Below, piece after piece: positions 1 through 64,000 of a stretch of 64,000 nucleotides of DNA. Positions within the stretch are counted from its first letter, which is position 1; the number at the start of each line of letters is the position of its first letter. The stretch is from positions 1 to 64,000 of the forward strand of contig NZ_CCRF01000102.1 in NCBI RefSeq assembly GCF_000751775.1. The letters run 5' to 3'. A program made the position numbers and the translations under genes. The notes under the pieces are model-generated. The model saw only the letters and a program-made list of their open reading frames with translations, ran no database searches and was not told the origin of the DNA. Origin of the DNA: Caldibacillus thermoamylovorans (lineage in GTDB: Bacteria; Bacillota; Bacilli; Bacillales; Caldibacillaceae).

Positions 1-570
1 TAGAACGGTTTTCCCTGCTTTAGGCGGAGCAACAATCAAACCCCGTTGTCCAAAACCAACCGGTGTAACTAAGTCCATAATCCGTGTCGACAAGATATGA
101 GGTTCGGTTTCTAACTTGATTTGCCGGTCCGGATATAGCGGAGTAAGTGCCGGGAAATGAACACGTTCTTTCGCAGTTTCAGGGTTTTCACCGTTTACCG
201 CTTCTACATGTAAAAGTCCGAAATACCGTTCATTTTCCTTTGGCGGCCGTACTTTTCCGGATACTTTATCCCCGTTTCTGAGATCAAAACGGCGAATTTG
301 CGAGGCTGAAATATATATGTCTTCTGAGCTTGGCGTATAATTGATCGGACGTAAAAAACCGAAGCCCTCTGACTGGATAATGTCCAAAACGCCTTCCATG
401 AAAAAGAAACCTTCTTGCTCTGCACGTGCCTTAAGAATTGAAAAAATCAGTTCTTTTTTGGTCAATTTACTGTAATAAGAAACTTGATATTTCCGTGCAA
501 GCTCGTACAACTCTTTCAGTTTCATATTCTCCAACTGAGCAATATTTACATTTACATTTACTTCTTCCAA
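1..570 (-). CDS. rho: Transcription termination factor Rho (5' part; gene runs off the window)
   Basis: Hexameric RNA helicase that ends transcription of untranslated RNA. The 190 visible codons cover the N-terminal helical domain (motif LENMKLKELYELAR), the cold-shock-like RNA-binding domain (GFGFLRPINY, RQIRRFDL-like segment, then GDKVSGKVRPPKENERY) and the start of the ATPase domain, ending inside the Walker A motif APPKAGKT. The start is a TTG at 570-568; the next in-frame codon but one upstream is a TAG stop and no ATG lies in the N-terminal part. The N-terminus has an extra VNVNVN stretch compared with B. subtilis Rho. glpX lies upstream on the same strand, as in B. subtilis, but is separated by about 530 bp and a terminator. 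Confidence 0.95.
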   Translation of the reverse strand, partial: MEEVNVNVNIAQLENMKLKELYELARKYQVSYYSKLTKKELIFSILKARAEQEGFFFMEGVLDIIQSEGFGFLRPINYTPSSEDIYISASQIRRFDLRNGDKVSGKVRPPKENERYFGLLHVEAVNGENPETAKERVHFPALTPLYPDRQIKLETEPHILSTRIMDLVTPVGFGQRGLIVAPPKAGKTVL

Positions 571-1098
571 AATCTACACCACGCTTTTCAAATTTACATA
601 GAATGTTTATTTATTTCTGTTTGTTAATAAATTGGGTTGTTCTTTTGAAGGGAATAAAGAAGTGATGATTTGGTAAGCTGTTGGGGCAGCTTGTTTACTT
701 CTTCATAGAATTATTGGTATTCAAAGGGAAATTATTTTCTCTACTGTTTGGCAAATAGTCCAAAACTATATTACCATATTCTTTTAAGAAGCTAAAGTAG
801 TAATATGCCTTAAGTCGAGAAAATTTTTTTACTTTTTTTGACAAAATTCTTAAAAATACCCAATCATGGGTTGATTTACATGATTGGGGTTTATCACAGA
901 CTGGATTAACGCAAGCTAAAATGAGTTTTATTCGTGCTTTTCCAACCGAAAAAAGTTCAACACGCATTTTGTCGTCCAAGTTTTTTTCGCAACAAGCATT
1001 TACGTCTTTTATTACTGAAAAGGTTTCAAAATCGCTTCACACCCTGATTAATCAACTACCGAAAAAAGTTTCAAAGTCGTATAGACGCCCAATTTTCT
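571..1098. other. Intergenic region between glpX and rho
   Basis: About 530 bp without a supported gene. It holds a glpX terminator (850-888) and must hold the rho promoter, which I could not pick out with confidence. A short hairpin AAGCTG/CAGCTT lies at about 673-689. The small open frames here have no ribosome-binding site or recognisable product. Confidence 0.6.
850..888 (-). terminator. Rho-independent terminator after glpX
   Basis: Perfect 10-bp inverted repeat CCCAATCATG (859-868) and CATGATTGGG (879-888) with a 10-nt loop. On the minus strand the stem is followed by TATTTTTAAGAATTTTG, so it points away from glpX. Confidence 0.75.
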
Positions 1099-2061
1099 TT
1101 ATTGCATAACAAGGTCCGGTTTTTTCTTAAAGCTATGTCTTCCGTCAATAAAACGAACGGTTCCTGATTTTGCCCTCATAACGACAGAATGAGTTAATCC
1201 GTAAGCACCTTTTAATTGAACACCTTTGAGCAATTCTCCATCGGTAATTCCTGTTGCCGCAAAAATTGCATCATCCCCGCAAACTAAATCATCCATTAGT
1301 AATGTCTTGTTATAATCGACACCCATTTGTTTACATCTCTCAACTTCTGAATCATTTTGCGGCTGGAGTCGACCTTGTAACTCTCCGCCCAGACATTTCA
1401 AAGCAACCGCAGCAATAACTCCTTCCGGTGCGCCGCCAATTCCAAACAGGATATCGACACCGGTATGATCAAACGCGGTGTTAATCGCTGCGGCAACATC
1501 TCCCTCATTAATAAGTTTAATTCGTGCACCGGCTTCCCTGATTTCGTGGATAATTTTTTCGTGACGCGGTCGATTCAAAATTGTTGCAACAACGTCTTCA
1601 ATATCTTTATTTTTTGCTTTTGCTACCGCACGTAAATTATCGATAACCGGTGCATTAATATCGATTTGTCCGACAGCTTCGGGACCGACGGCAATTTTAT
1701 CCATATACATGTCAGGCGCATGTAACAAATTCCCTTCATCGGCAATGGCAAGAACTGCAAGCGCATTCCAGCTCCCGGAGGCTACGATATTTGTTCCTTC
1801 AATCGGATCAACGGCAATATCAACACACGGGCCATTTCCTGTACCAAGTTTCTCACCTATATAAAGCATTGGGGCCTCATCCATTTCCCCCTCGCCAATG
1901 ACTACGGTTCCTTTCATAGGGACTGTGTTTAAAACTTGTCGCATTGCTTGAGTTGCAGCATCATCCGCTTCATTTTTCTTTCCCCGTCCCATCCATCTGG
2001 CTGATGCTAATGCGGCGGCTTCCGTCACTCGAACTAATTCCATTGACAAACTTCTTTCCAT
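1099..2061 (-). CDS. glpX: Class II fructose-1,6-bisphosphatase
   Basis: Hydrolyses fructose 1,6-bisphosphate to fructose 6-phosphate in gluconeogenesis. The 320-residue product begins [20 protein letters not shown] and contains the metal and substrate motifs [18 protein letters not shown] (residues about 53-70) and DPIEGTN (about 86-92) of the GlpX family. Length equals the family norm. The ATG at 2061 has a strong site, AGGGGG, 8 nt upstream. It lies between murAB and rho as in B. subtilis, but a terminator after murAB suggests it is transcribed separately. Confidence 0.96.
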
Positions 2062-2252
2062 CCGGTAATCCCCCTGAAAAACTATTTTTTAACGAATAAC
2101 ATAGATCCAATATATTATAACACATTTTTTTATTTTGTAGGACACAATTGAAACAAAATAATGGAAAAGATTGTTATGTCTGTCAGCGAAGGTTAATAAA
2201 ATGTTAAAAAAACCGTGTAAGCGGATTTTTGACGCACACTATCTTACGGATT

Positions 2253-2302
2253 GAGGTTAAAGAAAAGTCGCTTGATTGGACGGGTCATGATGTCAAGCGA
2301 CT
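2253..2302 (-). terminator. Terminator after murAB
   Basis: Perfect 10-bp arms AGTCGCTTGA (2266-2275) and TCAAGCGACT (2293-2302); on the minus strand the stem is followed by TTTTCTTTAACC. It lies about 110 bp after the murAB stop, within the 350-bp murAB-glpX gap. That gap otherwise holds only a second weak hairpin (GAGGCAT/ATGCCTC, 2355-2389) and the glpX ribosome-binding site. Confidence 0.7.
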
Positions 2303-2414
2303 GCTGAGTGAAGGGAGAACCGGGATTCAATCGACCTTATTTATGAATTTTTTGAGAGGCATGTGGTCAGACATTTTTTCATATGCCTCGGTCAACCCCT
2401 AGCTATGACAAACA

Positions 2415-3701
2415 TCAGGAGTTTTTCACCTGCTCCATTTCTTCTTCCGTCAGCGTTTCCCTCCAAACGTTGGCCCCTAAACCTTGAAGCTTTTCGACAA
2501 CATGACTGTATCCGCGATCAATATGTTCGACACCGGTTATTTCCGTTAACCCCCGTGCCATTAAACCGGCTATTAAAAGTGATGCACCGGCCCGTAAATC
2601 AGTTGCTTTTACTTTCGCTCCGTTTAATTGGACGGGACCGGTAATAATGGCTGATCTGCCCTCCACTTTAATATTTGCATTCATTCTTCTTAATTCGTCA
2701 ATATGTTTGAATCGGGCAGAATAGATCGTATCTGTCACCACACTAGTTCCTTCCGCATTAGTTAGTAATGCTGTCATCGGCTGCTGAAGATCGGTAGGAA
2801 ATCCGGGATATACCAATGTCTTTATATCAGCGGCAACGAGCTTTTTCGCCTTTGAGATATAGACTTGATCATCTGATGTTTCAACAGACACACCCATTTC
2901 TCTTAATTTTGCAATGAGCGACTCCAGATGGTAGGGAATAACATTGTCGACAAGAACTCCTCTACCCATTGCCGAGGCTAAAATCATATATGTACCCGCC
3001 TCAATACGATCGGGAATGATCGTATGTCGGCATCCGTGTAAATGGTCTACTCCTTCAATCCGGATAATATCGGTACCGGCACCTTTAATTTTTGCCCCCA
3101 TATTGGTTAACAATGTAGCAACATCAATAATTTCCGGTTCTTTTGCAGCATTTTCAATTACTGTCTTTCCTTTTGCCCGAACTGCTGCCAACATAATATT
3201 GATCGTCGCCCCGACACTGACTACATCAAGATAAATGCGTGCTCCTTTCAATTCATCGGCACGTAAATAGATGGCGCCCTGTTCATTCGTTACTTTTGCA
3301 CCAAGCGCTTCGAAGCCTTTAATATGTTGATCAATTGGACGGGGACCTAAATGACAGCCGCCCGGCAAACCAATGACAGCTTTTTTGAAACGTCCGAGCA
3401 TGGCACCCATTAAATAATAGGAAGCGCGCAGTTTTTTCACCTTGCCATTCGGGAGCGGCATTGATGTCATCATTGATGGATCGATTGTTATATCTTGATC
3501 TTCTAAGTGTACAACACCACCGATTTCTTCTAACAATTTTTTCAAGATTTCAACATCTGAAATTTCCGGTAATCCTTCGATGGTTACAGGAGATTCAGCG
3601 AGAATACTTGCCGGGATTAATGCAACGGCACTATTTTTTGCACCGCTTATTTTGACAGATCCTTTTAATGTTTTTCCACCAATGACTTTTATTTTATCCA
3701 T
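2415..3701 (-). CDS. murAB: UDP-N-acetylglucosamine 1-carboxyvinyltransferase 2
   Basis: First committed enzyme of peptidoglycan synthesis: transfers enolpyruvate from PEP to UDP-GlcNAc in the cytoplasm; the target of fosfomycin. The 428-residue protein carries Lys22 in AKNS and the catalytic cysteine at residue 116 in [11 protein letters not shown], which predicts fosfomycin sensitivity. I start at the ATG at 3701 ([10 protein letters not shown]) because it matches family N-termini and follows GGGAG by 6 nt; an upstream in-frame ATG at 3749 would add 16 unsupported residues. It matches the second Bacillus paralogue (murAB/murZ) better than murAA, and the position next to glpX agrees. Confidence 0.95.
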
Positions 3702-4058
3702 GGTTATCTCCCTTCCTACTATAGGTATGACAGATTCATTTATAATCAAGTAATCGTTTTCTCCACTGCTTCTATTTTATCAATTAATTACATATTATCC
3801 AAATTAGGATTTATTAACACAGTTCTGTCTACGTTATAACATTTCTGCATGACTAGTTCAACTATATTATTTTTTTGATATTAAATATATATAAATAGAG
3901 TAGATAAGTATTAATTATACACGCAACTACTAGCAGCTTTCAAAATATTTGCCAGTACTATAAAAAAGGCTATCCTGATCGGGACGTTGTACTCCCGTTA
4001 TACGGATAGCCTTAAAATTTATGATTCGATTGGTCAGTGCTAAAGCCAATTCAACAAC
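3702..4058. other. Intergenic region between fbaA and murAB
   Basis: About 350 bp; contains the fbaA terminator. In B. subtilis the transaldolase gene (ywjH/tal) sits here; no trace of it is visible. The rest is AT-rich and presumably holds the murAB promoter, but no promoter stands out. Confidence 0.55.
3960..4013 (-). terminator. Terminator after fbaA
   Basis: Perfect 10-bp arms AAGGCTATCC (3966-3975) and GGATAGCCTT (4004-4013) with an inner GGGA/TCCC pairing; on the minus strand followed by TTTTTTATAG. Confidence 0.85.
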
Positions 4059-4916
4059 TTAAGCTTTACCGACAGAGCCAAATTCTTTCATTTTACCTTT
4101 TACCGTGTCTTTAATGGTTTCTCTTGCCGGTCCAAGATATTTTCTTGGGTCGTAAAGATCAGCGTTTTTCGCTAGTACTTCACGAACTGTTTTTGCAGAA
4201 GCGATTTGGTTTTCTGTGTTCACATTGATTTTTGCAGTTCCAAGTGAGATAGCTTTTTGGATATCATGTGTTGGAATACCGGTTCCGCCATGAAGAACAA
4301 GTGGTTTTCCAGTTAATTTTGCAATTTCTTCCATTTCCTTGAAACCTAAGTTTGGTTCACCATGGTAAGGACCGTGTACAGAACCTAAAGCCGGTGCTAG
4401 AGCATCAATACCGGTACGATTAACCAGTTCAACACATTCGTTCGGATCCGCATAGATAATTCCTTCGCCAACAACATCATCTTCTTGACCGCCGACAGTT
4501 CCTAATTCAGCTTCAACAGATATCCCGTGCAAATGAGCCAATTCAACAACTTTTGAAGTGATTTGAATATTTTCTTCAAATGGGTGATGACTTGCATCGA
4601 TCATTACCGATGTGAAACCTGCGTGAATTGCTCTTGCGCATGATTCAAAGCTGGAACCATGGTCAAGATGGATGGCAACAGGAACCGTAATTTTATACTC
4701 TTCCATTAAAGCTTTTACCATTGCTGTTACTAGCTTGAATCCGCCCATATAACGTGCGGCACCTTCAGAAACACCCAGAATAACCGGGGATTTTTCTTCT
4801 TCAGCAGCCTGTAGAATTGCTTGTGTATATTCCAGATTATTGATATTGAATTGACCTACAGCATATTTGCCTGCTTTTGCTTTTTCCAACATTTCGGTCA
4901 TTGATACTAACGGCAT
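4059..4916 (-). CDS. fbaA: Class II fructose-bisphosphate aldolase
   Basis: Zinc-dependent aldolase of glycolysis and gluconeogenesis; cleaves fructose 1,6-bisphosphate to dihydroxyacetone phosphate and glyceraldehyde 3-phosphate. The 285-residue protein has the metal-ligand segments HLDHGSSFE (residues about 83-91), [13 protein letters not shown] (about 134-146), [10 protein letters not shown] (about 178-187) and LHGGTGIP (about 207-214). The ATG at 4916 follows AGGAGGAG by about 9 nt. It stands directly downstream of spo0F as in B. subtilis, followed by a strong terminator. Confidence 0.96.
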
Positions 4917-5090
4917 AATGCAATCTCCTCCTACATCAAATTACCAATTTCCACACCCATGAAAAAATATGTAAATGTTCAATAGAAAATGGCTCTTATT
5001 TCACACAATTATTATGATACCAAAATCACAAACATTTTACCATGTGATTAAAACTACAAAATAAAAAATTTAGTGAACACCATTTATATT

Positions 5091-5474
5091 TTACATCTTT
5101 TCTAATATTTTATCCGATAAAATTTCCTTAACTGTTTTAGCCAATTCTTCTATATCAAAAGGCTTTGCAATATGGGTAAGTGCCCCTAATTCCTTTGCCT
5201 TATGAATCATTTTCAGATCTCCGTCTGCGGTCATAATAATTACACGAATGGATGGATCTATTTCTTTCATTCGTTTCAAAATTTCAATTCCATCCATTCC
5301 CGGAATTTTTATATCCAAAACAACTAGGTCAGGTGAATGCATACCCGCAAGTTCCAAAGCAATTTGGCCGTTTTCCGCTTGATAAGTTTGATAACCTTCC
5401 TTTTTAAATACCTCATTAAGTAATAAGCGAATGCCAAACTGATCATCCACGATTAAAATTTTTCCATTATCCAT
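5091..5474 (-). CDS. spo0F: Sporulation phosphorelay response regulator Spo0F
   Basis: Single-domain receiver that takes phosphate from sporulation kinases and passes it to Spo0B, upstream of Spo0A. The 127-residue protein keeps the whole active site at the B. subtilis numbering: Asp10, Asp11, phospho-acceptor Asp54 ([12 protein letters not shown]), Thr82 and Lys104. Residue 84 is Asp where B. subtilis has Tyr. I start at the ATG at 5474 ([11 protein letters not shown]): it matches the family and follows GGGGAG by 8 nt; the longer frame from 5543 would place a sigma-H promoter inside the coding region. A near-perfect sigma-H promoter lies at 5533-5561. Confidence 0.95.
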
Positions 5475-5532
5475 TTTCGCTTCTCCCCTATCCTTTAAAA
5501 TTCCCTTTATCCCAACGGATTCCCCTTCATTT

Positions 5533-5561
5533 ATATTCGACAAAAACTTAACTATTCCTTC
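5533..5561 (-). promoter_or_regulatory. Sigma-H promoter of spo0F, overlapping a 0A-box-like heptamer
   Basis: On the minus strand GAAGGAATA - 11 nt - GTCGAATAT fits every position of the sigma-H consensus (RNAGGWWWW, N11-12, RNNGAATWW). The -10 includes TGTCGAA (5536-5542), a match to the Spo0A box TGNCGAA. The -35 (5553-5561) is also one arm of a perfect 9-bp inverted repeat with 5571-5579. spo0F is known to be transcribed by sigma-H and controlled by Spo0A in B. subtilis. Confidence 0.85.
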
Positions 5562-5979
5562 TTCGTTATAGAAGGAATAGCGATGTTATAGATTGCTTGT
5601 AGCCCAAGGACTTGGAAAGGAGAGATTAAAAACTTGCCCCCTAATGCCAATGCAATAAAATGCAATAAGTTTTTATATAATCTCCTTGTCCCATATTCAG
5701 TAAAGTTTGAGTGGAATTATTTCAAGAAATATTTACTCTTCGGGCTGGAAAATATATCGATTCGTTCCTATAAAAATAGTTTTGTCTACCCTTGTTCATG
5801 AATTTACAGGATGGCGTTAAGACGATTTTCGGTTGAGTAATCGGTTGTCTTTCTAGTATGTACGGATCAAACGCTGGAAGCAACAGACATCAGCCGCCTA
5901 TATGATGAGCACCGCTTTCAGATAGTAATGAGTGGCTTAATGATCCCTTTTTGTTTATCAGGATTAGAACTATTGAAAA
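5562..5979. other. Intergenic region between the immunity lipoprotein gene and spo0F
   Basis: About 420 bp at the left edge of the inserted module. It contains an imperfect inverted repeat with arms at 5616-5635 and 5667-5687 (AAGGAGA-GATTA-AAAACTT type) enclosing a short A/T-rich loop. A short minus-strand segment near 5850-5890 reads LLLPAFDPY, reminiscent of winged-helix AlkZ-type proteins, but no open frame supports a gene. Confidence 0.5.
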
Positions 5980-6426
5980 TTATTCATCTACAAGTTTTAT
6001 TTTTGCTACACGAAATTGATTGTTTATAACTACCGCAACTTCTTCATCCGGACTTACATCTTTTATGCTGTATACCCAACCATAGTTTAAATGCGTTCGT
6101 TTCTCATCTTTTCCCTTTGGAACCACTTCAACTTTTTTAAGCTCTTTTTTGCTTAGTATCTCATTATTTTCATTAATCGTGATCGTTTCCGTAACCTTTC
6201 CAATCGGTTCATCCAAATCTTCTTTCGTAACTTCCGCTTCTTGAATCACATAGGTTTTACCCTCATAGCTGATTTCCTTAAAATTTTCCATATTCAACTT
6301 ATATTTCGGCAACTTTTTATCAATCTCCATATTCTCGGAGGCGGTATGTTTCAAATCTTTTAATAGGGAACATCCTCCCAAAAGAATGACCCCGGCAACA
6401 GCCATAAGCAGGATGGAATTTTTCAC
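5980..6426 (-). CDS. NisI/SpaI-type lantibiotic immunity lipoprotein
   Basis: Predicted membrane-anchored lipoprotein of 148 residues: signal peptide with lipobox LGGC (Cys19), then a soluble domain. Its second half (YEGKTYVIQEAEVTKEDL and later NYGWVYSIKDVSPDEEVAVV) aligns in my reading with the C-terminal domain of nisin immunity protein NisI (YMGNIYSISDTTVSDEEL and YGEIHSIRGKSLTEAFAVEI). NisI-type proteins bind the lantibiotic outside the cell. Start is GTG at 6426 with GGAGGAG upstream. It is the last gene of a lanFEG-like operon, the expected place for such a protein. Confidence 0.75.
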   Translation of the reverse strand: MKNSILLMAVAGVILLGGCSLLKDLKHTASENMEIDKKLPKYKLNMENFKEISYEGKTYVIQEAEVTKEDLDEPIGKVTETITINENNEILSKKELKKVEVVPKGKDEKRTHLNYGWVYSIKDVSPDEEVAVVINNQFRVAKIKLVDE

Positions 6427-6461
6427 TTTTCTTTTCTCCTCCTTCCCCTGTATTTTTTCCT

Positions 6462-7250
6462 TTATTCATAGGACTTGCCCCCTTCCCAACGATTAAACCA
6501 AACGAAGCCTAGTAATGTTACGAGAATAAAACATATACTTGCGGGTATGATCCCTTTCATCAACTCTTGAAAATACAAGTCCGACAACTCCATTCCGAAT
6601 GCATGTTTGACCTTAAGCATCAATAACATAGGAACTTGCGAAAGGCGAACGGTCCAAGCCCACGGAATATATGGCCAAATATGATCGCCCACAACCGTTG
6701 CCCCAATAATTGCTGAAACAAGGAATCCTCCGCCACCGATCGCAATAGACGCACCCATCCCGAATGCAAAACTGATCAGCAAATGCAAGGAAAAAAGAAT
6801 AAGTGATCCGACCAAGGACAAAAGCGCTCCTTGCAAAAATAAATCGTAATGCACATTTTCTATGTTCAAAATATATCTCATCCCTAACAACATAAGGAAA
6901 GTTGCCAAGAATATATCCGCAATGGCGGCAAAAATAAGTAAAGAAAGTTTTCCAAAGTAAAATTTCGCTCTTGAAACAGGACCCGTCAACACATTCATGA
7001 AACTTCCCGACTTTTCTTCTTGATAGGCCATCAAACCGGTAAGTAAAGAAATCACAATCGGTAACGAAACGCTCAATACCTCAAAAAATCCTCCATATAT
7101 TTTCACTTGCCAAAAAGATGGATCCTTATATCTGGAAAAATACCATAACATAAAAATTGGATAAATAATCGGCATCACAAACACGATCAGCCTAATGGTT
7201 GTACGCCTTGTCTTTAGCCATTCGGATGACAAAACATGCAAAAAAGACAA
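6462..7250 (-). CDS. Lantibiotic immunity ABC transporter permease, MutG/LanG type
   Basis: Integral membrane subunit, 262 residues, about six hydrophobic segments, beginning LHVLSSEWLKTRRTT after the first residues, which is typical of ABC-2 permeases of the bacitracin/lantibiotic class. Together with the permease and ATPase upstream it should expel a membrane-targeting peptide from the lipid bilayer. Start is TTG at 7250, separated by one base from the stop of the preceding permease, with GAGGTG about 7 nt upstream, so translational coupling is likely. The exact substrate cannot be read from the sequence. Confidence 0.8.
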   Translation of the reverse strand: MSFLHVLSSEWLKTRRTTIRLIVFVMPIIYPIFMLWYFSRYKDPSFWQVKIYGGFFEVLSVSLPIVISLLTGLMAYQEEKSGSFMNVLTGPVSRAKFYFGKLSLLIFAAIADIFLATFLMLLGMRYILNIENVHYDLFLQGALLSLVGSLILFSLHLLISFAFGMGASIAIGGGGFLVSAIIGATVVGDHIWPYIPWAWTVRLSQVPMLLMLKVKHAFGMELSDLYFQELMKGIIPASICFILVTLLGFVWFNRWEGGKSYE

Positions 7251-7251
7251 T

Positions 7252-7998
7252 TCAGTTCACCTCTTTTCTCGAAAACCAAAACGCGGTAACAAGAGATAAT
7301 AAAACAAAAATAACAATGGAGGCAAGAATGCCTATTGGAATAACAGAAGGATCCAACAAAGGATTCCCTTCTTTCAACGGTACACCGTTCGGATGAACAC
7401 CGACTATCGGTGACATCAATCTCATCCCCCAACTCCACGGAATAAACATCCAGTATGATTCCGGAGCCATGACTACCCCCAAAACAATCCCGATCAAACT
7501 GACAATTATGGAAATAACGGTTCCGAATCGGTCAGCAAAAAACAACCCGATTGGGATGTATGCCAACGATGTGATCCATATGGTAAGACTGGCCATTACA
7601 ACGACAGCAGCTGATGAAATGCTGTTGGGTAAAAATAATTTTAACAGGATCAACAAAATCATCAATTCAATGGATGAAAGCAATGTATAATAGGCAATCA
7701 CAATGATTTTACTGAACCACATTCGCGGAATGCTGATATCGTGACAACGTAAAGCTCTGTAATTTCCTGACTTTTTTTCTCGCATGGCGGCCAGTGACGC
7801 GATCAATGCCGTCCCCAAAGGAAGAAATAGTAACGGCCACCAATTAAATACCGTGTATTCGAAATAATTATATTTGGATTGGATCGTAGGCATGGTAATA
7901 ATGGCGTATAGTACAAAGAAAAGAGGTGCAATATATACAAGCTTTTTCGCAAAAGTCCGCTTATATTTTAAACGTTCAGATTGTATCATATTCAGCAT
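7252..7998 (-). CDS. Lantibiotic immunity ABC transporter permease, MutE/LanE type
   Basis: Membrane subunit of 248 residues with about six transmembrane segments; the N-terminus MIQSERLKYKRTFAKKLVYI is the usual cytoplasmic lead of LanE/MutE permeases. It follows the ATPase gene by 15 bp and precedes the LanG-type permease by one base. The ATG at 7998 has GGGAGG 9 nt upstream; an alternative ATG three codons on is possible. Confidence 0.82.
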   Translation of the reverse strand: MLNMIQSERLKYKRTFAKKLVYIAPLFFVLYAIITMPTIQSKYNYFEYTVFNWWPLLFLPLGTALIASLAAMREKKSGNYRALRCHDISIPRMWFSKIIVIAYYTLLSSIELMILLILLKLFLPNSISSAAVVVMASLTIWITSLAYIPIGLFFADRFGTVISIIVSLIGIVLGVVMAPESYWMFIPWSWGMRLMSPIVGVHPNGVPLKEGNPLLDPSVIPIGILASIVIFVLLSLVTAFWFSRKEVN

Positions 7999-8013
7999 GA
8001 TTTACAGCCTCCC

Positions 8014-8706
8014 TCATAATCCGCTGACTACATCGATAAAGAATTTTTCCAGATCTTGATCTTCCTTTATTTCTCCTTGATATTTAAGTTTTCCGTTTTG
8101 GATGATGCCAATGTGATCGGCCAATTGTTTTACTTCCGGCAAAATATGACTGGATAAAATGACCGTCATTCCTTGTTTCGGGAAAGATCTGATAAGTTTT
8201 CGTAATTCTTGAATACCAAGCGGGTCCAGTCCATTGGTTGGTTCATCGAGAATCAGAAGCTTCGGATCATTTAAAAGTGCTTTGGCAATCCCTAATCGTT
8301 GCTTCATCCCGAAGGAAAACTGCGAGGCTTTCTTTTTCCCTGTATTTTCCAAATCCACGATTTTCAGCACTTCTTTAATTCTTGAATCCGGAAGATTTAA
8401 TAATTTTGCATGAACCAGCAAATTTTCATAAGCCGTTAAATTGCCGTAAAGGGCCGGTGACTCAATAAGCGCGCCGATCTCCTTAAGATCTTTTCTGCTC
8501 CACAGATGCCCATTAAAGAGAATTTCGCCTTTTGTCGGCCGCAAAAGACCCGTTAACATTTTTAAAATGGTTGATTTCCCGGCTCCGTTCGGTCCAAGCA
8601 ATCCGTAAATCGTTTTTTCCTTGACCCTGATTGATACATGGTCAACGGCAAGTTGTTTGCCGAAAGCTTTGGTTAATTGTTTCGTTTCCAAAAAATACGC
8701 TGACAT
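8014..8706 (-). CDS. Lantibiotic immunity ABC transporter ATP-binding protein, LanF/BcrA type
   Basis: Cytoplasmic ATPase of 230 residues. Visible motifs in order: Walker A GLLGPNGAGKST (residues about 34-45), Q-loop region, signature FSFGMKQRLGIAKAL (a variant with SFGMK instead of SGGQ, usual in the BcrA/LanF group), Walker B LLILDEPTNGLDP and the switch His in SSHILPE. Length and motif variants fit lantibiotic-protection ATPases such as NisF and SpaF. It is the first gene of the lanFEG-lipoprotein operon and lies downstream of a two-component system on the same strand. Confidence 0.88.
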   Translation of the reverse strand: MSAYFLETKQLTKAFGKQLAVDHVSIRVKEKTIYGLLGPNGAGKSTILKMLTGLLRPTKGEILFNGHLWSRKDLKEIGALIESPALYGNLTAYENLLVHAKLLNLPDSRIKEVLKIVDLENTGKKKASQFSFGMKQRLGIAKALLNDPKLLILDEPTNGLDPLGIQELRKLIRSFPKQGMTVILSSHILPEVKQLADHIGIIQNGKLKYQGEIKEDQDLEKFFIDVVSGL

Positions 8707-9152
8707 GGTTCTTCTCCTTTCACTTTAAAAAATGAAGTTTTAACTTTTATTCGGTCTTGAATTCTCTCCCTTCCAAATCTTGCACAGTTTGATAAAAGTG
8801 AGAATTGATTTTACTTCAGACCTTCAAACAAAAAGCAACTCGTAATGTGATGAAAGTGGCATTTGTCGTGCAATTGAAAAACTCCCATTTCAAGTGCGAG
8901 CGTTCTCAAATTTCATACTACCTCTTCAATATAAAGTTTTTATAATGATTTTGATTTAAATTTGACACACTCTACGCATAAGAAACTGAATAATCAGATA
9001 AATTTGGAACGTAAACGCCAAATGATCCTCGCCTTAACTAGGTAGGAACGCATTTGGCGCTTGCCAACTTTTTGAAACTTAAAAATAGGGGGAGATACCT
9101 CTTTTTATAACAGCTGGAATCTGTCAACATCCTTATTATAAAAATCCTTCTA
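8707..9152. other. Intergenic region between the sensor kinase and lanF-like genes
   Basis: About 445 bp. An inverted repeat ACGCCAAATG (9015-9024)/CATTTGGCGC (9051-9060) follows the kinase gene and may terminate its transcript, though the trailing T-run is weak. The remaining sequence should carry the promoter of the transporter operon, the natural target of the neighbouring response regulator; I cannot name its operator. Confidence 0.5.
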
Positions 9153-10604
9153 TCAAAAAGATGATTTTTCACTCAATTGATAACAAATAATGGATTGTTC
9201 CTTGATATAAAACTCAACGGTTGCACCACCGTTTTCGTTATTGTACGCCTGAATCTGTCCATCAAAATTATTGACAATTTTTTTCGAAATATAAAGACCT
9301 AAGCCGACATGGTCTTTATATTGCACATCTTGATAAAATGCTTTAAATAACTGAGAAGTGTCTTTCTCCTTAAATCCAGTCCCCGTATCCGAACATTTAA
9401 AATAAATTTTGCTTGAATGACCGTCGGATTCATCATGTACTTCAAGTTTAATTTCCCCGCTGGTTGTAAATCTCAGACTGTTATACAAAATATTATCCAA
9501 AACCCTCATTAACATGGCTTCATCAAGAAAATAATATCGTTTGCTTAAGTGGACATCAAAATGAATATGAACGTTTTTTTTATAATGAGCCATGGTTGAT
9601 ATTTCTTGTTTTTTCTCATGAAGCATTTTACCCAAATCAACTCTTTTAATATTCAACAAAAAGTCGACGTTTTCCACTTTATAAAGAAGCGACAAATTGT
9701 CCGTAAGCATGCTCATTTTGCTGCAATTTTTCCGAATAATATCCAAATGCGGGGTAATATCAAATTTTTCTATGTCTTTCAAATCGTTAATTAAATCCAT
9801 TTGCCCTTGAATAACAGTTAACGGCGTTCGTATGTCGTGGGCAATCGACGACACCATGATTTTTCGTTCATCATCGATCTTGGATATGCTTTCAATCATC
9901 TCTTTCAAAGCGTCGATCATCGTATTAAACGAATCTTGGATCCTCATAAACTCTTTTCTTTTCAATCCCGAGATCTTAAAATCAAAATCTCCTTTGGAAA
10001 TTTTATCCGAAGCCTGAAGCAACACTTTAATATTATTAAACAAGGATTTATACAGCTTGGACGTATAAAAAATTAAATAAATCACAAAAAATATTAACGG
10101 AGAAATCAACAACACAACATAAATAAACACGATTCCGAGGCGATCCTGATTATTAATGATAAACCCGAAAGGAGCTTTCAGCACATACACCGCTTGAATG
10201 GCATTATCATGTTTAATGGGGATAAATCTGTAAACGTAGCTTCCTTTTACAATCTCACGATTAATTACTTCACCGACTTTCACTTTATATCCCGCAACAT
10301 CCTGATCGCCGTAAAGATGATTGCCATTGATATCCAATACTTCCCCTTCAATTTTTTCACTGTACTGATCTAGATTAATTAGCTCCCCGTTTAAAATGTC
10401 CGGAGCGCTTTCTTCAATCTTTTTTTCAATAACATCCAAATATTTCACAAAATAATCCGTCGGTTTAATCGTATTATTTTCGGCAAACATAAAGATAAAA
10501 TAGATTAAACATAAATAAGTAACTGCCGAAGACAAAATCGTTGATAAAAAGACCTTTACAACCAATAAATAAAAATCTCTTTTTATTGTTTTATCCTTTT
10601 TCAT
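9153..10604 (-). CDS. Membrane sensor histidine kinase (partner of the adjacent regulator)
   Basis: 483 residues with two transmembrane segments (about residues 13-38 and 157-182) flanking an extracytoplasmic sensor of about 120 residues, then a HAMP-like linker, the phospho-acceptor His in SSIAHDIRTPLTVI, and a HATPase domain with N box (DNILYNSLRF), G1 (SDTGTGF) and G2 (GLGLYISKK). Start taken at the ATG at 10604 (MKKDKTIKRDF) with GGGAT upstream; an ATG at 10613 is also possible. The gene overlaps the end of the regulator gene. Position beside lanFEG and a NisI-like gene suggests it senses an antimicrobial peptide or the stress it causes. Confidence 0.88.
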   Translation of the reverse strand: MKKDKTIKRDFYLLVVKVFLSTILSSAVTYLCLIYFIFMFAENNTIKPTDYFVKYLDVIEKKIEESAPDILNGELINLDQYSEKIEGEVLDINGNHLYGDQDVAGYKVKVGEVINREIVKGSYVYRFIPIKHDNAIQAVYVLKAPFGFIINNQDRLGIVFIYVVLLISPLIFFVIYLIFYTSKLYKSLFNNIKVLLQASDKISKGDFDFKISGLKRKEFMRIQDSFNTMIDALKEMIESISKIDDERKIMVSSIAHDIRTPLTVIQGQMDLINDLKDIEKFDITPHLDIIRKNCSKMSMLTDNLSLLYKVENVDFLLNIKRVDLGKMLHEKKQEISTMAHYKKNVHIHFDVHLSKRYYFLDEAMLMRVLDNILYNSLRFTTSGEIKLEVHDESDGHSSKIYFKCSDTGTGFKEKDTSQLFKAFYQDVQYKDHVGLGLYISKKIVNNFDGQIQAYNNENGGATVEFYIKEQSIICYQLSEKSSF

Positions 10605-11289
10605 TTGTAACATCCCATTTATAGCCTAATCCGTATAATGTTTTAATATAGGAGTTTTCCTTATCCAAAGACCGGATTTTCTTCCGAATGTTTTTAATGC
10701 TTTCCGTCACCGTTTCTAATTGACTTTCCGAATCCAATCCCCATACCCGTTCAAAAATTCTATCCTTAGAAAAGACCATATTTTTATTCAACATTAACAA
10801 TTTAATAATCTCATATTCCTTTTTTGTTAAATGCAATTGAACCCCTTTACAAAAGACTTCATTGGCCAAAAGATCGATGGTAATATTTTTAGAACTTAAC
10901 AAATGCCTGTCATTCGAACGGATCCGCTCTTCCCGTCTTAAATGGGAATCAATTCTTGCTTTCAACTCTTTTAAACTGAAAGGTTTGGTCATGTAGTCGT
11001 CCCCGCCGATGGATAGAGCTTGAACTTTGTCTTCCTCCAACGTTTTTGCGCTGACAAAAATAATCGGACAATTCACTTTGTCACGGATAATCCCACACAA
11101 TTCCATTCCATCAAGGCCTTCCATCATAATGTCCAAGATAATCAAATCAAAATCATTGTTAATGATTTGCAATGCCTCGGTGCCGTTATGTACATATTCC
11201 ACCGTGTAATGATAAAGTTCCAAATATTGCTTGATTGTAAGACAAATATCTTCATTATCATCTACAACTAAAATTTTCTTCAAATGCAT
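10591..11289 (-). CDS. OmpR-family response regulator
   Basis: DNA-binding regulator of about 232 residues: receiver domain with acidic pair DD, phospho-acceptor Asp in LIILDIMM, Ser in FVSAKT and Lys in TKPFS, followed by a winged-helix domain ending SYIKTLYGLGYKWD. It overlaps the kinase gene by 14 bp, so the two are co-translated. The start is uncertain: ATG at 11289 (MHLKKILVVDD), TTG at 11283 with GGAAG 7 nt upstream, or ATG at 11316. It probably controls the lanFEG-like operon just downstream. Confidence 0.86.
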   Translation of the reverse strand: MHLKKILVVDDNEDICLTIKQYLELYHYTVEYVHNGTEALQIINNDFDLIILDIMMEGLDGMELCGIIRDKVNCPIIFVSAKTLEEDKVQALSIGGDDYMTKPFSLKELKARIDSHLRREERIRSNDRHLLSSKNITIDLLANEVFCKGVQLHLTKKEYEIIKLLMLNKNMVFSKDRIFERVWGLDSESQLETVTESIKNIRKKIRSLDKENSYIKTLYGLGYKWDVTNEKG

Positions 11290-11540
11290 GCTTCCAGATC
11301 CCACCTTATCGTTCATTGAAGTTGGAACACGCTTGTCAAGTCATTCACTATTCATGCAGAACAGATACCCTCTTAAAATATCAGAAAGAATACTCTTATC
11401 CATATATAATCTTTTGATAATAGCTTATCCACGTTCTCAAGTTGTTTTCTTTCGTTTTGGATCTAATAACGTTATCAAAATTCCTACGCTCCGTCTAGAA
11501 TCCAATCACAATGTTTTTTCCTTCGCTGCTCACAATATTT

Positions 11541-12002
11541 AGAACCAAGTATATTTCTTATTGTAATCTTTCATCATATCCTTAGGAAGTGTAAGATTTG
11601 GTTTGTTGAAAATCAATGCTTTGTAATCGATTGCAGATGTATGCCACACTGCCCAAACCTTTGCAAAGGGAGAGAGTAAAAATGTCATAAAGCTACTTGC
11701 TTGCCCGTTCCATTCCGCTTTAAGGCTGAGTTCCCATCTGCTAGACAAACGAATACGTTTGCACGAACGAAGTCTGACACTGTCCGCAAGGCTGCACACC
11801 GTCAAAAACCATAAACAGACGATTTGATTCCAATCTTTGATCATATACCATTGCGATCTTTCCGTCGCTTGCTTTCATTTTTTGACTTGTTCTATGCGAA
11901 TAATATGATCAAGTTCACTAATTTTCCTTAAGTTAAACTCCTTTTTCATAAATATTGGAACAGCGCTGCAATTTTTTCTTCATTGAACTTTACTTTCATC
12001 AT
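11541..12002 (-). pseudogene. Decayed gene of unknown function next to the two-component system
   Basis: Successive frames on the minus strand read as one broken protein: MMKVKFNEEKIAALFQYL from the ATG at 12002, then KASDGKIAMVYDQRLESN and LFMVFDGVQPCGQCQ in another frame, then AEWNGQASSFMTFLLSP and LTLPKDMMKDYNKKYTWF ending at 11541. At least two frameshifts and stops interrupt it. I do not recognise the family. It sits beside the lantibiotic-type regulatory genes and may be part of the same inserted block. Confidence 0.45.
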
Positions 12003-12907
12003 TCTTGATATCAATTAGTAACTACAAATAAAGAAAACTCGGGCGTCCGAGGCTTTAGGCAACCAAGAGCCGTCGCAAGCCAACATTTTCGCTTGCGAGG
12101 TCATGCGACCGAAGCTTCTCTATTCACCGAAAAAAAGAGAACCTTTTTCGGCTGCGATTGTATACCGGGAAGCTTTCCTTATACACTTATACGTAACTCT
12201 TAACATTTCCCATCACGTCAAATTCGATTCTTTGCTGGATATTTATCCTTTCTTAACGTGTACCAAAAGGTTTATGATTCATCCTCTCATCAAGTAGTTC
12301 ACAACGAAACGGAAACATCTTTTTATATTACATTAAATAGCAAACCTAATATTTTTCTAATGTTTTTTGGTTATTTTAGCAAATAGGAAAGTATTTCTTT
12401 GGCGTTCACTTAAATGCTATTGAATGTAGATTTTCAAAAAAACATTTGTGATCATGGCATAACTGAAAATTCGTACAGCTTCTGGTTATGATAAATCATT
12501 TGGAAGAAGCCCCTTGCTTCTAATTATTCAGTAACCCAAAATAAAAAGAGAAGGCGTATGAATTTATTTCATGCGCCTCCTTACAAATCGACATGCACAA
12601 CATGAAAACCACACACTTCCACCATGCACAGTTGCTCATTTGTCAAATCTGCTGTCAAGTGCTCCCATAATCAACAAAAAGAGGTTGGTCAATCACAGGG
12701 TGCGTAAATTATTTCTGATTTTTTCAAAAATAATTTATAAAATTCAACGCGTCGTTGGTTGATTTTTAAAAAAAATCAGATGGGATAAGCCGCCACCTTT
12801 TTCTTGAAACAAGATAAAAATTTTTACATTGCAAAAAGCTTAGTATAGATTTATTCTTTTTTAGAGAAGGTGTTTTTGTTAAAATGGGGTGAAAGGAGTG
12901 AAGCGGT
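12003..12907. other. Gene-free region at the right edge of the inserted module
   Basis: About 900 bp. It contains dispersed repeat copy A (12029-12263) and a hairpin GGCGTATGAA/TTCATGCGCC (about 12553-12577). No open frame is supported: the plus-strand frame at 12103-12297 is largely the repeat itself. Confidence 0.5.
12029..12263 (+). repeat. Dispersed structured repeat, copy A
   Basis: Starts AAAGAAAACTCGGGCGTCCG and ends TTTCTTAACGTGTA. It matches copies at 25508-25638, 38806-38876 and 61609-61746, but carries about 80 bp of extra sequence in the middle. The conserved right half contains TTTGCTGG-ATATTTAT and pairs with an upstream ATTTCC. Confidence 0.75.
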
Positions 12908-13441
12908 TTGTCGAAAATATTTACTACGCAATTGATTGGGCGTTTACAAAAAATTAGTGAACAAGAACTTGATATAGAGGATGCAGCCAGATTGTTGGCT
13001 CAGGCATTAGTTGGTGAAGGTTCGATTTATATTTTTGGTGAAAATGATTTGAGAAGTGTTTTTTTGGAGGCTAAATATGGACAAGAGCCTTTGCAAAGAG
13101 TGCAAGAATGGACCGGTGATACATTTGAACAGCTATCGACGGCGGATCGTGTGTTAATTTTTTCACGAAATATTGCTAATGAGCAAGTTGTGGTGCTGGC
13201 TAAAAAACTGCGTTCGCTTCAGGTGCCGTTTGTTGTTGTCGGTTCAATATCTGTGAAAGACGTAAATCCAGTAGAAAATTTAGCTGATGTATGTATCAAT
13301 CTCCATATTGACACCGGCCTTGTTCCGGATGAGCGGGGTGGCAGAACGATGTATCCGCATGCGATAGCCGCATTATATGTTTATCATTCGTTAAAATTCC
13401 GAATTGATGAAATAATGGAAGATTATGCATTTGGTTCTTAA
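12908..13441 (+). CDS. ywjG: DUF2529 family protein (YwjG), SIS-like fold
   Basis: 177-residue protein matching B. subtilis YwjG from the first residues (MSKIFTTQLIGRLQKI) through LVPDERGGRTMYPHAIAALYVYHSL. The family has a sugar-isomerase-like fold; its role is not established. Start is TTG at 12908, preceded by AAAGGAG about 8 nt upstream. In B. subtilis it lies between spo0F and pyrG; here it still flanks pyrG but is separated from spo0F by the inserted resistance module. Confidence 0.88.
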   Translation: MSKIFTTQLIGRLQKISEQELDIEDAARLLAQALVGEGSIYIFGENDLRSVFLEAKYGQEPLQRVQEWTGDTFEQLSTADRVLIFSRNIANEQVVVLAKKLRSLQVPFVVVGSISVKDVNPVENLADVCINLHIDTGLVPDERGGRTMYPHAIAALYVYHSLKFRIDEIMEDYAFGS

Positions 13442-13510
13442 CATAATAACCGGTTTATTGGACAGTTTTCGCTTGATGATTTCGCATTTTGTCCATAATA
13501 GCCCCTCTAT

Positions 13511-13575
13511 TAAAAAACACCCAAAAAGGCTTAAAGAAAAATTTCACTAAATGTAGTGAATAAGCTTTTTGGGTG
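13511..13575. terminator. Terminator between ywjG and pyrG
   Basis: Long arms CACCCAAAAAGGCTTA (13518-13533) and TAAGCTTTTTGGGTG (13561-13575) with an inner CACTA/TAGTG hairpin. The T-run (TTTTTT) follows on the minus strand, so it ends pyrG transcripts and may also work for ywjG. Confidence 0.85.
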
Positions 13576-13655
13576 CGAACCTATGGTAGTTTCATTATTT
13601 TTTGAACAATTCTCTTTCTAATTTAGCGTTGGCGAAGGATGCCAAATGAACAAAC

Positions 13656-15293
<1,638 letters not shown>

Positions 15294-15340
15294 TCATAGT
15301 TTACAAAACCAGTGGTTACTTTATAAAAAAAAGAAAAAAC

Positions 15341-15371
15341 AAAAAAGCCCCACTTACTGATGTAAGGGAGC
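15341..15371 (-). promoter_or_regulatory. pyrG leader attenuator (CTP-sensing terminator)
   Basis: In the pyrG leader, arms GCTCCCTTAC and GTAAGTGGGGC with a TGAT-type loop are followed by TTTTTTG on the minus strand. The 5' arm contains CUCCCUU, the segment that in B. subtilis pairs with extra G residues added at the transcript 5' end when CTP is low, so preventing termination. Here the transcript start is GGGC (see promoter), as that mechanism needs. Confidence 0.88.
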
Positions 15372-15417
15372 TATTTGCTTTTTTAAAATGAACAAATATA
15401 TTTTTATTTTTTATTGA

Positions 15418-15457
15418 GCCCAAATAGAATAATACATAGGAAAAGTTAAAATGTCAA
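15418..15457 (-). promoter_or_regulatory. pyrG promoter with GGGC transcription start
   Basis: Minus strand: TTGACA (15452-15457), 17 nt, TATTAT (15429-15434), then 7 nt to GGGCTC starting at 15421. The initial GGGC is the slippage start used by pyrG of B. subtilis. The -35 lies within 15 bp of the rpoE stop codon. Confidence 0.88.
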
Positions 15458-15465
15458 GAATGTGC

Positions 15466-16047
15466 TCACGATTCTTCGTCTTCTTCAATATATTCGTCTT
15501 CATCTATATCTTCTTCATCGTCCAACTCTTCCTCAAATTCCTCATCGATGATTAGTTCCTCATCTTCTTCCTCAACAATATCTTCGTCATCTTCAAATAC
15601 ATCATCAACATCTTCAAGGTCATCTTCTTCTATAAATTCATCCTCATCTTCATCCTCATCGATGAATTCATCTAAATCTTCTTCGTATTCAACAAGATCC
15701 TCTTCCAATTCCTCAAAATCGTCTTCCACTTCATCAACTTTTGCCTTTTTCTTTTTCGAACGGACTGTCGGAACAAAATCATCTTCATATTGTTCAACCG
15801 GATACCATCCTTTATATCCCCAAATATTACCGCCGACATTTAAAAACCGACCGTCAATGTTCAAATCCGTATAAAATTGAGCAATATTTTCCTGGACTTC
15901 TTCCTTTGTTGCACCCAATAATTTAGCAACCTCATCTACTAAATCATTTAGGTGCATAGGTTGTTTTCTGTCATACAAAAGTTCATATGCAATTTCGATT
16001 AATGACATTTCCTGTAATTGTTCTTGGGTTAAATTTTCTAAACTCAC
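15466..16047 (-). CDS. rpoE: RNA polymerase delta subunit
   Basis: Gram-positive RNA polymerase accessory subunit that speeds recycling and lowers non-specific initiation. The 193-residue product has a folded HARE-HTH N-terminal domain (SLIEIAYELL through ENIAQFYTDLNIDGRFL) and a long acidic disordered tail made almost entirely of Asp and Glu (from about residue 106). I use the GTG at 16047, preceded by AAAGGA and matching the family start; a longer frame from 16155 would add 36 unsupported residues. Confidence 0.93.
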   Translation of the reverse strand: MSLENLTQEQLQEMSLIEIAYELLYDRKQPMHLNDLVDEVAKLLGATKEEVQENIAQFYTDLNIDGRFLNVGGNIWGYKGWYPVEQYEDDFVPTVRSKKKKAKVDEVEDDFEELEEDLVEYEEDLDEFIDEDEDEDEFIEEDDLEDVDDVFEDDEDIVEEEDEELIIDEEFEEELDDEEDIDEDEYIEEDEES

Positions 16048-16216
16048 TTGTGCACGTCCTTTCTCTCTTAACAAAAACAGAAAAGATTTCTTTATGGAAT
16101 GATTGCTATAAAAACTGGATACCCACTCTTCATGCATATTATTCATTATAAACAAAAGTTATCTGTTTATGCTAGTCTGTGTCATTCGTCAAATAATGAT
16201 ATTTTATGGCGTGGAA

Positions 16217-16372
16217 TTAGTCACCTTTTTTATATTCTTGCCAGGCAATATAGATAAAAAATATAGAGAGAATTAAAAATGGAATAGCACCCAGCTGCAT
16301 ATCATAGAAAAAAGATATTCCATATATAGAGAGAATAATTATAACGACGATTAGAAGATATTTCAAGTTCAT
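16217..16372 (-). CDS. Small single-gene membrane protein of 51 residues
   Basis: Short open frame, MNLKYLLIVVIIILS at the N-terminus and FIYIAWQEYKKGD at the end, with two strongly hydrophobic segments separated by FFYDMQLGAI. A TTGACA-N16-TAAAAT promoter lies about 70 bp upstream (16448-16475). The ribosome-binding site (GGGAAGTGAA) is weak. I do not recognise a family; it resembles the many two-helix small membrane proteins of bacilli. The promoter could equally serve rpoE 170 bp downstream. Confidence 0.55.
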   Translation of the reverse strand: MNLKYLLIVVIIILSIYGISFFYDMQLGAIPFLILSIFFIYIAWQEYKKGD

Positions 16373-16447
16373 TTCACTTCCCAATAACGACATCTTGGGG
16401 TAGAGATAATCTTATTTATAAAATCCCTATTTCCTTCTTTCCTACCA

Positions 16448-16475
16448 ATTTTATTATAAAACAATTTATTGTCAA
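16448..16475 (-). promoter_or_regulatory. Sigma-A-type promoter upstream of the small membrane gene and rpoE
   Basis: Minus strand TTGACA (16470-16475), 16 nt, TAAAAT (16448-16453). Confidence 0.6.
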
Positions 16476-16618
16476 TTTTTAGATGTCCGGCGAAAATATT
16501 TTTATTCGTATGGTGAAACATTAAAGTTAGTTTTAAAGTTCACTTCTTTAATTATACCCGGCTAAACTGACTCTGAAAAGCGTTGGCTTCACACCTGAAA
16601 AACTGAAAAATGAAAGCA

Positions 16619-16657
16619 GGGGATTCCGACTTTGCATCATATGAGTCGGTACTCCCC
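16619..16657 (-). terminator. Terminator after icmF
   Basis: Arms GGGGATTCCGACT (16619-16631) and AGTCGGTACTCCCC (16644-16657), one internal mismatch. On the minus strand followed by TGCTTTCATTTTTC. Closes the fadF-icmF cluster. Confidence 0.7.
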
Positions 16658-16700
16658 TTTTAATATCTTATTTTAGTTATCATTTTTTGCCGTATCCGGT

Positions 16701-19700
16701 TTATACATTCCTTCGATACTGACCGCCGACTTCGTACAGGGCATTGGTAATTTGCCCGAGGCTGGCGACTTTTACCGTTTCCATCAATTCTTCAAAAATA
16801 TTCCCCCCGGAAAGAGCCACCTGTTTTAGTTTCCGCAATGCATCTTCCACTTTATCTTGATTTCGTTCTTTAAATTTCATTAAGTTTTTAATTTGAGTTT
16901 CTTTTTCCTCTTTTGATGCCCGGGCTACTTGGATATTATCTATTTCTTCTTCTTTTGGCGGATTCGGATTTAAATATGTGTTCACGCCAATGATCGGCAG
17001 TTCCCCTGAATGCTTTTTCGTCTCATAGTATAGTGATTCATCTTGAATTTTTCCGCGTTGATATTGACTCTCCATCGCACCGAGAACACCACCGCGATCA
17101 TTCAGTCGCTCAAATTCCTGTAATACTGCTTCTTCAACAAGATCTGTTAATTCCTCAATGATGAAGGAACCTTGCAACGGGTTTTCATTTTTAGCTAGCC
17201 CATATTCTTTTGTAATAATCATTTGAATGGCCATCGCCCGACGTACCGATTCTTCTGTCGGCGTTGTAATTGCTTCATCATAGGCGTTTGTATGGAGCGA
17301 ATTGCAATTATCATAAATCGCCATTAATGCCTGTAAAGTGGTGCGAATATCATTAAAATCAATCTCTTGAGCATGAAGGGACCGACCGGATGTTTGAACA
17401 TGATATTTCAATTTTTGACTCCGTTCATTGGCCCCATATTTTTCTTTCATGACAATCGCCCAAATTCTCCTTGCTACACGGCCGATAACACTATATTCCG
17501 GATCGAGCCCGTTTGAGAAAAAGAATGACAAGTTTGGAGCAAAGTCATCAATATGCATGCCACGGCTTAAATAATATTCTACATACGTAAAGCCGTTCGC
17601 CAAGGTGAAGGCCAATTGGGTGATCGGATTGGCACCGGCCTCGGCTATATGGTAACCGGAAATGGATACCGAGTAATAGTTTCGAATTTGATGATCGATA
17701 AAATATTGTTGAATATCCCCCATCATACGTAAGGCAAATTCAGTCGAAAAAATACATGTATTTTGTCCTTGGTCTTCTTTTAAAATATCCGCTTGTACCG
17801 TACCCCGAACGGTTGACAATGTGTAGGCTTTAACTTTTTCATATTCTTCTTCGGTTAATGGTCGCCCTAATTCTTTTTCCTTAAGTTCAACTTGCTGTTC
17901 AATGGCGGTATTCATGAACATAGCAAGAATAATCGGTGCCGGTCCATTAATGGTCATCGAAACGGATGTTAACGGATGGCATAAGTCAAATCCTTGATAC
18001 AATTTTTTCATATCATCTAAGGTACAAACACTGACACCGCTCTCGCCAACCTTTCCATAAATGTCAGGTCGATAATCCGGATCCTCACCGTACAATGTAA
18101 CGGAATCAAACGCCGTACTTAGTCGTTTGGCCGGGTCATCTTTTGACAAATAATGGAAGCGCCTGTTGGTTCGCTCCGGTGTCCCTTCTCCGGCAAATTG
18201 ACGTTTCGGGTCTTCTTCTTTCCGCTTAAACGGGAACACTCCAGCCGTAAAAGGAAATGCACCCGGAACATTTTCTTTATATACCCAACGTAAAATTTCC
18301 CCATAATCCTTGTATTTTGGTAAAGCGACTTTCGGAATCCATAAACCTGAAAGACTTTTTGTTCGTAATTCAGTCGTTATTTCTTTATCACGGACTTTAG
18401 TTACGAGCCGGTCTTTTGCGTATGTTTCTTTTGTTTGATCCCAGTTTTCAATAATTTTTTTCGAAGTATCGTTCAGCTTGTCGGCCATCTTGTTTTTCCA
18501 AGCTTCTAATAAATCAATGAGCGCCCCTTCTGTTTCATTTCCTTTAGTTAGCTCGATGGTACCTTCGATTTGGAAAAGTTTTCGGGCATATTCAACTTGT
18601 TCTTCAACCCTTTTATGATAATTTCTGACAGTATCAGCAATCTCCCGTAAATAATACCGTCTACTGTTTGGGATGATAATATCATGTTTTTCAACAACCT
18701 CTTTTTTAGAATAGGAGGTTGACCAGCCCAAGTGCAGCACCTCATTAAATTTCTCAATGATAGCTGCAAATAATGCGTTTGTTCCCGGATCGTTGAATTG
18801 ACTGGCGATGGTCCCATAAACAGGCATTTTTTCGGGCGATACATGGAAAAGTTCATGACTGCGTTGATACTGTTTTTGTACTTGCCTTCTTGCATCCTCT
18901 GATCCTGTTTTTTCAAATTTGTTAATGGCGATAAGATCAGCATAGTCAATCATATCGATCTTTTCTAATTGGGACGGTGCTCCGAACTCACTGGTCATAA
19001 CATAGAGGGCGACATCGCTAATTGCGCGAATTTCGGCATCACCTTGGCCGATCCCGCTCGTTTCAACAATGATAAAATCAAATCCGGATGCTTTTGTAAT
19101 TGCTAAAGCATCTCGAATGGCGAGTGACAATTCACTTTTGGAGTTACGGGTAGCCAAAGAACGCATAAATACACGCGGTGAAAAAATGGCGTTCATTCGA
19201 ATGCGGTCACCAAGAAGCGCACCGCCGGTTTTTTGTTTCGTTGGATCAACCGACAAAATGGCCAATTTTTTTTCGGGAAATTCACTTAAAAAACGAAGGA
19301 CCAATTCATCTATTAGGGAACTCTTTCCGGCCCCGCCTGTACCGGTAATACCAAGAACCGGTACCGCTTTTTCCGCTTCCTTGACCTTTTCTAAAATCGT
19401 TTCAAGTCCTGGAGCCAATTCACCAACATTTGTTGCGATCCGTTTGTCTGATAAATATTCCGCCAATGTAATCATTTTGGCAATTGCGTATTGGTTTTGG
19501 TTTTGTAAATTCACAACTTGGTTGGCTACTTCCTCATTGATTGTTGGAAAATCGCATTGTTCGAGCATGAGGTTAATCATTCCCTGCAACCCGAGCACAC
19601 GTCCATCTTCCGGTGAAAAAATGTGAGCGATTCCATATTCATGTAATTCTTTTATTTCTTTTGGCAGAATTACACCGCCACCACCGCCAAAAATCCGGAT

Positions 19701-19979
19701 TTGTCCGGCACCCTTTTCATGAAGGAGATCATACATATATTTAAAAAATTCCATGTGTCCACCCTGATAAGAAGTAACCGCAATTCCTTGAACATCTTCT
19801 TGGATGGCGGCGTTAACAATTTCCTCAACAGAGCGGTTATGTCCCAGATGGATGACCTCGGCTCCACTCGCTTGAAGAATCCGCCGCATAATATTAATGG
19901 TCGCATCATGACCATCAAACAGACTGGATGCTGTCACAAAGCGAATCGGATGTTTTGCTTGGTAAACCTTTGTCTCCAT
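16701..19979 (-). CDS. icmF: Fused isobutyryl-CoA mutase (IcmF)
   Basis: Adenosylcobalamin enzyme that interconverts isobutyryl-CoA and n-butyryl-CoA. The 1092-residue protein has, in order, a B12-binding domain ([14 protein letters not shown] and HLGHNRS, residues about 20-50), a MeaB-like GTPase chaperone (P-loop [11 protein letters not shown] at about 213-223, NKFE G4 motif) and a mutase TIM-barrel domain (about 570-1060). The TAGVFPFKR segment is typical of IcmF rather than methylmalonyl-CoA mutase, which has a Tyr there. I start at the ATG at 19979 ([14 protein letters not shown]), preceded by GGGGGAG; the longer frame from 20219 would overlap the tetR gene and lacks family support. It links branched-chain acyl-CoA breakdown to the short-chain beta-oxidation genes upstream. 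Confidence 0.95.
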
Positions 19980-20127
19980 GCTTTCTCCCCCTATCCCCTT
20001 ATATGAAAAAATGTTCTTAATTAAAACCCGTAACTCGTAGTAACGAATACTTTTTGAACTACGTGTCAAAAATTGTTTTCTGGTCAGATTTATACCCGCA
20101 ACACGAAAAATGCTTTTTGCCTTGCGT

Positions 20128-20790
20128 TTAAGCTGGCTTAAATGGATGATCTCTCTTTTTCCCGGAGAAAGTTTGCACCCCTTGGATAAACAGTTCAACC
20201 TGCATATTGGTATATTCATCTAGTGTGTATATTTTTTGTAATGCCCACCGGCGGAAGCTCCACATTTGCCCATGAACAAAAATATTATGAGCCAACAATT
20301 TTATTTCTTTATCATTTAAAAGCAGCCCGTAGTTTTCACTAAACAATTGAATCAACTGTTCAAACATAGCCACCATTTGCATTTCCTTTTTCAAAACATA
20401 TGGCAACGATTCTTTTGTCAATGATTTCGCCTCTTGATATAACACCAAAACCTCATCCTGCATTTCATCAATCACCAGGAAATATGAAGTAATTCCTTCC
20501 CGAATCGTTTCAATGGTGACTTTTTTCAAATCAAGTGCGTCCTGAATTTTCGACTGAACTTCATCATATATTTGATCACAAACTAAATATAAAATATCTT
20601 CCTTTGAACGAATGTATTCATAAAGGGTTCCAATACTGAAACCGGCTTTGCGGGCAATCTCCCTTGTCGTCGTACGATGAAATCCCTTCTCCTTAAAAAG
20701 AGAGATGGCCCCTTTAACCATTTGCTCCCGGCGAATATTAATCAATCGCTCATCTTTTACGGAAGCGTAGACTTTTTGTTTTTCTGCCAA
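20128..20790 (-). CDS. TetR/AcrR family transcriptional regulator
   Basis: 220-residue repressor with an N-terminal helix-turn-helix ([21 protein letters not shown], read in two parts around residues 40-60) and a C-terminal ligand domain. Start is TTG at 20790 with AGGTGG upstream. It is embedded in an acyl-CoA operon, so an acyl-CoA ligand is likely. Its sequence is not that of B. subtilis FadR, so the FadR-like operator at 28066-28083 may belong to another protein. Confidence 0.85.
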
Positions 20791-20823
20791 AGGACCACCT
20801 GCTTTCCGTTAAGACTTTCTTAA

Positions 20824-21957
20824 TTAGAGCATCCGGGAAATGACTAAACGCTGAATTTCTTGGGTACCTTCATAAATTTGAGTTATTTTTGCATCACGCA
20901 TAAATCTTTCCACTGGATATTCTTTTGTATATCCATAACCGCCGAAAACTTGAACAGCTTCGGTCGTTACCTTCATGGCTGTATCTCCGGCAAATAATTT
21001 AGCCATGGCAGACGCTTTTCCATAAGGCAGTCCGGCCGATTCCAACCAAGCTGCTTGATATGTTAATAGTCTTGCCGCTTCAATATTTGTTGCCATATCT
21101 GCTAATTTAAACGATATCCCTTGATTGGCGATAATCGGTTTCCCAAATTGGACCCGTTCTTTTGCATAACTAACGGCAGCATCTAATGCACCTTGGGCAA
21201 TACCGACTGCTTGAGCCGCAATCCCGTTTCTTCCTCCATCTAATGTCATCATTGCAATTTTAAAGCCTTGACCTTCTTCACCTAAAACATTTTCTTGCGG
21301 CACGATACAATCTTCAAAAATGATTTCCGTTGTCGGGGATGAACGAATACCCATTTTCTTTTCTTTTTTCCCTACTTTAAATCCGGAAAAGTTGCTTTCT
21401 ACAATAAATGCAGTCGTCCCTTTATGTTTTGACTCAGGGTCCGTGGTGGCAAAAACGACATAAATTTCAGCAACTCCGCCATTGGTAATAAATATTTTCG
21501 AACCGTTTAAAACGTAATGATCCCCTTCTTTTCTTGCCATTGTTTTCATCCCGCCTGCATCTGACCCCGAGCCGGATTCCGTCAGACAGTAAGCTCCGAT
21601 TTTCTTCCCTTGCGCCATCGGTTTTAAATATTTTTGTTTCTGTTCTTCTGTTCCAAATTTAAAAATCGGCCAACCGGCAAGCGATGTATGTGCAGATAAT
21701 GTAACGCCCGTCGAAGCACAAACCCGGGATAATTCCTCTACCGCAATGGCATAGGCTAAAAAGTCGCTGCCAATACCGCCGTATTCTTCCGGCCATGGAA
21801 TTCCGGTTAAACCAAGCTCGGCCATTTGATCAAATATTTCCCGATCAAATCGTTCCTCTTCATCCCGTTCACTGGCGGTAGGTGCTACTTCATTGATGGC
21901 AAAATCACGGACAATTTTTCGAATCATTTCATGTTCTTCAGATAATGTAAATTGCAT
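20824..21957 (-). CDS. acdA: Acyl-CoA dehydrogenase AcdA
   Basis: FAD enzyme that introduces the trans-2 double bond in acyl-CoA; electrons go to ETF. 377 residues, with the family motifs [14 protein letters not shown] (about 127-140), KIFITNGG and the C-terminal [21 protein letters not shown] and [17 protein letters not shown] blocks; the Glu of YEGT is the catalytic base. It is very close to B. subtilis AcdA, including [22 protein letters not shown] at 21957 with GGGGGA upstream. In B. subtilis acdA also sits between fadF and rpoE. Confidence 0.93.
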
Positions 21958-22004
21958 AGATATCCCCCTTTTTTTTAAAAACTGATACGATTATGAATGG
22001 AAAA

Positions 22005-23135
22005 TTATAAATATTTTGTAATCACGACTTTTTGAATTTCATTTGTTCCTTCGTATATTTGGGTTATTTTTGCATCACGAAAATAGCGCTCCACATCATA
22101 CTCTTTTATATACCCATAGCCGCCAAAAATTTGGATCGCTTCGGTCGTTACCTCCATTGCCGTATTGGAAGCAAACATTTTCGCCATGGAAGCTTCTTTT
22201 GAACAGTTTATTCCTGTCCCTTTCAAGTAGGCAGCTCGATAAACGAGTAATTTCGCCGCTTCAATCTGTGTCGCCATCTCAGCTAATTTAAAACTAATGC
22301 CTTGGTTTTCAATAATCGGAACCCCGAATTGCCTCCGCTCTTTTGCATAAGCGTTGGCTTGTAAAAATGCCCCTTCTGCAATACCTAAAGCTTGGGCGGC
22401 AATTCCAATTCGTCCCGCATCAAGGTTGGCCATGGAAATTTTATAGCCTTCTCCTTCTTTGCCGAGCCGTTGACTTTCATGGACACGAAGATGATCAAAC
22501 ATAATTTGGACTGTTTTGGAACCATGCAAGCCCATCTTTTGCTCATTTTTACCGATGATAAAACCCGGTGTATTTTTTTCGACAATAAATGCGGTAATTC
22601 CTTTAGAACCGAGGGCGGGATTTGTTTTTACGAAGACAATATATACATCCGCTTCCCCGCCGTTTGTTATAAATATCTTACTGCCGTTAATGACATAATG
22701 ATCGCCATCTTTAACCGCCCTTGTTGAAAGACTGCCTACATCCGAGCCGGCATTCGGTTCAGTTAAGCAAAAGGCACCTAGGTACTTTCCGCTTGCCAAT
22801 TTTGGGATATATTGCTGCTTTTGCTCTTCTGTCCCAAAGTTCAAAATCGGATAGGTACCGACCGAGGTATGCACGGATAAAATAACTGCAAGTGTCGGAC
22901 TCACTTTCGCTATTTCATGAATTGCCATCATATAGGCGGTGAAATCCATTCCGGTACCGCCATATTCGATTGGAATCGGGATTCCCATTAAACCGAGTTC
23001 CCCCATTTTTTTTATGAGATGTCGGGGAAACTGTCCCGCTTCCATGTTTGAAACAAAGGGCGCAATCTCTTTTTCAGCAAAATCTCGAACCATTTTCTGG
23101 AGCAACAATTGTTCTTCGGTAAATTGCAGATGCAT
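22005..23135 (-). CDS. Second acyl-CoA dehydrogenase (MmgC-like)
   Basis: 376-residue paralogue of the preceding dehydrogenase, starting MHLQFTEEQLLLQKMVRDFA and ending in QIYEGTNEIQKVVITKYL, with the catalytic Glu in YEGT and the FAD segment CLTEPNAGSDVG. It resembles B. subtilis MmgC of the methylcitric shunt. The pair of dehydrogenases next to icmF suggests two chain types, straight and branched short-chain acyl-CoA, but which gene serves which is not visible. 47 bp separate it from acdA, so co-transcription is likely. Confidence 0.9.
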   Translation of the reverse strand: MHLQFTEEQLLLQKMVRDFAEKEIAPFVSNMEAGQFPRHLIKKMGELGLMGIPIPIEYGGTGMDFTAYMMAIHEIAKVSPTLAVILSVHTSVGTYPILNFGTEEQKQQYIPKLASGKYLGAFCLTEPNAGSDVGSLSTRAVKDGDHYVINGSKIFITNGGEADVYIVFVKTNPALGSKGITAFIVEKNTPGFIIGKNEQKMGLHGSKTVQIMFDHLRVHESQRLGKEGEGYKISMANLDAGRIGIAAQALGIAEGAFLQANAYAKERRQFGVPIIENQGISFKLAEMATQIEAAKLLVYRAAYLKGTGINCSKEASMAKMFASNTAMEVTTEAIQIFGGYGYIKEYDVERYFRDAKITQIYEGTNEIQKVVITKYL

Positions 23136-23189
23136 ATATGTTTGCCCCTTTCTGTGTTGTCTTTGAAAAGTAGAAAATATTTGTTTCGT

Positions 23190-24041
23190 TTACTTATATA
23201 CGTAAAACCCGCGGCCGGTTTTTCTGCCTAACCAACCGGCACTTACATATTTCCGTAATAATGGACATGGCCGGTACTTATCATCACCTAAACCTTCAAA
23301 CAATGTCTCCATTATAAACAGACATGTATCCAGCCCGATCATATCCGCCAATGTTAGCGGACCCATCGGATGGTTCATACCGAGTTTCATGACACTGTCA
23401 ATGGCTTCTTTTGAGGCAACACCCTCATATAATGCATAAATGGCTTCATTGATCATCGGAATTAAAATGCGGTTTGAGACAAAACCGGGAAAATCATTTA
23501 CCTCAACCGGTTCTTTATTCAAATTTCTTACAATCGTATAAATTATTTTATATGTTTCATCACTCGTTGCCAGCCCGCGGATAACTTCAACCAGTTTCAT
23601 AACTGGCACCGGATTCATAAAATGCATACCGATTACCTTTTCCGGCCGACTTGTTACCGATGCGATTTCTGTTATCGGCAAGGATGATGTATTTGTAGCT
23701 AAAATCGTTTCTTTTGGAGTGATTTCATCCAGCTGTCGGAAAATACTTTTTTTCGTCTCCATATTTTCTATGACGGCTTCAATGACGACATCGCATGTTG
23801 AGCCGTCCTCAAGATTGGTTGATGAACTCATCCGGTTAATGATAGCTGTCTTTTCCTCTTCGGTCATTTTTCCTTTCGCTACCTGTTTTGTAAGTCGCCC
23901 GTATATACCAGCCATCCCTTTGTCCACTGCCTCTTGATTGATGTCCTGTAATATGACTTCATAGCCTGCTTGTGCACAAACTTGGGCAATCCCTGAACCC
24001 ATTTGGCCACTACCTACAACCATAATTTTTTGTACATCCAT
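23190..24041 (-). CDS. 3-hydroxybutyryl-CoA dehydrogenase
   Basis: NAD(P)-dependent oxidation of 3-hydroxyacyl-CoA. 283 residues: Rossmann motif [19 protein letters not shown] at the N-terminus, catalytic His in [17 protein letters not shown] and the C-terminal helical domain with [12 protein letters not shown] at the end. Typical length for hbd/mmgB/paaH enzymes. ATG at 24041 with GGGAGG upstream. Acts between enoyl-CoA hydration (no hydratase gene in this window) and the thiolase encoded just upstream. Confidence 0.93.
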
Positions 24042-24264
24042 CTGTTCTACCTCCCGTTGAAAAATTTTTCTATATTAAGTCCCATTTGGTATTTAAATCC
24101 ACCGGCAATATCGCTCATTGTTACCGGTTGGCTTTCAAAATATGAAATTTCGATTTCGATAATGAATGGTCATATGCCACTAGTATTTGATAAAACCCAA
24201 CTGTCAGCATGTTTTAGAAATGACTCGTGCCTCGATGTTCGTTTTTAAAATAGCACCCTTCCAC

Positions 24265-25452
24265 TTATTGTTTCGGGACTTCAATTAAAATAGCATCCCC
24301 TTGACCGCCGCCGGAACAAATAGCTGCTATTCCAAGGCCACCGCCTCTTCTTCTCAATTCATAGGCTAATGTTAAAATAATTCTCGCCCCGCTTGCTCCG
24401 ATTGGATGTCCTAAAGCAACGGCACCGCCATTTACATTCACCTTTTCCAAATCCAATCCGGCAATTTGTGCGGACGCAAGTGTAACCGCTGAAAATGCCT
24501 CATTAATTTCAAACAGATCAATGTCTTTCGCAGTTTTACCGACTTTTTCCAACAATAGATTAATAACCAGTCCTGGAGTCTTCGGGAAATCTTTTGCCTC
24601 TACCGCTACCGTCGCATTGGCAAGAATTTTTGCCAGCGGTTTTTTCCCTTGTTTTTCCGCTTTTTCTTCACTCATTAAAACTAATGCACAAGCACCATCG
24701 TTAACCCCCGGTGCATTTCCTGCGGTGATGGTTCCATTTTTATCAAAGGCAGGTTTGAGATTGGCTAATTTTTCTAATGACGTATCTTTCCTTGGTGCTT
24801 CATCTGTTGATACAACAATCGGCTGCCCCTTCCTCTGCATAATTTCAACCGGAACAATTTCTTCTTGAAGCGTTCCGGACTCGATTGCGGCACATGCCCG
24901 CTCATGACTGCGTAATGCCCATTGATCCTGTGCTTCCCGGGTCAGTCCCAATTCCTCGGCAGTACTGTTTCCGTATGTTCCCATATGAACACCGGTAAAA
25001 CTGCAGGTGAGACCGTCATAAATCATTAAGTCGATAAGCTGTCCATGGCCCATCCGGTAACCGGTTCTTGCCTTTGGTAAAATATACGGGGCATTGGACA
25101 TCGATTCCATTCCACCGGCAACAATTGTCTCTTTTTCGCCGGCACGAATAAGCAAATCAGCCAAAGCAACACTTCTCATCCCTGAAGCACAAACTTTATT
25201 AATCGTCTCTGTACTTGTTTGCCACGGGATATTGGCGTTCCGTGCTGCCTGCCTTGATGGTAATTGACCTTGACCGCCTTGTAAAACCGTACCAAGTAAA
25301 ACATGTTCCACTTCTTCCGGTTGAACGTTTGCTCTTTCTAGCGCCCCTTTAATGGCTACTCCGCCCAATTCCGTTGCGGATAAACCGCTTAAACTGCCGT
25401 TTAATTTCCCAAACGGTGTTCTTGCCCCTTCTAAAATAACCGTTTTTCCCAT
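24265..25452 (-). CDS. Acetyl-CoA C-acetyltransferase (thiolase)
   Basis: Condenses or cleaves acetoacetyl-CoA. 395 residues with acylatable Cys88 in INKVCASGMRSV, GGAVALGHPIGASGAR carrying the active-site His, and the second Cys in AAICSGGGQGDA. The ATG at 25452 follows AGGGGGAT by 5 nt. A 220-bp gap before hbd has no clear terminator, so the genes are probably one operon. Equivalent to mmgA/thlA; I cannot tell biosynthetic from degradative use by sequence alone. Confidence 0.93.
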   Translation of the reverse strand: MGKTVILEGARTPFGKLNGSLSGLSATELGGVAIKGALERANVQPEEVEHVLLGTVLQGGQGQLPSRQAARNANIPWQTSTETINKVCASGMRSVALADLLIRAGEKETIVAGGMESMSNAPYILPKARTGYRMGHGQLIDLMIYDGLTCSFTGVHMGTYGNSTAEELGLTREAQDQWALRSHERACAAIESGTLQEEIVPVEIMQRKGQPIVVSTDEAPRKDTSLEKLANLKPAFDKNGTITAGNAPGVNDGACALVLMSEEKAEKQGKKPLAKILANATVAVEAKDFPKTPGLVINLLLEKVGKTAKDIDLFEINEAFSAVTLASAQIAGLDLEKVNVNGGAVALGHPIGASGARIILTLAYELRRRGGGLGIAAICSGGGQGDAILIEVPKQ

Positions 25453-25866
25453 AAAAATCCCCCTTATAAAATATAAGTATCTTAAAAACTATGTATATAG
25501 TTTTTTTAATACGTTAAGAAAGTATAAATTTCCAGCAAAGAAGCGAATTCGACGTAGTTGGAAATTTTAAGAATTAAGTATAAGTGCTCTTGCGGCTTTG
25601 CCATCGCCTAAAGGCTCGGACGCCCGAGTTTTCTTTAAAATTGAACAAATTTCCTTTCTACCCAGCTTCTTGTACTTCTAAAACAATTCCAAAGCCCGTT
25701 CACCCCTATTGTTAACGGTTACAAAATTATGCAGATGATAGAAAAGCTCTTGAAACACATTGACTGAACGCTCGCTCGATGATGTATCTAAAGGTAGAGG
25801 GGAAATCTAATCCATCCCCTCCACTATCTATTAATATAATAAATTTATTTTTTGCTCATGACAAAT
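25453..25866. other. Intergenic region between fadF and the thiolase gene
   Basis: About 410 bp. It holds dispersed repeat copy B (25508-25638) and a hairpin GAGGGGA (25797-25803)/TCCCCTC (25815-25821) just after fadF that may be a weak terminator on the minus strand (trailing TACCTTTAG). No promoter for the thiolase operon is evident. Confidence 0.55.
25508..25638 (-). repeat. Dispersed structured repeat, copy B
   Basis: On the minus strand it reads AAAGAAAACTCGGGCGTCCG at the start and ends GGAAATTTATACTTTCTTAA-CGTAT. It shares nearly every base of the right half with copy C at 61609-61746. Predicted hairpins: CTCGG/CCGAG, GCCT/AGGC, GGC/GCC and AAATTTCC/GGAAATTT. Confidence 0.85.
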
Positions 25867-27981
25867 TTACGAAACTAATTCTTTTCTTTCACCGCAAACG
25901 GCTTTTTCCAATATTTCAGCCACATCGTATGTTTTTACGGTTTCTTCTACTTCTTTTGCCTTCGTTCCGTCTGATAACATTGTTAAGCAATACGGGCAGC
26001 CGGAACTGATAATATTCGGATTTACTTTTAACGCTTGTTCGGTTCTGGCAACATTAATCCGATGACCGGTATCTTCTTCCGTCCACATGAGACCACCGCC
26101 TGCACCACAGCACATGCCTGTTTCACGGTTTCTTTCCATTTCCACCAATTTCACCCCTTTGATGGCTTTCAAAATTTCCCGCGGCGGATCATACACTTCA
26201 TTGTAACGACCGAGATAACATGAGTCATGGAAGGTAATCGTTTCATTAACTTCATAAATTGGTTTTAATTTTCCTTTTTTCACGAGATCAAACAAAATTT
26301 CGGTATGGTGGTAAACTTCAGCTTTTAAACCAAAGTCCGGATACTCATTTTTAAAAATATTGTATGCGTGCGGGTCAATCGTGATAATTTTCTTTACATC
26401 ATTTTTCTCAAATTCCTCAATATTTTTTGTTGCCAGTTCTTGGAAGAGAAATTCGTTACCGAGACGACGAGCCGTATCCCCGGAATTTCTTTCTTTATTT
26501 CCTAAAATCGCAAATTTCACGCCTGCTTCATTTAGCAATCTGGCAAAGGATAGGGCAATTTTTTGGCTTCGGTTATCATAGGACCCCATGGAACCAACCC
26601 AGAATAAGTATTCGAATTCTTCCCCTTTTTTCTTCAGTTCTTTTACCGTTGGGATTTCCACATCATCACGAAGGTCACGCCAATTTTCCCGATCTTTCTT
26701 GTTCAAGCCCCACGGATTGCCTTGTTTTTCAATATTTTGAATGGCACGCTGGGCATCAGGTTTCATTTTTCCTTCCGTTAAAACAAGATAACGACGAAGG
26801 TCAATAATTTTATCCACATGTTCATTCATAACCGGACATTGATCTTCACAGTTCCGACAAGTTGTACAAGCCCAAATTTCTTCTTCGGTAATAATATCAC
26901 CGATTAAATTTTTATCATAAATTGATGTTGCTGCCGATTCTTGTGCCCCGAGGCCTCTTGCTTGCAGGGCCAATTGATTGCCTACTGAATTCGAAAATAG
27001 GAATCCGGGTACCCAAGGTGTTTTCGATGTGACGGCCGCTCCATAATTGGTCAAATGGTCACGCATTTTTACAATTAAGTCCATCGGCGACAACATTTTC
27101 CCCGTACCAGTTGCCGGGCACATATTGGTACAGCGCCCGCACTCAACGCATGCATATAGATCCACCAATTCGTATTGGGTGAAATCCGTTATTTTCCCGG
27201 CACCAAAGGATTCTTGTGTTTCATCTTCAAAATCAATCGGCCGGAGTTTACCGGGATTCTCTAACCGATTTAAGAACACGTTAGCCGGACCTGCAATTAA
27301 GTGCGCATGCTTGGATTGCGGTACATAAACTAAGAATGTTAGTAAAACGAGTAAGTGAATCCACCAAGCTATGTAAAATACAACAATACTTGCTGTTTTA
27401 CCAATCCAAGAAAATCCAGTAGCAATTAATGAAGCTATCGGTTCTGTCCAAGTAGGTTCATGGCCGTGCCAAATTTGCGCCATTCCGTTTCCGACTAAAA
27501 CGGATATCATCAAACTTCCAATAAATATAAGAACGAGTCCGTTTTTTAGACCGCGTTTCAAACGAACCAGTTTCTCAATATACCGCCGATAAAATGCCCA
27601 AACAACCGCAACTAAAATAATGAATGTAACAATTTCTTGGAAGAAGGTGAATCCCGGATACAATGGTCCAAAAGGCAAGTGGACGCCGGGAATTAACCCC
27701 TTCGCAATGAAATCGATGGCACCAAATTGGACAAGAATGAATCCATAGAAAAACATGACATGAATGGCACCACTTTTTTTATCTTTCAGCAATTTCTTTT
27801 GACCAAATACATAAACCCATATTTTCTGAAAGCGTTCTTTAAATTTACGGTCAAATTCTTCTTTTTTCCCTAATTTAATATAGGAGAGTCTTGTTTTTAT
27901 GAGATAGATAAATAAATATACCCCGTAAGCGATTACAGCAATTGTTGCAATCCAGTTAACCGCCAGCAATGATTGGCTCAT
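25867..27981 (-). CDS. fadF: Membrane iron-sulfur oxidoreductase FadF
   Basis: 704 residues. The N-terminal third is a NarI-like membrane domain with about six helices (residues 1-230). Two 4Fe-4S motifs follow, CVECGRCTNMCP and CTTCRNCEDQCP, then two CCG domains (HDSCYLGRYN ... GMCCGAGGG and SSGCPYCLTML). This architecture is proposed to pass electrons from acyl-CoA dehydrogenase via ETF to menaquinone. ATG at 27981 with GGGGGAAA upstream. Its promoter contains a FadR-like operator, agreeing with the FadR control of fadF-acdA-rpoE known in B. subtilis. Confidence 0.93.
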   Translation of the reverse strand: MSQSLLAVNWIATIAVIAYGVYLFIYLIKTRLSYIKLGKKEEFDRKFKERFQKIWVYVFGQKKLLKDKKSGAIHVMFFYGFILVQFGAIDFIAKGLIPGVHLPFGPLYPGFTFFQEIVTFIILVAVVWAFYRRYIEKLVRLKRGLKNGLVLIFIGSLMISVLVGNGMAQIWHGHEPTWTEPIASLIATGFSWIGKTASIVVFYIAWWIHLLVLLTFLVYVPQSKHAHLIAGPANVFLNRLENPGKLRPIDFEDETQESFGAGKITDFTQYELVDLYACVECGRCTNMCPATGTGKMLSPMDLIVKMRDHLTNYGAAVTSKTPWVPGFLFSNSVGNQLALQARGLGAQESAATSIYDKNLIGDIITEEEIWACTTCRNCEDQCPVMNEHVDKIIDLRRYLVLTEGKMKPDAQRAIQNIEKQGNPWGLNKKDRENWRDLRDDVEIPTVKELKKKGEEFEYLFWVGSMGSYDNRSQKIALSFARLLNEAGVKFAILGNKERNSGDTARRLGNEFLFQELATKNIEEFEKNDVKKIITIDPHAYNIFKNEYPDFGLKAEVYHHTEILFDLVKKGKLKPIYEVNETITFHDSCYLGRYNEVYDPPREILKAIKGVKLVEMERNRETGMCCGAGGGLMWTEEDTGHRINVARTEQALKVNPNIISSGCPYCLTMLSDGTKAKEVEETVKTYDVAEILEKAVCGERKELVS

Positions 27982-28056
27982 TATGTTTCCCCCTTTTTCG
28001 TAATCCCAATCCCCATGATGATTTTTTTAAACAACAGTCCTTATTCACTTACTTCT

Positions 28057-28084
28057 ATTATATAATGAATGAGCATTCAGTCAA
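28057..28084 (-). promoter_or_regulatory. fadF promoter
   Basis: Minus strand TTGACT (28079-28084), 16 nt, TATAAT (28057-28062), about 75 bp before the fadF ATG. The space between the boxes is occupied by the operator described next. Confidence 0.85.
28066..28083. promoter_or_regulatory. FadR-like operator
   Basis: TGAATGA-GCAT-TCAGTCA, an 18-bp imperfect palindrome that differs from the B. subtilis FadR consensus TGAATGA-NTAN-TCATTCA by one base in a half-site and by the central AT/TA bases. Its location between -35 and -10 would block RNA polymerase. Confidence 0.8.
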
Positions 28085-28352
28085 TAATTTTGTTTGTTTT
28101 TTTAAAAAATTATTTATACGAACTGCTATGTAATTGACTTGTTAAGGACCAAAAAAGGTTTTTTGAAGATTTTACACAAAAAATAGTATGATTTTTATTT
28201 ATAATACCACAATTCTTTTAGTTTTGGCATTTGTTTTTTAGGAAAACTTCTTAAGGCTCACCCTTGATTGTATAACCTAATGCGGTTTGGGGAAACTATC
28301 CTTTTAGTTCAAAAGTTCAATTTAAATTGTTCGTTACGGGAGGGTGCCCCCC

Positions 28353-28870
28353 TTGCATATAATCTTTCTGTTTTTTATCATTCCTTTCCTAGTGATTGTT
28401 TTGCTTTTTGTTGACTTTTATTTTGGAAGGAAGCAACACTTACAGAATATGCATATATACCAATTTCCAATACGCCACAGTAATATTGATATTTTTATCA
28501 ATGGGACAGAGCTTTTTAGACAAATGGTTCAAGATATGAAAACAGCCCGGCATCATATTCATGTACTGTTTTATATTTTTCGTGATGACCCGTTTGGCAG
28601 CCTTGTTCTCGATTTTATCACGCCAAAGTTTTTATTATTGATGATGATATTTGTTCAATCGGGACAGCAAATTTTGATAAAAGAAGTTTTTATTATAATT
28701 ATGAAATGAACAGCGTTTTTTACGATCGAGAATTGGTTTTGCGCATGTTGGAAATTGCTGAAATTGATTTATCGAAATCAACCCCGCTTCATTTTCGAAA
28801 ACTCGAAAGGCAAAAATTTCATGTTGTGTTAAAAGAATGGATTGCCTTTGTTCTTTCACCTTTGTTGTAA
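28353..28870 (+). pseudogene. cls: Cardiolipin synthase remnant with a large internal deletion
   Basis: The 5' part encodes the N-terminus of a YwiE-type cardiolipin synthase: two hydrophobic stretches, then FINGTELFRQMVQDMKTA and HIHVLFYIFRDDPFGSLVLDF. At about 28622 the sequence jumps, in another frame, to the C-terminal phospholipase-D repeat: AKVFIIDDDICSIGTANFDK, then YYNYEMNSVFYDRELV, ending PLL stop at 28870. Roughly 230 residues including the first HKD motif are missing and the halves are out of frame. Start is probably the TTG at 28353 with GGGAGG upstream. B. subtilis has ywiE near argS, so this is the decayed orthologue. Confidence 0.85.
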
Positions 28871-28941
28871 ACAGCCCTTATTACTTGAAGCGGAATCCAT
28901 AAAATACATCTGTAATTTTTGCTGAAAATAGTAACTCTATT

Positions 28942-28950
28942 TGGTATAAT
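28942..28950 (+). promoter_or_regulatory. Extended -10 promoter of the coiled-coil gene
   Basis: TGGTATAAT is a perfect extended -10 (TGnTATAAT), 28 bp before the GTG start. No good -35 is present. Confidence 0.6.
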
Positions 28951-28977
28951 TATTAAAAACTGCTGGGAGATGGTGTC

Positions 28978-29445
28978 GTGGAAGAACTCTTGAATCAAAT
29001 TTTACACGAGGTAAAAGAAATTAAGCAGGGACAAGTCCGACTCGAAACAAGGATGGACAAGCTTGAGCAAAACCAAGAACAGTTAGTTTTAAGAATGGAC
29101 AAACTTGAATCCCGGATGGACAAGCTTGAATCCCGAATGGACAAGCTTGAATCCCGAATGGACAAGCTTGAATCCCGAATGGACAAGCTTGAATCCCGAA
29201 TGGATAAGCTTGAACATAATCAGGAACAGTTGGCAATGAATATGAATAAGCTGGGAACCCGGATGGGCAATCTCGAAAAAAATCAAAGTGAACTTGAAGT
29301 TAAAATTAACAATCTCGGTACAGAACTTCGGAGTAACTTTAGTTATACGAACAGCAAACTGGATGAACATCGACAAGTGTTTAATATTGTCTCCGAAAAG
29401 TTTAAAAAAGTAGAGATGGACATTGACGCAATCATGAGTAGATAA
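28978..29445 (+). CDS. Coiled-coil protein with a tandem heptad repeat
   Basis: 155 residues predicted to be almost wholly alpha-helical coiled coil. Residues 40-81 are six copies of a seven-residue unit MDKLESR (the last changed to MDKLEHN), each encoded by a 21-bp repeat (29095-29220). Flanking text (ETRMDKLEQNQEQL, TRMGNLEKNQSELEVKINNL) is a degenerate form of the same heptad. GTG start with GGGAG upstream. It has no signal peptide or membrane segment. Function unknown; similar proteins in bacilli are annotated only as hypothetical. A clear terminator follows. Confidence 0.8.
   Translation: MEELLNQILHEVKEIKQGQVRLETRMDKLEQNQEQLVLRMDKLESRMDKLESRMDKLESRMDKLESRMDKLESRMDKLEHNQEQLAMNMNKLGTRMGNLEKNQSELEVKINNLGTELRSNFSYTNSKLDEHRQVFNIVSEKFKKVEMDIDAIMSR
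29095..29220 (+). repeat. 21-bp in-frame tandem repeat, six copies
   Basis: Unit ATGGACAAGCTTGAATCCCG plus one base, starting at 29095, 29116, 29137, 29158, 29179 and 29200. Copies 2-5 are nearly identical, implying recent expansion or homogenisation; copies 1 and 6 carry substitutions. Confidence 0.95.
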
Positions 29446-29473
29446 TCAAATAATCCAATGTTATTTCTATTCA

Positions 29474-29497
29474 AAGGGCTCGCCCTTGTTTTTTTTG
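29474..29497 (+). terminator. Terminator after the coiled-coil gene
   Basis: AAGGGC (29474-29479) and GCCCTT (29482-29487) followed by GTTTTTTTT. Confidence 0.85.
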
Positions 29498-29535
29498 AAA
29501 AAAAGAAGTGAAACCACATCCGGTCCCACTCCTTC
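29498..29535 (-). terminator. Possible terminator after argS
   Basis: Minus strand: a bulged stem GAAGGAGTG/CACTTC (29505-29510 and 29527-29535) followed by TTTTTTTC, just after the argS stop. Confidence 0.5.
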
Positions 29536-29565
29536 AAGTTTTTTGGTATAGTCATTTTTGCTCCA

Positions 29566-31239
29566 TCACATTTTCTCCGGTGCATGAACACCAATTAAAG
29601 TTAGAGCGTTTTTCAACGTTAACTGAACGGCCTTTACTAGGGCTAACCGAGCTTTCGTCTGTTCCAAGTTATCCTGATCAAGTACCTTTACTGCATTGTA
29701 AAAACTATGGAAGGTCGACGCCAAGTCATGAATATAATTCGTAACTCGATGTGGTGCCCGCTTTTCCGCAGCCTCAATAATGACTTGCGGGAACTCTCCT
29801 AATTTTTTTAGTACATCATATTCCTTTTCTTCAGTAATCAGTGATAAGTCTATGTTATCCGCACTGAACGAGATTCCCATTTCTTCACTTTGACGTAAAA
29901 TACTGCAAATCCGAGCATGCGCATATTGAACATAATAAACCGGATTTTCATTCGATTGGGATACGGCTAAGTCCAAATCAAAATCAAGATGCGTATCCGA
30001 GCTTCTCATGGCAAAAAAGTAACGGGTTGCGTCCAAGCCGACTTCTTCCACAAGCTCCCGCATCGTGACTGCTTTTCCGGTTCTTTTACTCATTTTCATT
30101 TTTTCGCCGTTTTTATATAATTGCACCATTTGAATAATTTCTACTTCCAATGCATTACGGTCGAATCCAAGTGCTTCCATGGCTGCTTTCATCCGCGGAA
30201 TATAGCCATGATGGTCGGCTCCCCAAATATTAATCACTTTAGAAAAGCCTCGTTCAAATTTATCTTTATGGTAAGCAAGGTCAGGGGTAAAATAGGTATA
30301 ACTTCCGTCCGATTTCCTTAATACACGGTCTTTATCATCGCCCAGTGCCTCGGTTTTCAGCCAAATGGCACCATCCTTTTCGTAAATCTGCCCTTTTTCT
30401 TGCAAAGCCTTTAAAGCCTCGTCAATTTTTCCGTTTTTATACAAAGAAGTTTCACTGTACCAAACATCGAATTTCACACGGAAATCTTCCAAGTCCTTTT
30501 TCAACTTCTCCATTTCTTTATTCAAAGCATAGGTCCTGAAAAATTCATAACGTTCTTCTTCAGGGGCATGGACAAATTTGTCACCATATTCGTTGGCAAG
30601 ACTTTTCCCGATTTCAATGATATCTTGACCGTGGTATCCGTCAGCCGGCATTTCCTTTTCTAATCCGAGTGCCTGGAAATAGCGGGCTTCAACGGACAAT
30701 GCCAAGTTATGGATTTGATTCCCTGCATCATTAATGTAATATTCTCGAGTCACATCGTATCCTGCAGCAGCTAAAATATTGCATAACGAATCACCGACAG
30801 CCGCTCCCCGCGCATGCCCGAGATGGAGGTCACCGGTCGGATTAGCCGAAACAAATTCTACTTGAATTTTCTCACCTTTACCAAAATCGGACTTCCCATA
30901 ATTTTCCCCTTCATGAATAATGGTCGGGATCAATTGCGTTAAATAATGATTGTCCATAAAAAAGTTAATAAATCCGGGACCGGCAATATCAATTTTTTGA
31001 ACCGATACATTTTCCTTATTCACATGATGGATGATTTCCTCTGCAATCTGCCGCGGAGCTTTTTTGGCAATCCGTGCTAACTGCATGGCAATATTTGTTG
31101 AATAATCACCATGTGCCTTTTCCTTTGGTTTTTCAAGAATGATAGCAGGTAATTGGTTTTCTTCGGCTAATCCCGCCCGGAGAACAGCATGTTTGATTTC
31201 TTCCTTCAGATTTTGTTGAACCTGCGATACGATGCTCAT
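29566..31239 (-). CDS. argS: Arginyl-tRNA synthetase
   Basis: Class I aminoacyl-tRNA synthetase, 557 residues. N-terminal tRNA-binding domain, then the HIGH-type motif in [17 protein letters not shown] (about 122-138), the KMSK-like segment [17 protein letters not shown] and the C-terminal anticodon-binding DALR domain ending [12 protein letters not shown]. Its ATG overlaps the stop codon of ywiB by four bases, so the two are co-translated, as in B. subtilis. Confidence 0.97.
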
Positions 31240-31682
31240 AATCCTTTTTCCTCCTTAAATGTAAATTGAAGTTGATATGTACCCACTTCAATTTGTTCAA
31301 TAAAAAAATGATAATTTATGTTCATCTTTCCTTGTTTCATTTGTTCATCCCAATCATATTCAAGGTCTTTTGTACTTGTTTCAACTTTAAACGTACCGAT
31401 ATTTGTTTTATATGAACCTTTCATGACTTCATTTTCTTTAAAAAAGAGTCTCATGTTCAAAGTCCCTGTTCGTAATATTTGTATCTCAGGGACTTTGCCA
31501 TCGATATATTTGACAATCGTATGCGTTTTTCCATTTTCCCAAACTTCATCATAAATGTAATAAGAGGTCGCATTTCTTTTATAATAATGACCAAATACAA
31601 TAAATTCAAAATCCTCATGATGACCATCTCGATTGATATGTATATCCAATGTAATTTTCACTGGTGTTCCAGATGTTTTCAC
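31236..31682 (-). CDS. ywiB: DUF1934 protein YwiB
   Basis: 148-residue protein predicted to be all beta strands, of the lipocalin-like DUF1934 family. Starts [16 protein letters not shown] at a GTG (31682) and ends KEEKGL, sharing ATGA with argS. The ywiB-argS pair is conserved in Bacillus. Role unknown. Confidence 0.88.
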
Positions 31683-31964
31683 ATTTCCACATCCTTAACC
31701 GGAGCCGACATACCGGTAATCTGTCCTCATCCGTTACTACTTCACAATAATATTTTATCTGTTTTACTGCATGAATTCAATCTCAACAATTATAATGACA
31801 GAGGCTTTATCCGGTATGTATGCAACCCTATTCGTTTGGCTCTGCAAATTTTCCCATTCTATTATGATCGGTTTTTGAAAAATCAGGTTTAAAGTATAAA
31901 AGGAATTTCCATAATAATAACAGGGTATTGTGCAAGATTCTAGTGTTAAAGGGGGGTTAAATTA

Positions 31965-34034
31965 TTGGAACTGAAAACAAACCCGTATTTCCGCAAAACA
32001 GTGAAATATATTCATCTATTATTATTGATCGGTGCATGTTCGGTTATCATCGGGTTTTTCACAATTTTTACGACATATATGATTGCAAAACTGTCAGGTC
32101 CTCCACCGATTGAAATCCCCCAGTCTACCATTTATTATGCGGAGGACGGGACCGTTATCGGTGAATCGCATAACGGACAAAAGCGATATTGGGTAAATCT
32201 TGATGAAATCTCACCTGACTTAATTAACGCAACATTGGCGATTGAAGATCAACGCTTTTATTCCCATATTGGATTTGACCCAAAGCGGATTGCCGGCGCT
32301 TTAATTGCCGATTTCAAAGCAATGGCAAAAGTACAAGGGGCTAGTACCATCTCACAGCAATATGCCCGCAATTTGTTTTTAAGTCATGAAAAAACTTTGG
32401 TGCGAAAAATAAAAGAAGCTTTTTATACAATTCGTTTAGAAGCGAATTACTCAAAAAAAGAAATTTTAGAAGGCTATTTAAATACAATTTATTATGGTCA
32501 CGGGACTTACGGAATTGAGGCTGCCAGTCGTTATTATTTTAATAAAAATGCCAAGGATTTGAACCTGCATGAAGCTGCCTTGTTGGCCGGGATTCCAAAA
32601 GGTCCGAATAGCTTTTCACCATTTATTTCCTATGACAAAGCAAAAGCAAGACAAGAACTCATTTTATCCGAGATGGCAAAACAAGGGTTCATTTCGAATG
32701 AAGAAGCACAAAAGGCAAAAAGCGCAAACATTGATTTTGCCGGAAATCTCGGTGATAAACAAGGAACGACGGCACCCTATTTTCAAGATGTTGTTAATAC
32801 GCAATTAAAATCGAAAATTGGTTTAGATGAGCGAACCATTGAACTTGGCGGATTAAAAGTTTTTACAACCTTGGATTCGAAACTGCAAAAAGTTGTGGAG
32901 GAACAAGTAAAGAAGACGATACCGGAAAATTCATTAATTCAAACAGCGGTCGTCGTGATGGAACCGAAAACCGGGTATGTTCAAGCGCTTATCGGTGGCC
33001 GTGATTACCAGGAATCCAGCTTCAACCGGGCAACTCAAGCGATGAGACAGCCGGGCTCCACAATAAAACCGATTCTTTATTACGCCGCCCTGGAAAGAGG
33101 ATTTACACCGGTATCCACGTTTCGCAGTGAATTAACGACATTTACTTCTGATGACGGCAGGGAGAAATATACACCGGAAAATTTCAATCACAAATATGCC
33201 GATGATGATATTACACTTATGCAAGCACTCGCTCTATCCGATAATGTTTATGCCGTTAAAACACATCTTTTCTTAGGAATGGAAACCTTAGTTGAAACAG
33301 CGAAAAAGTTTGGGATCGAATCGGACCTTGATGAAGTTCCGTCATTGGCATTGGGAACATCCAATGTCCGGCTTATTGAAATGGCCAATGCCTATAGCTT
33401 ACTTGCCAATGGAGGCAAAAGTGTCGAACCGGTGTTTATTACAAAAGTTGTGGATTCTAAAGGCAAGGTAATTTATGAGCAGGAAAAAGAAGCGGTTCAA
33501 GTACTGGATCCAGATATAACTTTTGTTATGAACCATATGTTGACCGGGATTTTTGATGAAAAACTGAATGGCTACACAAATGTAACCGGGCAAAGCATTC
33601 TCTCAAAAACAACGAAAACCTATGCCGGAAAATCCGGATCAACGAACATGGACAGTTGGATGATCGGTTTTACCCCGAAATTAGTAACCGCCGTCTGGAC
33701 CGGTTATGATCAAGGGAAATCGATTAATCGAACGGATGAAAGGCAATTTGCTAAAAATATTTGGGTTGACATAATGGAAAATGCTCTGGAGGGTAAGCCC
33801 GATCAAATATTCAAACCGACTCCGGGAGTCATCGGGGTAAATATCAATCCGGAAACCGGCCTTCTTGCAACGAAGGATTGCCCAGTAAAGCGGTATACGT
33901 ATTTTATCAAAGGAACTGAACCGACCGAATATTGTTCGGAACCGAAAGCAAATTCCTCGGATGACGAACAACCGTTGACAAAGGATCCGGAAAAGTCACT
34001 GTGGTACCGGAAATGGTTTAAGTGGATTGACTGA
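31965..34034 (+). CDS. pbpG: Class A penicillin-binding protein (PbpG/PBP2d type)
   Basis: Bifunctional murein glycosyltransferase-transpeptidase, 689 residues: short cytoplasmic N-terminus, one transmembrane helix (about 18-43), GT51 domain with catalytic Glu in IEDQRFYSH and GASTISQQYARNL, then the transpeptidase domain with SXXK motif PGSTIKP, SXN motif LSDNVY and KSGST. Start is TTG at 31965 with AAAGGGGGG 8 nt upstream. Synteny with argS and ywhD matches B. subtilis ywhE (pbpG), made in the forespore for spore peptidoglycan. I did not find a convincing sigma-F promoter. Confidence 0.92.
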   Translation: MELKTNPYFRKTVKYIHLLLLIGACSVIIGFFTIFTTYMIAKLSGPPPIEIPQSTIYYAEDGTVIGESHNGQKRYWVNLDEISPDLINATLAIEDQRFYSHIGFDPKRIAGALIADFKAMAKVQGASTISQQYARNLFLSHEKTLVRKIKEAFYTIRLEANYSKKEILEGYLNTIYYGHGTYGIEAASRYYFNKNAKDLNLHEAALLAGIPKGPNSFSPFISYDKAKARQELILSEMAKQGFISNEEAQKAKSANIDFAGNLGDKQGTTAPYFQDVVNTQLKSKIGLDERTIELGGLKVFTTLDSKLQKVVEEQVKKTIPENSLIQTAVVVMEPKTGYVQALIGGRDYQESSFNRATQAMRQPGSTIKPILYYAALERGFTPVSTFRSELTTFTSDDGREKYTPENFNHKYADDDITLMQALALSDNVYAVKTHLFLGMETLVETAKKFGIESDLDEVPSLALGTSNVRLIEMANAYSLLANGGKSVEPVFITKVVDSKGKVIYEQEKEAVQVLDPDITFVMNHMLTGIFDEKLNGYTNVTGQSILSKTTKTYAGKSGSTNMDSWMIGFTPKLVTAVWTGYDQGKSINRTDERQFAKNIWVDIMENALEGKPDQIFKPTPGVIGVNINPETGLLATKDCPVKRYTYFIKGTEPTEYCSEPKANSSDDEQPLTKDPEKSLWYRKWFKWID

Positions 34035-34119
34035 CTTTCCTGATTTATTTAGGACGGATGTACGGGAAGTCAATTATTCATATCCGGGGTCAACTAGTTA
34101 ATTTCGCATTTCATCCCAT

Positions 34120-34183
34120 CTTAACGGGCAAGTAAGACCCCACCTCAAGATTCTGAGTTTAAAAAGAAGGTAGGTGGGGGATA
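34120..34183 (+). repeat. Imperfect inverted-repeat unit, family 2, copy 1
   Basis: TTAACGG, then CCCCACCT (about 34138-34145) pairing with AGGTGGGG (about 34171-34178), enclosing AAGATTCTGAGTTTA. A homologous unit is found in reverse at 63831-63895. It is not followed by a T-run in either direction. Confidence 0.65.
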
Positions 34184-34219
34184 AAAAAAACTCCATTAAT
34201 GGAAGTTTCATTTTATACG

Positions 34220-34257
34220 AAAAACTCCTTACCACTTATTGCCGGCAAGGAGTTTTT
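34220..34257. terminator. Bidirectional terminator between pbpG and ywhD
   Basis: Perfect 11-bp arms AAAAACTCCTT (34220-34230) and AAGGAGTTTTT (34247-34257) around a GC-rich loop; T-runs are part of the arms on both strands. Confidence 0.85.
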
Positions 34258-34259
34258 CA

Positions 34260-34778
34260 TTAATCCAAACAACCGAGGTCCTTTTTCAACTTGTCACTGG
34301 AACGTTCCCAAAGTCCGCCTTCTTGTTGTTTTAAAAATTCCGCTAAAACACGTTTTGACGGTTCATCCATATGATCCACAATCACATGCCCTTTCATTGA
34401 TTTATCCATGCGATTCACATGTTCAGGTAATGATTTGTAGCCACGGCGAATCGATCGGTCGACAATTAATTCACAAGCAGCAACGCCATAATAATACGGA
34501 CCTTCTTCATTCCTTTCAATCGTTACCCAGACGAGCCAATACGGTTTCCCGTTTGGCACTACCTCTTTCTCTTTAAAAAATTTTATTCCTTTTTCCACTT
34601 TACTTTTTGCATGCATGGCACCGATATCAACAAAAGCCGTTTTTTCCTCTACATCGACAAAAACAGGGGTAACATTTTCCAAATTCAAAACACCGGTACC
34701 GAATCCTTTATGCCCATCAGTCGGATCATTTTTAATGATATTGAATTGGACTGTTTTCTTTTCTTTATTTTCTTCCAA
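34260..34778 (-). CDS. ywhD: YwhD family protein
   Basis: 172-residue cytoplasmic protein of the YwhD family: VQFNIIKNDPTDGHKGFG near the N-terminus and SMKGHVIVDHMDEPSKRVL near the C-terminus. Start is the TTG at 34778 with GGGGAGG 7 nt upstream; the longer frame from 34853 lacks a site. Function unknown. Convergent with pbpG and 94 bp from ywhC, as in B. subtilis. Confidence 0.88.
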   Translation of the reverse strand: MEENKEKKTVQFNIIKNDPTDGHKGFGTGVLNLENVTPVFVDVEEKTAFVDIGAMHAKSKVEKGIKFFKEKEVVPNGKPYWLVWVTIERNEEGPYYYGVAACELIVDRSIRRGYKSLPEHVNRMDKSMKGHVIVDHMDEPSKRVLAEFLKQQEGGLWERSSDKLKKDLGCLD

Positions 34779-34872
34779 CGCAAACCCTCCCCTTTCATTT
34801 CGTACAATGGATAAAAACAGTAGCCATGGTGATTTATTTCTCCGGCTGAACATCTAATAGTGATTAAAAATT

Positions 34873-35526
34873 TTAAAAGAATCCACCTACAAAATCAAGG
34901 ATTCCGTAAAAAATATTTGGGATAATTTTTTGTAGCACCGGTCCGATCGTTATATTATATAGCGGATCGACAACAATCAAGACTAAAAAGATTAACATTC
35001 CATACATTTCAAACTGAGACAATTTCGCCCGCGTACCTGGTGAAACAACGTCTTGAATAATTCGATAACCGTCAAGTGGCGGGAGCGGAAGCAGATTAAA
35101 AACAAACAAAACTACATTTAAATACGTAAACCAATAACACAGTTCATAGAGAAACTTTCCCCCGGTTCCCTCCAATCCGAATCCTATCGTCAGTGCCAAG
35201 AGAAGTCCGCCAATAAAAGCAAGCAATAAGTTACTTAACGGACCGGCAAGGGAAACAAGGACACCTGCCAGTCTCGGCTTTTTAAAATGGAACCGATTGA
35301 CCGGAACCGGCCTTGCCCAACCAAAACCGGCAATCAACAACACGATAGTACCGATCGGATCCAAATGGGACGCCGGATTCAACGTCAGCCTGCCTTGATT
35401 TTTTGCCGTCGGGTCACCAAATTTATAAGCAACAAAGGCATGGGCATATTCATGCACTGTAAACGCAATAATCAACGTAATGATAATATAGGGCAAAACA
35501 TTTAGAGGAAAGGCTAAAAAACTCAT
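34873..35526 (-). CDS. ywhC: Site-2 protease family metalloprotease (M50)
   Basis: Polytopic membrane protease, 217 residues, with the zinc motif TVHEYAHAFVAY (HExxH variant HEYAH, residues 24-28) in the first membrane region and the third ligand in NLLPLPPLDGYRI. Four to five hydrophobic segments. Belongs to the short S2P-like group without a PDZ domain. ATG at 35526 follows AAAGGAG. Substrate unknown. Confidence 0.9.
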   Translation of the reverse strand: MSFLAFPLNVLPYIIITLIIAFTVHEYAHAFVAYKFGDPTAKNQGRLTLNPASHLDPIGTIVLLIAGFGWARPVPVNRFHFKKPRLAGVLVSLAGPLSNLLLAFIGGLLLALTIGFGLEGTGGKFLYELCYWFTYLNVVLFVFNLLPLPPLDGYRIIQDVVSPGTRAKLSQFEMYGMLIFLVLIVVDPLYNITIGPVLQKIIPNIFYGILDFVGGFF

Positions 35527-35673
35527 AAATTCGCTCCTTTTTTTGATCTTTTAAACTTTATTTTACCATCTAATGGCACAGAACACACTTTTTAAACTTT
35601 TATGCACATTTTCTTTTCTTGATATACAAGATATAATAAATAGGTAGTATTCACATAGTTGGAGGAATGCAAA

Positions 35674-35859
35674 ATGCCGTATGTTACAGTCAAAATGTTA
35701 GAAGGTCGTACAGACGAACAAAAGAAAGCGTTAGTTGATAAAGTAACCGAAGCTGTCGTAGAAACAACCGGTGCCAGTGTTGATAAAGTTGTTGTCTTTA
35801 TTGAAGAAATGAAGAAAAATCATTATGCGGTAGCGGGAAAACTTGAAAGTGAAAAATAA
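35674..35859 (+). CDS. ywhB: 4-oxalocrotonate tautomerase-like protein
   Basis: 61-residue tautomerase; after removal of the start Met the N-terminal Pro (MPYVTVKMLEGRTDEQKK) is the catalytic base, and Arg in EGRT is conserved. Start at 35674 with GGAGG 8 nt upstream; an earlier ATG at 35659 would bury the proline and is not used. Orthologue of B. subtilis YwhB; the physiological substrate is not known. Confidence 0.92.
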   Translation: MPYVTVKMLEGRTDEQKKALVDKVTEAVVETTGASVDKVVVFIEEMKKNHYAVAGKLESEK

Positions 35860-35870
35860 ATTAGTTCTTT

Positions 35871-35916
35871 AACGAAACAGGGAGGGACATAGCAAATCGT
35901 CCTCCCTGTTTCGTTT
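35871..35916. terminator. Bidirectional terminator between ywhB and ywgA
   Basis: Arms AACGAAACAGGGAGG (from 35871) and CCTCCCTGTTTCGTT (to 35915), a perfect 15-bp stem, between convergent genes. Confidence 0.85.
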
Positions 35917-35956
35917 ATACAAATAGTGCCTGACGTTTATCATCCGGGTGAACAAC

Positions 35957-36478
35957 TTACTCCATTTGTTGGTTATTTACCATTGATTTTAATGATTCGA
36001 TATATTGAAAGGCTTCATCAATCTCTTCTTTTGTGTACCTTTGTTTGCTTTTCACTTGGCTGATTTTTTTATAAATATCTTCCCGTGGTAGGGCATCAAA
36101 ATAAAGAACGGTCGAGACCAGCTCTAAAAACCTCGAACTTTTCTTGTTCATATCATTTATACATTCGTCCAATGTCGATGGCAGTTTTTGCTCAAATAAC
36201 TCAAGAAACTCCCCGCCATTTTTTGTCAGTTGATAACGGTACTGAAAATAACCGCCCTTTTTTTCCTTTACTTCATCAAGAAAGCCCATATTAACGAGTT
36301 CTTCCACTTGTAATGTCAATTCCTCTGAATACGGTCCATAAAAGTGAAAGTCGAACTTTTCTTGATATGGAAAGGATAGTCTTTTGGCTATGTAAATCAT
36401 TTTTTGCAATTTCTTGCGCCCGACTACCTCTTTTGCCGTCCGGATGGCATGGAGTATTTTGGCATGTTCAAAAAGCAT
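35957..36478 (-). CDS. ywgA: YwgA family protein
   Basis: 173 residues beginning MLFEHAKILHAIRTAKEVVG, with GRKKLQKMIYIAKRLSFPYQ and FYGPYSEELTLQVEELV, matching B. subtilis YwgA. The fold looks like a winged helix with a helical tail, so a DNA- or protein-binding role is possible; none is established. ATG at 36478 with GGAG 9 nt upstream. Probably co-transcribed with ywfO 69 bp upstream. Confidence 0.85.
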   Translation of the reverse strand: MLFEHAKILHAIRTAKEVVGRKKLQKMIYIAKRLSFPYQEKFDFHFYGPYSEELTLQVEELVNMGFLDEVKEKKGGYFQYRYQLTKNGGEFLELFEQKLPSTLDECINDMNKKSSRFLELVSTVLYFDALPREDIYKKISQVKSKQRYTKEEIDEAFQYIESLKSMVNNQQME

Positions 36479-36547
36479 TCATTTCATCTCCTACAATAGC
36501 TTCTACTGTTTTGATTTTTGCTGCAATCAAGAGCGGATATCTATTTT

Positions 36548-37852
36548 TTATCCATTTATCCCAAGCAATTCCTTAATTTGTCTTTTCTCATTTTTCTTGG
36601 TCGATTCATCCTTCAAGAGATCAAGAGGAAAGTATAACTTATGGTCGGTTCTTCGTTTCCCGCTGATTGCTTCAACAATTTCCGATTGTCGGGACAGTTC
36701 CCGAATTTCTCCATTCGACATCGATAACTGGATCGGCAGTCTCTCTTCCTCTTCCCCCGGTCTGTAAAAATCATAGGGGAGATCCGAGGAAGAGTCCAGA
36801 ACTAAATAATATTCAGGATTTATCCCTGCATCTGTAAACAATGTTACCAGTTTCATATACTTTTTATATTCAGTTGCAGGGTCAAATTCGATATATTTGA
36901 ATAAGTGCCTGTTTAAAAAGCGATAGCATAAGTCTTTCAAAATCGGGTCGTCCTCTTCTTGCCATACATGGAAATAATAAAGAACGACGGATTCATCCAA
37001 TTCGAGATAATCTTTTAATTTCGGTTTTCCTTCAAACAATGTAACAAAATGTTTCGGTTCGTGTTTGAAATGATAAAATTGCTCATGTAATTCTTTGGCA
37101 CGGTGAAGAATTTTTTGTAAAATGACTTCACCGGAACGCGAAACCGGGTGAAAATACACTTGCCAATACATTTGATAGCGGCTCATAATATAGTCTTCAA
37201 CCGCATGCATGCCGCTCTTTTTAAAGACAACTTGATCCTCTTTTGGTCGCATCACCCTAAGGATTCGCTCCATGTCGAAATGACCATAGCTAACACCGGT
37301 AAAATAGGCATCTCTTAATAAGTAATCCATTCGATCTGCGTCAATTTGACTGGAAATCAGGCTAATGACCAATTTCTTTTCCGATGTTTTTGCAATCACT
37401 TCCGCCACCTTTTTGGGGAAATCTGCCGAAACCAATCTGAGAACTTGATTTACTTCCGTATCCCCCATAATGATCGCCTGGGTAAAATATTCATGATCAA
37501 ACTGGAAAACTTTCTCAAATGCATGAGAAAACGGACCGTGTCCTAAATCATGTAAAAGAGCTGCACAAAGGGACAAAAGCCGATCGGATTCATCCCACTC
37601 CTGCCTCCCCTTAAAAACATCATCAACAATGCGGCGAACAATTTCATACACACCGAGGGAATGGCTGAAACGGCTATGTTCGGCGCCGTGGAAGGTCAGA
37701 AATGTTGTCCCGAGCTGCTTGATTCTTCTTAAACGTTGAAATTCCTTTGTCCCGACCAAATCCCAAATGACCCGGTCACGAACATGAATATAGCGATGAA
37801 CAGGGTCTTTGAACACTTTCTCTTCTCTTAATTTTTCCATTGCATAACTCAT
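36548..37852 (-). CDS. ywfO: HD-domain phosphohydrolase YwfO (dGTPase-like)
   Basis: 434 residues with the HD metal site EHSRFSHSLGVYEIV ... LLHDLGHGPFSHAFE (His, His-Asp) in the first 120 residues and a distal Asp in IDADRMDYLLRD. The family hydrolyses deoxynucleoside triphosphates. ATG at 37852 with AGAGGG 6 nt upstream. It heads a pair with ywgA. A long non-coding repeat array lies upstream. Confidence 0.9.
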   Translation of the reverse strand: MSYAMEKLREEKVFKDPVHRYIHVRDRVIWDLVGTKEFQRLRRIKQLGTTFLTFHGAEHSRFSHSLGVYEIVRRIVDDVFKGRQEWDESDRLLSLCAALLHDLGHGPFSHAFEKVFQFDHEYFTQAIIMGDTEVNQVLRLVSADFPKKVAEVIAKTSEKKLVISLISSQIDADRMDYLLRDAYFTGVSYGHFDMERILRVMRPKEDQVVFKKSGMHAVEDYIMSRYQMYWQVYFHPVSRSGEVILQKILHRAKELHEQFYHFKHEPKHFVTLFEGKPKLKDYLELDESVVLYYFHVWQEEDDPILKDLCYRFLNRHLFKYIEFDPATEYKKYMKLVTLFTDAGINPEYYLVLDSSSDLPYDFYRPGEEEERLPIQLSMSNGEIRELSRQSEIVEAISGKRRTDHKLYFPLDLLKDESTKKNEKRQIKELLGING

Positions 37853-38082
37853 ATGGAACCCTCTTCCTTTATTTCATGTTTCCATTATATCGACTTTTCG
37901 TGCTCGTTTCATCATAAGAAAGAAATTTTTTAAAACTGTCGACACGTCGTACAAATATTGCTTTTTAATGCACATATCATACGATAACAATTTTTCTCTT
38001 TTTTCACCCCTGGTAAAATTGGTTTACTATAAAGAAAACTTGATTAGGGCGAACCAATGTTGTCTTACTACATGGGTGACTA

Positions 38083-38757
38083 TTGGACAAAATCAGCAAA
38101 AGTTGAAGCAAAATTGGCTCATAGAACGGCACTATGAGACAAAATTTGTTGAAAATCAAGCCAAAATGTCCCATAGAAATTGCCCGGATCCCCTGCTATG
38201 GGACAAAATTAGCGATAGTTGAAGCAAAATTGGCTCATAGAACGGCTATATGAGACAGAATTAGTTGATAATCAAGCCAAAATGTCCCATAGAATTGCCT
38301 GGATCCCCTGCTATGGGACAAAATCAGTGGAAATCGAAGCAAAAGTGTCTCATAGAACGGCACTATGAGACAGAATTAGTTGATAATCAAGCCAAAATGT
38401 CCCATAGAATTACCCGGATCCCCTGCTATGGGACAAAACCAGCGGTAGCTGAAGCAAAAATGGCTCATAGAACGGCTATATGAGACAAAATTAGTTGAAA
38501 AGCAAGCCAAAATGTCCCATAGAATTGCCCGGATCCCCTGCTATGGGACAAAACCAGCGGTAGCTGAAGCAAAAATGGCTCATAGAACGGCCCTATGAGA
38601 CAAAATTTGTGGAAAATCAAGTCAAAGTGTCCCATAGAATTGCCCGGATCCCCTGCTATGGGACAAAATCAGCGGAATTCGAAGCAAAAATGGCTCATAG
38701 AACGGCCCTATGAGACAAAATTTGTGGAAAATCAAGTCAAAGTGTCCCATAGAATTG
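38083..38757. repeat. Array of alternating hairpin repeats (about 116-bp double unit)
   Basis: About five and a half double units. Hairpin 1 is GTCCCATAG/CTATGGGAC with a loop containing CGGATCCCC; hairpin 2 is CTCATAG/CTATGAG with loop AACGGC. Each is followed by ACAAAAT or a near variant and about 28 nt of linker containing AAGC(A/C)AAA. The two half-units are homologous, so the basic unit is about 53-60 bp with diverged stems. Five copies of hairpin 1 and six of hairpin 2 are visible. It lies in the 1.07-kb gap between ywzC and ywfO, with no supported gene. Confidence 0.9.
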
Positions 38758-38805
38758 TCCGTATCTCACTCTATGGCCTTCCTTGCACAACGAAGTTTTC
38801 CTTTT

Positions 38806-38876
38806 GCACTATTCCTAAAAATTTCCCGCTGAGTCGAATTCACTTCCCTGCTGGAAATTTATATGCTTAATGTATA
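38806..38876 (+). repeat. Dispersed structured repeat, copy D (right half only)
   Basis: AAAATTTCCCGCTGAGTCGA ... TGCTGGAAATTTATATGCTTAATGTATA matches the right half of copies B and C, including the AAATTTCC/GGAAATTT stem; it abuts the hairpin array. Confidence 0.75.
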
Positions 38877-38903
38877 AAAAAGAGGCTGACGATTACGCCA
38901 ACC
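38875..38903 (-). terminator. Terminator after ywzC
   Basis: Minus strand GGTTGGCG/CGTCAGCC (38884-38891 and 38896-38903; two G-U pairs) followed by TCTTTTTTA. Confidence 0.75.
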
Positions 38904-38918
38904 CGTACCCACGCCTAC

Positions 38919-39143
38919 TTACATTTTCAATTTTTGTTTTACTTTCTCCATTAATTCATCTTCAGTCAGTGCCGCTACCGGTCGGTTATTGACAAAAGTG
39001 AATGTTTTTTTTCGCCCTGGTCCGCAATAAGATTGACAACCAATTTTTATAGTTGCATCGGGATCGAGTTCTTTCAATTTTAGAATCAATGTTTTTAAAT
39101 TTACAGCTTGACAATCATCGCAAACCCGAAATTCGTTTGCCAT
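38919..39143 (-). CDS. ywzC: DUF1450 protein YwzC
   Basis: 74-residue protein with Cys-rich motifs [11 protein letters not shown] and [21 protein letters not shown], matching B. subtilis YwzC; four cysteines could bind metal or an iron-sulfur centre. ATG at 39143 matches the family start, though the AAAGGA site is about 11 nt away. Divergent from rsfA. Function unknown. Confidence 0.88.
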
Positions 39144-39316
39144 TTTACGTACAATCCTTTCAAATAAAATATCAGTCAACCCTAGTGGGGATAGCTAATT
39201 CGTCACTAAATGGTATTGTACAACCAAAAAATACATATATCAAGTGAATCAAAACGACATCCGGGTTGTTATACGCAAAAAAATATTAAAAAACTATTAT
39301 CCTTTTATCTTTTATT

Positions 39317-39346
39317 GTATAAATTATAAAAATACTGTCCATGATA
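39317..39346 (+). promoter_or_regulatory. Forespore-type (sigma-F/sigma-G) promoter of rsfA
   Basis: GTATA (39317-39321), 18 nt, CATGATA (39340-39346) fits gYATA-N18-CATnnTA. The start of transcription would be near 39353, 41 bp before the rsfA ATG. RsfA is a forespore gene in B. subtilis. Confidence 0.65.
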
Positions 39347-39393
39347 ATAGTAAACCAATCAATAATAAAATTTTGCATAATTGGGAGTTGAGA

Positions 39394-40122
39394 ATGATGA
39401 AAGTACGTCAAGATGCATGGACAGAAGAAAATGATTTATTACTAGCTGAAACTGTATTACGACATGTAAGAGAAGGAAGTACACAATTGAATGCTTTCGA
39501 AGAGGTAGGTGACAAATTAAATCGGACGAGTGCTGCGTGCGGCTTTCGTTGGAATGCGGTCGTCCGTCATAAATATGAAAAAGCCCTACAACTGGCAAAG
39601 AAACAAAGAAAACAAAAGCAAAGATTGTTAGGAAAGGATCACGGTGGCAAGAAAAAATTACTTTACCAGCCGCCAATTCCTACTCCGGAAGAATTGGAAT
39701 TATCAACTGAAATAGCAACAATTGAAACGGGTGTAATGGATCAGCCTGTTGAAGCAGGAATGGCAGAAAATCAAGTGCCTGTATCAACTGCAAGTACATC
39801 TGTCCATCCGCAAAACTTAACGATGGATATGGTCATTCGCTTTTTACAAAACTTGAACAATTCCAATCTACAAGCAAGTATTTATAAAAATGAGAATGAA
39901 AGTTTGAAACGAGAGATCGCTGATTTACGCAAACAAAACCAGGAATTAGAAGAAAAGGTCAAAGAGTTGGAAGAAAACTCAACAACAATGCAGGAAGACT
40001 ATGAAACATTAGTAAAAATTATGAACCGGGCCCGTAAACTGGTGCTGTTTGAAGAAGAGGAGAAGCCATCCACTACCTTTAAGATGGATCGTAATGGAAA
40101 TTTGGAAAAAGTTGCTGAATAA
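39394..40122 (+). CDS. rsfA: Prespore-specific regulator RsfA
   Basis: Myb/SANT-like DNA-binding regulator of the sigma-F regulon. 242 residues: N-terminal Myb-type domain ([20 protein letters not shown] ... [15 protein letters not shown]), a proline-rich middle and a C-terminal coiled coil (about 160-215). ATG pair at 39394/39397, with GGGAG 6-9 nt upstream; the longer frame from 39244 overlaps the promoter. Located next to lipL as in B. subtilis (ywfN). Confidence 0.9.
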
Positions 40123-40156
40123 GGTAGTCTTGGCAACAACAGAAAACATATCATAG

Positions 40157-40187
40157 GGAAGGCTTGCTCATTTTCAGCAAGCCTTCC
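40157..40187. terminator. Terminator between rsfA and lipL
   Basis: Perfect 12-bp arms GGAAGGCTTGCT (40157-40168) and AGCAAGCCTTCC (40176-40187) with a 7-nt loop, between convergent genes; T-runs are short on both sides. Confidence 0.75.
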
Positions 40188-40193
40188 GTATTC

Positions 40194-41033
40194 TTACGGC
40201 AACCATTTCTCATTTCGTTCAACTACTCTCTTATAGTAATGCTCATATAAGTCGCTTTCTTCAGCGGATAGTTGACTCGTGTAAAATTTCCCGCCGCTCA
40301 CTTTTTTCAATACTTGGAGAAAGCGTAACATACACTGTTCAATGGTGATGTCTATTCCAAGTAATTCGGATAAGGAAGCCATTACTTCCGGCTTAATTTG
40401 CGGATATGCAAATTTTGTTACCGCACCCTTCAGTGATTTTTCATAAAACTGACGAATAACCTCAGCTCTTTTGCTGCCACTGCCTGTTACACATAAATAA
40501 ATTTGGACGGCAACACCTTTTTTTACCCGCCGCTGAGAAATACCTGCAAACTTTTTTCCATTTATGCTTAAATCATAACTGCCGGGACAATAAGATCCGT
40601 GGATCTCGCCCGCCTTAATCTGATCTGTGAGGTCGGCAAACATCAATTGAACAAAACGGTACATCGCTTCGTACCCACGGTTAATCTCAATCCCCTTTTC
40701 CTTTTCGGGGAACACCAATGTAATATTAAGCACCCCTTCATCTAAGTAGACGGCAAGCCCTCCGGATGTTCGCACAATATAGCGGTAGCCGGATTCTTCT
40801 AAAAATTTTAGACCATCCACTAAATAAGGTAAGCGAATATCTTGAATCCCTAAAATAACGGAATGATGATGAACCCATGTTCTGGCGACGGCGTTTGATA
40901 GACCAGTTCCGACCGATTCACATAATGTATCGTCCATTGCAAAAGACTGAAGCGGATGGAACATTGGACCTAAACTGGATTGGTCAATAATTCTCCATTC
41001 ATCTTGTTCAAGAAGTTTAAGAACATCATCCAT
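40194..41033 (-). CDS. lipL: Octanoyl/lipoyl-[GcvH]:protein N-lipoyltransferase
   Basis: Amidotransferase that moves octanoyl from GcvH to E2 subunits of 2-oxoacid dehydrogenases. 279 residues of the biotin/lipoate ligase fold; the active-site Cys149 lies in HGSYCPGSYDLS and the conserved Lys in NGKKFAGISQRR. Matches B. subtilis YwfL (catalytic Cys150). ATG at 41033 with GGAG upstream. Confidence 0.92.
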   Translation of the reverse strand: MDDVLKLLEQDEWRIIDQSSLGPMFHPLQSFAMDDTLCESVGTGLSNAVARTWVHHHSVILGIQDIRLPYLVDGLKFLEESGYRYIVRTSGGLAVYLDEGVLNITLVFPEKEKGIEINRGYEAMYRFVQLMFADLTDQIKAGEIHGSYCPGSYDLSINGKKFAGISQRRVKKGVAVQIYLCVTGSGSKRAEVIRQFYEKSLKGAVTKFAYPQIKPEVMASLSELLGIDITIEQCMLRFLQVLKKVSGGKFYTSQLSAEESDLYEHYYKRVVERNEKWLP

Positions 41034-41084
41034 TCTTTTTTCTCCTTTTTATACGTCTCTTAAGTAGTTTTTCCTTCGTTATTA

Positions 41085-41149
41085 TAACATAAAGAAAGTT
41101 GACTCATGCGCTTCCCTTATTTGAGAAGTGCCTAAATAAGCCAACTTTC
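41085..41149 (-). terminator. Terminator after pta
   Basis: Arms GAAAGTTGAC (from 41094) and GCCAACTTTC (to 41149) with a long loop; on the minus strand followed by TTTATGTTAT. Confidence 0.6.
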
Positions 41150-41182
41150 CCCATCCTCAGTATAGATCTTTTAACAAATGCT

Positions 41183-42154
41183 TTATTGTAATGCTTGTGC
41201 AGCAGTGATCAAAGCTAATTTATAAACATCCTCTTCATTGCAACCGCGAGACAAATCGTTTACCGGTGCATTTAATCCTTGTAAAATTGGTCCTACCGCT
41301 TCAAAATTTCCGAGCCGTTGAGCGATTTTGTAACCGATGTTGCCCGCCTCTAAACTCGGGAAGATAAAGACGGTCGCATCCCCGTTAATTATCGAACCGG
41401 GCGCTTTTTTCTCCGCCACAGCTGGAACAAAGGCGGCATCAAATTGAAATTCTCCGTCAATCATCAATTCCGGATTCATTTCTTTAGCAAGTTTTACAGC
41501 TTCAGCTACTTTTTCCGTTTCTTCTGATTTAGCCGATCCTTTTGTTGAGAAACTTAACATAGCAATTTTTGGATCAATATCAAACATTTTAGCCGTCTGT
41601 TCACTTACCACTGCTACCTCTGCCAAACCTTGGGCGTCCAGGGTAATATTGATTGCACAATCAGCAAATACATATTTTTCATCGCCGCGTACCATGATAA
41701 AAGCACCGGAAGTTCTTTTGATACCCGGTTTTGTTTTTATAATTTGCAAAGCGGGTCTTACAGTGTCTGCAGTTGAATGAGCGGCACCACTTACAAGACC
41801 ATCAGCTTTTTTCAAGTAAACAAGCATTGTACCAAAATAATTTTCATCCTTTAATAATTCACGTGCTTGTTCTTCCGTTGCTTTCCCTTTGCGACGTTCA
41901 ACAAATTCTGTCACCATTTTTTCCATTTCGGGATATGTATGTGGATTTAATACTTCAATGCCTTCAATGGATACACCAAGGTCTTTTGCCTTCTGTTCCA
42001 ACTCGGCTCGGTTTCCGATCAAAACAGGTTCCAACACATGTTCTGAAGCAAGTCGAGTAGCTGCTTTTAAAATCCGTTCATCATAGCCCTCCGGAAAAAC
42101 AATACGTAAATTTTTCCCGTTCACTTTTTCTTTTATCGATGTAAATAAATCCAT
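41183..42154 (-). CDS. pta: Phosphate acetyltransferase
   Basis: Converts acetyl-CoA and phosphate to acetyl phosphate in overflow metabolism. 323 residues: LRIVFPEGYDERIL near the N-terminus, SGAAHSTADTVRPALQIIKT and the C-terminal EAVGPILQGLNAPVNDLSRG. ATG at 42154 follows AAAGGAGG by 8 nt; the longer frame to 42214 has no support. A perfect cre box lies upstream, consistent with the CcpA control of pta known in B. subtilis. Confidence 0.95.
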   Translation of the reverse strand: MDLFTSIKEKVNGKNLRIVFPEGYDERILKAATRLASEHVLEPVLIGNRAELEQKAKDLGVSIEGIEVLNPHTYPEMEKMVTEFVERRKGKATEEQARELLKDENYFGTMLVYLKKADGLVSGAAHSTADTVRPALQIIKTKPGIKRTSGAFIMVRGDEKYVFADCAINITLDAQGLAEVAVVSEQTAKMFDIDPKIAMLSFSTKGSAKSEETEKVAEAVKLAKEMNPELMIDGEFQFDAAFVPAVAEKKAPGSIINGDATVFIFPSLEAGNIGYKIAQRLGNFEAVGPILQGLNAPVNDLSRGCNEEDVYKLALITAAQALQ

Positions 42155-42307
42155 ATTGAAATCCTCCTTTAACTCCTTCATTTTTAAGGATACTATTTGT
42201 GAAAAAAATTGCAAGCTATATTAATAAATCAACAAAGATCAGGACAAGTTGTATTAGTATTGTTCGATTTTTTCCATAAACTATACCGGACAATCCTATT
42301 TTCATCA

Positions 42308-42321
42308 TGAGAACGTTCACA
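42308..42321. promoter_or_regulatory. cre (CcpA) site between pta and hemQ
   Basis: TGAGAACGTTCACA matches the consensus TGWNANCGNTNWCA at all fixed positions. It lies 154 bp upstream of the pta ATG, a distance compatible with activation of pta by CcpA, and 81 bp upstream of hemQ. Confidence 0.8.
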
Positions 42322-42401
42322 AAGTTGTCAAATGCGTTTGAGGAGAATTCGCTATTCGTCATATGGTATAGTAAAGAAAAATGGACGAGGAGTGTTGTTG
42401 A

Positions 42402-43151
42402 ATGAGTGAAGCAGTGCAAACATTGGACGGTTGGTATTGTTTACATGATTTCCGCAAAATTGATTGGACTTCTTGGAAACAATTATCAGAAGCAGAAAGA
42501 AACGAAGCGGTTCAAGAATTTGAACATATGTTAAATAATTGGCATGTTGTTGAAGAAGGAGAAAAAGGTAGCCATGCTTTTTACTCAATTGTCGGACAAA
42601 AGGCGGATTTGATGTTTATGATTTTACGGCCAACGATGGATGAGTTAAATGAAGTTGAAACAGAATTAAATAAAACAACATTGGCAGACTTTTTCATACC
42701 TGCCTATTCTTATGTATCGGTTGTGGAGTTAAGCAGTTACTTAGGGAAAGATGATGGCAGTGATCCGTACGAAAATCCGTATGTCCGTTCCAGATTATAT
42801 CCAAACCTGCCTAAGTCAAAATATTTTTGTTTCTACCCGATGGATAAACGCCGGCAAGGAAACGATAACTGGTATATGTTATCAATGGAAGAACGAAGAG
42901 ATTTCATGAGAAGTCACGGTGAAATTGGCAGAAAATACGCCGGCAAAGTAAAACAAATTATTACCGGTTCTGTTGGTTTTGACGATTGGGAATGGGGCGT
43001 TTCCCTTTTTTCTGACGATGTTTTACAGTTCAAAAAATTGGTCTATGAAATGCGCTTTGATGAAGTAAGTGCCCGGTTTGGAGAATTTGGTTCATTCTTT
43101 GTCGGGAACTTACTTGACAATGATAAATTTGAAAAAATGATGGAAATCTGA
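42402..43151 (+). CDS. hemQ: Coproheme decarboxylase
   Basis: Last step of the coproporphyrin-dependent haem pathway of Gram-positives: oxidative decarboxylation of coproheme III to haem b. 249 residues with catalytic Tyr145 in FYPMDKRR and the proximal haem ligand His172 in [13 protein letters not shown], both at the numbering used for characterised HemQ. ATG with GAGGAG 9 nt upstream. Divergent from pta as in B. subtilis (ywfI). Confidence 0.95.
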
Positions 43152-43160
43152 TTGTGTGAG

Positions 43161-43203
43161 GCCAAGAATGTCCCCTGAAAATCAACATTCTTGGTCTTTT
43201 TTG
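43161..43203 (+). terminator. Terminator after hemQ
   Basis: GCCAAGAATGT (43161-43171) and ACATTCTTGGT (43185-43195) followed by CTTTTTTGC. Confidence 0.9.
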
Positions 43204-43467
43204 CAAAATTGTTCTTATTAAGGACACTCAAACCACTAACATCTCCTAAAGTTTTCATCCTACTTTATTGGGACATCAGGCATTGGGCAGACATGCTTGC
43301 AACCGGGCTTGTGCTTTTTAACCGTTCAGTATATATATCAGCGGGGCGCTCGGTTTTTATTTAGGTACATAGTTTTTAGACAGCCACTTTTCTAATATCT
43401 TTTCAGTAATACCGAAAAAATACTTGCATATATATACAATGTGGGTTTTTTCGGGACCCAAATACAA

Positions 43468-43729
43468 TTATTGATCCGTTTGTGTATTCCAGCCAATTCC
43501 TCCCAACACGGTTTCCCGGTTAATTCTATCAACTGATGCAAACCATTCCTTCATTGCAGCAATCATTCCTACTTTTTGAGGATGTAAAAAAGCGACTGTA
43601 TTTTACACAGACTTCATCATAGCATAGTCTGTAAACTTGCCTATTGCATTGGTGAAAAAAAGCCCTACGGATTGAAATTTCGTTTAACCCTTTCCAGTTT
43701 ATTTGTTGCAAAATATGAACATTGGCCAA
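43468..43729 (-). pseudogene. Degraded open frame of unknown family between hemQ and cwlJ
   Basis: Minus strand reads FFTNAIGKFTDYAMMKSV, a stop, then NTVAFLHPQKVGMIAAMKEW and INRETVLGGIGWNTQTDQ ending at 43468, all in one frame. The text upstream of about 43680 is in a different frame. It looks like the C-terminal part of a gene with at least one nonsense change and one frameshift. I do not recognise the family. The rest of the 635-bp hemQ-cwlJ gap holds only the hemQ terminator. Confidence 0.35.
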
Positions 43730-43787
43730 CGATCTTTCATATATTGAAAATTAGAGCCTAACTCTATTTTGAAATGGGGGATTGTTT

Positions 43788-44210
43788 TTGGCAGTCATTC
43801 AATATAATGATGCAGACGTCCGGCTACTCGCCAGATTAATTCGGGCAGAGGCTGAAGGAGAGGGTAATCTTGGCATGCTAATGGTCGGTAACGTCGGTGT
43901 TAACCGTGTCCGTGCCGATTGCTTAGACTTTAAAGATGTCCGTTCGGTAAAACAAATGGTATTTCAATCACCCGGCGGCTTCGAGGCAACACAAAAGGGG
44001 TATTTTTATCAACCAGCTAGAGAAAATGAACTACGCCTAGCAAGAAGGGTTATTAGAGGGGAACGATTTCATCCCGCCACGAATTCACTTTGGTTTTTCA
44101 TGCCGACGGGTTCTTGTCCCGCGCAATGGTTCAATCAATGGAATTCCGGCCGATATAAGTCACACTGTTTCTATTCCCCCTCTCAATCTGCATGCCCTAC
44201 TGTCTTTTAG
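43788..44210 (+). CDS. cwlJ: Spore cortex-lytic enzyme CwlJ
   Basis: Cortex hydrolase of the SleB/hydrolase_2 family, needed for germination with Ca-dipicolinate; needs GerQ for placement. 140 residues: MAVIQYNDADVRLLARLIRA, the EAEGEGNLGMLMVGNVGVNR motif with the catalytic Glu, and WFFMPTGSCPAQWFNQWNSG. Start is the TTG at 43788, 7 nt after GGGGG, matching B. subtilis MAV; the earlier TTG at 43782 is too close. gerQ follows, as expected. Confidence 0.92.
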   Translation: MAVIQYNDADVRLLARLIRAEAEGEGNLGMLMVGNVGVNRVRADCLDFKDVRSVKQMVFQSPGGFEATQKGYFYQPARENELRLARRVIRGERFHPATNSLWFFMPTGSCPAQWFNQWNSGRYKSHCFYSPSQSACPTVF

Positions 44211-44242
44211 TTTAAAAAAATTGCATTGTAATACTGTCTTTT
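44198..44242. repeat. 34-bp duplication starting in the cwlJ stop region
   Basis: TACTGTCTTTT at 44198-44208, which includes the last cwlJ codons before TAG, recurs at 44232-44242, each followed by an A-rich AAAAATT(G/A)C tract. Confidence 0.65.
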
Positions 44243-44302
44243 CACTTAGAAAAATTACGACCACCCCTGATTCTAGTAAAAGACATTATGCAGACCCGGC
44301 GG

Positions 44303-44396
44303 AAATCAAGTGTTTATAAAAAAATATACACCGTTTTTCCTAGTTTATAAAGTTAGCCGGAATGACAAATCAAGTGTCCATTAAAAATTATATACG
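44303..44396. repeat. 64-bp duplication upstream of gerQ
   Basis: AAATCAAGTGT plus a degenerate (C/T)AT(A/T)AAAAA(A/T)TATA tract at 44303 and again at 44367. Confidence 0.6.
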
Positions 44397-44425
44397 CTTG
44401 AAATTTTTCATGAGGAGGATTTACC

Positions 44426-44947
44426 ATGAGTGCGAATTCAGGAAATTTTACAGGATATCAATATTATCGGCAAACGAATCCGTATCAACAAGCAGCAGGA
44501 GGTTTTCAATACGGGCAACCCGTACAAACCGGGCAACAAGCTGGCGCATATATACCTGGCTATCCACAAATGCCTACCTTTCCGCAAATGCCTGCGGGTA
44601 CAGCGGTACAAACACCCGGCATTGCCACGACCGGTGTTCAAGTTCCGGGAATGTTGCCAATTGAACAATCCTATATTGAAAACATACTGCGGCTAAATAA
44701 AGGAAAGCTTGTAACCGTGTATATGGCCTTTGAAGGAAGCCAAGAGTGGAATTCAAAAGTATTCCGCGGTATTGTTGAAGCAGCCGGACGAGATCACCTT
44801 ATCTTAAGCGATCCTGAAACCGGTTATCGTTATTTACTGCCAATGGTTTACTTTAATTATGCTGTTTTTGAAGAAGAAATTCAGTACGATTATCCTTTCC
44901 CCGGCACAGGATTTCAACAAGGGGTTACTACTTATCAGCCGAGATGA
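44426..44947 (+). CDS. gerQ: Spore coat protein GerQ
   Basis: Inner-coat protein required for CwlJ localisation. 173 residues: a low-complexity Gln/Tyr/Gly/Pro N-terminal half and a conserved C-terminal domain (SYIENILRLNKGKLVTVYMA, then VFRGIVEAAGRDHLILSDPE and RYLLPMVYFNYAVFEEEI). In B. subtilis GerQ is cross-linked by transglutaminase through Lys2, Lys4 and Lys5. Here the first lysine is residue 92, so that mode of cross-linking is not possible; Gln donors are abundant. ATG follows GAGGAGG by about 9 nt. Confidence 0.92.
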   Translation: MSANSGNFTGYQYYRQTNPYQQAAGGFQYGQPVQTGQQAGAYIPGYPQMPTFPQMPAGTAVQTPGIATTGVQVPGMLPIEQSYIENILRLNKGKLVTVYMAFEGSQEWNSKVFRGIVEAAGRDHLILSDPETGYRYLLPMVYFNYAVFEEEIQYDYPFPGTGFQQGVTTYQPR

Positions 44948-44966
44948 TCAGCTAACCGGATAAAGT

Positions 44967-45003
44967 GAGACTGCCCTTCGTTTCAAATAGCAGTCTCTTT
45001 TTC
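44967..45003 (+). terminator. Terminator after gerQ
   Basis: GAGACTGC (44967-44974) and GCAGTCTC (44990-44997) followed by TTTTTC. Confidence 0.9.
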
Positions 45004-45082
45004 TTGACTTTTACAGTTTCATACTTGAAGTTGGCTTCACATCTGTATTTTTTGTACGTTATATAAGACAAACAAGTTCCTA

Positions 45083-45454
45083 TTAAAATAATTTACTTGC
45101 CGCCACCATAAGCAATATCCAGGCAATCAGGAAAGATACGCCACCGATTGGTGTAATTGCCCCAAGAACCTTCACACCGGTAAGACTTAAAATATATAAA
45201 CTTCCCGAAAACAACACAATTCCGGCAAAAAACAGCCAACCTGACCAGGATATAAGTGAACTTGCCGGGAATTTTGACATTAACAGACCTACCGCCAATA
45301 AAGCAAGCGCATGAAACATTTGATATTGAACGCCGGTTTGCCATGTTGATAAATAGTGATCACTCAGTTTTCCTTCTAATATATGGGCACCAAACGCCCC
45401 CAGTGCAACAGATAAAAACCCATTTAACGCACCTAAAAATAAAAATAGATTCAT
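45083..45454 (-). CDS. ywdK: DUF423 membrane protein YwdK
   Basis: 123 residues, four transmembrane helices. N-terminus [20 protein letters not shown] and the central YHALALL-like [18 protein letters not shown] are characteristic of DUF423. Orthologue of B. subtilis YwdK. Function unknown. Convergent with gerQ. Confidence 0.9.
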
Positions 45455-45524
45455 TTATTTCACCGCTTTCCTTTCTATAAATTTTGAAATACTTTTACGG
45501 AAACATCTATGAAAATCGCCAAAG

Positions 45525-45620
45525 CACTCCAAGTCCCTTTCCTTCAACTTTTAAAAATCCTCAAGTTGCTTTTTGCCCATGTTACTTCTTGAAAATTTCC
45601 AAGTCCCTTTATCCATGCAA
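45525..45620. repeat. Short degenerate duplication between ywdK and ywdI
   Basis: CCAAGTCCCTTT occurs at about 45529 and 45599, each flanked by CTT-rich and TAAAAATC-like text, giving a period of about 70 bp. Confidence 0.45.
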
Positions 45621-45624
45621 TTAC

Positions 45625-45912
45625 TTAAAAATCAAATAAAGAGTCGCCGTTTGCCCCGTCATCTGTTTCCAGTTTCTTTTCCATCAACGTGTTCGTCGCT
45701 GTCACGGCTTTGGGTGTAGAAACAGAAATCGGCTGAACAGGTCTGGAGTATGCTTGCTCACTACCAACTGAACTTGATTCCTCCAGCATCACTTCACATA
45801 ATGTTTTAATTGCTTGTATATGTTCACGAATTTTGGTATCTGATGTTTCCCTTTTTGCTTCATTCACCTTTTCCCCCATCTTGTTCAATAAAACTTGATA
45901 GGATATTTGCAT
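45625..45912 (-). CDS. ywdI: DUF5327 protein YwdI
   Basis: 95-residue soluble protein beginning MQISYQVLLNKMGEKVNEAK; helical first half (REHIQAIKTLCEVMLEE) then a disordered Ser/Pro/Thr stretch and a short end GDSLFDF. Matches B. subtilis YwdI. Function unknown. Confidence 0.8.
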   Translation of the reverse strand: MQISYQVLLNKMGEKVNEAKRETSDTKIREHIQAIKTLCEVMLEESSSVGSEQAYSRPVQPISVSTPKAVTATNTLMEKKLETDDGANGDSLFDF

Positions 45913-46099
45913 GTCATCACCTTTTCTAACTCTTTTTTCAAACTCTTGAGCTATCCTTATTTTACAAAAAATGAATGGAATAAGCTAATGGAAGACTGTT
46001 TACAATTCCACAATTTGATAATTGCTTCTTTTTTTAGAATAGAAGACTCTTTTTTGATAAACTAAATGGTAGAAAAAGACGATAAAGGAGTTTGTGCAA

Positions 46100-46966
46100 A
46101 TGGCTAATTATCCTTCTTGGATTGAAGAAAAAGACGAGGTCTTGTGGCTTACAGAGGACGACCGGGAACATTTACAAATCAGCTACCGGTTAAAAAAAGT
46201 TATTTTTTCAGAACAGTCGCCGATTCAACATGTTATGATTGTCGAGTCGGATGATTTCGGTCGAATGCTTGTCTTGGATGGGGTCGTTCAAACTACAGCG
46301 ATGGATGGCTATATTTATAACGAAATGATTACCCATGTTCCGCTCCAACTGCACCCCAATCCGAAAAATGTGCTGATCATCGGTGGCGGTGATTGCGGGG
46401 CGGCACGAGAAGCAACGAAATACCCAAGTCTCACACAAATCGATATGGTGGAAATTGATGAACTGGTTGTGAAAGCGTGCAAGGAGCATTTACAAGAGGT
46501 TTCCGGAAATTTACATGATCCGCGGGTGAATTTTATTTTTACCGATGGACTTGCCTTCGTACAGGAAAAAGAGGATGCATATGATGTGATAATCGTGGAC
46601 TCCTCCGATCCGGTCGGTCCTGCCGAGGCATTATTTGAATACGACTTTTATCAAAATTTACATAAGGCTCTAAAGAAAGATGGTATTCTTGTTTGTCAAA
46701 GCCAGTCACCCATTTTCCAACAAGCAATTGTCAAACAAACACGAACCCATTTTGAAAAATTATTCACTGACACAAAAACCTATACCGCCATTGTCCCTAC
46801 TTATCCCGGCGGCATGTGGAGTTTCACGATCGGTACAAAAGGCAATCCGATTGAACCTGGTCGTGTCCATTTTAAAAATGTAGATACAAACTATTTTAAT
46901 CAAGGCGTTTTCGAAAGCTGCTTTACCTTGCCGGAGTTTCTGAAAAGGCTAGTGCCAAATCATTAA
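46100..46966 (+). CDS. speE: Spermidine synthase
   Basis: Transfers aminopropyl from decarboxylated S-adenosylmethionine to putrescine. 288 residues: N-terminal beta domain (LDGVVQTTAMDGYIYNEMIT), Rossmann motif VLIIGGGDCGAAREATK, acidic ligand VEIDELVV and catalytic Asp in VDSSDPVGPAE. ATG at 46100 with AAAGGAG 9 nt upstream; the GTG at 46094 is too close. In B. subtilis speB (agmatinase) follows; here a terminator and a convergent gene follow, so speB is not linked. Confidence 0.95.
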   Translation: MANYPSWIEEKDEVLWLTEDDREHLQISYRLKKVIFSEQSPIQHVMIVESDDFGRMLVLDGVVQTTAMDGYIYNEMITHVPLQLHPNPKNVLIIGGGDCGAAREATKYPSLTQIDMVEIDELVVKACKEHLQEVSGNLHDPRVNFIFTDGLAFVQEKEDAYDVIIVDSSDPVGPAEALFEYDFYQNLHKALKKDGILVCQSQSPIFQQAIVKQTRTHFEKLFTDTKTYTAIVPTYPGGMWSFTIGTKGNPIEPGRVHFKNVDTNYFNQGVFESCFTLPEFLKRLVPNH

Positions 46967-46980
46967 TAGCTGATAAAAAC

Positions 46981-47016
46981 AACGGACGAACCATCTTTGT
47001 TCTTGTTCGTCCGTTT
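46981..47016. terminator. Bidirectional terminator between speE and the DUF4230 gene
   Basis: Perfect 11-bp arms AACGGACGAAC (46981-46991) and GTTCGTCCGTT (47005-47015). Confidence 0.8.
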
Positions 47017-47022
47017 CCTACT

Positions 47023-47763
47023 TCAATTATCCTTATATTCTATTGTTGCTTTATATCCCATCCGGTTCATGAATGTTTCAATTACTTTTGTCGCTTGCTC
47101 TTCAGCGGAAGTCAGCAATCCCTGTTCAGTTGCCTCCGCTACAATTTGATCTTGGGCCAATTCAGCAAAAGCATATCCTTCATCAATGGAAGCCTCACTC
47201 CGAAACAAGCCTTCCGATGAAAAAATTTGTGCTTGATCAAAATAAAGCGTCGGTTTCTGAATAATTTCCGCTTTCGGTAAAATAAGGTGAATCGTTTTAT
47301 GATCTTCATTTATCTCTAAATCACTTTTCGTTACCTTTGACAAATCAACACCCGCAATTACTTCACCGGGAATAATGATTAAAATTTTCCGCTTCGTACC
47401 CGGAAGATTTGCGTCAATTTTTTGACCAAAAAGTTGATTATCTTCTTGTTCAACAACTGCCTTCATATAAGCTTTCGATGTCGCAAGCGTGGACAAATCT
47501 TGAATTTGCTCAACAAAACCGGCAACCTTTTGAGTCTCTCCCTCTCTCACAAATATCGAACGAATGCCAAGAAAGACGGTCAAAAGTAGGAGAAGAAGGA
47601 GGGAGAACATGATCATTCGGCTTTTTATATTTGAAAACAGTCGTCGATAGACCGTGTGTTGCCGGACTGCTGCCGTTGCACCGATTTCTGCTTTTGTCTG
47701 TTTTAATTCATTTATCATTTTCTTTATCTCTTCCAAGGTTTCTGTATCTTCCTGATGAGCCAT
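47023..47763 (-). CDS. DUF4230 membrane-anchored protein
   Basis: 246 residues with a cytoplasmic helical N-terminus (TLEEIKKMINELKQTKAEIG), one transmembrane segment (about 48-68) and an extracytoplasmic DUF4230 domain with DLSTLATSKAYMKAVVEQED and IPGEVIAGVDLSKV. Ends in an amphipathic helix. ATG at 47763 with GGGG 7 nt upstream. It is the last gene after the sugar-uptake operon; whether it belongs to that operon functionally is unknown. Confidence 0.82.
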   Translation of the reverse strand: MAHQEDTETLEEIKKMINELKQTKAEIGATAAVRQHTVYRRLFSNIKSRMIMFSLLLLLLLTVFLGIRSIFVREGETQKVAGFVEQIQDLSTLATSKAYMKAVVEQEDNQLFGQKIDANLPGTKRKILIIIPGEVIAGVDLSKVTKSDLEINEDHKTIHLILPKAEIIQKPTLYFDQAQIFSSEGLFRSEASIDEGYAFAELAQDQIVAEATEQGLLTSAEEQATKVIETFMNRMGYKATIEYKDN

Positions 47764-47916
47764 CAATCTTCCCCACCGTTTCCATTTAGATACATCTAGT
47801 TTAGCAAAATTACCTGAACAATACTATTTACAGATTCCACCAGTATTATAGATTGTTTTTACTTCACTATTCTTGAAAACTATTTACACAACATTGCCCA
47901 TTGCAACCGGTCGCAG

Positions 47917-48594
47917 TTATTCATGCTTGATTCGTAAATACATCCGATAAAAAATAAAAAATGACAAGTAAGCAATGATGGAACCGGTGAAAAAAGGAAG
48001 CAAAAACCATAACTTTGCTATACTCACATAAATAAGAAAGGTCGTTATGAAAAAGATAAGTAAAGAATAGATCGGTTTTCTAAAGGTGAAATAAAAGGCA
48101 TTTTTTAATAATGTTTTTACATCCATTTCAAAATGCACAGATAGTGAAATGAATTGTATCGTATAAACAAGCAGCCCTGCACCGAATATAAGAAAAATCA
48201 TGGAAAATACTGCATTACCAACACTTTGTAAATAATAAACATCGCCAACAATAATTAACCACAAAAACATAAAGATCAAACCGGAGATAACACTTTTTTT
48301 ATAATTATCCTTAAAATATTTAAAAAATACCGTTGCATGAGACGCTGTTTCTCTTTTCAAAACCCAGTCACGGGCAACGGCAAACAAAGCTGTTGTGCCG
48401 GGGAAAAACAGTAGAGGGACGAGAATAAAGAAACAAAGAAGATAATACAATAGCCCAATTTTCACTGGGCTAAATATCATAGTAAAAATAACAAATGCGA
48501 ATGGCAGATTTAAAATAAACCAGTAAATATTTGTCATGGTCATCTTAATAAACCATTCGACAGCTTCATTGAAAGTTTCCCAAAAACGAGCCAT
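47917..48594 (-). CDS. DUF624 (YesL-like) membrane protein
   Basis: 225 residues, five to six transmembrane helices, starting WETFNEAVEWFIKMTMTNIY as in the YesL family. Genes of this family usually accompany carbohydrate ABC transporters of the CUT1 class, as here, but their role is not established. 274 bp of degenerate repeats separate it from the permease gene. Confidence 0.88.
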   Translation of the reverse strand: MARFWETFNEAVEWFIKMTMTNIYWFILNLPFAFVIFTMIFSPVKIGLLYYLLCFFILVPLLFFPGTTALFAVARDWVLKRETASHATVFFKYFKDNYKKSVISGLIFMFLWLIIVGDVYYLQSVGNAVFSMIFLIFGAGLLVYTIQFISLSVHFEMDVKTLLKNAFYFTFRKPIYSLLIFFITTFLIYVSIAKLWFLLPFFTGSIIAYLSFFIFYRMYLRIKHE

Positions 48595-48629
48595 ATTATC
48601 ATCACTGCCTTCTTTATGACAATTTATTA

Positions 48630-48875
48630 TCGATCTGAAAAGTGCCTGTTACCACACTTTACTTGACCTCGACCATATAGTCAATGGGGACAGTGTATAT
48701 CGCACCAACCTGAAAACGCCATTGTCTCACTCTACTTAATCCCGATAATTTAAACCGGTCTATTCGCACCAAACGAAAACGCAGATTGCCTCACTCTATT
48801 TGATCCTGATTATTTAGTCAATTAAGATCGATATATCCTTCCGAACGAAAAACGCAGATTGCCTCACCCTACTTG
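48630..48875. repeat. Degenerate tandem repeat starting at the permease stop codon
   Basis: On the minus strand four units begin CAAGTAGGGTGAGGCAATCT, CAAATAGAGTGAGGCAATCT, TAAGTAGAGTGAGACAATGG and CAAGTAAAGTGTGGTAACAG, spaced about 65-75 bp. The first unit contains the last Lys codon and TAG stop of the permease gene. Similarity falls with distance from the gene. Confidence 0.8.
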
Positions 48876-49702
48876 ACCGCTCCTTCTGCTATCCCTTTAA
48901 TTATATATTTTTGGGCAAATACATAGAAGACGACAACCGGTATAATTGTCAATACAAGTCCGGCCATTGCCTGGTTCCATTGGATCGTGAATTCGCCAAA
49001 GAAATAGAAGGTGGACAACGGAATCGTTCTTAACTCTTTTTGTGTCAACACTAAGGAGGGCAGCAAATAGTCGTTCCAAATACTAATAACATTTAAAATC
49101 ATAACTGTCACGGTAATTGGTTTCAACATCGGGAAAATAATCCGCCAAAAAATACCGAATTTTGAAGCTCCGTCTATCATTGCCGCCTCTTCCAATGAAA
49201 GCGGGATCGACTTAATAAATCCGTGATAAAGAAAAACGGCCATACTTGTATTAAAACCGATATTCATAAAAATCAGACCGCCGCGGGTATTTAACATCGG
49301 AATTCCGGTAGTTTTCATAATCCAGTTCATTTCCTGCATTAGCGGCATCATGATGGTTTGGAAAGGAATAAGCATCGTTGCAATAAAAGTCATAAAAATA
49401 ATTTTGCTTATTCGATTATTCGTTCTTGCCAACATCCATGCAGTCATCGATGATAAAATGACGATAAAAATAACAGAAACGACAGTAATAAATAGTGAAT
49501 TTCCAAAGGCATTTAAAAAATTCATTTTTTCAATCGCCGCTATATAATATTGGAATGAGAAATCTTTCGGCAAAGCCAAGACATTCTCATATAATTCCTG
49601 CCGGTTTTTAAACGAATTGACGAGCATGATATAGATAGGAGAAAGGTAGAAAATCGCCACAATTAAAAGCAGTATTTCTTTAATGACTTTGCTTTTTTTC
49701 AT
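48869..49702 (-). CDS. Carbohydrate ABC transporter permease (MalG/CUT1 type)
   Basis: 277 residues, six transmembrane helices, with the EAA loop EEAAMIDGASKFGIFWRIIF that contacts the ATPase, and the C-terminal QKYIIKGIAEGAVK typical of MalG-like subunits. Its ATG overlaps the stop of the preceding permease by one base. Partners are the two upstream genes; no ATPase is encoded here, so a shared MsmX-type ATPase is inferred. Confidence 0.93.
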   Translation of the reverse strand: MKKSKVIKEILLLIVAIFYLSPIYIMLVNSFKNRQELYENVLALPKDFSFQYYIAAIEKMNFLNAFGNSLFITVVSVIFIVILSSMTAWMLARTNNRISKIIFMTFIATMLIPFQTIMMPLMQEMNWIMKTTGIPMLNTRGGLIFMNIGFNTSMAVFLYHGFIKSIPLSLEEAAMIDGASKFGIFWRIIFPMLKPITVTVMILNVISIWNDYLLPSLVLTQKELRTIPLSTFYFFGEFTIQWNQAMAGLVLTIIPVVVFYVFAQKYIIKGIAEGAVK

Positions 49703-50577
49703 TACATTTCTACCTCCCGTTTTTTTGTAAAATATACTTGTGTTAATGAAATAACTGCGACAATTAAGAAGAAGACGATTGCCTTTGCTTGCCCGTATCC
49801 GTAATTACTGTAACCGAAAATTTCATTATAAATATTCAGAGCAAACATTTCTGTAGAATTGATCGGACCTCCACCTGTTAAAGAAAGGTTGACATCATAA
49901 ATTTTAAACGCAAAGGATAAAGTCAGGAACAGACAGATCGTGATGGAAGGCATGAGCAGTGGCAGCACAATTTTCCTTAACCGTTGCCAATAGTTAGCCC
50001 CGTCAATTTTTGCAGCCTCCATTAATTCATACGGAATATTTTCAATCCCTGCTATATAGACAATCATCATATATCCGGCCATTTGCCAAGTAAATACAAG
50101 GACAATTGCGTATAAAGCATAATCCGGACTCATCAGCCAATTGTAAAAGACAGATTCGAACCCGGTTACTTTGCCAATAATAGAAAAAGCATCGGAGAAA
50201 ATAAAGCTCCAAATGTAACCTAAAATTAATCCGCCGATTAAATTCGGCATAAAAACCATCGTTCGGGCCGATTTCGCTGTTCGTAAAGTTGACGTAACAA
50301 TTAAAGCAAACGTTAATCCAAGAACATTAACTGAAATAAGTGCTAAAAAGGTAAACTTTATTGTCACCCACGCTGAGTGACGAAACCGTTCATCTTCCAT
50401 TAGTTTAAGAAAGTTATCAAAACCGACAAATTCTTTTGCATTTGCAGCAATGCCATCCCAATCGAAAAAGGCATAATAGATACCACTAATAAAGGGAATA
50501 ATCACAACAATGGTAAAAATAAAGATTGTGGGAAAGGTAAATAATGCAAACCAAAATCGGTTTTTTGTTTTTGACAC
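49702..50577 (-). CDS. Carbohydrate ABC transporter permease (MalF/CUT1 type)
   Basis: 291 residues, six transmembrane helices, EAA loop MEAAKIDGANYWQRLRKIVL and the conserved LSLTGGGPINSTEM near the C-terminus. Start is GTG at 50577 with GAGGGG upstream. It forms the translocation pore with the MalG-type subunit. Confidence 0.93.
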   Translation of the reverse strand: MSKTKNRFWFALFTFPTIFIFTIVVIIPFISGIYYAFFDWDGIAANAKEFVGFDNFLKLMEDERFRHSAWVTIKFTFLALISVNVLGLTFALIVTSTLRTAKSARTMVFMPNLIGGLILGYIWSFIFSDAFSIIGKVTGFESVFYNWLMSPDYALYAIVLVFTWQMAGYMMIVYIAGIENIPYELMEAAKIDGANYWQRLRKIVLPLLMPSITICLFLTLSFAFKIYDVNLSLTGGGPINSTEMFALNIYNEIFGYSNYGYGQAKAIVFFLIVAVISLTQVYFTKKREVEM

Positions 50578-50584
50578 AATCTAT

Positions 50585-50808
50585 TCCCCTCTTCCATACT
50601 TATTTGAACATCATTATCATTTAAAAAGTTGGATATTTTGGACGAGTAGCCTGTTCGGTAGCTCATCCGTCTTATTTATATATTATCATTATAAATTTGG
50701 ACGCATTGGATAAGTTGCATATTGGGTAGATCATCCAATTTATTGAACAAGTAGCAATTGCTAGCTCATCCATCCTATTTGAACATCATTACCATTCATT
50801 AAAAAGTC
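50585..50808. repeat. Degenerate repeats between the binding-protein and permease genes
   Basis: On the minus strand ACTTTTTAA(A)TGA-TAATGATGTTCAAATA with (A/G)TGGA(T)GAGC recurs near 50800, 50680 and 50640-50595 with a period of roughly 100 bp; the last unit abuts the permease ribosome-binding site. Confidence 0.6.
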
Positions 50809-50840
50809 GGACGCGCCGATCAAATGAAATCGGCGAGTCC
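50803..50840 (-). terminator. Intercistronic hairpin after the binding-protein gene
   Basis: Arms GGACGCGCCGAT (50809-50820) and ATCGGCGAGTCC (50829-50840), one mismatch, then GACTTTTTAATG on the minus strand. Such hairpins often attenuate permease expression or protect binding-protein mRNA. Confidence 0.7.
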
Positions 50841-50864
50841 CAAAGTATTTATTCATTACTGCAC

Positions 50865-52124
50865 TTATTTAATTGCATTTTGGAACGCATTATCCAAACT
50901 CTTAATAAACTGATCCCCGGTTATATCTTTATTTAAGAAAAATTGTTGTGTCGCCGGTGTGAAATCATTAACGATCAAGTTTGGCGGATAATAGCTATGT
51001 GACCACGGAATTGTTTCACCGCTATTGGAAGCTTCCAACACCGCTTGCGATAACGGATCAAGATTGTTAGCTTCAATATTGGTCATGGCCGGAACAAAAC
51101 CAAATTCTTCAACAATATATTTTTGACCTGTTTCGCTGGAGACCATCCAATTTAAGAAGTCGACAGCTGCCTGTACTTCTGCATCATCCTTCGTTCCATT
51201 TACAGCCCAATAAGCACCGACACCAACCGCTAATTTATCATTTCCGGCTAACGGGAACGGCATCATCCCAACTTCAAAATCCAAATCATAATCAGCAAGC
51301 ATAGTTGCTGCCCAGTTTCCTTGATGAATCATAGCCGTTTTACCGCTTGCAAAATCACCTATTTCTTCATCATATGTTACATCCAATGGACTATTGGAAT
51401 ATTCACGAATTGCTTCCATAAATTTACCGAATTCTTTAAACTCAGGTGTTTCAGCCATTGTAACATCGCCGGCTTCCATTTTATCAATAAAAGCATAATT
51501 ATCTTCTTGAAGTGAGAATGGATAGTTACTCATATGCCCAATTAAGAAATATGCTTCTTGTGACAGCCCGAATGGATTAATTCCTTGTTTTTTCAAATTT
51601 TGTAAAGTACTTACAAAGGAATCGTAATCTTTTACATCCTCAGGTTTCACTAAATCTTTATTGTACACAATTCCAAACCCTTCAACGCCATATGGAAGAC
51701 CAACAACTTTATCATCCATCTTCAATTCCATTTTCGGTGCAATATTTGGTACAAACTCAGCATCACTTAAATCAGCCACATATGATTTTAGTTTTTGCGC
51801 CTGTCTGAGACCTTCCAAAGTAAAAATTGACGGACCTTGATCGCTGTTCAATTTAATTTGTAATTGTTGAAAATAATCATCACCGGTCGTTCCCCAAATT
51901 TCCACTTTTACACCGGTTTCTTTTTCGTATTCTTTTGCGAGTGCTTCCAGTTGATCTGAAATTTCTACTTTACTTTGGAAAATGGTGATCTTTTTCCCTC
52001 CGCCATCATCCCCTGAATTTTCTTTCTTTGCTTTTCCATCGTTTCCACCACCACAAGCTGTTAAGACCAGCGATATAACAACCATTAACAAAAAGGCAAG
52101 CCAAGATTTCTTTCTGAATTTCAT
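50865..52124 (-). CDS. Sugar-binding lipoprotein of the ABC transporter
   Basis: 419 residues, extracellular solute-binding protein family 1. Signal peptide with lipobox LTAC (Cys24), followed by a Gly/Lys-rich linker, then the mature domain (KITIFQSKVEISDQLEALAK ... PFPLAGNDKLAVGVGAYWAV ... AVDFLNWMVSSETGQKYI). ATG with GGGGGAA upstream. 55 bp after the GH65 gene, so the likely cargo is the alpha-glucoside that GH65 enzyme phosphorolyses. Confidence 0.93.
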   Translation of the reverse strand: MKFRKKSWLAFLLMVVISLVLTACGGGNDGKAKKENSGDDGGGKKITIFQSKVEISDQLEALAKEYEKETGVKVEIWGTTGDDYFQQLQIKLNSDQGPSIFTLEGLRQAQKLKSYVADLSDAEFVPNIAPKMELKMDDKVVGLPYGVEGFGIVYNKDLVKPEDVKDYDSFVSTLQNLKKQGINPFGLSQEAYFLIGHMSNYPFSLQEDNYAFIDKMEAGDVTMAETPEFKEFGKFMEAIREYSNSPLDVTYDEEIGDFASGKTAMIHQGNWAATMLADYDLDFEVGMMPFPLAGNDKLAVGVGAYWAVNGTKDDAEVQAAVDFLNWMVSSETGQKYIVEEFGFVPAMTNIEANNLDPLSQAVLEASNSGETIPWSHSYYPPNLIVNDFTPATQQFFLNKDITGDQFIKSLDNAFQNAIK

Positions 52125-52179
52125 TATTGGTTCCCCCTCTTTTTTATCAGTTTATTTATTAAAACCATTTATGAAATGG

Positions 52180-54480
52180 TTATAACCTGACTCCACTTTC
52201 TTTCTTCGTCATTGGAACGATTAAACTTGATTGTTCACTTACCTGATATGTTTTACTGTAAACAGAAACTTTCAATGGATTTCCACTGATTTCAATGACG
52301 ATACGCTCTTTTTCAACTTTCAAATGAATCGCCCTTCCACAATATTGGAGTGAACATTCGTATCCTTCCCACTTATTGGGTAAAGCCGGGTTAAAATGAA
52401 GACCATCTTCTTTTATTCTAATACCTGCAAAGCCAAATACGATGGCTAACCACGTACCGCCCATATTAGCCAGATGAAGACCGTCTTTTGTGTTTCCATG
52501 AGTGTTGTCCAAATCAAGTCGGGCCGTTTCAATAAAGTATTGATAGGCTTTTTCAATGTCACCTATTTTCGCTCCCATAATGCTAAAGATACAAGATGAA
52601 AGCGAAGAATCATGGGTCGTTATTCCTTCATAGTAAAAATATGAATTTGTCATTGTTTCTTCGGTTACTTCATCTTCTAAAAGAAAATGGGCTAAAACCG
52701 TATCCGCCTGTTTGCATACTTGATACCGATATAAAGTTAACGGATGATAATGCAGCAGTAACGGATAATGATCCTTTGGTGTATGTTCAAAATCCCAAAC
52801 CGCCTTTTGTAAAAACGTGTCGTCTTGCGGATTGATTTTTAATTGCTCATCATAAGGTAAAAACATTTTTTTTGCCGCTTCTTGCCACATGTCCGGCTCA
52901 TCGTTCTCTAACTGAATTTTTTCTTTTAGTTCTGCCAGTAACTCCGGCGCATCTTTTTCCAGCTTTTTAAATGCCTTTACCGCCCATTTCAAATTGTACT
53001 TAGCCATCACATTCGTATAGTAATTGTTATTGACAATGGCCGTATATTCATCCGGACCGGTAACCGCATCGATTTTAAACTGCCCCCCGGTAAAATGACC
53101 GACTTCCAACCAAAGTCTGGCTGTTTCAAATAACAATTCGGCAGCGTACGAACGAAAGAACGCTTCATCCTTTGTCGCTAAGTAATATTGCACAAATCCG
53201 TAGGCGATATCGGCACTTATATGGTATTGGGCAGTTCCGGCGGGAAAATAGGATGAACATTCTCCACCGGCAATCGTCCGCCACGGAAATAAAGCGCCTT
53301 TTCGATGACCCATTTCTTTTGCACGCTTTCTCGCATGATCCAAAATGGAATAACGATACAAGAGCAACTGCTTGGCAATTTCCGGTTTGGTCATAATAAA
53401 GACGGGAAGCATATAAATTTCTGTATCCCAGAAATAATGACCTTCATACCCTTCTCCGGACAAACCTTTCGCGGCAATATTTGAAAGCGGATCTCGCCCG
53501 GCCGACTGAAGCAGATGATAAAGATTAAAGCGGATTCCTTCCTGGACTTTATCATCCCCATGAATAACGATATCGGCATGGTTCCAAAATTTTTGTACAT
53601 AATCAATTTGTTCGCTAAGTAATTCTTCAAAAGTTACGGTCTTTAATTGATTTTGAAGATCTATGCCCTTTTCGCTAAGATTTTCACCATGTCTGCGTGT
53701 GTCAACATAAATATTTCGTTTTTCCACTGTTCTTGGTTTGTCAAGGAAAAATTCAATTGTTGTTTCAACGGATTGGTCCCTCACCTGATCGGTTCGTGTT
53801 CCCTCAACATATTGATAAGATGTAATACAGGCTGTTTGTAACCCGGAATTTGTTGTTTGATTGACAACAACCGCATACTCTCCAACCATTTTCGATTCGA
53901 TTGTAGTCAGTAATTTTCCATGCCCGGACCCTACACGAGGATCATTTTCATTGACATAATTTTTGACATCCCCATTGACAGTAGAGACTATTTTTACCTT
54001 ACCAAAAAAATTAATCGGTTCAATTTTTATTTGTATAGAAAACAGCTCTTTCTTCTCGAAGGAGACAAATCTACGAAAATATAATTTCAGCTCTTTTCCT
54101 TTGGGCGAGCACCAATGAATCAAACGTTCCGTATAGCCTTTGTCAAGTTGCAGCTTTCGTTCATATGCCTTTACTTCACCGGTAAACAGATTGAAAGGTT
54201 CTTCATCTGTACCTAACAAAATATTCACTTGCCCGGCATCGATCACATTGACAATTTTTTGCTGGGATGAGGGAAAGCCATACAGTTTTTCCCCGTAAGG
54301 AATCTCAGTAATATCATAGAAAGCATTGATATAAGTTCCTTTGATCGTAGGGTCCGTTTCCCGATAACCTTCTTCAAAATTTCCCCTGACGCCTAAATAT
54401 CCATTGGCTAATGAAAATAAACTTTCTTCAACTATTAACCGTTCGGGATTAATTGATTGACTCTTTATTGTCCAAGTCAT
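52180..54480 (-). CDS. GH65 alpha-glucoside phosphorylase (maltose/kojibiose/trehalose type)
   Basis: Inverting phosphorylase releasing beta-glucose 1-phosphate from an alpha-glucoside inside the cell. 766 residues: N-terminal beta-sandwich, (alpha/alpha)6 barrel with GEGYEGHYFWDTEIYMLPVF and catalytic Glu in VTGPDEYTAIVNNNYYT, phosphate-binding region TTHDSSLSSCIF and HGNTKDGLHLANMGGTW, and a C-terminal beta domain. Which disaccharide is used (maltose, kojibiose, nigerose, trehalose) cannot be read from these motifs alone. No beta-phosphoglucomutase gene is nearby, though one is usual. First gene of the operon. Confidence 0.92.
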   Translation of the reverse strand: MTWTIKSQSINPERLIVEESLFSLANGYLGVRGNFEEGYRETDPTIKGTYINAFYDITEIPYGEKLYGFPSSQQKIVNVIDAGQVNILLGTDEEPFNLFTGEVKAYERKLQLDKGYTERLIHWCSPKGKELKLYFRRFVSFEKKELFSIQIKIEPINFFGKVKIVSTVNGDVKNYVNENDPRVGSGHGKLLTTIESKMVGEYAVVVNQTTNSGLQTACITSYQYVEGTRTDQVRDQSVETTIEFFLDKPRTVEKRNIYVDTRRHGENLSEKGIDLQNQLKTVTFEELLSEQIDYVQKFWNHADIVIHGDDKVQEGIRFNLYHLLQSAGRDPLSNIAAKGLSGEGYEGHYFWDTEIYMLPVFIMTKPEIAKQLLLYRYSILDHARKRAKEMGHRKGALFPWRTIAGGECSSYFPAGTAQYHISADIAYGFVQYYLATKDEAFFRSYAAELLFETARLWLEVGHFTGGQFKIDAVTGPDEYTAIVNNNYYTNVMAKYNLKWAVKAFKKLEKDAPELLAELKEKIQLENDEPDMWQEAAKKMFLPYDEQLKINPQDDTFLQKAVWDFEHTPKDHYPLLLHYHPLTLYRYQVCKQADTVLAHFLLEDEVTEETMTNSYFYYEGITTHDSSLSSCIFSIMGAKIGDIEKAYQYFIETARLDLDNTHGNTKDGLHLANMGGTWLAIVFGFAGIRIKEDGLHFNPALPNKWEGYECSLQYCGRAIHLKVEKERIVIEISGNPLKVSVYSKTYQVSEQSSLIVPMTKKESGVRL

Positions 54481-54553
54481 GCCAAAACACTCCGATGTTC
54501 ATTTTTGTTAAGAATTTATATACTGCAATCTGTTACATTTTCTGTGATTCTAT

Positions 54554-54586
54554 TTGTATTCTAGGATGAAATCGTTTACAATTATA
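54554..54586. promoter_or_regulatory. Divergent promoters of the GH65 operon and araC gene with a central cre site
   Basis: cre TGAAATCGTTTACA (54567-54580) is a perfect match to TGWNANCGNTNWCA. On the minus strand TATAAT lies at 54581-54586 (with TTAACA 18 nt upstream), so the cre covers the GH65 start point. On the plus strand TTGTAT (54554-54559), 17 nt, TACAAT (54577-54582) would drive the regulator, with the cre overlapping its spacer and -10. Confidence 0.82.
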
Positions 54587-54632
54587 TTAAGTTTTTTAGG
54601 ATTTTGTTAATATTTTTAGGAAATTAGGTGGT

Positions 54633-55382
54633 ATGATGGATGCCTCCCTACAAAAGAAAATTGTCAAACAATATTACAAAGCAAGAATTGAAAACCAAAA
54701 AAACGAATACTTACATCCCTCCTATCAACTTGAACAAAAACTAATTACTGCGATTAAGTTGGGGAATGAGAAGGAAGCCATCAGTACATTAAAGGAAATT
54801 AACAAACAAAAACGTGCAAAATTGGCGAATAACACCCTCCGATCGTTAAAAAATTCTTTAATCGGTTCTTGTACAATTTTTACACGAGCTGCCATCCAGG
54901 GCGGGCTTCATCCGGAAAGTGCCTACAATTTAAGTGATGTTCTCATTCAAGAAATCGAGAGTATGGATGATCCTGCTAAGCTTGAAGAGTTTGAAATAAA
55001 TATGATCTATACTTTTATTCGGGAATTAAAAAATGAACAATTACCAAAGTACACCAATATTGTTATGCAGACAATTTCGTATATTCATGAACATATTCTT
55101 CATGAGCTTTCTTTAGAAAAAATTGCAAAGGATTTATATATTCATCCAAGCTACCTTTCTAATATTTTTAAGAAGGAGACCGGGACAACAGTTAGCAATT
55201 ATATTAATCAAAAGAAAATTGAGGAATCCAAATACTTCCTGTTGCATTCCGAACTATCAATCTCTGATATTTCAAACCTTTTCCGTTTTTGCAATCAAAG
55301 TTATTACACCGCCTTATTTAAAAAATATACCGGTGTCACCCCAAAAGACTTTCGTGAGCTTAATCATCAAAATGAATCGTAA
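54633..55382 (+). CDS. AraC-family transcriptional regulator of the GH65 operon
   Basis: 249 residues with a C-terminal double helix-turn-helix (LSLEKIAKDLYIHPSYLSNI ... ISDISNLFRFCNQSYYTALF and KKYTGVTPKDFRE). The N-terminal 145 residues are helical and lack a cupin; they resemble the middle segment of YesN/YesS-type regulators. Two ATGs (54633, 54636) are close to a GGTGG site. Transcribed divergently from the GH65 operon, its likely target. Confidence 0.88.
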   Translation: MMDASLQKKIVKQYYKARIENQKNEYLHPSYQLEQKLITAIKLGNEKEAISTLKEINKQKRAKLANNTLRSLKNSLIGSCTIFTRAAIQGGLHPESAYNLSDVLIQEIESMDDPAKLEEFEINMIYTFIRELKNEQLPKYTNIVMQTISYIHEHILHELSLEKIAKDLYIHPSYLSNIFKKETGTTVSNYINQKKIEESKYFLLHSELSISDISNLFRFCNQSYYTALFKKYTGVTPKDFRELNHQNES

Positions 55383-55690
55383 TTAAAGGGTTTGGACTTG
55401 TCTGGCTATCCGACATCGGCAAGCTGTTGACTTGATCGGTGCAACTGACTATCGATCCGAAATCTACCGGGAATTCTAATAGAGAGCAAGTGTTTTTACT
55501 TGATAACCTACTCGATACCGGCAGCCTATTCAGTTGACCGGTGCAACTGACAACCGATCCGAACACTACAGGGAATTCTAATAGAGAGCAAGTGTTTTTA
55601 CTTGATAACCAACTCGATATCGGCAGCCTATTCAGTTGACCGGTGCAACTGTAACGGGTTTTGACTTGACAGACGATTCGACATTTAAGG
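55383..55690. repeat. 102-bp tandem repeat after the araC gene
   Basis: GAATTCTAATAGAGAGCAAG occurs at 55471 and 55573, and CGGCAGCCTATTCAGTTGAC at about 55519 and 55621, giving a 102-bp period over about 2.5 units. A further diverged element, GGGTTTGGACTTG after the araC stop, recurs as GGGTTTTGACTTG near 55657. Each unit includes a CAAGTG/CACTTG-like hairpin. The rest of the 560-bp gap up to 55942 has no gene. Confidence 0.85.
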
Positions 55691-55942
55691 GCTTGGCGTT
55701 AAGCGAATAAGATAGGCAGAACAGTTCATATAACTTGTTGAAAATATGAGCTCCGCCGGCGATTAAATAAAGTGGGAAAACGCCCTGCTACTGCAGACGC
55801 ATGTTTTCGTTTGCACATCATTGAGCATTTTTATAGAAATGCATTATCGGCACTTGACTCTATGAAACATGTATCATGCTTTTTTTCACTTCTTTTTGTA
55901 AAATAAATATATTATAGTGGTTCTTATAGGAGGTTTATCGGA

Positions 55943-56290
55943 ATGCAAGCCATTGAAAAATCGGAAGTACAAAAACTTATCGATCAATTTTTGAATGAAG
56001 ATGTTTATATCCATATAGAAACGACAAATGGCGCTTATGCCACCCATAATGATCCATCCTTTTTCAATGCAAGTGCGTTTATCCGAAATGCACGAATTCG
56101 TTATGAGCGGGGGAATATTACTGGTGACGGGCCGTTCCGAGTTGGTTTGAAAATGGAACTTGGCTGGATTTACGGGGAAGGTCTGACCCATTATGAATTA
56201 GATGAACAAGGTCGGCTGTTGATGGCAGGACTTGACCATACCGGAAAATTAGCGATTGCGTTTGAAATTAGCCGGACACCTTTTGAGTAA
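55943..56290 (+). CDS. yojF: DUF1806 protein YojF
   Basis: 115 residues starting MQAIEKSEVQKLIDQFLNED, with ETTNGAYATHNDP and FRVGLKMELGWIYGEGLTHY, matching B. subtilis YojF. yojF-bshB2 is a conserved pair; YojF is presumed linked to bacillithiol metabolism but its activity is not known. ATG with GGAGG upstream. Confidence 0.9.
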   Translation: MQAIEKSEVQKLIDQFLNEDVYIHIETTNGAYATHNDPSFFNASAFIRNARIRYERGNITGDGPFRVGLKMELGWIYGEGLTHYELDEQGRLLMAGLDHTGKLAIAFEISRTPFE

Positions 56291-56301
56291 AAAATGTTGC
56301 G

Positions 56302-56440
56302 CTAAATTTTTGAAACAGGCGTACAAACTTATTGAAAGAAGGATTTTGATTTTTTAAAAAAAGAGCATTAAATTTTTGAAAGAAAGGTTTTGACTTTTTG
56401 AAGGGGAACGCTAACCTGCTCTAACTTCTTGAAAGGAGAA
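56302..56440. repeat. Degenerate repeat containing the bshB2 ribosome-binding site
   Basis: Three units of the form GC(G/A)CTAA(A)TTTTTGAAA followed by an AAGG/GGAG tract: around 56302, 56366 and 56419. The last one, CTAACTTCTTGAAAGGAG, provides the bshB2 ribosome-binding site; the others place SD-like GAAAGAAGG and GAAAGAAAGG upstream with no start codon. Confidence 0.6.
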
Positions 56441-56446
56441 TGATCG

Positions 56447-57121
56447 ATGATTGAAAATGAAAGACATGTCCTAGTCGTATTCCCTCATCCGGACGATGAA
56501 GCATTTGGCGTATCAGGTACGATTGCTTCTTTTGTCAAGCAAGGGACACCGGTAACGTATGCTTGTTTAACGCTGGGTGAAATGGGGCGAAACCTTGGAA
56601 ACCCTCCCTTTGCCACCAGGGAATCATTGCCAAAAATTAGGAAAACCGAATTACAAAACTCGGCAAAAGCAATGGGTGTAAAAGATCTCCGAATGCTTGG
56701 TTTGCGTGATAAAACCGTTGAATTTGAAGATGAGGAAAAACTGGCTGACCTGATTTCCGAAATGATTGACGAATTAAACCCAAGCTTAATCATAACTTTT
56801 TATCCGGGTTATTCGGTTCATCCGGATCATGAGGCAACCGGTCGGGCCGTCGTTCGTGCTGTGAGCCGCATTGCGAAAGAGGAACGCCCGAAACTTTACT
56901 GTGTCGCTTTTTCCAATAATTGTGAGGAAGAGTTAGGCAAACCGGATATTATCCATGATGTCTCGCAAGCAGCTAAGGAAAAACTGGGCGCTATCCAAGC
57001 ACACAAAACTCAAACAGCTTTCTTTTACGATAATATGGCAAAAAGATTGGAAGCAAAAGACCCGGATGCTTTAAAATGGTTGCAATATGAACGGTTTTGG
57101 ACTTATAAGTGGAATGATTGA
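56447..57121 (+). CDS. bshB2: Bacillithiol biosynthesis deacetylase BshB2
   Basis: Zinc hydrolase of the LmbE/PIG-L family that deacetylates GlcNAc-malate to GlcN-malate in bacillithiol synthesis. 224 residues with metal motif VVFPHPDDEAFG (His12, Asp-Asp), GEMGRNLG and the third ligand in YSVHPDHEATGR. ATG follows AAAGGAG. Orthologue of B. subtilis YojG. Confidence 0.95.
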   Translation: MIENERHVLVVFPHPDDEAFGVSGTIASFVKQGTPVTYACLTLGEMGRNLGNPPFATRESLPKIRKTELQNSAKAMGVKDLRMLGLRDKTVEFEDEEKLADLISEMIDELNPSLIITFYPGYSVHPDHEATGRAVVRAVSRIAKEERPKLYCVAFSNNCEEELGKPDIIHDVSQAAKEKLGAIQAHKTQTAFFYDNMAKRLEAKDPDALKWLQYERFWTYKWND

Positions 57122-57208
57122 ATTTCTAACGGATTTCATGGGAGTTTGTTTTGCAATGCGAAACAAACCACACTCGTCGGCAAAGTTGTGCTTTTCTCGG
57201 CCCAAGAT

Positions 57209-57883
57209 GGTGACGAGATTGATTCTCGTCGCCAAAATCGGGCATTTTTCACTTCAAAAAGGTGACGAGATTAGGTTTCGTCGCCAAAATTGAGAGGTTT
57301 TCGACCAAAAACGGTGACGAGAACAAGCCTCGACGCCAAAAATGAGCATTTTTCGCCTCAAAACGGTGACGAGATTAGGTTTCGTCGCTAAAATTATGCG
57401 TTTCTTGCCTTAAAATAGCGACGAGAAAGGGTCTCGTCGCCAAAATCGGGCATTTTTTACCGCAAAATGGTGACGAGATTGATTCTCGTCGCCAAAATCG
57501 GGCATTTTTTACTTCAAAACGGTGACGAGAAAGGGTCTCGTCGCCAAAATCGGGCATTTTTTACTTCAAAACGGTGACGAGAAAGGGTCTCGTCGTCAAA
57601 ATAGTGCGTTTTTCACTGGAAAATGGTGACGAGAATAGGTTTCGTCGCCAAAATAGGATGTTTTTCGCCCAAAAAAGGTGACGAGATTGATTCTCGTCGC
57701 CAAAATCGGACATTTTTTACCTCAAAATAGCGACGAGAAAGGGTCTCGTCGCCAAAATAGAGCCTTTTTCACTTCAAAAAGGTGACGAGATCGGATTTCG
57801 TCGTCAAAAAAAGGAGTTTCCCGGCTCAAAATGACGGCGAGAACAGACTTTGTCGCCAAAATAGACCGCTGCTCGGACATTTC
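57209..57883. repeat. 52-bp hairpin repeat array, 13 units
   Basis: Thirteen units of about 52 bp, each beginning GGTGACGAGA (or AGCGACGAGA) and pairing across 5-6 nt with TCTCGTCGCC, followed by AAAAT and about 25 nt of linker with GGGCATTTTT. Units 6 and 7 are nearly identical. Stem changes are mostly wobble-compatible (T-G to C-G in units 5 and 11; G-T in units 2, 4 and 9). It fills the gap between convergent bshB2 and the AidB-like gene; no frame in it is supported. Confidence 0.92.
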
Positions 57884-57946
57884 CTCCCCAATTTTATCCA
57901 AAACTCCCTCTTGGTTCGTTTTAAGTGATTCACCCCATGCTCATTC

Positions 57947-59626
57947 TCAATGATTGTTTACCTTATACAAAATTTCCTTCACCTCACGAACAATCTCAAA
58001 AAAATGCTTGTGCGGTAACATTTCCTGATCCAGCCCGTGATCAACGTAAATATGGTCAATAAAAATTTTCGCAATTACCTCATCCCGGTCATTTTCCACT
58101 CGCTCAATCGCATGGACGGTAAGCAGCAAATCGGTCATTTCACTGGCTAACCTTTTTGCATGATAAGTTAGAACAGGTTCATCCGCCGTAGCAAGGACAA
58201 CCAACATTCGCTTTAATTTTGTCAATCGTTCCTGAATGATTGCCAACCTGCCATTTTCAAAAGACAGCTTCTCTAATTTTCCCCCGATCTGTTTCAAGAA
58301 AATATTATCCACCCGATATTTCTTTATTAAACGGAGGACTTCAAGCCCGAGAATATTGGCGGTACCTTCCCAGACGGTCAATACCTGGGCATCGCGCAAA
58401 AGCCTCGGCGTGACAAAATCTTCAATATACCCGTTTCCGCCGTGAGTTTCGATGGCGGTATGGGTAAAAGCAATTGCTTCGTCTGCAGTCCTTGCTTTTA
58501 ACAAGGCAATATACAAACGATTCAAGGCGATTTGTTCCTCGGTTGCCATCTCCGGGTTTTGCATAACATAATCAAACAACTCAATTGCTTCAAACAATGC
58601 AGACAGCTCGACTTCATAGCGGGCTTGTAATGTTGCCAATGTTTCTTGCACCATCGGATATTGAATGATAGGATTTCCAAAAGCCGAGCGCCAATCGGCA
58701 TATTCCACCGACTCTTTCAAAGCCCGCTTCATAATGCCTAGCGAGGCAATTGCATTACAAACACGCGATAAATTTAATGCTTCCATCATATAATAGAACC
58801 CTTTTTTCTCATCACCAACAAGATAAGCTTTTGCCCCGTCAAACTCAATTTCCGCAGATGGTACCGCCCGGACACCCAATTTATCTTTTAATCTCCTAAC
58901 TTGAATATGATTTAGCGAACCATTCTCTTTTCGCCACGGAACTAAAAACAAGCTCAATCCTTTGGTACCCGGACCGTTCCCATCAATCCTGGCCAATACC
59001 GCCGCTACACCACATTGACCGGCATTGGAGGCAAAATATTTCTCCCCGTAAATTCGGAAATGGTCGCTTTCTCGAATTGCCCTCACCTCATTAGCACCCA
59101 CATCGGATCCGCCCTGCCGCTCGGTCAAAAAGGTAGCCCCTTCATACAATTCCACCTCACCCGTTGATAACACATGGGGCAAGAAGCGCGCCTTCAGTTC
59201 ATCGTCCGCATAATGTTCGATCAAATAAGCAACCGCCATCGTCAATGTTACCGGACAATAAAACCCCGGCTCCACTTGAGATAACAAATAACCTTGGGCA
59301 TAACTATACAGATAATTTCCTTTTTGGCCCAGCTCAGGTATTTCCTTATGAACATAGCCGACAATCCCCGTATTATATGTGTCTGCTACCGTCTTTTTAT
59401 AACCTTCATTCACCCAAATCTCGGAAACTTCTTCCCCAAATTTATTATATTTTATTAGTTTCGGCTGCCCCTCCCGATCGGTATGAACCGCATGTATATC
59501 AAATTCCCGGTAACACTTATCATAAAACTTCTCCAACTCACCGACAGCATATTCATACAAAGCCGGGTTCAATTTTTTCTTTAAAATTCGTAACAAAACC
59601 TGTTCTTGTAAAAAAAACTCACGCAT
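57947..59626 (-). CDS. AidB-like acyl-CoA dehydrogenase
   Basis: 559 residues, longer than classical acyl-CoA dehydrogenases because of N- and C-terminal extensions, as in AidB/DmdC-like members. Motifs: GATFLTERQGGSDVGANEVRA (FAD-binding loop, read in part), NLSRVCNAIASLGIMKRALK and THGGNGYIEDFVTPRLLRDA, ending with the WEGTANI catalytic-loop equivalent. Its ATG overlaps the acyl-CoA ligase stop by one base. Oxidises an acyl-CoA made by that ligase; chain type unknown. Confidence 0.9.
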   Translation of the reverse strand: MREFFLQEQVLLRILKKKLNPALYEYAVGELEKFYDKCYREFDIHAVHTDREGQPKLIKYNKFGEEVSEIWVNEGYKKTVADTYNTGIVGYVHKEIPELGQKGNYLYSYAQGYLLSQVEPGFYCPVTLTMAVAYLIEHYADDELKARFLPHVLSTGEVELYEGATFLTERQGGSDVGANEVRAIRESDHFRIYGEKYFASNAGQCGVAAVLARIDGNGPGTKGLSLFLVPWRKENGSLNHIQVRRLKDKLGVRAVPSAEIEFDGAKAYLVGDEKKGFYYMMEALNLSRVCNAIASLGIMKRALKESVEYADWRSAFGNPIIQYPMVQETLATLQARYEVELSALFEAIELFDYVMQNPEMATEEQIALNRLYIALLKARTADEAIAFTHTAIETHGGNGYIEDFVTPRLLRDAQVLTVWEGTANILGLEVLRLIKKYRVDNIFLKQIGGKLEKLSFENGRLAIIQERLTKLKRMLVVLATADEPVLTYHAKRLASEMTDLLLTVHAIERVENDRDEVIAKIFIDHIYVDHGLDQEMLPHKHFFEIVREVKEILYKVNNH

Positions 59627-61140
59627 TACCGTTTCACTCCTTCACGCAATGGTTGTTTTAAAATTTTTCCTGTGGTATTCCGCGGCAGTTCATCAATTTG
59701 TTCATATAAACGCGGGATTTTGAAACCAGCAACTTTGTCTTTTAAAAATTCTTTACAAACGGTATCCAAATTCTGAATTGGTTTATTCGCAACTATGAAG
59801 GCTTTGACCGTCTCGCCCCACTCCGGATGAGGAACACCGATGATGGCCACATCAACAATATCCGGATGGGTTTTCAATATGTTTTCAATTTCTGCCGGGT
59901 AAATATTGACACCGCCGGAAATAATCATGTCCTTTTTCCGGTCAACAATCCAGATATACCCATCTTCATCAAATTTGGCCATATCTCCTGTATAAATCCA
60001 GCCGTCTTTCAATGTTTCCTTTGTTGCTTTTTCATTTTTGTAATAACCAACCATATTCCCTTCACCACGTAACAAGATCTCACCAATTTCACCCGGCTTA
60101 ACATCTTCCCCGTTTTCATCAACAATGCGAATTTCACAATTAAGTGCAGCCCTTTTCCCCACACTGCCGGCCTTATGCGCATGGTCTTCCGGACTTAAAT
60201 ACGTACCGTTCGGACCCGCTTCCGTTAATCCGTATACACACATTAATTGATTGGTTTTAAACTTTTTTTGAATCAGTTGAACTTCTGTTGCGGATAACGG
60301 GGCAGCTCCATACACCCAACGTTTGACACTTGATAAATCATAATCATCAATGTCAGGTTGATTGGCAGTTGCCAAATAAGCAATAGGTGCTCCGAAGAAA
60401 TGCGTAATTTTTTCACTGGAAACAAGTTTCAACAGTAAATCCGGCGTAAAGGTAGGTGCTAAAACATGAGTAGCGCCGACGTAAGTACCTGCTATAAAAA
60501 ATAAGTGCAACGGCGCAGAATGACTGAGCGGCATCATGTGCAAAAGCCGGGATTCATTATTTATTCCGGTTTCAATACACATCATCGTTGCAACCGTTAA
60601 AATGTTGCGATTGGAAAATAAAACACCTTTTGGCTGACCGGTTGTACCGGATGTATAGAGAATCGTAGACAAATCATCTTCTTTAAGATGGCAATCAACC
60701 AAATTAGTGGAATCGCTTCCAATCAAATCGTAAATATTCTCTGCTCCACCCACTCCATCCGCAGTTGAAATCCCAGTGACAAGATAGTCATTCGTGAGCG
60801 GAGCAACTTGGGTCCAAAGCAGGTGATGCCCGATAAATGCTTTTGCCTCACTATGTTCGATGATATATTTCAATTCTCCTGTAGACAGTTTTGCGTTGAT
60901 CGGTACAATGATTGCCCCCAGTCGTTGTACAGCAAAATAACTATAGACAAATTCTATTGTATTTGGAGAAAATAAAATGACTTTATCTCCCGGCATTATA
61001 CCGTATGTTTTTAATGCGTGGGCGAGCCGGGTAACGTTTTCATCAACCTCCTTGTAAGTGAGTCGATCCGGTCCGGAAATGAAGCCGACCTTGTTTGGAA
61101 ACTTTCTGGCATTGCGAGCCAATAATTCTGAAATATTCAT
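59626..61140 (-). CDS. Acyl-CoA synthetase (AMP-forming)
   Basis: 504 residues of the ANL superfamily: P-loop TILYTSGTTGQPKGVLFSNR (about 162-181), YGLTEAGPNG, adenylate motif YTGDMAKFDEDGYIWIVDRK, hinge and the catalytic Lys in PRNTTGKILKQPL. ATG at 61140 with GGGGAGG upstream. Activates a fatty, branched-chain or aromatic acid for the dehydrogenase downstream; the substrate cannot be fixed from sequence. Lies two bases after the merR gene. Confidence 0.93.
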   Translation of the reverse strand: MNISELLARNARKFPNKVGFISGPDRLTYKEVDENVTRLAHALKTYGIMPGDKVILFSPNTIEFVYSYFAVQRLGAIIVPINAKLSTGELKYIIEHSEAKAFIGHHLLWTQVAPLTNDYLVTGISTADGVGGAENIYDLIGSDSTNLVDCHLKEDDLSTILYTSGTTGQPKGVLFSNRNILTVATMMCIETGINNESRLLHMMPLSHSAPLHLFFIAGTYVGATHVLAPTFTPDLLLKLVSSEKITHFFGAPIAYLATANQPDIDDYDLSSVKRWVYGAAPLSATEVQLIQKKFKTNQLMCVYGLTEAGPNGTYLSPEDHAHKAGSVGKRAALNCEIRIVDENGEDVKPGEIGEILLRGEGNMVGYYKNEKATKETLKDGWIYTGDMAKFDEDGYIWIVDRKKDMIISGGVNIYPAEIENILKTHPDIVDVAIIGVPHPEWGETVKAFIVANKPIQNLDTVCKEFLKDKVAGFKIPRLYEQIDELPRNTTGKILKQPLREGVKR

Positions 61141-61141
61141 G

Positions 61142-61531
61142 CTATTCCTCCCCTTTGATTTTATGTAATCGGTTTTGAAAATCGTTCAATAACTCTTCCA
61201 TTTGACTTTTTAACTCCATCATATCCTGAATTTTTTCCTCCACCTCCTTAATCTTTTTCTTACCGTATTGTATTGTTGCTTCCAGTTGTTTTTCCCCGGT
61301 TCGGTCCTCGTCAAAAAGCGTAATCATCTCATGAATTTCTTCTAGCGAAAAACCAAATCGTTTTCCGCGCAAAATTAACCGAAGACGCGCCCGATCCCTT
61401 CTTGAATAAACTCTCTGCCCGCCATCTGTCCTTTTTGGGTGAATTAAACCAATTTCTTCATAATAACGAATCGTCCGCGTACTAATATCAAATTCCTCAG
61501 CTAAATTTGAAATTGTGTAATGGTCTGCCAT
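61142..61531 (-). CDS. MerR-family regulator of the acyl-CoA operon
   Basis: 129 residues: N-terminal winged helix (YTISNLAEEFDISTRTIRYY, then EEIGLIHPKRTDGGQRVYSR), recognition-linked second wing and a C-terminal coiled coil. It lacks clustered cysteines, so a metal ligand is unlikely; it resembles LiuR-type regulators of branched-chain acid use. First gene of the operon; its probable operator overlaps its own promoter at 61569-61599. Confidence 0.9.
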   Translation of the reverse strand: MADHYTISNLAEEFDISTRTIRYYEEIGLIHPKRTDGGQRVYSRRDRARLRLILRGKRFGFSLEEIHEMITLFDEDRTGEKQLEATIQYGKKKIKEVEEKIQDMMELKSQMEELLNDFQNRLHKIKGEE

Positions 61532-61568
61532 AATACATCACAACTTTCCGAATACTTTTTCCTTATCC

Positions 61569-61599
61569 ATAATATAGTTTACGTTAACGTTAATGTCAA
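61569..61599 (-). promoter_or_regulatory. Promoter and operator of the merR operon
   Basis: Minus strand TTGACA (61594-61599) with TATTAT 19 nt downstream (61569-61574), the long spacer used by MerR-type promoters; TATATT at 17 nt is an alternative -10. The spacer contains the palindrome TTAACGTTAACGTAAA (61578-61593), close to LiuR-type operators. Confidence 0.8.
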
Positions 61600-61608
61600 T
61601 ATTTTTTA

Positions 61609-61746
61609 ATAAAGAAAACTCGGCGACTGCCAAGCCTTCAGGCGACGGCAGAGCCGTAGTTGCGCTTATACTTAATTCTTAAAATTTCCCACTACGTCGA
61701 ATTCGCTTCTTTGCTGGAAATTTATACATTCTTAACGTATAAGAAA
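61609..61746 (+). repeat. Dispersed structured repeat, copy C
   Basis: ATAAAGAAAACTCGGCGACT at the start and GGAAATTTATACATTCTTAA-CGTATAA at the end; contains TTCAGGCGACGGCAGAGCCG and AAAATTTCCCACTACGTCGA. It starts 10 bp upstream of the merR promoter. The remaining DNA to 61970 has no supported gene. Confidence 0.85.
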
Positions 61747-61971
61747 AGCTTGGGCTACGACTGTGAAAGGGAAGAACTGCTTCAACAGTAAAGTCAAAAG
61801 TTCCGGCAGTACAACTCATGATTTCAGCAGATTAAAAATAACAGCATGGCACCGGGAATCACAAGCCACTTCAAAATTCATGGAAAAAAACCTGACAGGA
61901 ACCCGGCCCGATGATATTAAAAAAATCCATGGGAACCGCCCCCACGGATTTACGTGAATCATATTACCTGC

Positions 61972-62095
61972 TCGATTCATACGGGTTTAATAGATACACA
62001 CCCGCTCCTTACTGGTTTAAGTACCACACCTACAAACCGTCTCATACGATTTTAAGTTCATACACACGTGTTTCATACGGGTTTAATACCGTTTC
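61972..62095. repeat. Degenerate tandem repeat across the 3' end of the alpha-glucosidase gene
   Basis: On the minus strand (A/C)TTAAA(C/A)CCGTATGAA plus GTGTGTAT-like text recurs four times at about 30-35-bp intervals. The first unit encodes the C-terminal NPYETRVY, the second contains the end of the gene and its TGA stop, and the others lie downstream. Confidence 0.7.
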
Positions 62096-63718
62096 ATCCG
62101 GCAACTTGTTTTCTGCTTCCGGGTAGTTTTTCAATAATAGTGTAGACTCTTTCTCTCTCAATTCGGCCGGACATGTAAATACCGTTTTTTCCTCACTGAA
62201 ATTACAAATAATTATTGCTTGTTTTTCTCCCAATGTCCGGGTGTATACAAACAATTTCGGGTCTTCCGGATACAGTAAATCATATGTCCCATACATAAAC
62301 AATTCATTTTCTTTTCTAATGCGAATCATTTGCTTATAAAAGTTCAAAATCGAATCCGGATCGTTTTCTTGTTGCTCGACATTGATATAAACATAGTTTT
62401 CATTTAAACCGAGCCACGATTTCCCAGCCGTTGTAAATCCGGCCATCGGTCCAGCGTTCCATTGCATAGGTGTCCTCGAATTGTCGCGTGACCGATTCCA
62501 CACCACTTCCATTATTTCTTCATGGGGACGACCTTTTGCACGTTCTGCCTTGTAAAAATTCCGCATACTAATATCATCATAATCTTCAATGTTCGCAAAC
62601 TTGACATTCGTCATACCAATTTCTTGTCCTTGATAAATAAAAGGCGTCCCTTGCATAAGGAAATAGAGGGCACCGAGCATTTTCGCACTTTCCTTCCAAT
62701 ACACGCGGTCATTCCCAATATTGGAAACACTGCGGGGTTGATCATGATTTTCTAAAAATAATGCATTCCAGCCTATATTTTCCAAGCCTTTTTGCCATTT
62801 ACTTAAGATTTTTTTCAAAGCTACCACATCTAGCGGCTTCTTTACCTCTTTATCCCAGAGACTTAAATGTTCAAATTGAAAAATCATATTCATATACCCG
62901 TTTTCTTCGCCAACCCAGCGGTCCGCATCTTCAATCGTAACACCGTTTGCCTCACCGACTGTCATAATATCATATTTTTTAAACGTATCTTTAGAAAAAT
63001 CGCTTAACCACTCATCGATTCCTTCCACGTTTCGGGTATAATCCATTGCATCCACATAATCTAAATGATCCGGATTGGGCATATCAGGGAATCCGGGCTG
63101 TTTTTTAATATGGGAAATTGCGTCAATCCGAAAGCCGTCAATACCTTTGTCAAGCCACCAGCATACCATCTCTTTTAAAGTATCACGGACTTCTTTATTT
63201 TCCCAATTTAAATCAGGCTGTTTTTTTGAGAAGAGATGAAAATAATATTGCCCAGTCTTTTCATCATATTCCCAAGTAGACCCTTCAAAAATCGATTTCC
63301 AGTTGTTCGGTTCCTTTCCATCTTTTCCATCACGCCAAATGTACCAATCCCGCTTCGGATTTTCACGGGAGGAACGGGATTCAATAAACCATGGATGTTC
63401 ATCGCTTGTATGGTTAATGACAAGGTCCATAATTACTTTGATCCCTTGTTTATGGGCTTCATCTAATAATTTTTCAAAATCCTCCATTGTACCGAATTCA
63501 TTCAATATATCTTGGTAATCGGATATATCATAGCCGTTATCATCATTTGGCGATTTATAGATAGGACAGAGCCAGATTACATCGATTCCTAGTCTTTTCA
63601 AATAATCAAGCTTTTCAACAACACCTTGTAAATCCCCTATCCCATCGCCGTTACTGTCTTTAAAACTGCGTGGATATATTTGATAGACAACGCTTTCTTT
63701 CCACCACTTTTTCTTCAT
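62042..63718 (-). CDS. malL: GH13 alpha-glucosidase (MalL-like)
   Basis: 558-residue intracellular retaining glucosidase. N-terminal WWKESVVYQIYPRSFKDSNG, calcium-site region DSNGDGIGDLQG, catalytic nucleophile Asp in DGFRIDAISHI, acid Glu in TVGEANGV and the third Asp in FLENHDQPRSV, then a C-terminal beta domain. Ala follows the nucleophile Asp (DA), as in exo-alpha-1,4-glucosidases; oligo-1,6-glucosidases have Val there, so alpha-1,4 substrates are favoured by inference. ATG at 63718 with AAGGAG upstream. The 3' end lies in a tandem repeat. Confidence 0.9.
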   Translation of the reverse strand: MKKKWWKESVVYQIYPRSFKDSNGDGIGDLQGVVEKLDYLKRLGIDVIWLCPIYKSPNDDNGYDISDYQDILNEFGTMEDFEKLLDEAHKQGIKVIMDLVINHTSDEHPWFIESRSSRENPKRDWYIWRDGKDGKEPNNWKSIFEGSTWEYDEKTGQYYFHLFSKKQPDLNWENKEVRDTLKEMVCWWLDKGIDGFRIDAISHIKKQPGFPDMPNPDHLDYVDAMDYTRNVEGIDEWLSDFSKDTFKKYDIMTVGEANGVTIEDADRWVGEENGYMNMIFQFEHLSLWDKEVKKPLDVVALKKILSKWQKGLENIGWNALFLENHDQPRSVSNIGNDRVYWKESAKMLGALYFLMQGTPFIYQGQEIGMTNVKFANIEDYDDISMRNFYKAERAKGRPHEEIMEVVWNRSRDNSRTPMQWNAGPMAGFTTAGKSWLGLNENYVYINVEQQENDPDSILNFYKQMIRIRKENELFMYGTYDLLYPEDPKLFVYTRTLGEKQAIIICNFSEEKTVFTCPAELREKESTLLLKNYPEAENKLPDETVLNPYETRVYELKIV

Positions 63719-64000
63719 ATAATTTCGTCTCCTTCTTTGACGTATATCAAAATCCTTAATAAAGCGAAACTTCCATCAGGGGGTTCGTCGCCTCTGATGG
63801 TTAGCCATTCGAACCTTTACGAGCACCCCGTCCCCACCTATCGTCTTTGTAAACGTAGAATCTTTGTGATGGGGGGATAACTTCTACCGTTAAACGAAAA
63901 TGGATACAAACGATTCAAATGATACCCTTCATTTTTCGGTAAAGTTGCCAATGTTCATGGAATCATTTTTTTACAAGAATCCCTTTCTACTATCTTCGTT
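63719..64000. other. Upstream region of the alpha-glucosidase gene to the window edge
   Basis: 282 bp. Contains an inverted-repeat unit of family 2 (63831-63895), a CCATCAG(A/G)GG/CCTCTGATGG hairpin at about 63772-63800 and AT-rich DNA. No cre site matching the consensus was found. Confidence 0.5.
63831..63895 (-). repeat. Imperfect inverted-repeat unit, family 2, copy 2
   Basis: On the minus strand TTAACGG, CCCCCCATC, AAAGATTCT, GTTTA and ATAGGTGGGG occur in the order seen at 34120-34183. Confidence 0.6.

Follow-up and report, generated by a model that had tools for sequence, protein, structure and literature searches.

The window analysed here is a stretch of 64,000 nucleotides from Caldibacillus thermoamylovorans. 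It carries two tandem arrays of palindromic units, one at about 38 kb (family A) and one at about 57 kb (family B). The features concerned are given below, each with the basis of its call in brackets.

36548..37852, minus strand: flanking gene for an HD-domain protein (Pfam PF01966 and PF19276)
38080..38770, plus strand: family A tandem array of alternating 52-bp and 63-bp palindromic units, 6 copies of a 115-bp repeat (TRF, unit reading and spacing scan)
38284..38319, plus strand: example of the 63-bp-type palindrome, GTCCCATAG, 18-bp spacer, CTATGGGAC (fold z = -1.97)
38347..38371, plus strand: example of the 52-bp-type palindrome, GTCTCATAG, 7-bp spacer, CTATGAGAC (single-stranded DNA fold z = -4.05)
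38833..38879, plus strand: right half of a dispersed fold-back repeat, separate from and beside the 38-kb array (repeat comparison)
38919..39179, minus strand: flanking gene on the other side, for a DUF1450 protein; the open reading frame stops at 38919 and its start codon is uncertain (Pfam PF07293 and ORF)
57174..57864, plus strand: family B (GACGAG) tandem array of 52-bp units, each a 9-bp arm, a 7-bp spacer and a 9-bp arm, then AAAA (TRF, genome DNA similarity and spacing scan)

The HD-domain gene is presumably ywfO-like. TRF places the 38-kb array at 38,080-38,765 with a period of 115 bp, 6.0 copies and 91% matches, and a unit-by-unit reading resolves this higher-order repeat into one 52-bp and one 63-bp hairpin unit in alternation. 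Both analyses confirm what an earlier note had read from the letters of the window, namely that two hairpin stems alternate here in tandem; the unit length of about 52-58 bp given in that note has to be replaced by 52 and 63 bp, and the spacers measure 7 and 18 bp, respectively. Each unit consists of a 9-bp arm, the spacer, a second 9-bp arm, and then AAAA and a linker of ~27 bp, close to the 28 nt stated before. The arms are GTCCCATAG and CTATGGGAC in the 63-bp unit, and GTCTCATAG (mostly GGCTCATAG) and CTATGAGAC in the 52-bp unit. The second stem, read previously as CTCATAG/CTATGAG, is present but extends to 9 bp where it is intact (GTCTCATAG/CTATGAGAC at 38,347-38,371). The 57-kb array follows the same plan, as had been noticed, with a 9-7-9 palindrome and a 52-bp period.

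The junction 3' of the arm in the 38-kb array is (G/C)CAAAA. CAAAAT, which had been proposed as the conserved element, is its commonest version and holds a fixed place after the arm. Taken alone, it is not more frequent in the window than expected (142 vs 146), and we therefore rejected it as a conserved site, since it is special only in that fixed place. The expectation that CAAAA follows hairpins more often than by chance was borne out: seven perfect 9-bp hairpins followed by CAAAA occur in the window, all within the two arrays, whereas 20 first-order Markov simulations of the window gave 0.05 on average and 1 at most.

Dispersal, ends and turnover of the two families

Both families are dispersed over the genome. 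Counting by DNA similarity to the two window arrays and by the periodic pattern GACAAAA x 3, with intervals merged by hand, we obtained ~67 loci (at least 65), which make up 38 kb or 1.03% of the 3.7 Mb genome. The periodic pattern has 96 matches in the genome and its reversed control none. All arrays counted are stacks between genes. The CATAG/AATAG family, i.e. family A and its GTCCAATAG branch, accounts for ~27 loci and the GACGAG family, i.e. family B, for ~40. Arrays reach about 22 units in length, and seven loci touch the start of a contig, which indicates that the assembly breaks at arrays and that the copy numbers are lower bounds. The collections of phages and plasmids gave no match to the arrays.

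Some family B arrays sit between terminal inverted repeats CTTGAGTTTCGCAYC, and most have no recognisable ends. Where the ends are present they enclose a variable number of units, end-(52-bp unit)n-end, and n can be as low as about one. Short copies with one or a few units between these inverted ends are found at L221 (C35:71616-71738, 123 bp), L223 (C38, about 67.9 kb, 91 bp) and L215 (C84:20045-20261, 217 bp), and long copies with many units between the same ends at L047 (851 bp) and L048. We observed 7-bp target duplications of TAAATAA at L047 and ATTCTTA at L048, both matching at 7/7 positions, and of 6/7 at L223; the duplications at L044, L215 and L221 are degenerate. Family B thus has a BOX-like composite plan of end module, variable tandem cores and end module, which was seen in this family only. 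Comparison of the flanks of family A arrays within and between loci gave no excess of inverted flanks and no recognisable inverted-repeat ends, and target duplications could not be made out for this family.

A common flanking enzyme gene, suggested by the earlier note, was not found; the genes beside one window array are unrelated to those beside the other. Our search of the genome for the Y1 transposase family gave no intact mobilising gene; the sole match is partial (profile positions 75-121 of 121) and has an internal stop. The CTTGAGTTTCGCAYC end pattern was searched genome-wide, and in the loci inspected from that search we saw no copy that bears a transposase. Long open frames cross GACGAG arrays, including L062 (about 1.1 kb), L064 and L066, as reported for large BOX elements, and these frames are probably fortuitous because 52 is not divisible by 3.

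The DUF1450 and HD-domain genes lie 1,057 bp apart in the window and 122 bp apart in Pallidibacillus pasinlerensis, where the array is absent. That genome has two other arrays a few genes away, at a place where the gap in the window is about 145 bp. In a genome of the same genus (G001) the two genes that flank the 57-kb array have no array between them and enclose a different stretch of ~900 bp instead. Both window arrays are hence lineage-specific, being missing at the orthologous sites of congeners.

Families A and B have in common the 9-7-9 palindrome, the 52-bp period and the positions of their A-tracts. At C84:15,019-15,174 a hybrid hairpin, with left arm GTCTAATAG and right arm GTTTGTCTCC, links a GTCYAATAG array to the GACGAG array that follows it, nearly in register (arm-end spacings of 53, 50 and 52); this junction is a single locus. 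Because of the common geometry and the junction near register, the two families are probably one class with varying stems, in agreement with the earlier proposal, and arrays on the same plan with other stems occur in many genera across the order. Family A is grouped with family B by class and not by ends of its own, since its ends were not found. Its status as an element rests on its copy number, its absence in a congener, its likeness to family B and the one junction with it.

Spacing in whole helical turns

The geometry was measured on 56 stretches around the matches and on the window, with a spacing scan that permitted spacers of 7 or 18 bp only. Neighbouring right arms are 52 bp (n=251) or 63 bp (n=19) apart, or multiples of these (104, 115 and 156), and few other values occur. 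With the loop left free (repeated arms followed by AAA) the scan gave loops of 7, 9, 18 and 20, plus 25-29; loops 9 and 20 are the same hairpins as 7 and 18, read one outer pair further out, and at 25-29 the scan took the linker for a loop. The distances of 52 and 63 bp are close to five and six helical turns, and the two spacers differ by one turn. In both families, in spite of their different sequences, A-tracts occupy linker positions 0-1, 11-12 and 22, that is ~11 bp apart. Scored at 10.4 bp (52/5) for 52-bp arrays, the phase coherence of the A-tracts exceeds that of within-unit shuffles in the 38-kb window array and in most family B arrays; the family B loci are homologous, so their combined p does not stand for independent events. 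Outside this genome phasing has modest support (combined p about 0.006-0.008 for 17-18 arrays, not all independent). The constant feature of the arrays is the integral-turn spacing with the 9-7-9 palindrome and the phased A-tracts, and not CAAAAT itself.

The periodic GACAAAA pattern was found in 39/150 genomes of the order. A number of genomes have matches to the reversed control as well, mostly only a few each, and low counts are therefore not to be read as arrays. Among the matches listed, those of hairpin type mostly span 109-111 bp (periods of 51-52 bp), and some others resemble coding repeats with other periods. The stems in these genomes include GTCCTTCAT, GTCTTTCAT, GTCYAATAG and GTCTTCATA, and consensus units in many of them have 9- to 10-bp arms around a 7-bp spacer. 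The 52-bp arrays at L187 and L198 have no palindrome.

We also considered 80 HD-domain-gene loci of Bacillaceae, picked for this gene only and not for arrays. A period of 51-53 bp was found in 18 of the 19 arrays with a smallest period of 31-124 bp; several of the 18 are of a common sequence family, which leaves about 14 distinct ones, by eye. Many other arrays in this sample, some of which may be coding, have a period of 20-21 bp. Downstream of the HD-domain gene lies a gene pair, and the gap that follows this pair is occupied in different genera by unrelated 52-bp arrays or by 41/42-bp arrays; this corresponds to a between-species form of the stem-exchange test that the earlier note had suggested for strains. 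Our literature search for such arrays in Bacillaceae gave nothing relevant, but this does not establish that they are new.

In another family of the order, the loci L156-L159 of G012 have GTCCTTCAT and GTCYAATAG arrays with common flanking DNA, about 50 bp on the left and, in some pairs, several hundred bp on the right, which indicates that these arrays were copied together with their flanks. Periods of 20-21 / 40-42 bp, near whole helical turns, were observed in arrays, some perhaps coding, near the HD-domain gene of other Bacillaceae at L082, L087, L102, L106, L107, L109, L142 and L153.

Likeness to known repeats and rival explanations

The arrays are best filed as composite BOX/MITE-like repeats, of which the several stem families and the quantised spacing would be a variant. 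BOX of Streptococcus pneumoniae has the structure boxA-boxB(n)-boxC (PMC3049150). Like the arrays, it is intergenic and multi-copy, with variable tandem cores between ends and stem-loop potential, and like family B it has inverted ends and target duplications. Unlike BOX, the arrays have a core of 52/63 bp in whole turns, phased A-tracts and up to about 22 units, and family A has no recognisable ends. The likeness to BOX is claimed for the architecture only. The BrickBuilt MITE of Porphyromonas gingivalis is a minisatellite within a MITE with leader and tail, a single family with a 23-nt repeat in 19 copies (PMC4596501). It too is always intergenic with both ends in only some copies, whereas the unit here is a 52-bp palindrome at about 67 loci with several stem families. 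Bcr1 of the Bacillus cereus group (147-167 bp) and Bhal-1/Bhal-2 of B. halodurans (74-76 bp) are also intergenic stem-loop repeat families in Bacillaceae (PMC2267715). They are described at these lengths and not as 52-bp tandem arrays.

In BIMEs two palindrome types alternate, which the 38-kb array recalls. REP and BIME repeats resemble the arrays in being short palindromes with many intergenic copies, but the loops here are 7 and 18 and the arrays run head-to-tail rather than in head-to-head pairs. REP repeats that go with a RAYT transposase are GTAG- or CGTC-tagged (PMC3733652). We found neither GTAG nor CGTC as a tag at the stem foot; the arms start with GTC/GGY and end with GAC/GCC, then AAAA. 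Given the missing tag and the lack of an intact Y1 transposase in the genome, we rejected a REP/RAYT identity.

Our analysis suggests, with somewhat better than even confidence, that the arrays are BOX/BrickBuilt/MITE-like non-autonomous repeats with a tandemly expanding core, in which the integral helical spacing is kept probably for a protein that reads double-stranded DNA. Copies would be moved in trans by a transposase, and arrays would gain and lose units by slippage or by unequal crossing-over among them, of which the 115-bp higher-order repeat is the expected residue. That a protein reads the arrays, as the earlier note surmised, is plausible. This putative protein, a mobilising enzyme or a DNA-bending chromosomal protein, may read the palindromes on one face of curved double-stranded DNA, which would leave the arm sequence free to drift and to be exchanged while the spacing is fixed.

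An alternative hypothesis could be that the arrays are selected chromosomal landmarks that benefit the cell, i.e. phased curved sites for a putative nucleoid, gyrase or chromosome-organising protein. The integral-turn spacing with phased A-tracts, the about 67 dispersed intergenic loci and the 51-53-bp period in unrelated sequences all agree with it. We nevertheless consider it unlikely, given that both window arrays are lineage-specific within the genus, that the GACAAAA form is present in only 39/150 genomes of the order and that family B has the ends of a mobile element.

It is quite unlikely that the arrays act as RNA, with hairpins in the transcript that stop or attenuate transcription or protect 3' ends. 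In favour of such a role, the interval 37,850-38,930 contains six terminator-like sites vs 0.9 expected; five lie within the array, and all six are on the same strand as the flanking genes. The arrays are also opposed to co-directional neighbours at 19/25 loci (two-sided binomial p about 0.015). However, the T tract after the hairpin is short, the neighbours are convergent or divergent at 19/44 loci, and no Rfam match in the window reaches the gathering threshold. In >90% of GTCCAATAG-type units (a count that includes some reverse-strand units) positions 6 and 7 of the stem are mismatched, so the stem is not kept by compensation, and an RNA role does not predict the steps of 52/63 bp and 7/18 bp. 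It retains some weight, and an array could do both.

The fixed period disfavours ordinary local satellites, i.e. slippage of whatever sequence is present without dispersal or selection, and we regard them as very improbable. The homogeneity within loci and the 115-bp higher-order repeat would fit them, but the same family is found at tens of loci, the spacings are 52 or 63 with few intermediates, and 51-53 bp recurs in unrelated families. Hardly credible are tandem crossover sites of a tyrosine recombinase, whose cores have arms of about 9-13 bp around 6-8 bp, as only the geometry of the 9-7-9 palindromes speaks for them, 18-bp spacers alternate with 7 bp, which a fixed crossover region would not tolerate, and there are no cassettes between sites.

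Returning to the composite non-autonomous repeats, the part left unexplained is the quantised spacing common to unrelated sequences. We speculate, and only tentatively, that intergenic arrays of Bacillaceae are quantised in whole turns (about 21, 42, 52 and 63 bp) whatever their sequence, the reason being a conserved protein, DNA-organising or element-mobilising, that assembles along a single helical face; the arms would then drift and be exchanged, and the class would be defined by its geometry. The prediction is that adding half a turn disrupts the behaviour of an array and adding a whole turn does not. Selection for integral-turn spacing, if real, would point to a protein in a large and well-studied family of bacteria that reads palindromes by helix position more than by sequence, and a single description could cover many repeats that otherwise seem unrelated between species. 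Array length is a possible marker for strain typing, and arrays of this kind would account for assembly breaks in such genomes.

Other repeats were seen around the family A arrays. A downstream motif common to these arrays was tried as their own end and rejected, as it is half of the other, dispersed fold-back repeat and also stands alone. A common left module, CTGTGGTG..CTACATGGG, was rejected as well, being strong only between L020 and L036 and weak at L045. The fold-back repeat, whose right half has the consensus GTCGAATTCGCTTCTTTGCTGGAAATTTATACTTTCTTAACGTATAA, has four copies in the window (12217-12259, 25509-25553, 38833-38879 and 61696-61741), and its right half adjoins several family A arrays; the repeat is also present at L056 (6724-6772) and L219, and several of its copies have an upstream hairpin CTCGGCGATTGCCGAG. 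At L021 degenerate units with another stem (ATCGAGAC..) follow the family A array at about 3255-3500, possibly a second, decayed array. The window holds two further tandem repeats, at 29093-29214 (21-bp x 5.8) and at 55432-55651 (102-bp x 2.2).
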